Assembly: GCA_013203465.1 (NCBI GenBank)
Contig: JABMNR010000170.1
Location: forward strand, 1 to 38,044
DNA length: 38,044 nucleotides
Reading direction: 5' to 3'
Origin: Alphaproteobacteria bacterium
GTDB taxonomy: Bacteria; Pseudomonadota; Alphaproteobacteria; Thalassobaculales; Thalassobaculaceae
Below the pieces are notes generated by a model. That model did no database searches. It saw only the letters and a list, made by a program, of their open reading frames with translations, and had not been told where the DNA came from. Shown here one piece after another: positions 1 through 38,044 of the stretch (positions within the stretch are counted from its first letter, which is position 1; every line of letters begins with the position of its first letter). Position numbers and translations under genes: made by a program.

Positions 1-183
1 CCCTCCAACCAACCCAACATACTGATATGTATTCCACAATCGCACAGTGCTGGCGTCAAATGAACGGTGCACATGGGAAATCCGGGTTAAAAGCGTCTTC
101 ACATCCCCAAACCCCGGCATTCCGGATGTCGCTCCGGGTCCCGCTGGATCGTCGCCGGACAGACCGCCCGCCCAGGCGGTTAC

Positions 184-214
184 GGTTTAACATCTATAGT
201 AACTAGAGATTCAA
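184..214 (-). promoter_or_regulatory. Left MerR-type operator/promoter, reading leftward
   Basis: Read on the minus strand, a -35-like TTGAAT (209-214) and a -10-like TAAACC (184-189) are separated by 19 bp, the long spacer typical of MerR-activated promoters. The spacer carries an imperfect dyad, CTATAG and CTAGAG halves, like operators of the ZntR/CadR/PbrR branch. The 27 bp at 192-218 recur inverted at 755-781 with 24 identities. The promoter points out of the window; positions 1-183 hold no convincing gene, so the target would lie further left. Dyad and spacing are seen; promoter activity is inferred. Confidence 0.55.
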
Positions 215-294
215 GAGGGAACCGCCGGCACGAAGACCGGGGCCGTTCGCGTGGGTATCTCGGCGGACCGACAGGACCTCGGTCTCATGACCGA

Positions 295-744
295 TCAGCG
301 CGAGACGGGGCCTTCATGGGTTTTCGTTAGGCAATGTGTGCGCGAATGGTCCGCCAGGGTCTCGATAATGCGGCACTGCGCCACGCGCCCGCCGCTACAC
401 GCCGCGATCATGTGTTCGAATTCGGACTTCAGGGCGGTAAGCCGCGCGATCCGGCGGTTCACCTCGTCGAGGTGGGCGCGGGCGATTTCGGTAACTGCCT
501 CGCACGATGTGTCCGGATGATCGGTCAGATCGAGAAGTTCGCGGATCGCCGCCTGGGGAAACCCAAGCTCCCGGCAGTGACAAATAAAGGCAAGCCGGGC
601 CAGATGGGCGGAATCGTACACCCGTGTATTCCCGAGAGATCGGCGCGGTTCGAGTAACAGTCCGATTTTTTCGTAATAGCGGATCGTCGGAATCTTGCAG
701 CCGGTTTCCCGGGCTAACTGGCCGATCGTGAACTCCTCCGTCAT
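295..744 (-). CDS. MerR-family metal-responsive transcriptional regulator
   Basis: This 149-residue protein has the MerR layout: an N-terminal winged helix with TIGQLARETG and the IRYYEKIGLL signature (about residues 6-30), a dimerisation helix, and a C-terminal metal loop. C81 sits where divalent-metal sensors (ZntR, CadR, PbrR, MerR) carry a cysteine and CueR-type sensors a serine. C116 and C124 form a C-x7-C loop, and C138 follows. A Zn/Cd/Pb/Hg-type sensor is therefore likelier than a Cu(I) sensor, but the metal cannot be named. The start at 744 matches the family N-terminus; the frame is open further upstream but that part resembles nothing. Inverted copies of the probable operator lie on both sides of the gene, and the right copy is close enough upstream for autoregulation. 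Confidence 0.9.
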   Translation of the reverse strand: MTEEFTIGQLARETGCKIPTIRYYEKIGLLLEPRRSLGNTRVYDSAHLARLAFICHCRELGFPQAAIRELLDLTDHPDTSCEAVTEIARAHLDEVNRRIARLTALKSEFEHMIAACSGGRVAQCRIIETLADHSRTHCLTKTHEGPVSR

Positions 745-754
745 CGCCGCATCG

Positions 755-789
755 CCTTTTAAATCTCTAATTACTATAGATTCTAGGAT
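755..789 (+). promoter_or_regulatory. Right MerR-type operator/promoter, reading rightward
   Basis: TTAAAT (759-764) and TAGGAT (784-789) are separated by 19 bp containing the same CTATAG/CTAGAG-type dyad as the left copy, in inverted orientation. On the plus strand it would transcribe towards the glutathione S-transferase gene at 941 with a leader of about 145 nt. On the minus strand it lies 11 nt or more upstream of the MerR start, so it can also serve as the regulator's own operator. Whether it controls the transferase is inference. Confidence 0.55.
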
Positions 790-940
790 GTTCCAGACAG
801 ACCGGCAAGGCGGCGCAGCCTTCGTCCTTCGCGGCACCGGTCAGCGGCGCTAGCATGGCTGCTACGGCCAGCACGCGAGTGCCGACGGCGACACGGTGAC
901 CCGCCATCGGCGGGAGCCAAGAACGCGGAGTTTTCGCAGC

Positions 941-1612
941 ATGACGATCACGCTTTGGGGCCGCCCGTCTTCGGCGCGGACGCAAAAAGTCCTTCTGGCG
1001 CTCGCCGAGCTCGGCCTGGATTTCGATCTGGTGCTGGCCAGTGCGACGATGGGGGCCGCCGGTCACGTGGCGAAGGGCAACCAGGCCTTCGGCGTGGTCG
1101 ACACGCCCGCGTACCGCGCGATGAACCCGAACGGCACCGTGCCGACGATCGATGACGGCGGCTATGTGCTGTGGGAGTCAAACGCCATCGTCCAGTACCT
1201 CGCCATGACCTACGATCCCGCCGGCTTCTACGGCGGCGACGCCCGGGTCTTCGCCTCGGCGAGCCGCTGGATGATGTGGGAGAACAACGAGCTCATCCCG
1301 CCGATGCACACCTACGTGAAGCACACCATCCGCTTGCCGGAGGAGCAGCGCGACCCGGCGTCGGTCGACGCCGCCCGCGAGGCGTTGATCGCCGCCTGGC
1401 GCATCGTCGACCACCAACTAAGCCGCACGACGCACATCGCCGCCGATGCCTGGACCATGGGCGACATCCCGATGACGATCCGGGTGCACCGCTGGGCGCT
1501 GCTTCAGGCCGACACGCCGGATTTCCCGAACATCGCGCGGTATTACGACCGCGTGCGGGCGCGGCCAAGCTTCGCCGCCATCGCCGACCCGCAAATGCAC
1601 CTGGCCGGCTGA
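941..1612 (+). CDS. Glutathione S-transferase family protein
   Basis: The protein has 223 residues, normal for a cytosolic GST. The N-terminal thioredoxin-like domain (about 1-90) opens with MTITLWGRPSSARTQKV. The serines at 10-11 sit near the usual thiolate-activating position. The glutathione site is marked by GTVPTIDDGG, with its cis-proline, and by the WESNAIVQYL helix. The all-helical C-domain ends with the usual GDIPMTI...RW region and a conserved RARPSF stretch. The ATG at 941 is preceded by GGAG at 927-930; the in-frame upstream extension lacks family similarity. The nearest promoter-like sequence is the MerR-type element at 759-789. The substrate cannot be told; detoxification or a small-molecule isomerase role are both possible. 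Confidence 0.88.
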   Translation: MTITLWGRPSSARTQKVLLALAELGLDFDLVLASATMGAAGHVAKGNQAFGVVDTPAYRAMNPNGTVPTIDDGGYVLWESNAIVQYLAMTYDPAGFYGGDARVFASASRWMMWENNELIPPMHTYVKHTIRLPEEQRDPASVDAAREALIAAWRIVDHQLSRTTHIAADAWTMGDIPMTIRVHRWALLQADTPDFPNIARYYDRVRARPSFAAIADPQMHLAG

Positions 1613-1627
1613 AGCCGACCGAATGCC

Positions 1628-2440
1628 TCACCGCCCGACGAAGCTCGGCTTCTCCTTGGCCAGGAAAGCTTTATAGCCGCGCTGGAAATCCTCGGTGTCG
1701 AAGGCGTCGTAGCCCTGGTCTTTTTCCGCCTCGGTCAGCGGCGCCGGTTCCATCAGCCGGTAGATGAACTGCTTGTGCCAGCGCGCGGTCAACGGCGCGC
1801 CCTCGGCGATCTTGGCGGCCCAGGCGTAGGCGGCGGCCTCGACCTCGCCGTCGGGCACCACCCGGTTGACGATGCCGTAATGCAGCGCCTCCGCCGCACC
1901 CAGCAGATCGCCGACCAGCAGGATCTGCAGCATGGCGCTGGCGCCGTATTTCTTCACCTGGAACTCCAATTCCTCGGCCGATTCCACCAGCCCCAGGCGC
2001 TTGACCGGCACGCCGAACCGGCTGCTCTCGCCGCAAATCCGCAGATCGCACAGCGCCGCCAGCCCGAAGCCGCCGCCGACGCACAGCCCCTCGATCAGCG
2101 CGATGGTCGGATGCCGGCACGACACCACCGCCTGCGACGACGGCCCGGACACCTCGGCATAGGTCTTCGCCGCCGCCTTGCCCTTGCGCACGCTCTCGAA
2201 CTCGGAGATGTCGGCCCCGGCGGAGAACGCCTTGCCGCCGGCGCCGCGCAGCACCACGCAGCGCAGCTCGGCATCGCCGTCGAGCGCGGTGAACACCCGG
2301 CCGAGCGCGCCGAACACCGCCAGATTCATGGCGTTGTGCTTGGCGGCGCGGTTGAGGGTGACGGTGGCGATCCGATCCTCGATATGCACCAGCAGATCCT
2401 CGGTGCCGCTGATCTCGGCCGTGCCCTTCGTCGCGCTCAT
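1628..2440 (-). CDS. Crotonase-fold protein (enoyl-CoA hydratase/isomerase family) with altered active site
   Basis: This 270-residue protein has the crotonase scaffold. FSAGADI (72-78) and GLCVGGGFG (118-126) are the two oxyanion-hole segments that hold the CoA thioester. The two acid residues of true enoyl-CoA hydratases are absent: the first falls on G126 in GGGFGLA and the second on V146 in FGVPVKRLG. A simple hydratase reaction is therefore unlikely; isomerase, decarboxylase, hydrolase or lyase activities of the superfamily are open. The ATG overlaps the stop of the upstream CoA-transferase gene by 4 bp, so the two are translationally coupled and probably act on the same acyl-CoA. The product name is a superfamily call only. 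Confidence 0.85.
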   Translation of the reverse strand: MSATKGTAEISGTEDLLVHIEDRIATVTLNRAAKHNAMNLAVFGALGRVFTALDGDAELRCVVLRGAGGKAFSAGADISEFESVRKGKAAAKTYAEVSGPSSQAVVSCRHPTIALIEGLCVGGGFGLAALCDLRICGESSRFGVPVKRLGLVESAEELEFQVKKYGASAMLQILLVGDLLGAAEALHYGIVNRVVPDGEVEAAAYAWAAKIAEGAPLTARWHKQFIYRLMEPAPLTEAEKDQGYDAFDTEDFQRGYKAFLAKEKPSFVGR

Positions 2441-3675
2441 TCCGCCGCCTCCCGTCCCGCCACGTCGCCCAGGTGCACCGCCCCGCCGGCGCCCAGCTCG
2501 GCGATCTCGCCATCATCGTAGCCCAGCTCGGCCAGCACCTCGGCGGTGTGCTGGCCGAACAGCGGCGCCGGGTCCTGCACCCGCCCCGGCGTGGTCTCGA
2601 ACTTGATCGGCAAGCCGATGGTCTGGACCGCGCCGGCGATCGGATGTTGCACCGTCGGCACCATCTCGCGGGCGATGGTCTGCGGATCGCGGTGCATCTG
2701 CAGAATATCGAGGATCGGGCCGGCCGGAATGCCGCGCGCCTCGAACTCGGCCAGCCACTCGGCGCTGGACCGGGTTTCGAACCGGGCGTTCAGCTCGGCC
2801 TCCAGCGCCTTCAGATTGGCCAGCCGGTCGCCGTTGCTCTTGAACCGCGGGTCCTCGGCCAGCTCCGGGGCGCCGATCATCTCCAGCATCGAGAGCCAGA
2901 ACGTGTTGGTGTTGGCGGCGATGTTGATGTAGCCGTCGGTGGTCCTGACCGCCTGATACGGCGCGCTGAGCGGATGCGCCGAGCCCATGGCCCGGGGCGC
3001 CACCCCGGTGGCGAAGGCGATCGCCGACTGCCAGTAGCTGTGGGTGATGCCGGCCTCCATCAGCGAGGTGTCGAGCCGCTGACCCTCGCCGGTCTTGAGC
3101 CGGTGGCTGTAGGCGGCGCAGACCCCGAGCGCCAGCAGCAGCCCCGCCGTGATGTCGCACACCGGGGCGCCGACCTTGACCGGCGGGCCGTCCGGCCGTT
3201 CGCCGGTGATGCTCATCAGCCCGCTCATGCCCTGGGCCACCAGATCGAAGCCGCCGCGCGCGGCATAGGGACCGGTGCGGCCGAAGCCGGAAATCGAGGC
3301 GTAGATCAGCCCCGGATTGACCGCCTTCAAATCGTCGTAGCCGAGCCCCAGCCGTTCCAGCACGCCGGGGCGGAAATTCTCGGTCAGCACGTCGGCCTTG
3401 GCCACCAGCTTGCGCAGGATGCCCACGCCCTGCTCGGTCTTCAGGTCGATGACCACGCCGCGCTTGTTGCGGTTCATCATCATGAACGACGCGCTCTCGC
3501 CGCCGATCTCCGGCGGGATGGTGCGCCGCGTGTCGTCGCCGCCGCCGATCTTCTCGACCTTGATGACGTCGGCCCCCATGTCGGCCAGCATCACCCCGCA
3601 GGTCGGCCCGGCCATGTGATGGCACAGCTCGATCACGGTCATGCCCTGCAACGGGCCGAAAGCGTGCGCGGCCAT
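2437..3675 (-). CDS. CaiB/BaiF family (class III) CoA-transferase
   Basis: The 412-residue length is usual for family III CoA-transferases, which move CoA between carboxylic acids through an aspartyl-CoA intermediate. The N-terminal MTVIELCHHMAGP and the LADMGADVIKVEK Rossmann segment (about 30-42) are typical, as are NRNKRGVVIDLK and ENFRPGVLERLGLGY. The catalytic aspartate is most likely D174 in VGAPVCDITAG. The gene starts the minus-strand pair that ends with the crotonase-fold gene. The pair would activate a carboxylic acid to its CoA ester and then transform it. The substrate (carnitine, oxalate, succinyl donors and others occur in the family) is not readable from sequence. Confidence 0.93.
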   Translation of the reverse strand: MAAHAFGPLQGMTVIELCHHMAGPTCGVMLADMGADVIKVEKIGGGDDTRRTIPPEIGGESASFMMMNRNKRGVVIDLKTEQGVGILRKLVAKADVLTENFRPGVLERLGLGYDDLKAVNPGLIYASISGFGRTGPYAARGGFDLVAQGMSGLMSITGERPDGPPVKVGAPVCDITAGLLLALGVCAAYSHRLKTGEGQRLDTSLMEAGITHSYWQSAIAFATGVAPRAMGSAHPLSAPYQAVRTTDGYINIAANTNTFWLSMLEMIGAPELAEDPRFKSNGDRLANLKALEAELNARFETRSSAEWLAEFEARGIPAGPILDILQMHRDPQTIAREMVPTVQHPIAGAVQTIGLPIKFETTPGRVQDPAPLFGQHTAEVLAELGYDDGEIAELGAGGAVHLGDVAGREAAE

Positions 3676-4163
3676 GGTGGTCCTCCCTAAATCGACTATT
3701 GGCGCGCGCCATATCGGGGCGCGGTCACGAGGTGTTGGCCATATTCCCCCACGCCAACCACCCGCGCGTCAAGCGGGCGGCAGGCCATCGTCCGATGCCA
3801 AAGGGTATCGCGATCGCGCGCGGGTCATAGCAGCCGATCTTGGGAAAGACCTTTTCGCCATCGACCGCAATGCGATCGATGCTGTGCTTACGTTAGGAAC
3901 GGATTGTCCCGGCCACGTCGGGATTAAGATCAACAAGCCGGGCCTGACCGGGGACACCCTGTTGAGGCTGCGCGGCGAGTGGCCCGATCGAGACGCTTGG
4001 TTGCCGCAGGGAATGCAGGGGTCGAGTCAAGGGGTCATCGGCAACAGACGCCGAACGTGGCGAGTGGCGACCGCAGAGAGATGGCGCTAGCCATTTTCCG
4101 AGGCTCGGTTCAGCTTGCTAGGCGATACGATACCCAATTCGGGTCGAATACGAGGGCCGTGCT
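3676..4163. other. 488-bp intergenic stretch, no supported gene
   Basis: This gap lies between the divergent CoA-transferase and DUF2971 genes. Base composition drops from about 3780 onward compared with its left neighbour. A plus-strand frame stays open across much of it and encodes VIAADLGKDLFAIDR, faintly like the start of an IS110-type transposase. There is no start signal, no further domain and no terminal repeat that I can see. It may hold the promoters of both flanking genes and a decayed fragment, but nothing is certain. Confidence 0.4.
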
Positions 4164-5126
4164 ATGGACATTGCATCGGAGCAGCTGCAGCTCACCCAGA
4201 TTTTCTTATCCTACGCGTACAAGCGTAGTCTTGATATGCGCGATACTGGGCGACGGTTTGTGCACTACACGAGCGCTGAAAACGCTGCCAAAATTATCCG
4301 AAACCGCGAGGTATGGATGAGGAAGTCGTCGGTAATGAACGACTTCATGGAAGTTGAACACGGCATGGACTGCCTAACCTTTGCATGGAACGGCGACAAT
4401 GGTGACCGGTTCAAAAAAGCATTGAATAATCTTTTTCCGAACCTAGCCGACGAATTAGAATGCTTGTTCTACGCATGGGTTCCGCAATTTCGCCGAGAGA
4501 GCTATCTCACCAGTATGTCAGAGCATGAGGACAGCGAAGATGAACTCGGCCGCCTGTCGATGTGGCGCGCCTATGGGAACGTCTCCGGTGTTGCGGTGGT
4601 ACTTAACCCAACCGTGTTTCTCACACCCTCGGTTGCTCTGAAGGCATATACAAGTCCGGTTGCCTATTTCACCCGCGAGCAATTCAAGGTTGAGTTCGAT
4701 CAGGTGACTGATGCCATCGAGCGGTCCACAGATTTTCTGCGAGGACGGGAGAAAAAGGATACTCTCACTTGGCTTTTCGATATGTTTCGGTTTGCTCTGC
4801 TTTGCACCAAGCATCCGGGCTTTCATGAGGAACGGGAGTGGCGGATCATCTATTCGCCGAAGTATGAACAGTCTAACCGGCTTAAGAGGTGTATCGTCAC
4901 AATCCGTGGAACGCCCCAGCCGATCTACAAAATACCGCTCGAAGACGTTCCAGATGAGGGGCTGCTAAATGCATCCGTTCCCGGGATCGTCAATCGTGTG
5001 ATCATTGGGCCAACGCGTTATCCCTTGGATATCCGCGAGACGTTTATTGAACTCTTGGAACAAGCAGGTTTGGACGATGCGGCATCGAGAGTGTGTATTT
5101 CATTGATCCCACTGCGAACGGAATGA
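4164..5126 (+). CDS. DUF2971 domain-containing protein
   Basis: The 320-residue protein matches the DUF2971 pattern. FVHYTSAENAAKIIRNREVW lies near the N-terminus, followed by KSSVMNDFMEVEHG. A central block carries SMSEHEDSEDELGRLSMWRAYG, and a late block has HPGFHEEREWRIIY, where a conserved Glu/Arg pair sits. The biochemical role is not established; members are scattered in variable genome regions, often near defence or mobile genes. The ATG has GAGGG at 4152-4156 with good spacing. Codon use and GC are clearly lower than in all neighbours, suggesting acquisition by transfer. There are no membrane segments and no signal peptide, so it is cytoplasmic. It stands alone, convergent with the cyclase gene at 5246. 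Confidence 0.85.
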   Translation: MDIASEQLQLTQIFLSYAYKRSLDMRDTGRRFVHYTSAENAAKIIRNREVWMRKSSVMNDFMEVEHGMDCLTFAWNGDNGDRFKKALNNLFPNLADELECLFYAWVPQFRRESYLTSMSEHEDSEDELGRLSMWRAYGNVSGVAVVLNPTVFLTPSVALKAYTSPVAYFTREQFKVEFDQVTDAIERSTDFLRGREKKDTLTWLFDMFRFALLCTKHPGFHEEREWRIIYSPKYEQSNRLKRCIVTIRGTPQPIYKIPLEDVPDEGLLNASVPGIVNRVIIGPTRYPLDIRETFIELLEQAGLDDAASRVCISLIPLRTE

Positions 5127-5245
5127 GAATCCGAGTGCCAATGCTCGTTCTTCGCGCTCACTCCGAATTGGTTGGGAATGCGAACGCCCCCTCCCCACCC
5201 AACGCAGAGGTTCACCGGCGTGTACTAAACGTCGGCGTTTCTCTA

Positions 5246-5938
5246 CTATGCATCGAACATGGCCACCGCGCGGATCGGGCTGGCCGTCCCACCTCGGATC
5301 TTCAGCGGGAAGCCGATGAAGGTGAAGCGGCCCTGGCCGACCACCGCCTCCAGGTTCCACAGGCATTCGATATGGGTGATGCCGCGCTCGGCGCAGGCCA
5401 TGTGGGCGAGGAAATTCGGCTCGCCCTCCGGCGCCGGACTGATCGCCTCGACCCCGAAGCAGACGATCTTCTTGTCGGCCAGCCAATGCACCGCGTCGAG
5501 GTGCAAGCCCGGGAAATCATGCAGATACCCCGGCGTGCCGAACAGCCGTTCGTTCACCCCCATGTGGATCAGCACGGTGTCGCGCGGCTCGATGCTGGCG
5601 CCGCTGGCCTCGAGCGCCGCCTCCATCTCCGCCACGGTGATCTGGTGCTTGAGCGGCACGTGCGAGAGATCCAGGCACACGGCACCGGTATAGAAATCCT
5701 CCAGCGGCACCTGGTCGACCGACGCGGCGCCGGGGGTCGGATCGAAATGGCACGGCGCGTCGACGTGGGTGCCGGCGTGGTCGCTCATCGACAGGAACAG
5801 CGCCTTCGAGGTGAACTTGGTGTTGCCCGCCGTCTTGATCTCGCTGTGATCGCCCCACACGGTGGTGATCACCGGCGGGTGCGACGGATGGGTCGGGGTC
5901 CGGTGGTAGAGCTCACGGCTCAAATCGACGAAACGCAT
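5246..5938 (-). CDS. Cyclase family protein (kynurenine formamidase-like metal-dependent hydrolase)
   Basis: The 230-residue protein belongs to the cyclase/kynurenine-formamidase fold. It begins MRFVDLSREL, and DHAGTHVDAPCHF at 53-65 supplies the metal ligands H54, H58, D60 and H64 (HxGTHxDxxxH). A later acidic/His region (FGVEAISPAPEGEPNF, then HIECLWNLEAV) completes the site seen in family members. Such enzymes hydrolyse amide or lactone bonds. The start at 5938 is chosen because GGGAGG lies about 10 nt upstream and the family begins here; the frame is open another 66 codons without similarity. It follows the DMT exporter on the same strand after 142 bp and may be co-transcribed. The substrate is unknown. 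Confidence 0.88.
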   Translation of the reverse strand: MRFVDLSRELYHRTPTHPSHPPVITTVWGDHSEIKTAGNTKFTSKALFLSMSDHAGTHVDAPCHFDPTPGAASVDQVPLEDFYTGAVCLDLSHVPLKHQITVAEMEAALEASGASIEPRDTVLIHMGVNERLFGTPGYLHDFPGLHLDAVHWLADKKIVCFGVEAISPAPEGEPNFLAHMACAERGITHIECLWNLEAVVGQGRFTFIGFPLKIRGGTASPIRAVAMFDA

Positions 5939-6080
5939 GGCGTGGGGTCCTCCCAAACAATGGCCTGATACGGCACGCTCAACGGTCGTGGCGGGTGAAA
6001 CCGGACCGCGCATCGGCGTATTGTGGCGCGTCAGGCCGCGTTCGGCCAGAGCAGCGCGGGGCCGTGCGTCAGACCATGCA

Positions 6081-7109
6081 TTACGCCGTGCCCGCTTCTT
6101 GGACCGGCGCCTTCTTCCGGGATGGCACGGCGGCAAGCAGCCCAGCCAGTGTGATCAAGATCATGCCGCCGACGGTTAGCGGATCGGGCTTCTCGGAGAA
6201 GAACACGAACCCCCATATGGCCGCCGAGACCAGATAGGCATAATCGAAGGTGGCGATGATCGACGGCGCGGCGATTTGATAGGCGCGCGCGACGCCGACC
6301 AAGTACGCGGCCGACAGCACGCCGAGCAGGGCCATCAACCCCCACTCCCGCCCGCCCATCGGCGCCCAATCATCGAGCAGGAACGGAAACGCCGCCTGGG
6401 TATCCGGGTCGAGGCGGAGGGCGGCAAGCACGATCATGGCGATCAGGCCGGTCACGAGAAATGAGCCGTGCAGGGCGAGCGCCAAGGTCAGCGGCGCCTC
6501 TTCCTGGCATTTGCTCCGGGTGAGAACCATCGCAAGCGAATAGAACGCGGCGCCCAGTAGGGGCAGCACGGTGAACCACGAGAAGGCATCGGTGCCTGGG
6601 CGTAAAATAGCGATCACGCCGAGAAAGCCCAGCAGAACACCGCCCCATTGGCGCCGGGTCACCGGCTCGCCAATCAGCGCCGCGGAGAGCAGGGCCGTCA
6701 TGATCGGATTGGTGTAGACGGCAACGGCGGCCACCGACAGGCTGAGCACGGGAAGCGCGGCGTAGAAGGCAAGCCACGTAAGGACCAGAAGCACGCTGCG
6801 AATGAGAGCCCACCTCGGAGCCCGTGGTTTCAGGCCGACACCCGTGGCGAGCGAGAGCGCGATCACGATCGGGATTGCGACAAGCGAGCGAGTGAAGAAG
6901 ATCTGCCACACCGTCAGGTCCGCGCTGACGAATTTCACGACGGCATCGGCGAAGGCCATCGTAAGAACCGAGGCCAAGATGATAACAACGCCTTGAGCCG
7001 TTCTGTCCGGCCGCACCCTGTCTGGCCGCACCCTGTCTGGCCGCACCCTGTCTGGCCGCACCCTGTCCGGCCGCACCCTATCTGGCCGCGCCGCTTCGCT
7101 TCGCGCCAT
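6081..7109 (-). CDS. EamA/DMT-family transporter with N-terminal pentad repeat
   Basis: This is a 342-residue inner-membrane protein of the drug/metabolite transporter superfamily. It has two EamA halves of about five hydrophobic helices each, with the usual late motif ending in FVFFSEKPDPLTVGGMILI. The ATG at 7107-7109 has GAGGG 7 nt upstream, which decides the start. Residues 8-37 are six copies of RPDRV (the last RPDRT), a strongly basic and acidic, proline-rich cytoplasmic tail that DMT proteins normally lack, encoded by a 15-bp tandem repeat. It lies between RidA and the cyclase on the same strand, with gaps of about 140 bp. The exported or imported substrate is unknown, but an amino acid or related metabolite fits the neighbours. 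Confidence 0.9.
   Translation of the reverse strand: MARSEAARPDRVRPDRVRPDRVRPDRVRPDRVRPDRTAQGVVIILASVLTMAFADAVVKFVSADLTVWQIFFTRSLVAIPIVIALSLATGVGLKPRAPRWALIRSVLLVLTWLAFYAALPVLSLSVAAVAVYTNPIMTALLSAALIGEPVTRRQWGGVLLGFLGVIAILRPGTDAFSWFTVLPLLGAAFYSLAMVLTRSKCQEEAPLTLALALHGSFLVTGLIAMIVLAALRLDPDTQAAFPFLLDDWAPMGGREWGLMALLGVLSAAYLVGVARAYQIAAPSIIATFDYAYLVSAAIWGFVFFSEKPDPLTVGGMILITLAGLLAAVPSRKKAPVQEAGTA
7005..7094. repeat. 15-bp tandem repeat, five good copies plus one degenerate
   Basis: The unit GTCTGGCCGCACCCT (plus strand) recurs at 7005, 7020, 7035, 7050 and 7065, with T/C exchange at its fourth base, and a degenerate copy follows at 7080. It lies inside the DMT transporter gene and, being a multiple of three, encodes RPDRV pentads in the cytoplasmic N-terminus. 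Near-identity of the copies, including third positions, points to recent expansion by slippage. Confidence 0.95.
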
Positions 7110-7247
7110 CAACGTTCCCTCGTGACCGTCCATGCCGGCGCCGTTTCCAACCATATCCGGCAAGGTCCGCTTTGTCCGCCGTCACTCGGGTCAGGATCCA
7201 TAAACCGATAGGACGCAACGGCGGCTCGGAGCGGGAAGCGGGCCGGG

Positions 7248-7646
7248 TCAAGCGTCTCGATCGGTGCTCGCAATCGCACGGATTTCGATAATCGCCCCTT
7301 CCCGGCGCAAGCCGGCGACCTCAACAGCTGTCCACGCCGGATAGGGTTCCTCGACGTATTCGAGGCGGATTGATTGGAAGAGGTCGAAATGAGTGCGTAG
7401 GCCGACATGGTAGGTCGTCATCTCAACAACCGATCGAAACGTCAGATCGGCATCGCGGAGAATAAAACCGATCTTTTCAAAGGCGTTCCGCATCTGAGCC
7501 TCTGGATCCTCCGGCATCTGTCCGTGCGCGTCACCCCCCGTCATTCCTGTGAGGAACACGTGGTTACCGGAAATGAGACCCGGAGACATTTTCAAATGCT
7601 CATACGCCGAACGAAGCTCCGGCGGCACGATTGAGAGCGTCGCCAT
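7248..7646 (-). CDS. RidA family protein (YjgF/YER057c/UK114)
   Basis: This 132-residue single-domain protein has the RidA fold signature. GLISGNHVFLTGMTG lies near the front, then the DPEAQMRNAFEKIGFIL helix and VVEMTTYHVGL. Near the end come EPYPAWTAVEVAGL and GAIIEIRAIAS, whose arginine binds the carboxylate of the imine substrate in RidA. Family members hydrolyse reactive enamines or imines formed by PLP enzymes, or act in specific catabolic pathways. The start at 7646 is set by GAGGT 7 nt upstream; the upstream frame shows no similarity. The gene precedes the DMT exporter on the same strand. Composition is slightly less GC-rich than the average here. Confidence 0.92.
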   Translation of the reverse strand: MATLSIVPPELRSAYEHLKMSPGLISGNHVFLTGMTGGDAHGQMPEDPEAQMRNAFEKIGFILRDADLTFRSVVEMTTYHVGLRTHFDLFQSIRLEYVEEPYPAWTAVEVAGLRREGAIIEIRAIASTDRDA

Positions 7647-7862
7647 TGAGTTACCTCGCAGTAGGTGCTTTGCCGTCATAATGGCCAGGTCGGCCAAAAT
7701 CCGCAATGTCCGCTCTGCCCGCCGAGCCGTCATTAGCAACTGGCGCGGCGAACGGCCGTTCCCACCCTAGCGGACGTTCGGGCTCGGCGCGGCGATCGGC
7801 AACACCGAGCCCGAAGCGGAATTTCAGCACCGTGCCGCGAGCGTCCGCTGTCTCAATTCACG

Positions 7863-8495
7863 TCAGTCGGTTTCGAGTGCGAGGTGTAGACCCATCGCTA
7901 CGAAAACGCTCCCGCCGATCTGTCTGCCGATGCGGGCCATCCCGCGCGAGGCAGATGCCCATACGGCCAGTCTTTCAGAGAACAGAATACAAATCACATC
8001 GGTTGCCGAAAACATGACATTTGCACAGGCGCCAAGAATGACGATCTGTGCCCAGATCGGAGCGGCAGCGTCGGGTGACGCGAACTGTGGCAGGAAGGCG
8101 AGAAAGAAGAGTGCCGTTTTCGGATTCAGAAGCTCTACGGTCAGACTGTCCTTGAACGCCAGTCGAGCGGATTGCCGCAGTACCAGATTTGCGCCAGTGA
8201 CCCGACTTTGACCGTCGAGCATAATCTTCACGCCCATCCATATGAGATAGGCCGCGCCTGCCAGTTTCAGTGCAAGAAAGAGGAATGGCAGCGATTGAAG
8301 AAGCACTGTCACCCCGAACGCCGCCGCGAAAATGTGAACATACGCGCCAAGGTGAAACCCTGCGGCTGACAACCACCCCGCTTTACGACCACGCGCCATC
8401 GTTTGGGTCGACATGAAGACCATGCCGGGGCCAGGGATGAAAGCGAAGCCAGACGTTGCAATGATGAAGGGCAGCAGTAGCTCGAAAGAGGGCAT
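7863..8495 (-). CDS. LysE/RhtB family amino-acid exporter
   Basis: The 210-residue membrane protein fits the LysE family in length and in its roughly six hydrophobic segments. The hallmark is the early segment GFAFIPGPGMVFMSTQTMARG, followed by AGWLSAAGFHLGAYVH. The middle helix has LKLAGAAYLIWMGVKIML, and NPKTALFFLAFLPQF is the typical fourth block. Such proteins export amino acids or homoserine-lactone-like compounds from the cytoplasm. The ATG at 8495 is preceded by a GAGGA-type ribosome site. It heads a same-strand series with RidA, the DMT exporter and the cyclase, although the 216-bp gap to RidA allows separate transcription. Confidence 0.92.
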   Translation of the reverse strand: MPSFELLLPFIIATSGFAFIPGPGMVFMSTQTMARGRKAGWLSAAGFHLGAYVHIFAAAFGVTVLLQSLPFLFLALKLAGAAYLIWMGVKIMLDGQSRVTGANLVLRQSARLAFKDSLTVELLNPKTALFFLAFLPQFASPDAAAPIWAQIVILGACANVMFSATDVICILFSERLAVWASASRGMARIGRQIGGSVFVAMGLHLALETD

Positions 8496-8728
8496 AACCA
8501 GTCCTCGATGATGAATTTGTTCTGACTATCATTGAAAGCTCTGATCCCGAGGGCGGCATATTGCCACCCTTCTGACAGCGGATTTTCGCGTCATGTCCAC
8601 AGAGTCCGCCTCTCGGTCGTTCGCCACTCCGTGTTTCCGATCCCGGCCATCGTTTATACGCCCTGGCCCTAGACACCCCGGCCATTAGCTCGCACGCTCA
8701 CCCCACCCCTATCGACCGGAGCCGACCC

Positions 8729-9766
8729 ATGACCAAACCCCGCATCGCCGTCCTCGCCCTGGGTGGGACCATCGCCATGGTCAAAGGCGACGCCGGCGGC
8801 GTGCGCCCCGGATTGGGCGCCGACGATCTGGTCGCGGCGGTGCCGGGGATCGACGCCATCGCCGATCTTCAGGCCGAGACGATCAGCCGGATCAGCAGCT
8901 CCGACCTGACGGTCCCGGCGGTGCTCGCGGTCGCCAGGCGGATCGAGGCGCTGGCCGCCGCCGGCGCGATCGACGGTGCGGTGGTGACGCAAGGCACCGA
9001 CACCATGGAGGAATCCTCCTTCCTGCTCGATCTGGTGTTGACCTCCAGCATCCCCGTGGTGGTCACCGGCGCCATGCGGAACCCACTGTCGGTGTCGCAC
9101 GACGGGCCGGGCAATGTGCTGGCCGCCGTCCGGGTGGCGGCCGACCCGACCGTGCGCGCCCATGCCCACTCGATCGGCGTGCTGGTCGTCATGCTGGACA
9201 ACATCCACGCCGCCGTGAACGTCGCCAAGGCCACCAGCACCCGGATCGACGCCTTCACCAGCCCGGAGACCGGGCCGGTCGGCATTCTGGTCGAGGACCG
9301 GGTGCGGCTCTCCAGCGTGCCCAACCGCGACTACCGGACCGCGCTGGAGACCGAGACCGATGGCGGCCCGGACATGACCGGCGACATTCCGTCGGTCGCG
9401 CTGCACACCCTCGCGATGGGCGAAAGCGGCGGCTTGCTGAAGGCTCTGATCGCCAATCCGGACACCCTGGGCTATGCCGGGCTGGTGCTGGGAGCCACCG
9501 GCGGCGGCCACGCCCCGGAGTGGCTGGTCGAGCCGTTGGAGACCCTGGCCAAACGTGTCCCCGTGGTGATGGCCGGCCGGATGCAGGCGGGCTACCTGCT
9601 GGCCAAGACCTATGAGCGCGCCGGCAGCGAAATCGATCTGATCAACCGCGGCATCGTCTCCGCCGGCCGGTTGCCGCCGCTCAAGGCGCGGCTGCTGCTC
9701 ACCGTCATGCTTACCGCCGGGCTGGATGCCGAGGCGCAAGCCCGGGTCTGGGCGACGCTGAACTAG
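8729..9766 (+). CDS. Asparaginase (L-asparaginase/glutaminase family)
   Basis: The 345-residue protein has both asparaginase signatures. ALGGTIA near residue 10 carries the nucleophilic threonine T14, and VVTQGTDTMEE around 85-95 carries the second Thr-Asp pair (T90, D91). VTGAMRNPLSVSHDGPGN and DNIHAAVNVAKATSTRIDAF are the following conserved blocks; the lysine of the catalytic triad is expected in this region. It would hydrolyse L-asparagine, or possibly glutamine, to the acid and ammonia. There is no signal peptide, so it is cytoplasmic. It is a single-gene unit, divergent from the LysE gene, and an AT-rich stretch (9780-9850) follows it. Confidence 0.93.
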   Translation: MTKPRIAVLALGGTIAMVKGDAGGVRPGLGADDLVAAVPGIDAIADLQAETISRISSSDLTVPAVLAVARRIEALAAAGAIDGAVVTQGTDTMEESSFLLDLVLTSSIPVVVTGAMRNPLSVSHDGPGNVLAAVRVAADPTVRAHAHSIGVLVVMLDNIHAAVNVAKATSTRIDAFTSPETGPVGILVEDRVRLSSVPNRDYRTALETETDGGPDMTGDIPSVALHTLAMGESGGLLKALIANPDTLGYAGLVLGATGGGHAPEWLVEPLETLAKRVPVVMAGRMQAGYLLAKTYERAGSEIDLINRGIVSAGRLPPLKARLLLTVMLTAGLDAEAQARVWATLN

Positions 9767-9861
9767 AACACGACCGACCAACTTCCGTCGTTATTTTCAA
9801 CATTAAAGTTTATTTAAACCAACATTTCGTACGAATTTAGCCACGTTTTTCCTTCGTAATC

Positions 9862-10541
9862 ATGGCTTGCCGGGAGCCGTGTGCCCCAATAGGTTTTATC
9901 GCCAAGCACAATCAAACAGGGTATTCGGTCGACGTGAACCAACCCGATCCCCTTTCGTCGGAACGCCCCGCACCCCGGATTTCCTCGGGAGCCGACGGGA
10001 TCGCGTTGACGGATCGGTGGACCGGACAAATCCGTCTCACGGCACCGATGCCCTCGACCCGGCGGCGGGAGTTGGATCGGCGGATCGCGGTCCGTTGGGC
10101 GTTGGCGGCCAACCTTCCGCTGCGCCGGCTCGATCTGCGCGGCGCGCTTCTGGCCGGACTCGATCTTGGCGGGCGCGATCTGTCGCAGGCCGACCTGACC
10201 GGCGCCAACCTGTCCGGCTGTTGCCTGCGGGGCGCGGTGCTCGATGGCGCGGCCCTGACCGGCGCCGTCCTGGTCGAAGCCGAGTTGGCCGATGCCGGGG
10301 TCGATACCGAGGGGCGCCGCTGGCTGGCGGTGCCCCATGACGACGGGCTGCGGTTGTCGGTCGGCGAGGTCTGGCTCGATGTGGACACGGCTTGGGACAT
10401 CCTGGCCACGGGCCCGGCCCACACCGGCGCACGAATGGAGGCACGCTGCCGCCTGGCGCTGTTGGTGCAGCGCTGTTGCGTGGCTGGCCGATGCCGGCTC
10501 GCCACGCCGCCTTGGTCCTGGGACGCAAGAGCGCCGCCTGA
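9862..10541 (+). pseudogene. Pentapeptide-repeat protein, probably frameshifted near its 3' end
   Basis: Residues about 84-145 are pentapeptide repeats (LDLRGALLAGLDLGGRDLSQ and on, the A(D/N)LxG type), which form a right-handed quadrilateral beta-helix. A short globular segment follows. In the opened frame there is no stop before 11229, and the translation turns into a low-complexity antisense image of the dioxygenase gene. If one base is added around 10440-10480, the frame moves to one reading LLRGWPMPARHAALVLGRK and stopping at 10539-10541, 16 bp before the convergent neighbour's stop. A 1-nt deletion, or a base-calling error, is therefore likely. The start is uncertain: ATG 9862 and GTG 9934 both lack a clear ribosome site. 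AT-rich DNA at 9780-9860 may hold the promoter. Its role is unknown. Confidence 0.6.
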
Positions 10542-10557
10542 TCCCGCGCGCCGCCGA

Positions 10558-11436
10558 TCACGCCGCCAGCGGCTTGCCGTCCTCGACCGAGGGGCCCGCC
10601 CCGGCGACCGTCGTCCGGTGCATCACCCGGGGGTATTTGCGCTCGTCCCACGGCCGGCCGCGATGCAGGCAGGCGCGGTTGTCCCACATCACCAGATCGC
10701 CCGGCCGCCAGCGGTGGACGTAGCGAAACCGCTCCTGGGTGACGAAATCGATCAGGTGGCGCAGCAACGCCCGGCTCTCGTCCACCGGCCGGCCCTCGAT
10801 ATGGCTGGCGTGCGCGCCGACATAGAGCGCCCTGGCTCCGGTCACCGGGTTGGTGCGCACCAGCTTTTGCCGCACCGCCGGCAACTCCCGGCGATCCTTG
10901 TCGGTCAGCAAGGTCTTGTCGATCAGCCCGCGGCTGTAGAGGAAATCGTGGACCGCGATCAGCGGCTCGTATTCGGCTTGCTCGCCGGCCGACAGCGCGG
11001 CCCAGGCGGCGCGGCCGCTGGCGAACTCGGTCTCGCCGCCCTCCGGCGGCACCATCCGGCCGGACAGCAGCGACGCCTTGGCCGGCACCGGCTTGAACGA
11101 GCTGTCGGTGTGCCACATCTGGTTGCCGACGTTGAACACCATGCGCTTGTCCTTGGGCGGAATCAGCGTCCCGTCGGCGTCGAGATTGGAGAAGATCGCG
11201 ACGTTGGTGCCCTCGCCGCCCGGGTTTGACGAGATCGTCGTCTCCAACGCGCCGAACCGCCGGGAAAACGCCACTTGCTTGGCGTCGTCGAGATCCTGGT
11301 CGCGGAACACCAGCACCGAGCGATCCTCGAACGCCGCCTCGATCGCGGCGAAGTCATCGTCGGACAGGGCCGCGACGTCGAGGCCGGTGACTTCGGCGCC
11401 CAGGACACCGGTGAACGGCGTGATGATTGGCGGCAT
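10558..11436 (-). CDS. TauD/TfdA family Fe(II)/2-oxoglutarate dioxygenase (first copy)
   Basis: The 292-residue protein has the TauD/TfdA layout: N-terminal GVLGAEVTGLDVAAL, then VLVFRDQDL and FSRRFGALE. The metal site is H109-x-D111 in WHTDSSF with the distal H258 in LHRGRPWDERKYPRVMHR. R270 in that stretch is placed to bind 2-oxoglutarate. These enzymes hydroxylate a substrate (taurine, aryloxyacetates, alkyl sulfates, betaines) with loss of CO2 from 2-oxoglutarate. The start at 11436 follows GGAGGGAG at proper spacing and is preferred to an upstream in-frame start. It is divergent from the sulfur-related operon at 11604. The substrate is undetermined, but that neighbour makes an organosulfur compound one reasonable guess. 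Confidence 0.92.
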   Translation of the reverse strand: MPPIITPFTGVLGAEVTGLDVAALSDDDFAAIEAAFEDRSVLVFRDQDLDDAKQVAFSRRFGALETTISSNPGGEGTNVAIFSNLDADGTLIPPKDKRMVFNVGNQMWHTDSSFKPVPAKASLLSGRMVPPEGGETEFASGRAAWAALSAGEQAEYEPLIAVHDFLYSRGLIDKTLLTDKDRRELPAVRQKLVRTNPVTGARALYVGAHASHIEGRPVDESRALLRHLIDFVTQERFRYVHRWRPGDLVMWDNRACLHRGRPWDERKYPRVMHRTTVAGAGPSVEDGKPLAA

Positions 11437-11540
11437 GACGCATCTCCCTCCGTCGACTGGCCACCCCGAAACCGTCGCGCGCTCATCCTCCGCCGTCAAG
11501 CCGAAGCCTCCGGGCGGTAGCCCTCACGCGCAGTTGTTTT

Positions 11541-11555
11541 GTCCTCCGTGAGGAC
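11541..11555. promoter_or_regulatory. Inverted repeat in the dioxygenase/DUF302 divergent region
   Basis: GTCCTC-CGT-GAGGAC is a perfect 6-bp inverted repeat with a 3-base centre. It lies in the 167-bp region between the divergent starts at 11436 and 11604. It could be an operator or a small leader hairpin. No regulator gene lies beside it and no clear -10/-35 pair was recognised. Confidence 0.3.
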
Positions 11556-11603
11556 GGGCGGTAAAACGCATCAATCACACGGAAACAGCTTACGAGGCTC
11601 CCC

Positions 11604-12092
11604 ATGCGCGCGTTCGTCACCATCCTTGCCGTCGTCGCGCTGATCGGCGCGGCCGTGCCGGGCGAGACCCGGGCGGAAAACCCCGCGCCGTATTCCGGGA
11701 CCGAGAGTTTCGATACCGGCGCCCCGTTCAAGCCGTTCGTCGACGCCATGCCGGCCGCGATCAAGGGCAACAGCTTCGGGGTTATCGGCATCGCCTGCGC
11801 CAATTGCGCCATCCAATCCAAGTTCAAGGAGACCATCCCCGGCAACCGGGTGTTCCTGTTCTTCCGACCCGACTACGCCCGGCGCATGTTGAAAGCCAGC
11901 ACCGCCGCCGGCATCGAGGCGCCGATCCGGCTCTACGTGACCGAAACCCCGGCCGGCACCGCCCAGGTGACCTATCGCCTGCCGAGCCATGTGTTCGGCG
12001 CCTACGAGGTGGCGGAGCTCACCGCCATGGGCAAGGAGCTGGACACCCGGGTCGCCGCCATCATCGCCGACGCGACCAAGACGGCGAAGTAA
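11604..12092 (+). CDS. Exported DUF302 domain protein
   Basis: The 162-residue protein starts with a Sec-type signal peptide, cleaved probably after TRA near residue 24, so it is periplasmic. The remainder matches DUF302: an N-terminal lysine-free strand, then the pattern FKETIPGNRVFLFFRPDYA, RML and a C-terminal helix. Unlike many DUF302 proteins it carries a C-x-x-C pair (C65, C68, in IACANCAIQ), well placed for a redox or metal role. GAGG 6 nt upstream supports the ATG at 11604. It is followed after 29 bp by the YeeE/YedE permease and then the exported metallo-beta-lactamase-fold gene. That context suggests periplasmic handling of reduced sulfur; this is inference. Confidence 0.88.
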   Translation: MRAFVTILAVVALIGAAVPGETRAENPAPYSGTESFDTGAPFKPFVDAMPAAIKGNSFGVIGIACANCAIQSKFKETIPGNRVFLFFRPDYARRMLKASTAAGIEAPIRLYVTETPAGTAQVTYRLPSHVFGAYEVAELTAMGKELDTRVAAIIADATKTAK

Positions 12093-12121
12093 CAACGCCA
12101 ACGACCGACAGAGGCCGCGCC

Positions 12122-13294
12122 GTGGCCACCACCTTCGTCGACCTGCCGCGCATCCAACGCCCGACCCTGCTGCTCGCGGCGGTGATCGCGGCAGCACTGT
12201 TCGCGACGCTGTGGGGGCAGAGCCAGACCCGCGCCTGGGTGCTGCTGATCGGCCTCGGTCTCGGCGTGTCGCTGTACCACGCGGCGTTCGGCTTCACCGC
12301 CGCCTATCGCCGGGCGATCGAGGACAAGGACCTTTCCGGGATCGCCGCGCAAGTGGTGATGCTGATCGTCGCCATGGTGCTGTTCGCCCCGATGCTGACG
12401 GCGGGCGAGGTGTTCGGCCACCGGGCCGGCGGTGCCGTCGCCCCGGTCAGTGTGGCGATGCTGACCGGCGCCTTCGTCTTCGGCATCGGCATGCAACTCG
12501 GCGGCGCCTGCGCCTCGGGCACGCTGTTCACCGTCGGCGGCGGCAACAGCCGGATGATGGTCACCCTGGTGTTCTTCTGCCTCGGCTCGTGGTGGGGCAC
12601 GCTCGATCTGGCGTGGTGGCGGGCACTGCCCGGCCTGCCGCCGATCGCGCTGGGCAAGGAGATCGGCTACGGCCCCGCCGTCGCGTTGCAGGCCGGGTTG
12701 CTGATCCTGGTACTGGCCGGGCTGTACCGCTTGGGCGCGCGGATGCACAAACCGCTCGGCTGGGGCGGGAGTTTCGCCTGGCACAAGCTGCTGCAAGGGC
12801 CGTGGCCGTTGCTGTGGGGGGCGTTGGGGTTGGCGTTGCTGAACGCGGCGATGCTGATGGTGACCGGCCAGCCCTGGGGCGTGACCTGGGGTTTCACCCT
12901 GTGGGGCGCCAAGGCGATGGCCGCACTGGGTTGGGAGCCGTCGACCAGCGCCTATTGGTCCCAGGGTTGGACCAGCGGCGCGCTCGACCGCTCTATCCTC
13001 AGCTCCAGCGTGTCAGTGTCCAACATCGGCATCCTGATCGGCGCGTTGGCCGCCGGCTCGCTGGCCGGCAAGATCGGCCCCACCCTGCGGATCGGCTGGC
13101 GGCCGCTGGCGGCGGCGGTGATCGGCGGGCTGATGATGGGATACGGCGCGCGGCTGGCCTATGGCTGCAACATCGGCGCGTTCTTTTCCGGCGTCGCCTC
13201 GACCAGCCTGCACGGCTGGGCCTGGATCGTCATGGCGCTGCTCGGCTCGGTGATCGGTATTCGCCTGCGTCCATGGTTCCGATTGGGCACGTAA
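12122..13294 (+). CDS. YeeE/YedE family sulfur-compound permease
   Basis: This 390-residue polytopic membrane protein is of the YeeE/YedE (TsuA-like) family, which moves thiosulfate or other reduced sulfur species through a pore lined by conserved cysteines. The hallmark blocks are GIGMQLGGACASGTLFTVGG, with C130, and near the C-terminus YGARLAYGCNIGAFFSGVAS, with a second pore cysteine; C153 lies in FFCLGSWWG. The start is GTG at 12122 with GAGG 7 nt upstream; earlier in-frame codons overlap the DUF302 gene and have no family match. Both halves of the two-fold repeat are present, so it works as a full-length permease. The neighbours DUF302 and MBL point to a sulfur relay. Confidence 0.93.
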   Translation: MATTFVDLPRIQRPTLLLAAVIAAALFATLWGQSQTRAWVLLIGLGLGVSLYHAAFGFTAAYRRAIEDKDLSGIAAQVVMLIVAMVLFAPMLTAGEVFGHRAGGAVAPVSVAMLTGAFVFGIGMQLGGACASGTLFTVGGGNSRMMVTLVFFCLGSWWGTLDLAWWRALPGLPPIALGKEIGYGPAVALQAGLLILVLAGLYRLGARMHKPLGWGGSFAWHKLLQGPWPLLWGALGLALLNAAMLMVTGQPWGVTWGFTLWGAKAMAALGWEPSTSAYWSQGWTSGALDRSILSSSVSVSNIGILIGALAAGSLAGKIGPTLRIGWRPLAAAVIGGLMMGYGARLAYGCNIGAFFSGVASTSLHGWAWIVMALLGSVIGIRLRPWFRLGT

Positions 13295-13410
13295 GTAATG
13301 CTGAAACCAAGCCATGTGGGAGGCATGACGGCGACCGATTGACTCGACAACCCACCAAATACCGTCTTCACTATTTTCTATAATGATGGACCGCCATGGG
13401 AGGCTTTCAC

Positions 13411-14400
13411 ATGTCCACGATCTCCACCACGCTTACCCGCCGCACCGCTCTACTGGGTGCGCTCGGCGCCACCACCGCCCTCGCCGCCGGTGCGTTGCCG
13501 GCCACAACGGCGCACGCCGCCGCCCCGATGCTCGGCGCCACCAAACCGACCGTCTACCGCTTCAAGCTCGGCGGCTTCGAGGTCACCACGATCCTGGACG
13601 GCGCGATCCAGCTCAAGGTACCGCACCCGATCTTCGGCCAGGATCAGACGCTCGAAGACGTGCAGAAGCTGGCCGCCGCCAATTTCCTGCCGACCGAACA
13701 GATGGCGATCAGCTTCTCGCCGGTCGTGGTCAACACCGGCACCGAGTTGGTTCTGTTCGACTCCGGCAACGGCGCCGGCCGGCGGCCCAACGCGGGTGCG
13801 CTGCTCGCCCTGCTGGCCTCGGCCGGTTATTCGGCCGATCAGATCGACGTGGTGGTGGTGACCCACTTCCATCCCGATCACATCGGCGGGTTGATGGAGG
13901 GCGGAGCCGCCGCCTTCCCGAACGCCCGCTACGTCACCGGTCAGGTTGAGTACGATTTCTGGTCGCCGGTGGACAAGGCGTCGGGCCCGACCGAGCGGGT
14001 CGGCAAGCTGGTGCAGGCCAATGTGGTGCCGCTGGCCGCCAAGATGAGCTTCATCGGCGACAACCAGGACGTGGTATCCGGCATCACCGCCGTCGGCGCG
14101 TTCGGGCATACGCCGGGTCATCTCGCCTTCCACGTGGAGAGCGAGGGCAAGCGGCTGATGATCACCGCCGACGCCGCCAACCACTACGTGGTGTCGTTGC
14201 AGCGGCCGGAGTGGCACGTTCGTTTCGACATGGACAAGGCCGGAGCGGTCAGCGCCCGCAAGAAGCTGTTCGGCATGATCGCCGCCGACAAGATCCCGTT
14301 CACCGGCTACCACATGCCGTTCCCGAACGTCGGCTATGTCGAGCCGATGGGCGCCGGCTTCCGTTACGTCCCGGCGGGCTACCAGCTCGATCTCGGCTGA
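13411..14400 (+). CDS. Tat-exported metallo-beta-lactamase-fold hydrolase
   Basis: The 329-residue protein carries a twin-arginine signal (TRRTALLGALGATTALAAG, R10-R11) and is probably exported folded with its metals. The MBL motif THFHPDHIGG is at 151-160 (H152, H154, D156, H157). AFGHTPGH supplies the next histidine, ITADAANHY the bridging aspartate and GYHMPFP the last histidine, so a two-metal centre is complete. The ATG at 13411 follows GGGAGG by 7 nt and is preferred to one 15 nt earlier. A TATAAT hexamer at 13379-13384 could give it a promoter, though no good -35 was seen. Quinolinase/AHL-lactonase-like or persulfide-processing activities exist in this fold; the context suggests sulfur, but this is unproved. 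Confidence 0.92.
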   Translation: MSTISTTLTRRTALLGALGATTALAAGALPATTAHAAAPMLGATKPTVYRFKLGGFEVTTILDGAIQLKVPHPIFGQDQTLEDVQKLAAANFLPTEQMAISFSPVVVNTGTELVLFDSGNGAGRRPNAGALLALLASAGYSADQIDVVVVTHFHPDHIGGLMEGGAAAFPNARYVTGQVEYDFWSPVDKASGPTERVGKLVQANVVPLAAKMSFIGDNQDVVSGITAVGAFGHTPGHLAFHVESEGKRLMITADAANHYVVSLQRPEWHVRFDMDKAGAVSARKKLFGMIAADKIPFTGYHMPFPNVGYVEPMGAGFRYVPAGYQLDLG

Positions 14401-14421
14401 GTGTTCCTCGACACCCTCTCA

Positions 14422-14447
14422 AACGGCCCCGTTTCGGCGGGGCCGTT
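14422..14447. terminator. Strong hairpin, probable bidirectional terminator
   Basis: AACGGCCCCG and CGGGGCCGTT form a perfect 10-bp stem with a 6-base loop (TTTCGG). It lies 22 bp after the MBL stop and just before the 3' end of the convergent gene ending at 14459. The T-tract is poor, as is common in GC-rich genomes. The hairpin is seen; termination is inferred. Confidence 0.7.
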
Positions 14448-14458
14448 GCCTGTGAGGA

Positions 14459-14983
14459 TTACGACGCCCCCGGCGCCAGCAGCGGGCCGGAACAGCGCAC
14501 CGCCCGATCGCCGGGTCCGAGAATAACGACCAATTTGAATTTCCGATCGAGTGCCGCGAGCCAGCCCTCGGGGGCCCCGGTCTGGTCCCCGCCGGGCGGC
14601 GCGAAGGCGCTGGCATAGGTCGAGGTCCCGTCAAGCGGCAGGCCGCTGTCCGGATCGATGCCCGCCGCCAGCCGCACCATGTCGAGCACCTCCTGGCAAC
14701 CGGCGGAGTCGGTCAATGCCTCCTCGGTCCAGTCGTGGAACGACAGCACGATGCGGCCCGCCGCACGGTCGTAAGCGGCGGCGGCCTGCAAATCCGGGCC
14801 CCATTCCGCCGCCACCGCCTGCAGCTCCGCACCCAACGCCGCCAAACCGTGATCCATCAGGGTGAGCGGCCGGGTCTCGAGCCAGCCGAAGACGCCCTTG
14901 CCAGGGTCATCGGCGGCGGCGAACCCCGCCGACACCCCGGCCCACAGGACCAGGGCAACACCGGCCACGCCGCGCCGCCGCAT
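14459..14983 (-). CDS. Exported protein of unknown function
   Basis: This 174-residue protein is not recognised. It starts with a Sec signal peptide (MRRRGVAGVALVLWAGVSAG, cleavage near residue 24) and is predicted periplasmic. The mature part is alpha-helical at the start, with strands around GRIVLSFHDW and FKLVVILG. Two cysteines remain (C96 and C164) and could form a disulfide. It lies 21 bp downstream of the DUF1330 gene on the same strand, so the two probably share a transcript. The opposite-strand terminator hairpin lies at its 3' end. Codon-position composition fits a real gene of this genome. Confidence 0.7.
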   Translation of the reverse strand: MRRRGVAGVALVLWAGVSAGFAAADDPGKGVFGWLETRPLTLMDHGLAALGAELQAVAAEWGPDLQAAAAYDRAAGRIVLSFHDWTEEALTDSAGCQEVLDMVRLAAGIDPDSGLPLDGTSTYASAFAPPGGDQTGAPEGWLAALDRKFKLVVILGPGDRAVRCSGPLLAPGAS

Positions 14984-15004
14984 CGACCCGCCCTACTCGG
15001 CGTC

Positions 15005-15298
15005 CTACTCGGCGCCCTCGACCAGGCGCATATCGCGCTCCGCCCCGTCGCCCAAGGCGTCCAGTGCCGCCTGGTAGCCGGGGCTGTCATGGGTGGCGAT
15101 GGCGGCGCTCAGACTGTCGAACTCGATCACCACCGTGCGCTCGTTCACCCCCGCCTCGTAGGTCTTCGCCGGCATGCCACGCACCAGGAAACGCCCGCCG
15201 CCCCCCATGATCGCCGGCCCCGCCAATGTGGCGTAGGCGGCGAGCTTGTCGGCGTCGTTAACCTTGCGATAGGCGCTGATCCAATAGGCCTTGGCCAT
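15005..15298 (-). CDS. DUF1330 domain protein
   Basis: The 97-residue protein is a full-length DUF1330 member, a ferredoxin-like alpha/beta-barrel fold. It starts AKAYWISAYRKVNDADKLAAYA, continues with GPAIMGGGGRFLVRG, and has the conserved ERTVVIEFDSLSAAIA and DSPGYQAALD blocks. No catalytic function is established for the family; related dimeric barrels bind small ligands. The gene leads a short two-gene transcript with the exported protein downstream and is divergent from the flagellin gene at 15488. Confidence 0.92.
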   Translation of the reverse strand: MAKAYWISAYRKVNDADKLAAYATLAGPAIMGGGGRFLVRGMPAKTYEAGVNERTVVIEFDSLSAAIATHDSPGYQAALDALGDGAERDMRLVEGAE

Positions 15299-15408
15299 CC
15301 TGCGTCTCCATGAATGGTGATTGAACAGCCATGATCAAAGCCGGAATCGCCGGATACGGCAACGGCCGAGCGGTCACGGCCGCGCTGGGCGGTGGGTGAA
15401 AATAGTTA

Positions 15409-15437
15409 TTGCATTTTCATAAAATTTTAACTAAATT
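15409..15437 (+). promoter_or_regulatory. Sigma70-like promoter of the flagellin gene
   Basis: TTGCAT (15409-15414) and TAAATT (15432-15437) are separated by 17 bp inside an AT-rich patch (15398-15445) in otherwise GC-rich DNA. Each hexamer matches the sigma70 consensus at four positions. The expected start site leaves a leader of about 45 nt before the ATG at 15488. No obvious flagellar sigma28 or sigma54 element was found, which is unusual for a flagellin. Confidence 0.6.
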
Positions 15438-15487
15438 AATCATTACCGCAAAACGCGGTGTGTATGCGTGTCACAGAAAGTGATGCA

Positions 15488-16612
15488 ATGTTAAGTGTGA
15501 ACACCAATCCGGCGGCGATGGTCGCCGTGCGCTCGTTCCAAAGCGCCCGTGGGACGACCACCGAGATCACCCAGCGGGTGGGAACCGGGCTTCGTGTCGC
15601 CGGCGCGCTCGACGACGCATCCAATTTCTCCATTGCTCAAGGTGTGCGCGGCATCGTTCGCGCCTGGCAGGCGGTCGATCAGGGCTTGGGCTTCGCCCAG
15701 GGCGCCCTGAAAGTCGCGGTCGCCGGCGCCACCAACATCTCCGACCTGCTCGGCGATCTGAAAAAGAAGTACATCGAGTACTTCGCCACCGACGCGGCGC
15801 GGCAGCCGATCGTCGCCAACGACACCAACCAGATGCTCGATCAGATCGACCTGATGGCCAACGGCGCGACGTTCGGCTCGCTCAACCTGATCAACACCGA
15901 CCAAGCCAGCCTCGCCTTCACCCCGCCGCCGGATCAAGGCACGACCTTCACCTTCAACGGGCCCGGCAGCAACACCCACAACCTGACCGGCACGGCGAGC
16001 GTCATCCAGGTCAACTTCACCGCCACCGGCTCCGGCGGCGGCCAGTTCCGGCTGATCTACAACGGCTCGACCGTCGCCAGCACCGCGGTGAACCCGCCGA
16101 ACGCGTCGGGCTCGCTCAGCTTCAACCACGACCTGAGCGCGGGCAGTTTCACGGTCCAAAAAGTGGGTTCGCCGAACGTTGACCTAGACTACGCCTTCAC
16201 CCAGACGCCGACAGGCCAGAGCGGCATCGAGGGTGATTTCCACGTGCTGAAAAGTGTCGACGGCAGCCAGATCGATGTTCAATTCCGCTCGCTGCTGGCC
16301 ACCGACATCAGCCTGCGCCCGCCGGTGCTGAGCAACGTCGCCCTGGCGATCGGCCAGATCGAGGCGGCCGAGCGCGAGGTCAACGACGCCTTGGGCTATT
16401 ACGGCGCGAAGTACCGCGAGGTCGTGCAGTCCCGGCAATCAGCGCAAGGCTTCATGGACGCGCAGTCCGAAGGCCTGGGCAACATCGTCGACGCCGACAT
16501 GTCCCGCGAGAGCGCGCGGCTGGCCGCCGCCCAGGTGCGTGAAACCTTGTCCCGCGACGTCCTCGGCATCGTGTCCCGATCCAGCTCGGTGATCCTGGAT
16601 CTGTTCGCCTGA
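15488..16612 (+). CDS. Flagellin
   Basis: The 374-residue protein has both conserved flagellin ends. The N-terminal coiled-coil domain begins MLSVNTNPAAMVAVRSFQSA and carries RVGTGLRVAGALDDASNFSI and ISDLLGDLKKKYIEY. The C-terminal domain has LGNIVDADMSRESARLAAAQ and ends with SSVILDLFA. The middle, about 145-265, is a Gly/Ser/Thr/Asn-rich beta region that would face the filament surface. The ATG at 15488 is preferred to one 30 nt earlier because the family starts here; the ribosome site is weak. No other flagellar gene lies in the window, so this is an isolated copy, perhaps a secondary filament subunit. Confidence 0.9.
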   Translation: MLSVNTNPAAMVAVRSFQSARGTTTEITQRVGTGLRVAGALDDASNFSIAQGVRGIVRAWQAVDQGLGFAQGALKVAVAGATNISDLLGDLKKKYIEYFATDAARQPIVANDTNQMLDQIDLMANGATFGSLNLINTDQASLAFTPPPDQGTTFTFNGPGSNTHNLTGTASVIQVNFTATGSGGGQFRLIYNGSTVASTAVNPPNASGSLSFNHDLSAGSFTVQKVGSPNVDLDYAFTQTPTGQSGIEGDFHVLKSVDGSQIDVQFRSLLATDISLRPPVLSNVALAIGQIEAAEREVNDALGYYGAKYREVVQSRQSAQGFMDAQSEGLGNIVDADMSRESARLAAAQVRETLSRDVLGIVSRSSSVILDLFA

Positions 16613-16654
16613 GCTCTCGCCGCGCCCAGCCGACGGCATCGCCGAACGCTCAAG

Positions 16655-17539
16655 TCAGTAGGGCCGGTCGCCGAGCACGGTGCAGCGCCGCATCACCCGA
16701 ATTTCGGCCGCCGTGTCGAACGGCGTCGCGCGGTGGAGCAGGCAGCGATTATCCCACACCATCACATCCCCCGGCCGCCAGACATGGCGGTAAATCCGAT
16801 CCTCCGGCGTGGCGAGGCGGGTGACCTGCTCGATCAACGCGCGGCCCTCATCATACGCCATGCCCTCGATGTATTCGGCATGGTCGCCAACGAAAAGACA
16901 CGGCCGCCCGGTCTCGGGATGGGTGCGGACGATCGGATGGGCGACCGGCGGCACCTCGGCCTTCTGCGCGGCGCTCATCGGGTCTTCGCCGTGGCGCCGG
17001 GTGCGTGAAAAGTCGAGATTGTGCACCGCCCTGAGCGGCGCCAGACGCGCCTTCCACGCCGCCGGCAACCGCTCATAGGCGCCGTACATGTCGGCGAAAT
17101 GGGTCTCGCCGCCGACGCGGGGCACGATCTCGGCGACCATCATGGTCGCTTGGCCGGTCGTCTCCCGCCACGAGCCGTCGGTGTGCCAGTGGAGCGTGCC
17201 CTTGTCGGGGTGCCGGCCGCTCGGTTCGCCGTCGGCGCCGCGATTGCTCAGCACATAGACCTCCGGGTGATCCGGATAGCCTAGATACTGGTTCATCACA
17301 TGGATCTGGACCTCGCCGAAATTCCGGGCGAAGGCGACCTGCAGCGGCGGCGGCACCTCCTGGTCACGGAACAGGATCATCTGGTGCTCAAGGAAGGTCC
17401 GGTAGACGTGGCGGAATACCTCGGGGGTCGCCGCCTCGGCGAGGCCAATGCCGACAACCGCGCGGCCGAAGCCGGCATCGGGGCTCAAGGGCCGAACCTC
17501 GAAAGGTGCCTCCTCGGTCGTCGTGGCCACGACGCTCAT
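16655..17539 (-). CDS. TauD/TfdA family Fe(II)/2-oxoglutarate dioxygenase (second copy)
   Basis: The 294-residue enzyme has a TauD-type core: MILFRDQEVPPPLQVAFARN, then the metal site H119-x-D121 in WHTDGSW and the distal H269 in LLHRATPFDTAAEIRVMRR, with R281 for 2-oxoglutarate. It is only distantly similar to the copy at 10558. It follows the ABC transporter genes on the same strand, 104 bp after the ATPase stop. It is thus probably the oxidative enzyme for the imported compound, as tauD is in tauABCD. The start is not firm: ATG 17539 is chosen, and ATG 17572 is the alternative. The substrate is unknown; the adjoining hydantoinase genes argue against a simple taurine system. Confidence 0.92.
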   Translation of the reverse strand: MSVVATTTEEAPFEVRPLSPDAGFGRAVVGIGLAEAATPEVFRHVYRTFLEHQMILFRDQEVPPPLQVAFARNFGEVQIHVMNQYLGYPDHPEVYVLSNRGADGEPSGRHPDKGTLHWHTDGSWRETTGQATMMVAEIVPRVGGETHFADMYGAYERLPAAWKARLAPLRAVHNLDFSRTRRHGEDPMSAAQKAEVPPVAHPIVRTHPETGRPCLFVGDHAEYIEGMAYDEGRALIEQVTRLATPEDRIYRHVWRPGDVMVWDNRCLLHRATPFDTAAEIRVMRRCTVLGDRPY

Positions 17540-17643
17540 CGCCCGTCCCCCGATCGCTCGATCTCCGGGCATGGTGACCCGATCCACCGAGGGCCGCAAG
17601 GGCCGGACCGGGATCGATCGGACCCGTGGGCCCTACCCGCCTC

Positions 17644-18516
17644 TCACGTCGCGGCCAGCTTCGGGCCCTGGCGCCCGCTGTGCAGCACGCCGCGGGCAAG
17701 GAATATTTCGGTGATCATATCGACCGGTTCGGTGAACCGCGGGTGCTTCCTGGCGGCGAGGCCGCGCGGCCGCGGCAGATCGATGTCGACGATGCGCTCA
17801 ACCCGTCCGGGCCGGGGCGACATCACCACCACCCGGTCGGCCAACAGCACCGCCTCGTCGATGCTATGGGTGATGAACACCACGGTCTGCCGGCTGGCCA
17901 GCCACAGCTCTTCCAGGTCGATGCGCATCTGCTCGCGGGTCAAGGCGTCGAGCGCGCCGAACGGCTCGTCCATCAGCAGCAGCGGCGGGTCGTGGATCAG
18001 CGCGCGGACGATCGCCACGCGCTGCTGCATGCCGCCGGACAGCTCGTGCGGATAGCGGTCCTCGAACCCGGCGAGCCCGACCACGGCCAGCAACGCCCGG
18101 GCGCGGTCGACCAGGTCGGGATCGTTCCGGTGCCGCATCTCGGTCTGCAGCAGAACGTTCTTCAGCACGTTCCGCCACTCAAGCAGGATCGGCTTTTGAA
18201 AGACGATGCCAAGGTTGGTGTGCGGGCCGGACACATCCTGGCCGCCGATCGAGACCTCGCCGGTGGTCGCCGGCAGCAGGCCGGCGATCAGTCGCATCAG
18301 CGTGCTCTTGCCACACCCCGACGGGCCGACGATGGCGGTGAACTCGCCAGCGCCGATCTCCAGGTCGACCAAATCGAGAGCCCGTGTCTCCGACTGGCCT
18401 CCGCGGAACACCTTGCTGAGGGCCGACACGCGAATCTCGGTGCCGACGCGGCCGGCGGAGGGCCCGTCCGGCGCCGCCGGATCGGCGGCGCCGGACGGGT
18501 GTTCACCATGACGCAT
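17644..18516 (-). CDS. ABC transporter ATP-binding protein (NitT/TauT family)
   Basis: The 290-residue protein has Walker A GPSGCGKST at 64-72, a Q-loop at GIVFQKPILLEW, the signature LSGGMQQR, Walker B LLLMDEPFGALD and the switch histidine in VVFITHS. The overall pattern, including MSPRPGRVERIVDIDLPRPR after the switch, is that of SsuB/TauB/NrtD-type importers. It would energise uptake by the permease and binding protein encoded just upstream. Its ATG overlaps the binding-protein stop (TGATG), and an in-frame GTG lies one codon earlier; no ribosome site is visible, so translational coupling is likely. Confidence 0.95.
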   Translation of the reverse strand: MRHGEHPSGAADPAAPDGPSAGRVGTEIRVSALSKVFRGGQSETRALDLVDLEIGAGEFTAIVGPSGCGKSTLMRLIAGLLPATTGEVSIGGQDVSGPHTNLGIVFQKPILLEWRNVLKNVLLQTEMRHRNDPDLVDRARALLAVVGLAGFEDRYPHELSGGMQQRVAIVRALIHDPPLLLMDEPFGALDALTREQMRIDLEELWLASRQTVVFITHSIDEAVLLADRVVVMSPRPGRVERIVDIDLPRPRGLAARKHPRFTEPVDMITEIFLARGVLHSGRQGPKLAAT

Positions 18517-19499
18517 CACTTCGGCAGGAACTCGTTGGTATAGAACGACGTCGCCAGGCGATCGGTCTTCAGCTCGCGATACTCCTTCATCAAGTCGAGG
18601 GTGTGCTGCCAGTCCTCGGCGGCCGCGTAGCCGATGCCCTTGCCCTTCGATGCCGGTGAGTGAATGAGCCCGAGATCGACCGCGAGCTGACCCTTGAGCG
18701 CCGCCGCGTTCACGTCGGGTTTGGCCCTGACCGCCGCGGCGATGGCGGCATCGGGATCCTTCACGCCGGCCTCGTAAGACTTGCGCATGGCCTTGATGAA
18801 GCGGCGGACCATGTCCGGCTTCTCCTTGATGGTGTCCTCGTGGGCGATCACGGTGATGCCGACGGTGTTCACGCCGACGTCGGCGAAGTTGAGCGCCGAC
18901 GCCTTCACGCCCTTCTCCTCAAGCTGGAAGAACTGCGCGTCGGCACTGCCGAGCAGCGCATCCGCCTTTTTCTCCAACACCATGACGACCTTGCCGGCCG
19001 GATCGACGAAGATGGTCTTGATCAGGTCCTTGTTCAGGCCATTGGCCTTGATCACCGCCGGGAACAGCTGGGTCAGCGAGTCGCCGGCGGTCACCGCCAG
19101 CGTCTTGCCCTCCAGGTCCTTCGCCGAGCGGATATTGGCGTCGGCCCGCGAGATCACGCCGAACGGCGAGATGTTCATCGGCGACATGATCGTCTTCACC
19201 GGTATGCCCTTGACGGCCGACAGGATCAGTGTACCGGCGTCGCACAGCCCGAAGGTGTCGTCCTTGGCGCCGACCACCTGGGCGGCAACGCCGGAGCCGC
19301 GACCCTCGTTGATGGTCAGGGTGATCCCCTCATCGCTGAAGTAGCCCCTCTCCTTGCCGAGATAGATCGGCGCGTGGAAGCCGACCATGTACCAGTTGAG
19401 GCGGATCGACACGTCGTCGGCGGCGTGGCCGGCACTCATCGTCAGACCAAACAGGCCGATCGCGGCCACGGCCGAACGGAACAGGGTCTTGCCCATCAT
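18516..19499 (-). CDS. ABC transporter substrate-binding protein (NMT1/THI5-like)
   Basis: The 327-residue protein begins with a Sec signal peptide cleaved after GHA near residue 26, with no lipobox, so it is a soluble periplasmic protein. The mature part reads DVSIRLNWYMVGFHAPIYLG and ERGYFSDEGITLTINEG, the start expected of NMT1/THI5-like and SsuA-like binding proteins. Blocks such as VKTIMSPMNISPFGVISR and LEGKTLAVTAGDSL follow. The ATG at 19499 has GGAGG 8 nt upstream; the ATG at 19505 is too close to it. Known members bind pyrimidine precursors, sulfonates, nitrate or aromatic acids. With hydantoinase genes across the divergent promoter, a cyclic amide or pyrimidine-derived ligand is a fair inference. 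Confidence 0.93.
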   Translation of the reverse strand: MMGKTLFRSAVAAIGLFGLTMSAGHAADDVSIRLNWYMVGFHAPIYLGKERGYFSDEGITLTINEGRGSGVAAQVVGAKDDTFGLCDAGTLILSAVKGIPVKTIMSPMNISPFGVISRADANIRSAKDLEGKTLAVTAGDSLTQLFPAVIKANGLNKDLIKTIFVDPAGKVVMVLEKKADALLGSADAQFFQLEEKGVKASALNFADVGVNTVGITVIAHEDTIKEKPDMVRRFIKAMRKSYEAGVKDPDAAIAAAVRAKPDVNAAALKGQLAVDLGLIHSPASKGKGIGYAAAEDWQHTLDLMKEYRELKTDRLATSFYTNEFLPK

Positions 19500-19592
19500 G
19501 TTCATCTCCTCCCATCGTGCCAGACCTGGACGGCCCGGACCCTTTTGCGTTGCTCGACGGCGTTGTGCGCACCGCCCATTCCCGACATCGGC

Positions 19593-20426
19593 TTACACCA
19601 TGCCCATGCCAGCCCCGTCGACGCGCTGCGAGACGTGCCACGGGATGACCAGCCGCTCGATCAGCTCGACGGCGTAGTAGACAATCAATCCGACGATCGA
19701 CAGCACGATGATCGTGGCGAACACCATCGGTGTCTGCAGGTCGCCGTTGTACTGCAGCAGCAGGTAGCCGAGCCCCTTGTCCGAGGCGACGAACTCAGCC
19801 ACCACGGCGGCGGTCGAGGACAGCGCCGCCGCCACCTTGAGCCCGGTGAAGATGCTTGGCATGGCGTGCGGCAGGCGGATCTTGCGGAAAATCATCCATG
19901 TCCCGGCACCGGTCGAGCGCGCCAGTTCCATGGTCTCCTCGTCGATCGACTTGAAGCCGGCGATCGATGCCACAACGATCGGGAAGAACGACAGCAGGAA
20001 CACCAGAAGCAACTTGGGCGTGAAGCCGAAGCCGAACCAGATGATGAAAAGCGGCGCGATGGCGATCTTCGGGACGATCTGCAGGAACACGATGAGCGGA
20101 TAGGCGGTCCGCTCCACCACCCGGGAATAGGCGATGGCGATGGCCATCGGGATGCTGACGACGACGGCGATAACATAGCCGACGACGATTTCCTCCGCCG
20201 TCACCCAGGTGTGCTTCAGCACATGCAGCCAGCGCTCGGTGAATTCCAGCCAGACCAGGGACGGCGGCGGCAACAGATAGGTCGGCACCGCGAAGACGCG
20301 GACGCCGATCTCCCAGACCACGAACAGCACGATGAAACTGACCAGGATGTAGCGCACCCCGGTCACCCAGACGAGCAGCCGGCGGACGCCTCCCCATGCC
20401 GCGGGCGTATCGGCGGCGGCCGTCAT
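19593..20426 (-). CDS. ABC transporter permease (NitT/TauT family)
   Basis: The 277-residue membrane protein has about six hydrophobic segments and the BPD-permease EAA loop, read here as ETMELARSTGAGTWMIFRKI followed by RLPHAMPSIFTGLKVA. It is the membrane channel of the importer encoded with the binding protein and ATPase downstream. The ATG overlaps the stop of the IclR gene by 4 bp (ATGA), so regulator and transporter are translated together. An earlier in-frame start overlapping the regulator by 72 bp is less likely. Confidence 0.95.
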   Translation of the reverse strand: MTAAADTPAAWGGVRRLLVWVTGVRYILVSFIVLFVVWEIGVRVFAVPTYLLPPPSLVWLEFTERWLHVLKHTWVTAEEIVVGYVIAVVVSIPMAIAIAYSRVVERTAYPLIVFLQIVPKIAIAPLFIIWFGFGFTPKLLLVFLLSFFPIVVASIAGFKSIDEETMELARSTGAGTWMIFRKIRLPHAMPSIFTGLKVAAALSSTAAVVAEFVASDKGLGYLLLQYNGDLQTPMVFATIIVLSIVGLIVYYAVELIERLVIPWHVSQRVDGAGMGMV

Positions 20427-21247
20427 GCGCTCGCCCTCTCGTCGTCGTTCGGCAGGTAGAGCCGCGCCGAGGGCTGCAACTGGCGGACCGGCCACAGCTC
20501 GGACAGCCGGCGCGCCACCTCGACGACGTCGGGCGCGATGTCGTGCAGCCGCCGACGGGTCACCCGCGCCGCCGGGCCGGCGACACTGACGGTACCGACG
20601 GAGGACATGTTGGCCTTGACGCCGGGGATCGCGGCGGCAACCGCGGCCATGCCGGGCTCGCCCTCCTCATAGGCGGTGCCGTAACCCTGCTTGCGGGTGC
20701 GGGACAGCGCCTCGATCAGTCCGGCAACGTCACTGACCGCCCTCGGACCTAGTTCGGCCGGATCGCCGAAGCCCGCGGTGAGGACGATACGGATCGCCTC
20801 CTCGTCGCTCAAGGTGGCGAGCCAAGCCTTGCCGGTGGCGGTCGCCGACACCGTCACCTGCTTGCCGAAGTTGCCATCGTAGCGCAAACCGTAGCGCGCG
20901 CCCTGAGCCTGCGCCACCCAGGTGAGCCCGTCACCGTCGACCATGGCGATGCGGGCAAGCTCGCCGGTGCGTTCGGCCAGGCTGTCCAGCTCCGGCTGGC
21001 AGACGTCGTTGACGCCGCTGTTCGCCAGCAGACGGAAGCCGATGACGGCGAGCCGCATGGTCGGCCGGTAGTGCTGGCTGACAACGTCCTGCTCAAGATA
21101 ACCGCGCTCGGCGAGTTGGGTAAGCAGCCGGTGCGTGGCGCTCTTCGGCAGTCCGAGGGTCAGCGCGATGGCGCTCAGCGCCAGCCCCTTCGGGCTGTCG
21201 ACCAGCAGCTCCAGGATGTCCAGCGTGCGATCGATCTGTTGCGACAT
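20423..21247 (-). CDS. IclR-family transcriptional regulator
   Basis: The 274-residue protein has the two IclR domains. An N-terminal winged helix (QIDRTLDILELLVDSPKGLA, then LTLGLPKSATHRLLTQLAERGYLEQ) is followed by the C-terminal effector domain with YGLRYDGNFGKQVTVSATATGKAWLA and the conserved late KQGYGTAYEE region. It binds DNA as a dimer of dimers and responds to a small metabolite. It is the first gene of the leftward operon, joined by a 4-bp overlap to the permease, and faces hyuA. The start at 21247 matches the family N-terminus. The two GAAC-N3-GTTC elements just upstream are its probable operator. Confidence 0.95.
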   Translation of the reverse strand: MSQQIDRTLDILELLVDSPKGLALSAIALTLGLPKSATHRLLTQLAERGYLEQDVVSQHYRPTMRLAVIGFRLLANSGVNDVCQPELDSLAERTGELARIAMVDGDGLTWVAQAQGARYGLRYDGNFGKQVTVSATATGKAWLATLSDEEAIRIVLTAGFGDPAELGPRAVSDVAGLIEALSRTRKQGYGTAYEEGEPGMAAVAAAIPGVKANMSSVGTVSVAGPAARVTRRRLHDIAPDVVEVARRLSELWPVRQLQPSARLYLPNDDERASA

Positions 21248-21263
21248 TGTTGACGAACTTTTT

Positions 21264-21293
21264 GGAACGTGGTTCGAATTTGGAACAGTGTTC
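21264..21293. promoter_or_regulatory. Paired GAAC-N3-GTTC elements, probable IclR operator
   Basis: GAAC-GTG-GTTC (21265-21275) and GAAC-AGT-GTTC (21283-21293) are two inverted repeats with centres 18 bp apart, placing them on the same helix face with a spacing suited to a dimer of dimers. They lie in the 135-bp region between the iclR-type gene (start 21247) and hyuA (start 21383). Control of both divergent arms from this site is inferred. Confidence 0.65.
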
Positions 21294-21382
21294 AAATTTT
21301 CAGATCAAACGGGCCGCTGTCAAGCAGTACCTTGAATGCGGACGCGGTTGGTGCAAGGACGAAAAGCAACGCGGGAGGAAAC

Positions 21383-23488
21383 GTGACGGTCCAATCGAGC
21401 AGGAGCTCCGACAATCCTCAACCCACGGCGATCCGGCTGGCCGCCGATGTCGGCGGTACCTTCACCGACATCGCCGCCTTCGACGCGGCGACGGGTGAAA
21501 TCCGCTACGGCAAGACGCTGACCACCCCGGACACGCTGGTTGCCGGCGTCGTCGACGGCGTGGCCAAGGCCGGCGTCGGATTCGCCGGGACGGGTATTTT
21601 CCTGCACGGCACCACCGTCGCCATCAACACCCTTCTGGAGCGCACCGGCGCGCGCACGGCGCTGCTGATCACCCGCGGTTTCCGCGACATCTACGAGATC
21701 GGCCGGGTCAACCGTCCGGACGCCTACAACCTGTATTTCCAGAAGCACCAGCCGCTGATCGACCGCGCGCTTCGGCTGGAGATCGACGAGCGGCTGGATG
21801 CGGCGGGCAATGTCCTGGTGCCGCTCGACGAGGCCCAGGTCCGCCACATCGCCCGAGCGCTCGCCGACATGGGGATCGAAGCGATCGCCATCCTGTTCCT
21901 GCACTCCTACCGCAATCCGGAGCACGAGATCCGCGCCCGGGAAATCGTCGCCGACGCCTGCCCCGGCGTATTCGTGTCGGCCAGCCACGAGCTGTCGCAG
22001 GAGTACCGTGAGTTCGAACGCGCCTCGACGGTCGCGGCCAACGCCTACATCGGTCCGGGGGTCGCCTCCTACCTCGACGGCTTCAACCAGCGGCTCGGCG
22101 AGGACGGCTTTCCCGGCACGTTCCTGATCATGCAGTCGACCGGCGGCGTCTACGGCGTGACCGAAGCGCAGCGCGAGTGCATCCGCATGTTGGAGTCTGG
22201 ACCGGCCGGCGGGTTGATCGGCGCCAAGGTGCTTTGCCGCCGCATGGACCTCGCCGACGCCATCGCCTTCGACATGGGCGGGACGACGGCCAAGGCGGGG
22301 GTGATCTCCGGCGGCGAGGTGCTGATGACCGGCGCCTCGATGATCGGCGGCTACATGACCGGGCTGCCGGTGCAGATCCCGATGATCGACATCCAGGAGG
22401 TGGGCACCGGCGGAGGAAGCATTGCCCGGCTCGGGCCGGGCGGGGCGCTGCGCGTCGGCCCGCAGAGCGCCGGCGCCAAGCCGGGGCCGGTCTGCTACCA
22501 GCTCGGCGGCACCGAGCCGACGGTGACCGACGCCAACCTGGTGCTCGGCCGCCTCGCCGCCGATCGGTTCCTCGGCGGCGAGATGGCGCTCGACACCGCC
22601 GGCGCCGAGCGCGCGCTGAAGGAGCGGATCGCCGATCCGCTCGGACTTACCGTCGCCGCGGCGGCCGAAGGTATTCTGCGCATCGCCACCACGGCCATGG
22701 CCCATGTGGTGCGCCGGGTGACCACCGACCGCGGCCTCGACGCCGCCGACTTCGCGCTCATCGCCTATGGCGGGGCCGGGCCGCTGCACGCCGCCATGGT
22801 GGCCAAGGAGCTGCGCATTCCCCGCGTCGTCATCCCGCATTCGCCGGGGCACTTCTCCGCCTTCGGCATGCTCGCCGCCGACTTCCGCCGCGACTACGTC
22901 CGCACTTGGTTCACCCGGCTGGCCACGGCGCCGTTCGACGAGTTGGAGCGTCGCTATCTGGAGATGGAAGCCGAGGGCCGAGCGTCGATCGAGACCGGCC
23001 GCCCGCATCTCCTCGACGTCGTGGTCACCCGCTCCGCCGACATGCGCTACGTCGGCCAGGAGCACGCCGTGACGGTCGACCTGCCGCTCACCCTGTTCGA
23101 GGGCCGCGACACCGCCGGGGTCAAGGCGGCGTTCGATGCCATCCACGAGGTGCGCTACGGCTACGGCGCGCCGGACGAGCAGGCGGAGATTGTCAGCCTG
23201 CGCAGTTCGGTCATCGGCCAGATGCGCAAGCCGCCGCCGGAACCGCTCGCTGGCGGCACCGCGACACCGCCCGCCGCCGCCGGTCGCGGCGCGCGGCCGG
23301 TCTGCTTCGACGCCGGCATCGGGCACGTCCCGACGGCGACCTTCGCCCGGGCCGATCTGCTCGCCGGCAACGTCGTCGCGGGCCCGGCCCTAATCGAGGA
23401 ATACGCCTCGACCACGGTGGTCTTCCCGGGCGACGTGCTGACCGTGGACGAGACCGGCAACCTCGTGATCAACATCCAGAGGGCCTGA
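21383..23488 (+). CDS. Hydantoinase/oxoprolinase family protein, subunit A (HyuA-type)
   Basis: The 701-residue protein carries the family's N-terminal DVGGTFTDI (22-30) and HGTTVAINTLLER, then the ATPase-like core with DMGGTTAKAGVI and GGGSIARLGPGGALRVGPQS. Close to the C-terminus are the blocks expected of the HyuA_C-like domain. Such proteins work with a B subunit in ATP-dependent opening of cyclic amides (N-methylhydantoin, 5-oxoproline), or in ATP-dependent carboxylation in the acetone-carboxylase branch. The start is GTG 21383, with GGGAGGAA 2-7 nt upstream; an earlier in-frame start would run through the operator. The next gene starts 2 bp after the stop. The exact substrate is not decidable from sequence. 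Confidence 0.93.
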   Translation: MTVQSSRSSDNPQPTAIRLAADVGGTFTDIAAFDAATGEIRYGKTLTTPDTLVAGVVDGVAKAGVGFAGTGIFLHGTTVAINTLLERTGARTALLITRGFRDIYEIGRVNRPDAYNLYFQKHQPLIDRALRLEIDERLDAAGNVLVPLDEAQVRHIARALADMGIEAIAILFLHSYRNPEHEIRAREIVADACPGVFVSASHELSQEYREFERASTVAANAYIGPGVASYLDGFNQRLGEDGFPGTFLIMQSTGGVYGVTEAQRECIRMLESGPAGGLIGAKVLCRRMDLADAIAFDMGGTTAKAGVISGGEVLMTGASMIGGYMTGLPVQIPMIDIQEVGTGGGSIARLGPGGALRVGPQSAGAKPGPVCYQLGGTEPTVTDANLVLGRLAADRFLGGEMALDTAGAERALKERIADPLGLTVAAAAEGILRIATTAMAHVVRRVTTDRGLDAADFALIAYGGAGPLHAAMVAKELRIPRVVIPHSPGHFSAFGMLAADFRRDYVRTWFTRLATAPFDELERRYLEMEAEGRASIETGRPHLLDVVVTRSADMRYVGQEHAVTVDLPLTLFEGRDTAGVKAAFDAIHEVRYGYGAPDEQAEIVSLRSSVIGQMRKPPPEPLAGGTATPPAAAGRGARPVCFDAGIGHVPTATFARADLLAGNVVAGPALIEEYASTTVVFPGDVLTVDETGNLVINIQRA

Positions 23489-23490
23489 GC

Positions 23491-25452
23491 ATGAACGACG
23501 CGAACCGCCCGGCCCCCGCCCGGCACGACCCGGTCACCACCGAGATCGTCAGGAACGGCCTCATCGCCGCGACCGAGGAGATGAAGCAGAACTTGATGCG
23601 CACCGCCTACAACATGATCATCTACGAGGCGCTGGACTTCACGGTCGGGCTGTTCGACCGCGACGGCAACGTGTTGTCGATCGGCATCGGCCTGCCGATG
23701 TTCATCCGCGGCATCTCCGAGACGATCAAGGCGAAGATCCGGCACTTCGGCCTGGAGAACATCCATCCGGGCGACGTGCTGCTGACCAACGACGCCTACA
23801 TCACCGGCAGTCACCTGAACCACATGACCTTTTCGGTGCCCATCTTCCACGAGGGGGCGCTGATCGGCTTCGCCGGCTGCATGGCGCACTGGCAGGACAT
23901 CGGCGGAACGCTCGACGGCATGACCATGGACATCTATTCCGAAGGCCTGCAGATGCCAATCGTCAAGGCTTGGCGGAGCGGCGTGGTCAACCAAGACATC
24001 CTCGACGTCATCGCCATGAACGTGCGCCTTCCGGAACGCGCCATGGGCGACCTCAAGGCGCAGATCGCCTCGATCCGGACCGGTGAGCGGCATATGCTGG
24101 AATTGGCCCAAAAGCATGGCCGCGAGGAGCTGCTCGCCTCCATCGACGCCATCATGGACCACAGCGAGGCCCTGGTGCGCGAACGCGTGCGCGCCATCCC
24201 GGACGGCGTCTACGAGGCCGAGTCGTTCATGGACGACGACGGGGTGGAGGCCGGCAAGCGCATCCCGATCCGCGTCAAGGTGACGGTGGCGGACGACCAC
24301 ATGACCATCGATCTCACCGACATCAGCAAGCAGGTCAAGGGCTTCTACAATTCGGGCATGACCGCCGGGCTGTCGTGCTGCCAAGTGGCGTTCAAGTGCC
24401 TGACCTCGGCCCTCGATTACCCGCTGAACGACGGCAGCTTCCGGCCGCTCACCATTATCCTGCCAACCGGCCGGGTGGTCAGCGCCGAGAAGCCGGCGCC
24501 GATGCGCTGGTGGATGACCTTCCCGATGACCATCGTCGACACTGTGTTCAAGGCGATGGCGCCGGCCATGCCGGACAAGGTGATCGCCGGCCACCACGCC
24601 GATCTGGTGATCGCCAGCGTCAACGGCTACCACCCGCGCGACGGCCGGCTGTTCATCTATGTCGGCGGGCTGATCGGCGGCGGCTGGGGAGCGAAACTGA
24701 CCGAGGACGGCGTTAGCGGGGTCATCGCCATCAACGACGGCGACACCCACAACGGCCCATCCGAGCAGGTCGAGGTGAAGTTCCCGCTGATCGTCGAGGA
24801 ATATGCGTTGCGTGAGGATTCCGGCGGCCCAGGCCAGTTCCGCGGCGGCCTCGGTACGGTGCAGCGGGTGCGCGCCACCGGCGACTTCATGTTCAACGCG
24901 CAGATCGAGCGGGTGAATTGCCGACCCTGGGGGCTCGACGGCGGGCTGTCCGGCGCCGGTAACCAGGTGACGATACAGCGCGCCGGCGGCGAGGAGGCGT
25001 TTTTCCCCTCCGGCAAGGTGCTGGCCGAGGCGCTGCACCCGGGCGACCGCTACGTATTGCGCTCGGGCGGCGGCGGCGGTTTCGGCTCGCCGCTCGATCG
25101 CGACCCGGCGGCGGTCGAGCGCGACGTCATCCAAGGCATCGTCTCGCGCGACATGGCGGCGGCCTGCTACGGCGTGGTGTTCGACGAGGACACCGCCGCG
25201 GTCGACCCCGCCGCCTCGGACGCGCTCCGCGCCCGTCTGCGCGCCGAGGGCCGCCCGGACGACGACGACGGCCTGACGGACGACGGACGCCGGGCACAAG
25301 ACGCCGCCGCCCGGGCCGACGCCATACGATCACAGGCCGGGCACGGCCATGCCCATCACCACGGCCACCAGCATTTCCGCCACGCGCACGTCAGGCCGGA
25401 GGATGATTATGAGCTTCGGTTGCAACTGGCGCTCGCTCGGCGCTGCTGTTGA
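23491..25452 (+). CDS. Hydantoinase B/oxoprolinase family protein, subunit B (HyuB-type) with His-rich tail
   Basis: The 653-residue protein is the partner of the A subunit. Typical blocks are DPVTTEIVRNGLIAATEEM, ALDFTVGLFDRDGNVLS, HPGDVLLTNDAY, HLNHMTFSVPIF and later the glycine-rich RSGGGGGFGSPLDRDP. Family members end soon after this last block; here about 80 more residues follow. They include an acidic stretch and a histidine-rich segment at 617-633 with nine histidines, and the chain ends in two cysteines. That tail could bind Ni or Zn or act as a metal store, or be a stray extension. The ATG at 23491 is 2 bp after the hyuA stop, so the subunits are co-translated. Confidence 0.93.
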   Translation: MNDANRPAPARHDPVTTEIVRNGLIAATEEMKQNLMRTAYNMIIYEALDFTVGLFDRDGNVLSIGIGLPMFIRGISETIKAKIRHFGLENIHPGDVLLTNDAYITGSHLNHMTFSVPIFHEGALIGFAGCMAHWQDIGGTLDGMTMDIYSEGLQMPIVKAWRSGVVNQDILDVIAMNVRLPERAMGDLKAQIASIRTGERHMLELAQKHGREELLASIDAIMDHSEALVRERVRAIPDGVYEAESFMDDDGVEAGKRIPIRVKVTVADDHMTIDLTDISKQVKGFYNSGMTAGLSCCQVAFKCLTSALDYPLNDGSFRPLTIILPTGRVVSAEKPAPMRWWMTFPMTIVDTVFKAMAPAMPDKVIAGHHADLVIASVNGYHPRDGRLFIYVGGLIGGGWGAKLTEDGVSGVIAINDGDTHNGPSEQVEVKFPLIVEEYALREDSGGPGQFRGGLGTVQRVRATGDFMFNAQIERVNCRPWGLDGGLSGAGNQVTIQRAGGEEAFFPSGKVLAEALHPGDRYVLRSGGGGGFGSPLDRDPAAVERDVIQGIVSRDMAAACYGVVFDEDTAAVDPAASDALRARLRAEGRPDDDDGLTDDGRRAQDAAARADAIRSQAGHGHAHHHGHQHFRHAHVRPEDDYELRLQLALARRCC

Positions 25453-25518
25453 ACGCCGTGGCGGCGGCGGCGTTAAGCGACAATGCCCGGCACGTGACGG
25501 GCCATAGGGGAGGATGAC

Positions 25519-26211
25519 ATGAGCTTGGCGGGTCAAGGCGCGGTAGCCATCTGGCACGATCTGGATCGGGAGGCCCGCGACGAGTTTTATGCGTGGCATG
25601 GCGAAGAGCACATGCCGGAACGGGTCGGCATTCCCGGCTTCCTGCGGGGCCGGCGTTATGTCGCCATCCGCGCCGATCTGGAGTTCTTCAACCTCTATGA
25701 GGCGCTGTCGCCGGAAGTGGTCAAGGGAGCCGACTACCAGAACCGTTTGAACAACCCGACGCCTTGGACCCGCTCCACCGTGACGCACTTCCGGAACGTG
25801 GCGCGGTCGCTGTGCCGAGTGGCGGCCACGTTCGGGCGCGGCCAAGGCGGTCTCGCCGCGACCTGGCGGTACGACGTTGCGGAAGACGAGCAGGAACGCC
25901 ATCGCCGGGCCATGGCGGAACGGATTCTCCCGGCGATCGCCGGACGTCGAGGGGTTGCGGGGGTGCATCTGTTGATCGCCGACCCGGAAGCCAGCGCCGT
26001 CGATACCGAGGAGCGTAAGGTCCGCGCGGAAAAGAACAAAGTGCCTCGATGGATCGTGATCGTCGAGGGCTGGGGCGACGCCGCCGACTTCGAGGCATTA
26101 TGCCAATCGGTCCTTCCGGACGCGACATTGCTGGCCTCGGGCGCGGCCACGCCAATCGCCGTCGACGTGTACCGTTTGCAGACGGTCCGCACCAAGACCG
26201 ATTGGACATAG
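25519..26211 (+). CDS. Uncharacterised protein, probable dimeric alpha/beta-barrel fold
   Basis: I do not recognise this 230-residue protein with confidence. The first part (AIWHDLDREARDEFYAWHGE, EHMPERVGIPGFLRGRRY, then LEFFNLYEA) looks like a ferredoxin-like alpha/beta-barrel of the EthD/DUF4286 type, where the His-Glu-His stretch often lies in a ligand pocket. The second half (GGLAATWRYD to RWIVIVEGWGDAADFEAL) could be a second copy of the same fold. GGGGAGG 6 nt upstream supports the ATG at 25519. It lies 66 bp after hyuB on the same strand and may be the last gene of that operon, a small-ligand enzyme or binding protein. Confidence 0.7.
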   Translation: MSLAGQGAVAIWHDLDREARDEFYAWHGEEHMPERVGIPGFLRGRRYVAIRADLEFFNLYEALSPEVVKGADYQNRLNNPTPWTRSTVTHFRNVARSLCRVAATFGRGQGGLAATWRYDVAEDEQERHRRAMAERILPAIAGRRGVAGVHLLIADPEASAVDTEERKVRAEKNKVPRWIVIVEGWGDAADFEALCQSVLPDATLLASGAATPIAVDVYRLQTVRTKTDWT

Positions 26212-26244
26212 GGCCTCCCCCTACGCCGACGGGGCCGTCGCCTC

Positions 26245-27033
26245 CTACCGGCTGAAGCTGCCGCCACGCGAACCGAAACCGCCGTCGACCGTCAACACCG
26301 TGCCGCTGACATAAGACGCGCGGCCGGACACCAGAAACGCCACCACGTCGGCCACCTCCTCGACCTTGGCGGCGCGCGCCATGGGCATGGCCGACATGTA
26401 GTCGCGCCAACCCTCATCGCTGCCGGTTTCCTGCCGGCAGCGGGTCTTGAGCAGGCCGATCAGCCGCTCGGTCTGGACCGGGCCGGGACTGACCGCGAAC
26501 ACCCGCACTCCGTCCTCGACGCTCTGCCCGCCCAACGCCCGGGTGAAGGCGTTCAACCCGGCGTTGCCGGTGGTCCCGGCGATATAGTTGAAGTCGGTCT
26601 TATCGGCGGCAAGGCCGGTGACGTTGCAGATCACCCCATGGCCGCGCTGCTTCATCAGGCCATAGAACCGGCGTGTCATGTTGATGTAGCCGAACACCTT
26701 CAAGTCCCACGCCTGGCGCCAGGTCGCCTCGTCGACCGCCTGCAGGTCGCCGCCCGGAATGGCGCCGGCGTTGTTCACCAGGATGTCCGGCAGCGGGCCC
26801 GCCGCGACCAGTTCCTCGACCGACTCCGACCGCGAGATGTCGACCGCGTGGGTTTCCACCCGAACCTGATGCGCCTTGGCGATGGCGTCGGCCGCCTCGG
26901 CCAGGGTCTCGGCCGACCGCGAGGCCAGACGCAGATCGCACCCTTCGGCCGCCAAACTCTTGGCGACACCGAACCCAATACCCTTCGAGCCGCCGGTGAT
27001 CAGGGCGGTCCGCCCACGCAAGCCGAGATCCAT
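26245..27033 (-). CDS. Short-chain dehydrogenase/reductase (SDR) with atypical active site
   Basis: The 262-residue protein is a classical-size SDR. TGGSKGIG (13-20) binds the dinucleotide, NNAG is at 87-90 and the C-terminal SGTVLTVDGG is normal. The catalytic YxxxK is not present: Y150 is followed by IAGT, so threonine 154 replaces lysine, and the serine position reads NVTG. Some proteobacterial SDR groups share this Y-I-A-G form, so this is a subfamily trait rather than decay. The ATG at 27033 has CCTC/GAGG 8 nt upstream, better than the ATG at 27039. NAD(P) preference is uncertain. It follows recQ on the same strand. Confidence 0.9.
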   Translation of the reverse strand: MDLGLRGRTALITGGSKGIGFGVAKSLAAEGCDLRLASRSAETLAEAADAIAKAHQVRVETHAVDISRSESVEELVAAGPLPDILVNNAGAIPGGDLQAVDEATWRQAWDLKVFGYINMTRRFYGLMKQRGHGVICNVTGLAADKTDFNYIAGTTGNAGLNAFTRALGGQSVEDGVRVFAVSPGPVQTERLIGLLKTRCRQETGSDEGWRDYMSAMPMARAAKVEEVADVVAFLVSGRASYVSGTVLTVDGGFGSRGGSFSR

Positions 27034-27125
27034 AGACATGTCCTCACAAGATTGTTCGTTGTTTGCGACGCTGTGCACTCTGCCACCGCGCCGGTGCCGT
27101 GCAAATGGCTTCCGCCTTCATCGCC

Positions 27126-28925
27126 CTACATCTCGGCGTTCAGCGTCTCCAGGAACCGCGCGCCGAATTTCTCCAGCTTGGCGCGGCCGACGCCATGCAC
27201 CTCCGCCATCGCGCCCAGGGTGCGCGGCAAGCTGGACGCCATGCCAATCAAGGTGCGGTCGTTGAACACCACGTAGGCGGGCACTCCCTGTTCCCGCGCG
27301 ATGGCCAGCCGCAAGGTCTTCAACCGCACCAGCACCTGCGAGTCCGCGCCCGCCACATCCGGCGGCGGCATTGCCGAGCGGGATTTCCTCTGCGTCGAGC
27401 GGCGTTCGTCCGGCCGGCGGATCGACACCGTCTCGCCTCCCTTGAGCACGCGACGGCCACGTTCCGTCGGGCGCGGCGCACCCCAGCCGGCCATGTCGAG
27501 ATCGATCACCCCCATGGCCAGCAGTTGGCGGGCGACCGAACGCCAGCCCTCGCGCTTGAACTCGACACCGATGCCGAAGGTCGGCAACGCCTCGTGCCCG
27601 AATTTGCGCACGTTCTCGGTCGCCGCCCCCAACAGCACGTCGATCAGGTGCCCGACGCCAAACCGGCATCCGGTGCGCAGCATCGCCGACATCAATTTTT
27701 GCGCCGCGACCGACCCATCGATCACCACCGGCGGTTCGAGGCAAATGTCGCATCGTCCGCAATCGGCCTCCAAGACCTCATCAAACGCCGCCAGAAGCGA
27801 CCGGCGCCGGCATTCGGTCGTCTCGCACAATCCCAGCAAGGCGTTCAGCCGCTGATGGTCGACACGGCACTTTTCCTCATTGGCGCCGCTTTCCTCGATG
27901 AACCGGCGGCGGGTGCGGATATCGTCCAAGCCATGGAGCATTTGCGCCACCGCCGGTTGGCCGTCGCGGCCGGCGCGGCCGATCTCCTGGTAATAGGCCT
28001 CGATCGAGCCCGGCACGTCGGTGTGAAAGACGAAGCGCACATCCGGCTTGTCGATCCCCATGCCGAAGGCGATGGTCGCCACCATGACCACCCCGCTCTC
28101 GGTCGCGAACCAATCCTGGTTGGCGGCCCGTGTCTCGGAATCCATGCCGGCGTGATAGGGCAGCGCCCGGAATCCCTCCGCCGTCAACAAGGCCGCCATC
28201 TCGTCCACCGCCTTGCGCGACAGGCAATAGACGATGCCGCTCTGACCGCGCCGATCCGCCATGAACGCCAGAAGCTGTCGTTTCGGATTGGTCTTCTCGG
28301 CAATGCGAATCTCGATGTTCGGCCGGTCGAAGCCGAAGACGAAAACCTCCGCGTCCCGGGCCAGCAGACGGGCGACAATCTCGTCCCGGGTCACGGCGTC
28401 GGCGGTGGCGGTGAAGGCGGCGAACGCGGCCCCGGGAAACACCCCCCGCAGACGCGGCAAGGCCAGATATTCGGGCCGGAAGGAAAACCCCCACTGGCTG
28501 ATGCAATGCGCCTCGTCGACCACGACGCGGCGGACCGGCGCGTGTTGCAGATGATCGAGCACGCCATCCAGGGTTACTCGCTCAGGCGAGACGTAAAGCA
28601 AGCGCAACTCACCCGCCACGGCGGCGCGCAGGGTGTTGGCGTTTTCCGCCGACGAGTGGCCCGAATGCATGGCGGCGGCGGCGATGTCCTGCAAGCGCAG
28701 GCCGCGAACCTGGTCGTCCATCAAGGCGATCAAGGGTGAGACGACGAGCGTCAACCCGTCCCGCTCAACCACGGCGGGCAGTTGATAGCACAAGGACTTC
28801 CCCGCACCCGTCGGCATCACCGCCAACGCATCACGGCCGGCCAGCAGGGCGTCCACCACCGGTTCCTGGCCGGCGCGAAACGTCTCGAAGCCGAACACCC
28901 GGCTGAGCGCCTCGGTCTTGTCCAT
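27126..28925 (-). CDS. recQ: ATP-dependent DNA helicase RecQ
   Basis: The 599-residue protein has a full RecQ layout. The RecQ N-motif (RAGQEPVVDALLAGRDALAV), Walker A MPTGAGKS (37-44), DEAH box in VVVDEAHCISQWG, FTATA and VATIAFGMGIDKPDVR are followed by the zinc-binding four-cysteine region (CETTECRRRSLLAAF, then CGRCDIC). The RQC winged helix comes next, and an HRDC domain ends the chain (KTLRLAIAREQGVPAYVVFN, LPRTLGAMAEVHGVG). It unwinds DNA 3' to 5' and acts in recombination and fork repair in the cytoplasm. The length is normal. Its divergent neighbour is the first GGDEF gene. Confidence 0.97.
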   Translation of the reverse strand: MDKTEALSRVFGFETFRAGQEPVVDALLAGRDALAVMPTGAGKSLCYQLPAVVERDGLTLVVSPLIALMDDQVRGLRLQDIAAAAMHSGHSSAENANTLRAAVAGELRLLYVSPERVTLDGVLDHLQHAPVRRVVVDEAHCISQWGFSFRPEYLALPRLRGVFPGAAFAAFTATADAVTRDEIVARLLARDAEVFVFGFDRPNIEIRIAEKTNPKRQLLAFMADRRGQSGIVYCLSRKAVDEMAALLTAEGFRALPYHAGMDSETRAANQDWFATESGVVMVATIAFGMGIDKPDVRFVFHTDVPGSIEAYYQEIGRAGRDGQPAVAQMLHGLDDIRTRRRFIEESGANEEKCRVDHQRLNALLGLCETTECRRRSLLAAFDEVLEADCGRCDICLEPPVVIDGSVAAQKLMSAMLRTGCRFGVGHLIDVLLGAATENVRKFGHEALPTFGIGVEFKREGWRSVARQLLAMGVIDLDMAGWGAPRPTERGRRVLKGGETVSIRRPDERRSTQRKSRSAMPPPDVAGADSQVLVRLKTLRLAIAREQGVPAYVVFNDRTLIGMASSLPRTLGAMAEVHGVGRAKLEKFGARFLETLNAEM

Positions 28926-29043
28926 GATCGTTGATCCATCGGCCTGGTGGGTATGGGCGAAAGTCGAGCCGATCCTAGCAGCTTGGTCGGCAGGCCGTGA
29001 AAAACCGCTATCCGCCGCGCGGCCGCAACCTGGCGTCGCCGCG

Positions 29044-29073
29044 TTAACCGTTCATTCACCTGAAGAATATACA
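29044..29073 (+). promoter_or_regulatory. Sigma70-like promoter of the first GGDEF gene
   Basis: TTAACC (29044-29049) and TATACA (29068-29073) are 18 bp apart in a locally AT-rich stretch. The start site would fall near 29080. That is downstream of the in-frame ATG at 29075 and supports the start at 29111 used here. Confidence 0.5.
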
Positions 29074-29110
29074 AATGTCATCGACGAACCGGGATCATGA
29101 GTGGAAGAGC

Positions 29111-30934
29111 ATGGCTGGCGTTACCCACACCGAGATACGCGAATCGATCGCGAGTCTGGTTGACAACCGCACCATCCAGACCCTGGTGCGGGACTGGGAG
29201 AACCGCCGTCGGGACGCGGGTGTCGGCCGCCTGCCTGACTACGATTCCTTCAGCCCGGAGTCCCGTGTGCTCGAACGTGACCATTTGATGGTGCTGGTCC
29301 CGGAGGGTCAGGGGTTCCGCTACGACTATTGCGGCCATGGCATCGTCTCGCTTTCGGGCTTCGATATGACCGGCAAGTCGACCGCCGATTTCAAAGGCGG
29401 TCTTGGCCGCTGGTTCCGCGCGACGCACGAAGAGGCGCTGGAGACCGGCCGGCCGATCTACACCGTCCACAGCGCCCAACTCGCTGCCTCGGTCATCAGC
29501 TGGGAGCGCTTGATCCTTCCGGTGACCGGGCCGGATGGCACGCCCTGGATCGTTTGCTACAACGAGTCGCTGAACAGTAAGTCGGACCTGTTCGACGGCA
29601 TCATGACCGCCAGCCAGGATGGCATCATCTTATTCCGCCCAAGCTTCGACGACGCCGGTATTTTGGTCGATTTCGAGTTCCTGGCGGTCAATCAAAAAGC
29701 GATCAACATCCTGGGCCGGTCGGAATCCGAATTGATCGGTCATAGACTCAAGGACGTGTTTCCCGCGGCTCAAGGCGTCGAGACCTACAAGGAGGTCTGG
29801 GACACCGGCACGCCGGGCGAATTCGAAGCGAACCACCTCGAGATAAGCCGGGTATTCCATGTCGCCGTCGGCAAGGCCGCCGGCAAACTCATCGTGACAT
29901 TCTCCGATATCACCGACATGCGTGAGGCACAGGAATGCCTGGAGCAGCAAAGCGCCGAGTTAATGTTCATCAACGAAACGCTCCAGGAGCAAGCCAGCGT
30001 GCTGGTCGGATTGGCGGAAGACAAAAGCCTGGCCGAGCGCGAAGCCCGTGAGGCGCAACGTTTCACAAGCCAGCTTTTCGAGGCCATTCCCCTGCCCATG
30101 TACTACCGTCTGAAGGACGGAACTCTTGGCTTGGTCAATTCGTCGTACGCCGATTTGTTCAACGCCGACCGTGAACAGATTAGTGGCCGGCCCTTGGCCG
30201 ACCTGCTACCGCCCGAGATCGTGGCCTGGATCGACGAGAAAGACGCCGAACTGTTCGCCGACCCGCAGCAGAAGCAGACATACGAGAGGGACGCGCACTT
30301 TCCCGCCGCCACCGATCGGCGCATGGTTGTGAACAAAGCGGCGATCTTCGGCGACGACGGCACACCCAATGGGGTGATCGTGGCCATGATGGACACGACC
30401 GAGCAGTATCACCTGTCACAAGAGCTGACGCGTCTCGCCTCGACCGACTCGCTCACAGGGCTGTACAACCGGCGGATGTTCCAGGAGCGGTCCGAAGAAG
30501 TCTTCGGCCGGGTATGCCGGTATGGCCATCACGCCTCACTCATCATCCTGGATATCGATCGGTTCAAGGCGATCAATGACGGGTTCGGCCACGACATCGG
30601 CGATAATCTCTTGATCCGCCTGGCGGAAATTTTAAACGCCAGCTTGCGGCGAAGTGGCGATCTGGCCGCGCGGCTCGGCGGTGAGGAATTCGTGCTGCTG
30701 CTTCCCGATACCAATCCCGAGGGCGCCATGGCTTTGGCTGAGCACCTTCGTGCCATTTTCGAGGAGACCACAATTGCAACGCCATCGGGCCCACAACGGT
30801 TCACCGCCAGTTTTGGCGTGGCCGCGATGAGCAGTGCCGATCAAAGTGTACAAGATACCCTTAAGCGAGCCGACGCGGCGCTGTATCACGCAAAGAACAA
30901 TGGCCGAAATCAGGTTCGCCGCGCTGCCGCGTGA
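29111..30934 (+). CDS. PAS-domain diguanylate cyclase (GGDEF), tandem copy 1
   Basis: The 607-residue protein has an N-terminal PAS_5-like domain (about 35-160, with GFDMTGKSTADF and SWERLILPV), a second PAS (162-270), a coiled-coil linker (270-320), a third PAS (about 320-435) and a GGDEF domain (440-603). GGEEF at 523-527 is a functional active-site variant, and RSGD (514-517), five residues before it, is an intact RxxD inhibitory site. It would make cyclic di-GMP under control of an unknown signal, with product feedback. There are no transmembrane helices. The start at 29111 aligns exactly with the paralogue's MANIVHTEIRESI. It is divergent from recQ; the paralogue follows on the same strand. 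Confidence 0.95.
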   Translation: MAGVTHTEIRESIASLVDNRTIQTLVRDWENRRRDAGVGRLPDYDSFSPESRVLERDHLMVLVPEGQGFRYDYCGHGIVSLSGFDMTGKSTADFKGGLGRWFRATHEEALETGRPIYTVHSAQLAASVISWERLILPVTGPDGTPWIVCYNESLNSKSDLFDGIMTASQDGIILFRPSFDDAGILVDFEFLAVNQKAINILGRSESELIGHRLKDVFPAAQGVETYKEVWDTGTPGEFEANHLEISRVFHVAVGKAAGKLIVTFSDITDMREAQECLEQQSAELMFINETLQEQASVLVGLAEDKSLAEREAREAQRFTSQLFEAIPLPMYYRLKDGTLGLVNSSYADLFNADREQISGRPLADLLPPEIVAWIDEKDAELFADPQQKQTYERDAHFPAATDRRMVVNKAAIFGDDGTPNGVIVAMMDTTEQYHLSQELTRLASTDSLTGLYNRRMFQERSEEVFGRVCRYGHHASLIILDIDRFKAINDGFGHDIGDNLLIRLAEILNASLRRSGDLAARLGGEEFVLLLPDTNPEGAMALAEHLRAIFEETTIATPSGPQRFTASFGVAAMSSADQSVQDTLKRADAALYHAKNNGRNQVRRAAA

Positions 30935-31051
30935 CCGGGCGGTGTCGGCCGCGGCGCGGTCCGGCGAGCACTAAGGAAATCACCTGATGGTTTATTTAAC
31001 GCCCCGCCGCGTTACTATCATTGCCGGATCTGACTTATAGCGGCGACGCCC

Positions 31052-32869
31052 ATGGCCAACATCGTCCATACGGAAATCAGGGAGTCGATCGATCGTCTGG
31101 TCGAGAACCGCAACATCCGCGCGCTATTCAAAACCTGGGAGACGTTGCGGAACAACGATCCTGAGAGATTGCCGAGCTACGACCGGTTCGCCCCCTCGCA
31201 CGAACCCGGCATGAGCGACCAGCTCATGGTCCTGGTCCCTGGCGGCGACGATTTTCACTATCGGTTCTACGGTCGCGGCATCGCCACTCAGGCCGGGTTC
31301 GATATGACCGGCAAGTCGACCGCCGATTTCGACAGCGAGGTAGGACGCTGGTTTCAGTCGAAATACCGCGACGCCTTGGCCCTTGGCCGGCCGATCTACA
31401 CCGCGCACAACGCCCTTCACGCCAGCGCGATCGTCAGTTGGGAGCGCTTGATCCTGCCGGTCGAAGGGCCGGAAGGCGCGCCATGGATCGTCTGTTACAA
31501 CGAACCGCTGGATAGCAAATCCGATCTGTACGACGGCATCCTGGCGGCCAGCCTGGACGGCATCGCCCTGTTTCGGCCACGCTTCGAGAAGGACCGTCTG
31601 GTCGATCTCGACATCGTGGCGGTCAACCGCAGTGCCGTCGAGATTGTCGGCCGCCCCGAGGCCGAACTTGTGGGGCACTCGCTGCGCGAGATCGTTCCCG
31701 ATCTCAAAGGGTTCGAGGTCTACGAGCGGGTCTGGACAACCGGCAAGGGCGAGCGGTTCGAATCCGAACAACCAATGCTCGGCAAAACCCTCAATGTGTC
31801 GGTCGGCAGGGCCGCGGGTAAGTTGATCGTTACCTTCGCCGACATTACCGAGATCCGCGAGGCGCAAGCCCAGTTGGAACACCAGCACAATGAGTTGCTC
31901 TACACCAATGAGACCCTCCGAGAGCAAGCCGGAATGCTGGTCGATCTGGCGGAAGACAAAAGCCGCGCCGAGAGCGAGGCACGGCGCGCGGGGCGGTTCG
32001 TCGAGCAATTGCTGGAAGCGGTGCCGCTGCCGTTGTTCTATCGGCTGCGCGACGGTTGTCTCGGCTTGGTCAACTCGTCCTACGCCGCACTCTACGGCCG
32101 CATGCCCGACGAGATCACCGGACACCCGCTCGCCGAGCTCCTGCCGCGCGATCTGGTCGCGCGGATCGATGCCATGGACGAAACCCTCTACAGCGCGCCC
32201 GACACCGTCCAAACTTACGAAACCGACCTGTCCTTCCCCCACGCGCAGGACCGACGCTTCGTGATGAACAAGGCCGCGATCCGCGGCGACACGGACGCCG
32301 TGACCGGCGTGCTCGGCACCTTGGTCGACGTGACGGAGCGTCATCACTTGGCCCAGGAATTGGAACGCCTGGCCACCACCGATCCCCTGACCGGACTGTT
32401 CAATCGCCGGGTCTTGCTGAGCCGCGCCTCCGAGATGGTCGAGCGGGTCCGCCGCTACGATCGGGAAGCCTCGATCGTCATGCTGGACATCGACCATTTC
32501 AAGGCGATCAACGACGAATTGGGTCACGATATCGGCGACCAGGTCCTCATACGCCTGGCCGAGGTGGTGCGCGGCACGTTGCGGAAGGCCGGCGATCTGG
32601 TGGCGCGTGTCGGCGGCGAGGAGTTCGCCATCCTGTTGCCGGAGACCGGTATTAAAGGCGCCATGGTGTTGGCCGAGCGGCTTCGGGTCGCGATCGAGGA
32701 GTCCGAGGTCGCCACCCCCGCCGGTCCGCGTCGAATCACCGCCAGTTTCGGCGTCGCCACGATCAACGGCGGCGACACCAGCGTCGATACCGCCATGAAG
32801 CGCGCCGACGAGGCGTTGTACCAAGCGAAGGAAGCCGGGCGTAACCGGGTGACACGCGCGGCGGCGTGA
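31052..32869 (+). CDS. PAS-domain diguanylate cyclase (GGDEF), tandem copy 2
   Basis: This 605-residue protein is a paralogue of the gene just upstream with the same domain order: PAS_5-like (33-160), PAS (162-268), coiled coil, PAS (about 318-435) and GGDEF. GGEEF is at 521-525. The inhibitory site differs: the residues five before the motif read KAGD (512-515), so lysine replaces the arginine of RxxD. Feedback by cyclic di-GMP may thus be weak or lost, while the active-site residues look intact. A 33-nt stretch is identical between the two genes (29360-29392 and 31298-31330). Intergenic distance is 117 bp with no clear promoter, so transcription from copy 1 is possible. Confidence 0.95.
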   Translation: MANIVHTEIRESIDRLVENRNIRALFKTWETLRNNDPERLPSYDRFAPSHEPGMSDQLMVLVPGGDDFHYRFYGRGIATQAGFDMTGKSTADFDSEVGRWFQSKYRDALALGRPIYTAHNALHASAIVSWERLILPVEGPEGAPWIVCYNEPLDSKSDLYDGILAASLDGIALFRPRFEKDRLVDLDIVAVNRSAVEIVGRPEAELVGHSLREIVPDLKGFEVYERVWTTGKGERFESEQPMLGKTLNVSVGRAAGKLIVTFADITEIREAQAQLEHQHNELLYTNETLREQAGMLVDLAEDKSRAESEARRAGRFVEQLLEAVPLPLFYRLRDGCLGLVNSSYAALYGRMPDEITGHPLAELLPRDLVARIDAMDETLYSAPDTVQTYETDLSFPHAQDRRFVMNKAAIRGDTDAVTGVLGTLVDVTERHHLAQELERLATTDPLTGLFNRRVLLSRASEMVERVRRYDREASIVMLDIDHFKAINDELGHDIGDQVLIRLAEVVRGTLRKAGDLVARVGGEEFAILLPETGIKGAMVLAERLRVAIEESEVATPAGPRRITASFGVATINGGDTSVDTAMKRADEALYQAKEAGRNRVTRAAA

Positions 32870-32924
32870 TGCACTCCATGCCGTCGATGGCGCCATGCGG
32901 ATCACGGGCGAGAAGGAACAAGCC

Positions 32925-33218
32925 ATGACCCTCGACGAGTTTCGACGCTCGCTCTCCGACACCGCCCCGCCCTCCGATCTCTCCCCGGCCTTGCAGGGGC
33001 TGTGGTGGCAGGGCAAGGGCGATTGGGAGCGCGCCCATCAAGTGAGCCAAACCGATAACAGCGAGGCCGCCGCTTGGGTGCACGCCCACCTGCACCGGGT
33101 AGAGGGCGACGACGCCAATGCCGGGTACTGGTTCCGCCGCGCCGGCCGGCCGCATGGCCGAGCCGCGCTCGACGAGGAATGGGCGGCGATCGCAACGACG
33201 CTGCTGGGTGACGCCTAG
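32925..33218 (+). CDS. Small conserved protein of unknown function
   Basis: This 97-residue protein has blocks that resemble a short uncharacterised bacterial family: LSPALQGLWWQGKGDWERAH, AAWVHAHLHRVEGDDANAGY and WFRRAGRPHGRAALDEEWA. The pattern of paired helices with WERAH and NAGYWFRRAGR is like two Sel1- or TPR-type helical hairpins, so a protein-binding role is conceivable. The ATG at 32925 follows AAGGAA; an in-frame ATG 30 nt earlier is less likely. It lies 55 bp after the second GGDEF gene on the same strand and may be co-transcribed. A terminator hairpin follows. Confidence 0.75.
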   Translation: MTLDEFRRSLSDTAPPSDLSPALQGLWWQGKGDWERAHQVSQTDNSEAAAWVHAHLHRVEGDDANAGYWFRRAGRPHGRAALDEEWAAIATTLLGDA

Positions 33219-33245
33219 TGGCCTGATCCGGTGGGGCGATTCACC

Positions 33246-33268
33246 AAACGGATGGAGCCCATCCGTTT
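33246..33268. terminator. Bidirectional terminator hairpin
   Basis: AAACGGATGG and CCATCCGTTT pair perfectly over 10 bp around a 3-base loop (AGC). The A/T-rich ends give a short T-run on both strands. It sits between the convergent stops at 33218 and 33288, as expected for a terminator shared by both transcripts. Confidence 0.8.
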
Positions 33269-33287
33269 CGATCGCACCACCAGCGGC

Positions 33288-34331
33288 TCAGCCGCGCGCC
33301 GCCTCGCCCAGCCGGGCCAGACAGAACAGGGTGAAGAGGATTTGCGCGCCGGCGTGGGCGGTATTGCTGGTGCTGTCGTATTGCGGCGCCACCTCGACCA
33401 CATCGCCGCCCGCCATCGGCAGGCCCTTGAGGCCGCGCAATATCTCCAACGCCTGCAGGGTGGTGAGCCCCCCGACCTCCGGCGTGCCGGTGCCGGGCGC
33501 GAAGGCCGGGTCCAGGCTGTCGATGTCGAACGAGATGTAGAACGGCTTGTCGCCGACGACCTCGCGGGCCATCCGCACCACCTCGGGCACCCCCTTGTTC
33601 ATGACGTCCTCGGCGTGCAGCAGCGTCATGCCGGACTCGACCGAGAACTCCCACAGATACTCCGCCGCTCCACGGATGCCGATCTGGATGGTTCGCTCGG
33701 GGTCGAGCACGCCGTCGAGCACCGCCTGGCGAAACGGGCCGCCGTGGTGGAACCGGGTGTTCTCGAACGGCCCGCCGGTATCGGCATGGGCATCGATATG
33801 CACCATGCCGAGCGGCTCGTCGGCACCCAGCGCCTTGAGGATCGGCAGGCTGATCGAATGATCGCCCCCCACCGTCAACGGGATCACCCCCGCCGCCTTC
33901 ACACCCTTGTAATAGACCTCGATATCATCGTGACAGCTCGCCAGATCGTAGCGGCTGCGCATCGGCACATCGCCGACATCGGCGGTCTTGCACCCGGCGA
34001 ACGGCGCCATCCGCAGCATATGCTCATACGGGCCGATGCGCTCGACATCGCGCACCGCCCGGGGACCGAGCCGCGAGCCGGAGCGGTTCGACACCCCAAG
34101 GTCCATCGGCACGCCAATGAAGGCGTAATCAAGCTCGGCGAAATCCGGATCCTCGGGCAGCAGCGCCTGATGCGGCGCGTCCAGGAAGGTTGAGACCCCG
34201 GCGAACGGCCATTGGCGCCGGCCGCCACTGAACACCGTCTCGGCAACCTCGGCGAAATGCGGATCGAACACGGTCCCAGGCTCAATCGCCCCATATTTGT
34301 CCCGAAGCGCCTCGAGTTTGTCCTGATCCAT
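33288..34331 (-). CDS. Agmatinase/ureohydrolase family enzyme
   Basis: The 347-residue protein carries the ureohydrolase Mn-binding blocks: VGGDHS (154-159), HIDAHADTGG (178-187) and later SFDIDSLDPAFAPGTGTPE, giving a full binuclear site. An N-terminal extension of about 60 residues precedes the core, as in many proteobacterial agmatinases and guanidinobutyrases. It would hydrolyse a guanidino compound (agmatine, guanidinobutyrate or similar) to urea and an amine. Arginase is less likely from the GTGTPE motif, but the exact substrate is not certain. It is a single-gene unit, convergent with the small protein gene and separated by the hairpin at 33246-33268. It is transcribed away from the MarR gene after about 100 bp. 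Confidence 0.9.
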   Translation of the reverse strand: MDQDKLEALRDKYGAIEPGTVFDPHFAEVAETVFSGGRRQWPFAGVSTFLDAPHQALLPEDPDFAELDYAFIGVPMDLGVSNRSGSRLGPRAVRDVERIGPYEHMLRMAPFAGCKTADVGDVPMRSRYDLASCHDDIEVYYKGVKAAGVIPLTVGGDHSISLPILKALGADEPLGMVHIDAHADTGGPFENTRFHHGGPFRQAVLDGVLDPERTIQIGIRGAAEYLWEFSVESGMTLLHAEDVMNKGVPEVVRMAREVVGDKPFYISFDIDSLDPAFAPGTGTPEVGGLTTLQALEILRGLKGLPMAGGDVVEVAPQYDSTSNTAHAGAQILFTLFCLARLGEAARG

Positions 34332-34427
34332 GAACCATCCCTTCGTGCCGATCCCCGCCGGGCGTTAGTTAATCAGCCCGCGACGCCGCCGTCCAATAGC
34401 GTGATCGCACGGCACTCAGCCGCGTTA

Positions 34428-34913
34428 TTACCCCTCCCGATCCAACGCCGCGACCGTCTGGTCGCTGGCGGCGCGCAGGTCACCGGCCAAGGTCTCGCCG
34501 AGCATCGCGCGTATGCGCACCTCGGCGCCTTGCCAGGCAGGGACGGCGCTGGCCAGGATCAGCCGACCAGTGTCCGTAAGGCGAACGGCACGGCTGCGGC
34601 CATCGGCCCCGGGTTCCAGACGAACCCAGCCGGATCGGCTCAGCGGTCCGAGGTTGCGGGTCAGTGTCGTGCGATCAACCACCAGCTGGGCCGCCAGTTC
34701 GGTGACGCTAGCCCCATCGATCAGCAACAAATTGGCCAACACCGAATACTGCGGCAAGGTCAGGCCGAGCGGTTTAAGCGCCTCGTCATAGACTTGGGTC
34801 ACCCGCCGGGCGGCGCGGCGCACCGCCGCCGCCGTGCAGCGGTTCAGCTCCGCCGGCCCCGCGCCGAGATCAATTGGCTCCTTGGACGCATCGATGATTG
34901 CTGTTTTGCCCAT
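34428..34913 (-). CDS. MarR-family transcriptional regulator
   Basis: The 161-residue protein has the MarR winged helix: LTLPQYSVLANLLLIDGASV, ELAAQLVVDRTTLTRNLGPL as recognition helix, and the wing WVRLEPGADGRSRAVRLTDTG. The helices before and after form the dimer domain. It is divergent from the MFS transporter at 35019, the usual arrangement in which the regulator represses the transporter and itself. The start is ATG 34913; an in-frame TTG lies four codons upstream. Inverted repeats in the 105-bp divergent region are its likely operator. The ligand is unknown, presumably the transporter's substrate. Confidence 0.93.
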   Translation of the reverse strand: MGKTAIIDASKEPIDLGAGPAELNRCTAAAVRRAARRVTQVYDEALKPLGLTLPQYSVLANLLLIDGASVTELAAQLVVDRTTLTRNLGPLSRSGWVRLEPGADGRSRAVRLTDTGRLILASAVPAWQGAEVRIRAMLGETLAGDLRAASDQTVAALDREG

Positions 34914-34933
34914 TGACGCTCGCAATTGGTCCG

Positions 34934-34967
34934 TGCATGTACACTCGTGCAGTTACACGTTATAACG
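34934..34967. promoter_or_regulatory. Inverted repeats between MarR and MFS genes, probable operator
   Basis: The divergent region has a perfect 10-bp palindrome, CGTTATAACG (34958-34967), and a TGTACA palindrome (34938-34943), with TACAC repeated between them. A MarR dimer typically binds such AT-centred 16-20 bp repeats. Binding is inferred from position and symmetry only. Confidence 0.5.
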
Positions 34968-35018
34968 CATCATTGTGACCATGACAATCGATCACGCTCA
35001 CCCGCGAGGCCACACACT

Positions 35019-36251
35019 ATGACCGCGACGACAGCTCCCTCCCCCGCTTCCGGCTGGCGCACGCCGCTGATCGTCATACTGGCCGGCTGCCTGATCGCCA
35101 TGATCGGGTTCGGTATCCGCTCGATCTTCGGGCTGTTACTGGAGCCGATGACCGTCGAGCGCGGTTGGGACCGGGAGACGTTTGGCCTCGCCATGGCGAT
35201 CCAAAACCTGCTGTGGGGCTTGGGCGTGCCGATCGCCGGCGCCATCGCCGACCGGTTCGGCCCGGCCCGCGTGCTGGCGTTTGGCGCGGTGGTGTACGCG
35301 ATTGGCGTCTGGGGCATGGCCGGCGCCGAAAGCGTCACCGCCCTGCACCTGTTCGGCGGAGTGTTGACCGGGATTGGCGTGGCATTCACCGCCTTCTCGC
35401 TGGCCATGGCGGCGATGGCCAAGGTGGTCGGTCCGGAGCGGCGATCGCTGGCGCTCGGGCTTGGAACCGCCGCCGGGTCGTTCGGCCAGGTGGTGTTCTC
35501 GCCGCTCGGCCAGGGCTTCATCGAGGCCTATGGTTGGAATTCGGCGCTGCTGATCATGGCGGCTTCGACGCTGATCATCATTCCTCTGGCCCTGGCGCTG
35601 CCGAACAACACCCAGGGCAAGGGCGAGCCGATCAGCAACCAGTCGCTTGGCGAGGCGCTGAAGGAGGCGCGCGGTCATCGCGGTTTTGTGCTGCTGACCG
35701 TCGGGTTTTTCGTCTGCGGCTTCCACGTCGCGTTTATCACCGTGCACTTTCCCTCCTACATCCGTGACCTTGGTCTGGATGCCGCGGTCGGCGCGGTCGC
35801 CCTGGCCCTGATCGGGCTGTTCAACATCATAGGGTCGGTCATATCCGGTGCCGCCGGCCAGCGCTGGAGCAAGAAATGCGGACTAAGCTCGATCTACTTC
35901 CTCCGCGCGATCGTGATCGCCGCCTTGTTGCTAGCCCCCAAGACCGAGCTGACGATCTATCTGTTCGCCGGTGCGATGGGGTTGCTGTGGCTGTCGACCG
36001 TGCCACTGACCACCGGGATCGTCGCCCAGGTGTTCGGCGTGAAGTACATGGCGACCTTGTTTGGCCTCGTGTTCCTCAGCCATCAGCTCGGCAGCTTCGC
36101 CGGCATCTGGCTCGGCGGCTATCTGTACGACACCGTCGGCTCCTACGATGGGGTGTGGTGGGCCGGTGTGGTGCTGGGTTTGCTGGCGACGGCGATCCAT
36201 CTGCCGATCGACGAAAAACCCCTGGCGCGGCTGGCTCCGGCCGCCGCCTAA
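35019..36251 (+). CDS. MFS transporter (monocarboxylate/OFA-like)
   Basis: The 410-residue protein has twelve hydrophobic segments in two halves. The first half opens with GWRTPLIVILAGCLIAMIGFGIRS and FGLLLEPMTVERGWDRETFG. The motif GIADRFGPARVLAFGA-type loop (AIADRFGPARV) follows helix 2, as in MFS carriers. The pattern resembles OFA and MCT-type transporters of small carboxylates. The start at 35019 has GAGG 10 nt upstream; an earlier in-frame start lies in the operator. It is divergent from a MarR regulator. Transport direction and substrate are not determined. Confidence 0.92.
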   Translation: MTATTAPSPASGWRTPLIVILAGCLIAMIGFGIRSIFGLLLEPMTVERGWDRETFGLAMAIQNLLWGLGVPIAGAIADRFGPARVLAFGAVVYAIGVWGMAGAESVTALHLFGGVLTGIGVAFTAFSLAMAAMAKVVGPERRSLALGLGTAAGSFGQVVFSPLGQGFIEAYGWNSALLIMAASTLIIIPLALALPNNTQGKGEPISNQSLGEALKEARGHRGFVLLTVGFFVCGFHVAFITVHFPSYIRDLGLDAAVGAVALALIGLFNIIGSVISGAAGQRWSKKCGLSSIYFLRAIVIAALLLAPKTELTIYLFAGAMGLLWLSTVPLTTGIVAQVFGVKYMATLFGLVFLSHQLGSFAGIWLGGYLYDTVGSYDGVWWAGVVLGLLATAIHLPIDEKPLARLAPAAA

Positions 36252-36320
36252 CCCGGCTTCCCATCGACCGCGCACACGCGGGTCTGGACAAGATGGGGGT
36301 CGCCGGTCGATACCCCCGGC

Positions 36321-37202
36321 ATGAAAACCCCCTTGTCCCCCGTGTTGTATCCGCTGGAGGCGCTCGGTGCGCTCGTCGCCTATGGCGCGATGCATGCCCT
36401 GCCGTTGGAGACCGCCTCGGCGTTCGGTGCCGCCGTCTTGGCGCGGATCGGCCCCAGGTTGGCGCTGCACGCCCGGGCCCGCGACAATCTGGCGCGGGCG
36501 TTTCCCGGCATGGCCGATGCCGAGATCGACACGATCCTGGACGGTATGTGGCGCAACCTCGGCCAAACCGCCGGTGAGTTCGCCCATTTGAAGACCATGC
36601 GCGCCGAAATCGGCGAGCGGGTCGAGGTGATCGGCGCCGAGCGGGCGGAAGCCCTGGCGGCGAGCCCTGGACCCACCATCTTCATCTCCGGCCACCTGGC
36701 CAATTGGGAGCTGATGCCGCTGGTCTCGGCCCGCTTCGGCATGCCGATCGACGCGGTGTTCCGCGCACCGGACAATCCCTTGGTGCGCTCGCTGTACAAC
36801 CGCCGCCGTATCCATCCCGACAGCCGGATGATCCCCAAGGGCGGCGACGGCGCGCGCATGGTTCTGACCTCGCTGCGGGAGAAGCGTCGTCTCGGCCTGC
36901 TGGTTGACCAGAAACTGAACGAAGGGATCGAGGCGAGGTTTTTCGGCCGGCCGGCGATGACCGGCGACGCCTTCGCCCAGTTCGCCATACGTCTCAAATG
37001 CCCGGTGGTGCCGATCCGCATCGAGCGGCTGGAAGGGGTGCGGTTCCGCGTCACCGTCGAGGCTCCCATGGCGGTTCCCGACACCGGCGACCGCACGGCC
37101 GACGTCACGACGATGGTGCAAGCGGCCAACGATCTGCTGGAAGGCTGGATCCGCGAGCGGCCGGAGCAATGGCTGTGGGTGCACAAGCGCTGGAAGGCTT
37201 GA
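36321..37202 (+). CDS. Lipid A biosynthesis acyltransferase (LpxL/HtrB family)
   Basis: The 293-residue protein belongs to the LpxL/LpxM/HtrB family, which transfers acyl chains from acyl-ACP to a lipid A precursor at the inner face of the cytoplasmic membrane. There is one N-terminal hydrophobic segment, then the catalytic HX4E motif in GHLANWE (H125, E130). Downstream are the conserved LGLLVDQK, ARFFGRPAMTGDAFA, and near the end RPEQWLWVHKRWK, a family signature. The ATG at 36321 lacks a strong ribosome site. The convergent neighbour is an MsbA-like exporter, which would flip the finished lipid, so the two genes fit a common lipid A function. The exact acyl position is unknown. Confidence 0.92.
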   Translation: MKTPLSPVLYPLEALGALVAYGAMHALPLETASAFGAAVLARIGPRLALHARARDNLARAFPGMADAEIDTILDGMWRNLGQTAGEFAHLKTMRAEIGERVEVIGAERAEALAASPGPTIFISGHLANWELMPLVSARFGMPIDAVFRAPDNPLVRSLYNRRRIHPDSRMIPKGGDGARMVLTSLREKRRLGLLVDQKLNEGIEARFFGRPAMTGDAFAQFAIRLKCPVVPIRIERLEGVRFRVTVEAPMAVPDTGDRTADVTTMVQAANDLLEGWIRERPEQWLWVHKRWKA

Positions 37203-37221
37203 ACCAGAGCACGGGGCTCGG

Positions 37222-38044
37222 TCAGGCGATGGTTTCCACCTCACGGAATTGCAGCGCGTGCAGCCGGGCGTAGAGTCCGTCGTGGCGTAGCAGCTCGTCG
37301 TGGCTGCCGGTCTCGACCACCCGGCCGCCATCGAAAGCATGGATACGGTCGGCCCCCCGCACGGTCGACAGACGATGGGCGATCACGATCGTCGTCCGCC
37401 CCACCATCAACCGCGCCAGCGCGGTCTGGATATGCCGCTCGCTTTCGGTGTCGAGCGCGCTGGTCGCTTCATCCAGGAGCAAGATCGGCGCGTCCTTGAG
37501 GATCGCCCGGGCGATGGCGATACGCTGGCGCTGGCCACCCGACAGCTTCAGGCCATGCTCGCCCACCCGGGTGGCGTAGCCGTTCGGCATCGCGTCGATG
37601 AAAAGGTTCGCCGCCGCCGCCTCGGCGGCGGCACGCACGTCCTCGTCGCTGGCGTCGGGCCGGCCGAAGCGGATGTTCTCTTCCACCGTGTCGTCGAACA
37701 GCACGACCTCCTGGCTGACCAGGGCGATGGCTTCACGCACGCTGGCGATGGTCACCGTGCGCACGTCGTGCCCGGCGATCCGTATGGTCCCCGCCGTCAC
37801 GTCATAGAACCGGGGGATCAGGTTCAGCACCGTCGACTTGCCCGCGCCCGAGGGGCCGACGAGGGCGACCGTCTCGCCCGGGCGGACCTCGAAGCTGACG
37901 CCGTCGAGCACCAGGGGCAGGTCGAGCCGGTAGCGGAAGCTCACCTCGTGGAAGGCCACCACCGGCTCGACGGGGCCCTCGGGCGACGCCTCGACGAGGT
38001 CGAGCACCTGCGGCCGGGCCCGCAGCAGCGCCATGATCCGGTCG
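37222..38044 (-). CDS. ABC exporter ATPase half (MsbA-like), 5' part outside the window
   Basis: Only the C-terminal nucleotide-binding part is present; the gene continues past the window edge, as codons for DRI precede the first methionine seen. Walker [27 protein letters not shown], signature LSGGQRQR, Walker [13 protein letters not shown] and the switch histidine in [10 protein letters not shown] are all intact. The type (fused exporter, with [10 protein letters not shown] before the A-loop) is that of MsbA and lipid or drug exporters. MsbA is plausible because LpxL is adjacent and convergent (20 bp between stops), but the membrane domain needed to decide is missing. Confidence 0.9.

What the first reader, a model, noticed from the sequence alone, without database searches (positions are those of the whole stretch)
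11604..14400. Candidate periplasmic sulfur relay: DUF302, YeeE/YedE permease and Tat-exported MBL protein
Three genes in one direction encode a secreted DUF302 protein with a C-x-x-C pair, a sulfur-compound permease with pore cysteines, and a folded-exported two-metal MBL hydrolase. DUF302 and this MBL type lack a defined joint role. Together they may release or trap a reduced sulfur species in the periplasm and hand it to the permease. A TauD-type dioxygenase is divergently encoded.
Basis: partly seen in the sequence, partly recalled or inferred. Interest (0 to 1): 0.6.

Follow-up and report, generated by a model that had tools for sequence, protein, structure and literature searches.

The report
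DUF302–YeeE sulfur-transport pair, plus hydrolase
Two of the three genes form a widely conserved pair, a secreted protein of unknown function and an unusual two-cysteine member of a bacterial sulfur-importer family, while the third, an exported hydrolase related to lactone- and pesticide-cleaving enzymes, was found beside them only in one bacterial family.

Summary
The trio is real: DUF302 (11604-12092), YeeE/YedE permease (12122-13294), Tat-type MBL hydrolase (13396-14400), all +. The evidence splits it.

(1) DUF302–YeeE is a genuine unit: adjoining in 11 of 11 same-family genomes with a close YeeE and in 35 of 80 named DUF302 loci of several proteobacterial classes, median spacing 11 bases (26 pairs). 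The YeeE falls in a separate 38-row clade that keeps the two cysteines indispensable in TsuA but lacks the third, cytoplasmic one (Gly in 37, Ser in 1). Another branch of that clade pairs with a secreted rhodanese. My reading: a sulfur permease with a dedicated periplasmic partner.

(2) The MBL adjoins only in the window's family, as far as surveyed. Its nearest solved relatives are methyl parathion hydrolase and a lactonase; it groups apart from SoxG.

(3) The CxxC arose once on the tree; DUF302s without it also pair with YeeE.

Against: distant members of all three families recur in Roseobacter sox clusters, so a sulfur role for the MBL is not excluded. This genome shows no SoxY. No function was tested.

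The parts
11604..12092 (+). DUF302 protein, 162 aa, predicted secreted (N-terminal hydrophobic stretch), CxxC at residues 65-68 between a strand and a helix
   Evidence: PF03625 35.6 bits; alignment A1; AlphaFold model pLDDT 89.4; Foldseek 1q9u TM 0.70/0.87
12122..13294 (+). YeeE/YedE-family permease, 390 aa, of the two-cysteine clade (C130, C349; Gly at the TsuA Cys22/25 site)
   Evidence: PF04143 198.9 bits; the solved relatives found are TsuA/YeeE 6leo, 6lep, 8j4c, 8k1r; cysteine columns and tree
13396..14400 (+). MBL-fold hydrolase, 334 aa (or from 13411), RR-type N-terminus; methyl parathion hydrolase / lactonase / SoxG superfamily. Found linked only in this bacterial family
   Evidence: PF00753 67.8 bits; 1p9e methyl parathion hydrolase E 1.7e-54, 36% identity; tree
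10558..11436 (-). TauD/TfdA-family dioxygenase, divergent; flanking gene, not a conserved part
   Evidence: PF02668 227.3 bits; also divergent in G035 (L072/L117), not in the other called loci

Best explanation
The core is a two-gene transport unit: a secreted DUF302 protein and a permease of a distinct two-cysteine YeeE/YedE clade. Most likely the permease takes up a small reduced-sulfur species (thiosulfate, sulfane sulfur or similar) along its two remaining pore cysteines, and DUF302 serves it from the periplasmic side, binding or presenting the species, a place that a secreted rhodanese fills in another branch of the clade. The cytoplasmic cysteine and two of the contacts that TsuA uses to hand thiosulfate to YeeD are gone, so hand-over inside the cell must differ from TsuAB. 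The downstream MBL is a separately useful Tat-exported esterase/lactonase-type hydrolase that sits beside the unit in one bacterial family. Shown by computation: families, conserved pairing, the cysteine pattern, tree placement and the narrow spread of the MBL linkage in the sets surveyed. Inferred: substrate, import direction, DUF302's role and the MBL's substrate.
For: Pairing: 11 of 11 same-family genomes with a close permease have DUF302 directly upstream; 35 of 80 named DUF302 loci have the permease within 400 bases, among them Alpha-, Beta-, Gammaproteobacteria and Hydrogenophilia, 6 of the 35 without a class name; spacing in the 26 pairs my caller resolved runs from -17 to 244 bases, median 11; linkage changes at least 11 times on a quick, weakly resolved DUF302 tree. 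Permease: the 4 PDB sequences found are all TsuA/YeeE; the two cysteines kept match C91 and C293, called indispensable in PMC11582611 section 6. Gly replaces Cys22 in 37 of 38 clade rows, Ser in 1; none of the 38 keeps R98 or E101; the 9 paired permeases left out of that set also have Gly, so 35 of 35 named pairs lack the cysteine. These residues lie at the YeeD interface in PMC11073785 (passages). Rhodanese neighbours: S. meliloti and G050, which group at support 98. Published parallel: a periplasmic CxxC DsbA-like protein is proposed to feed SoxT1A (PMC11582611 section 11). MBL.
Against: DUF302 occurs without the permease in 6 of the 17 same-family genomes that have it and without an adjacent one in 45 of 80 named loci, 7 of which end within 700 bases, so it has uses of its own. 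Outside the family 3 of 4 permease-bearing relatives have no DUF302 hit. The CxxC is absent from 11 loci with an adjacent permease. In Paraburkholderia no sulfur gene is annotated beside the permease. The window genome has no SoxY at E 0.001; of other sulfur genes only TusA was sought there, and one unlinked gene found. Recurrent neighbours elsewhere are haem and cytochrome proteins rather than classical sulfur genes. E. coli and S. thermophila residue numbers were matched by alignment only.
Confidence: 0.55

Rival explanations
1. One reading: the MBL works with DUF302 and the permease on one reduced-sulfur substrate, as a SoxG-like periplasmic metallohydrolase may do beside SoxT.
For: DUF302, a YeeE and two MBLs stand together in a Ruegeria sox plasmid cluster; Sulfitobacter sox clusters carry DUF302 and YeeE between soxF and soxH (PMC11034169, passages); a SoxG-type MBL lies next to a sox-linked YeeE in Rhodobacter CZR27 and in G013; soxG and soxH are called thiosulfate-induced periplasmic zinc metallohydrolases (PMC10221251, passage); SoxG-type and window MBLs share a superfamily; in G030 the MBL stays beside DUF302 though no permease is found.
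Against: The window MBL is 31% identical to the Paracoccus SoxG-position MBL and groups apart from it, while it is 54-56% identical to Pseudochrobactrum and Sinorhizobium enzymes with no YeeE within 5 kb; the Roseobacter DUF302 gives no BLAST match to the window DUF302 and its YeeE is in the other, three-cysteine group; the MBL orthologue is unlinked in five close relatives and, in the 4 loci my caller resolved, 86-160 bases from the gene before it, against a median of 11 for the pair.
Confidence: 0.2
2. The pair serves assembly or protection of periplasmic haem/copper redox proteins (moving thiol or sulfide for maturation) rather than sulfur nutrition or oxidation.
For: Around DUF302, 25 of 80 named loci carry one or more of DUF6969, an FGE-like protein, cytochrome P460 with Cys-rich NPC repeats, multihaem cytochrome, SoxA/TsdA-type cytochrome c or an unnamed secreted protein; 20 of these 25 also hold the permease against 18 of the other 55.
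Against: None of the 36 same-family genomes has DUF6969, and none of these families was recognised among the 32 window genes scanned with Pfam; the loci are related, so the p value (1e-4) overstates independence.
Confidence: 0.15
3. Neighbours without a joint function: inherited synteny only.
For: Within the family the gene order looks inherited and decays piecemeal: trio, pair, DUF302-MBL and DUF302 alone all occur.
Against: At least 11 changes of DUF302-permease linkage on the DUF302 tree, and recurrence in at least four classes with near-overlapping genes.
Confidence: 0.08

Closest known systems
TsuA/YeeE (with TsuB/YeeD), thiosulfate uptake
   Same: Same Pfam family, the solved relatives found, the two pore cysteines kept
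   Different: Cytoplasmic Cys22/25 and the contact residues R98 and E101 absent in 38 of 38 clade rows; the genome's one TusA-family gene is on another contig; NCBIfam TsuA models score 65.7 and 22.8 bits against cut-offs 400 and 645
SoxT1/SoxT2 sulfur importers (Li et al. 2024, PMC11582611, sections 6 and 11 read)
   Same: YeeE family; a periplasmic CxxC protein beside SoxT1A is proposed to present sulfur
   Different: SoxT proteins have three conserved cysteines; the SoxT groups are named for genes in or beside sox clusters. This genome has no SoxY; 6 of 10 sox regions of relatives carry a YeeE of their own, and the three of them put in the tree group apart from the window's
SoxG (sox-cluster MBL; name assigned from gene order, recalled)
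   Same: RR-type N-terminus, MBL superfamily, next to or near a YeeE in sox clusters
   Different: 31% identity, separate starred clade
Methyl parathion hydrolase / dihydrocoumarin lactonase (1p9e, 5hif)
   Same: 36% identity to 1p9e over 299 residues, metal ligands aligned
   Different: MPH groups in another part of the tree, on a long branch; activity of the window enzyme unknown
AidB-family AHL lactonase (NF047979)
   Same: Best NCBIfam model, 122.9 bits over profile 5-271 of 271
   Different: Far below its cut-off of 360 bits

Membership tests
YeeE/YedE family (PF04143) | Score over the curated cut-off along the whole profile | tested here: met
   198.9 bits against 27, profile 1-310 of 310
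TsuA / SoxT | Three conserved cysteines (as stated in PMC11582611 section 6) | tested here: not met
   Gly at the Cys22 site in the window; 37 of 38 clade rows Gly, 1 Ser
SoxT | Encoded in or next to a sox cluster | tested here: not met
   No sox family among 32 window genes scanned; no SoxY in the genome
TsuA | NCBIfam model cut-off | tested here: not met
   65.7 of 400 and 22.8 of 645 bits
TsuA | Transports thiosulfate | not testable with these tools
   Needs an assay
DUF302 (PF03625) | Pfam score and fold | tested here: met
   35.6 bits against 23; Foldseek 1q9u 1.2e-9, 1j3m 5.8e-9
SoxG | Groups with sox-cluster MBLs | tested here: not met
   Separate 99-supported clades of 4 and 13 rows (quick tree)
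MPH/lactonase-type MBL superfamily | HxHxDH and the further His, Asp, His ligands | tested here: met
   Invariant and aligned with 1p9e; ligand list recalled
MPH/lactonase-type MBL superfamily | Lactonase, arylesterase or phosphotriesterase activity | not testable with these tools
   Needs an assay
Tat substrate | Twin-arginine signal | tested here: inconclusive
   RR plus hydrophobic stretch, RR invariant in 10 of 10 aligned orthologues; no signal-peptide program was available

The most novel reading that the evidence does not exclude
DUF302 is the periplasmic half of a new kind of sulfur importer: a two-cysteine YeeE pore that has lost its cytoplasmic YeeD docking site and instead works with a dedicated periplasmic partner (DUF302, or a secreted rhodanese in another branch). 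That would give the DUF302 family a function, and in the window's family an exported MBL would supply the substrate.
Probability: 0.3. Interest if true: 0.65.

Novelty: new variant of a known kind. Interest (0 to 1): 0.45.

Why it matters
DUF302 is an uncharacterised family (Pfam name) that has been reported in sox clusters without a known role (PMC5037610 and PMC11034169, passages). A conserved, tightly spaced partnership with a recognisable sulfur permease, in which the known cytoplasmic hand-over site has been lost, makes its role directly testable and suggests that YeeE permeases can be served from the periplasm. It also warns that the three-gene reading extends to a hydrolase that is linked only locally.

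Tried and rejected
MBL as SoxG: rejected on identity and tree. The permease as SoxT: rejected. CxxC as the cause of pairing: the raw association is strong (25 of 37 CxxC rows against 11 of 44 others, p 1.5e-4) but rests on one change on the tree and one independent pair, so it carries little weight. Sox dependence: SoxY is in 8 of 11 DUF302-permease genomes against 8 of 50 others (p 5e-4), but five of the eight are one genus and three of the 11, including this one, lack it. Cupredoxin idea for the unnamed secreted neighbour (k5): no Pfam match in the two members scanned and no PDB match better than 0.05; left open. A plasmid search with DUF302 found 1 record, with no permease in the stretch fetched.

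Rows dropped: permeases under 330 aa, the fused one of BAL199 and those my gene caller missed were left out of the cysteine count and tree; the 9 paired ones among them were checked afterwards and agree, as far as their fragments reach. One DUF302 row under 110 residues was left out of the tree and 7 short loci out of the linkage trait. The named survey kept the best 80 of 381 loci and overlaps the unnamed relatives (L114, L115, L117 and L118 have the contig lengths of G004, G002, G035 and G013). Gene calls come from a script of mine and fail in some loci, e.g. L073, L118 and L202; family hits there rest on six-frame profile searches. In one search the extents printed for minus-strand frames are numbered on the reverse complement; they were not used. 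The three trees are quick ones; the permease tree has long branches meeting.

Full report
What is there. The three genes exist as described: DUF302 at 11604-12092, Sulf_transp permease at 12122-13294 and an MBL hydrolase at 13396-14400, all on the + strand, with TauD divergent. The window is contig 172 of a genome that shares its family code with genomes whose contigs match Thalassobaculum fulvum, Nisaea and strain BAL199, so I place it in Thalassobaculaceae; its own name was not given. I scanned 32 window genes with Pfam. Besides the trio and the divergent TauD there are an asparaginase, DUF1330, a flagellin, a second TauD with an NMT1-type ABC transporter, hydantoinase A/B, RecQ, two diguanylate cyclases, an arginase and others; no sox or other recognised sulfur-oxidation family.

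The DUF302-permease pair. Of 61 genomes (36 of one family, the window's own included) 19 have a DUF302 match and 16 a permease match. In the family, 17 have DUF302 and 12 a permease match, one of them weak (28% identity). All 11 close ones lie directly downstream of DUF302; 6 of the 17 have DUF302 and no permease. So within the family the permease goes with DUF302 but not the reverse. Outside it, G036 has both but on different contigs, G042 DUF302 only, and G046, G050 and G051 the permease only. In the named survey (80 of 381 loci kept) the permease lies within 400 bases of DUF302 in 35, three more hold it further off, and 42 show none, of which 7 end within 700 bases. Spacing in the 26 pairs that my gene caller resolved, the window's included, runs from -17 to 244 bases, median 11. 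The pairs include Alpha-, Beta- and Gammaproteobacteria and Hydrogenophilia; 6 of 35 have no class name. On a quick DUF302 tree of 80 rows linkage changes at least 11 times while the CxxC changes once. The linkage has therefore been made or broken repeatedly; the CxxC is one clade's trait. Eleven non-CxxC loci are also linked, so the CxxC cannot be essential to the pairing.

The permease is unusual. The PDB sequences found are all Spirochaeta thermophila TsuA/YeeE. In an alignment of 49 sequences, 38 form one clade (support 97) with the window; the 11 others include E. coli TsuA, six sox-linked YeeEs and three other YeeEs found beside DUF302. All 38 keep the cysteines equivalent to C91 and C293, which PMC11582611 (section 6 read) calls indispensable; 37 have Gly and 1 Ser at the Cys22 site; all keep R28, none keeps R98 or E101. 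The nine paired permeases that were left out also have Gly there, which makes 34 Gly and 1 Ser in the 35 named pairs. PMC11073785 (passages) places C293, C91 and C22 in that order through the membrane, C22 at the YeeD interface, with R28, R98, E101 and E261 among the contacts; I did not tally E261. Sox-linked sequences also lack some of these contacts but keep Cys22. The clade has thus lost the cytoplasmic end of the published cysteine relay. The genome's one TusA-family gene is on another contig. In S. meliloti and G050 a permease of this clade follows a two-domain rhodanese that looks secreted from its N-terminus, and the two permeases group together (support 98). In Nostoc it lies next to an O-acetylhomoserine/cysteine synthesis gene and near an arylsulfatase. 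In Paraburkholderia no sulfur gene is annotated beside it. On balance these contexts favour a sulfur substrate.

DUF302. AlphaFold gave a confident model (pLDDT 89.4); the five Foldseek matches at E 0.001 or better are the DUF302 structures 1q9u and 1j3m and three chains of an entry titled as CrcB, none a characterised enzyme. The CxxC sits between a strand and a helix. A role in presenting sulfur is inference; the published parallel is the DsbA-like protein beside SoxT1A (PMC11582611 section 11 read), itself a proposal.

The MBL. Its closest solved relatives are methyl parathion hydrolase (1.7e-54, 36% identity) and a reconstructed dihydrocoumarin lactonase. Besides the window, 10 of the 61 genomes hold an orthologue at 64-79% identity, the one in G002 over 153 residues only. 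Four genomes give the full trio (G000, G004, G013, G035). G030 has DUF302-MBL without the permease. G002 (BAL199) has the front of the permease fused in frame to the end of the MBL, which looks like a deletion or an assembly fault. Five (genus g2, Nisaea among the named) have the MBL elsewhere. Of the 35 named pairs, four have an MBL beside them, all from this family, one being the BAL199 remnant. On plasmids, relatives at 54-56% identity have no YeeE within 5 kb in the two I opened of 807 records with a match.

The result against me. The three families do come together elsewhere. A Ruegeria plasmid has soxC, two cytochromes, a flavoprotein, DUF302, hemA and YeeE, with two MBLs convergent; Sulfitobacter type strains have DUF302 and YeeE between soxF and soxH (PMC11034169, passages); and an MBL of the SoxG kind is next to a YeeE in Rhodobacter CZR27 and in the sox region of G013. 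PMC10221251 (passages) calls soxG and soxH thiosulfate-induced periplasmic zinc metallohydrolases. The members are remote from the window's: MBL 31% identical to the Paracoccus SoxG-position protein, no BLAST match between the DUF302s, permease in the three-cysteine group.

Wider context. Around DUF302 in other bacteria, 25 of 80 named loci hold one or more of DUF6969, an FGE-like protein, cytochrome P460 with NPC repeats, multihaem cytochrome, a SoxA/TsdA-type cytochrome and an unnamed secreted protein; 20 of the 25 also hold the permease against 18 of 55. None of the 36 same-family genomes has DUF6969; outside the family 5 of 25 do. This may point to haem or copper redox proteins as the pair's real clients; I leave it as a rival.

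Literature. Two papers in the library hold both DUF302 and YeeE, of which the Sulfitobacter one concerns their linkage and the other mentions them apart (passages); 27 hold DUF302 at all (listing); none holds DUF6969. I found no paper describing the pair as a unit in these searches; most subscription journals are missing from the library. PMC5248467 and PMC12997753 were seen in listings only; PMC5037610, PMC7760498, PMC10512742 and PMC9068703 in passages.

Noticed in passing
L115:7483-8880 (BAL199); L070:7824-9221: Permease front part fused in frame to the last part of the MBL, open for 465 aa; a deletion or assembly fault, not tested.
   Followed up: partly
L124, L132-L136, L138, L141, L153, L177, L181, L182 and others: Recurrent neighbours of the pair: DUF6969, FGE-like protein, cytochrome P460 and small proteins with Cys-rich NPC repeats, multihaem cytochrome, and a secreted family without Pfam or convincing PDB match (alignment A4).
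   Followed up: partly
L163:5815-6822, L191:2557-3585, L193:5814-6830: A different YeeE group beside DUF302 keeps Cys at the C22 and C91 sites but has Gly at the C293 site.
   Followed up: partly
PDB 7tj1: The entry titled as a Brucella fluoride transporter CrcB has the DUF302 fold by Foldseek, so its title may not describe the crystallised domain.
   Followed up: no
window 16655-21247: A second TauD dioxygenase beside an NMT1-type ABC transporter and an IclR regulator, next to hydantoinase A/B genes; possible sulfonate or pyrimidine uptake.
   Followed up: no
window 15464-16612: Lone flagellin-like gene between unrelated metabolic genes.
   Followed up: no
L217:10876-12099: A 5-aminolevulinate synthase gene lies between DUF302 and YeeE in a Ruegeria sox cluster; also reported for Sulfitobacter (PMC11034169).
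   Followed up: no
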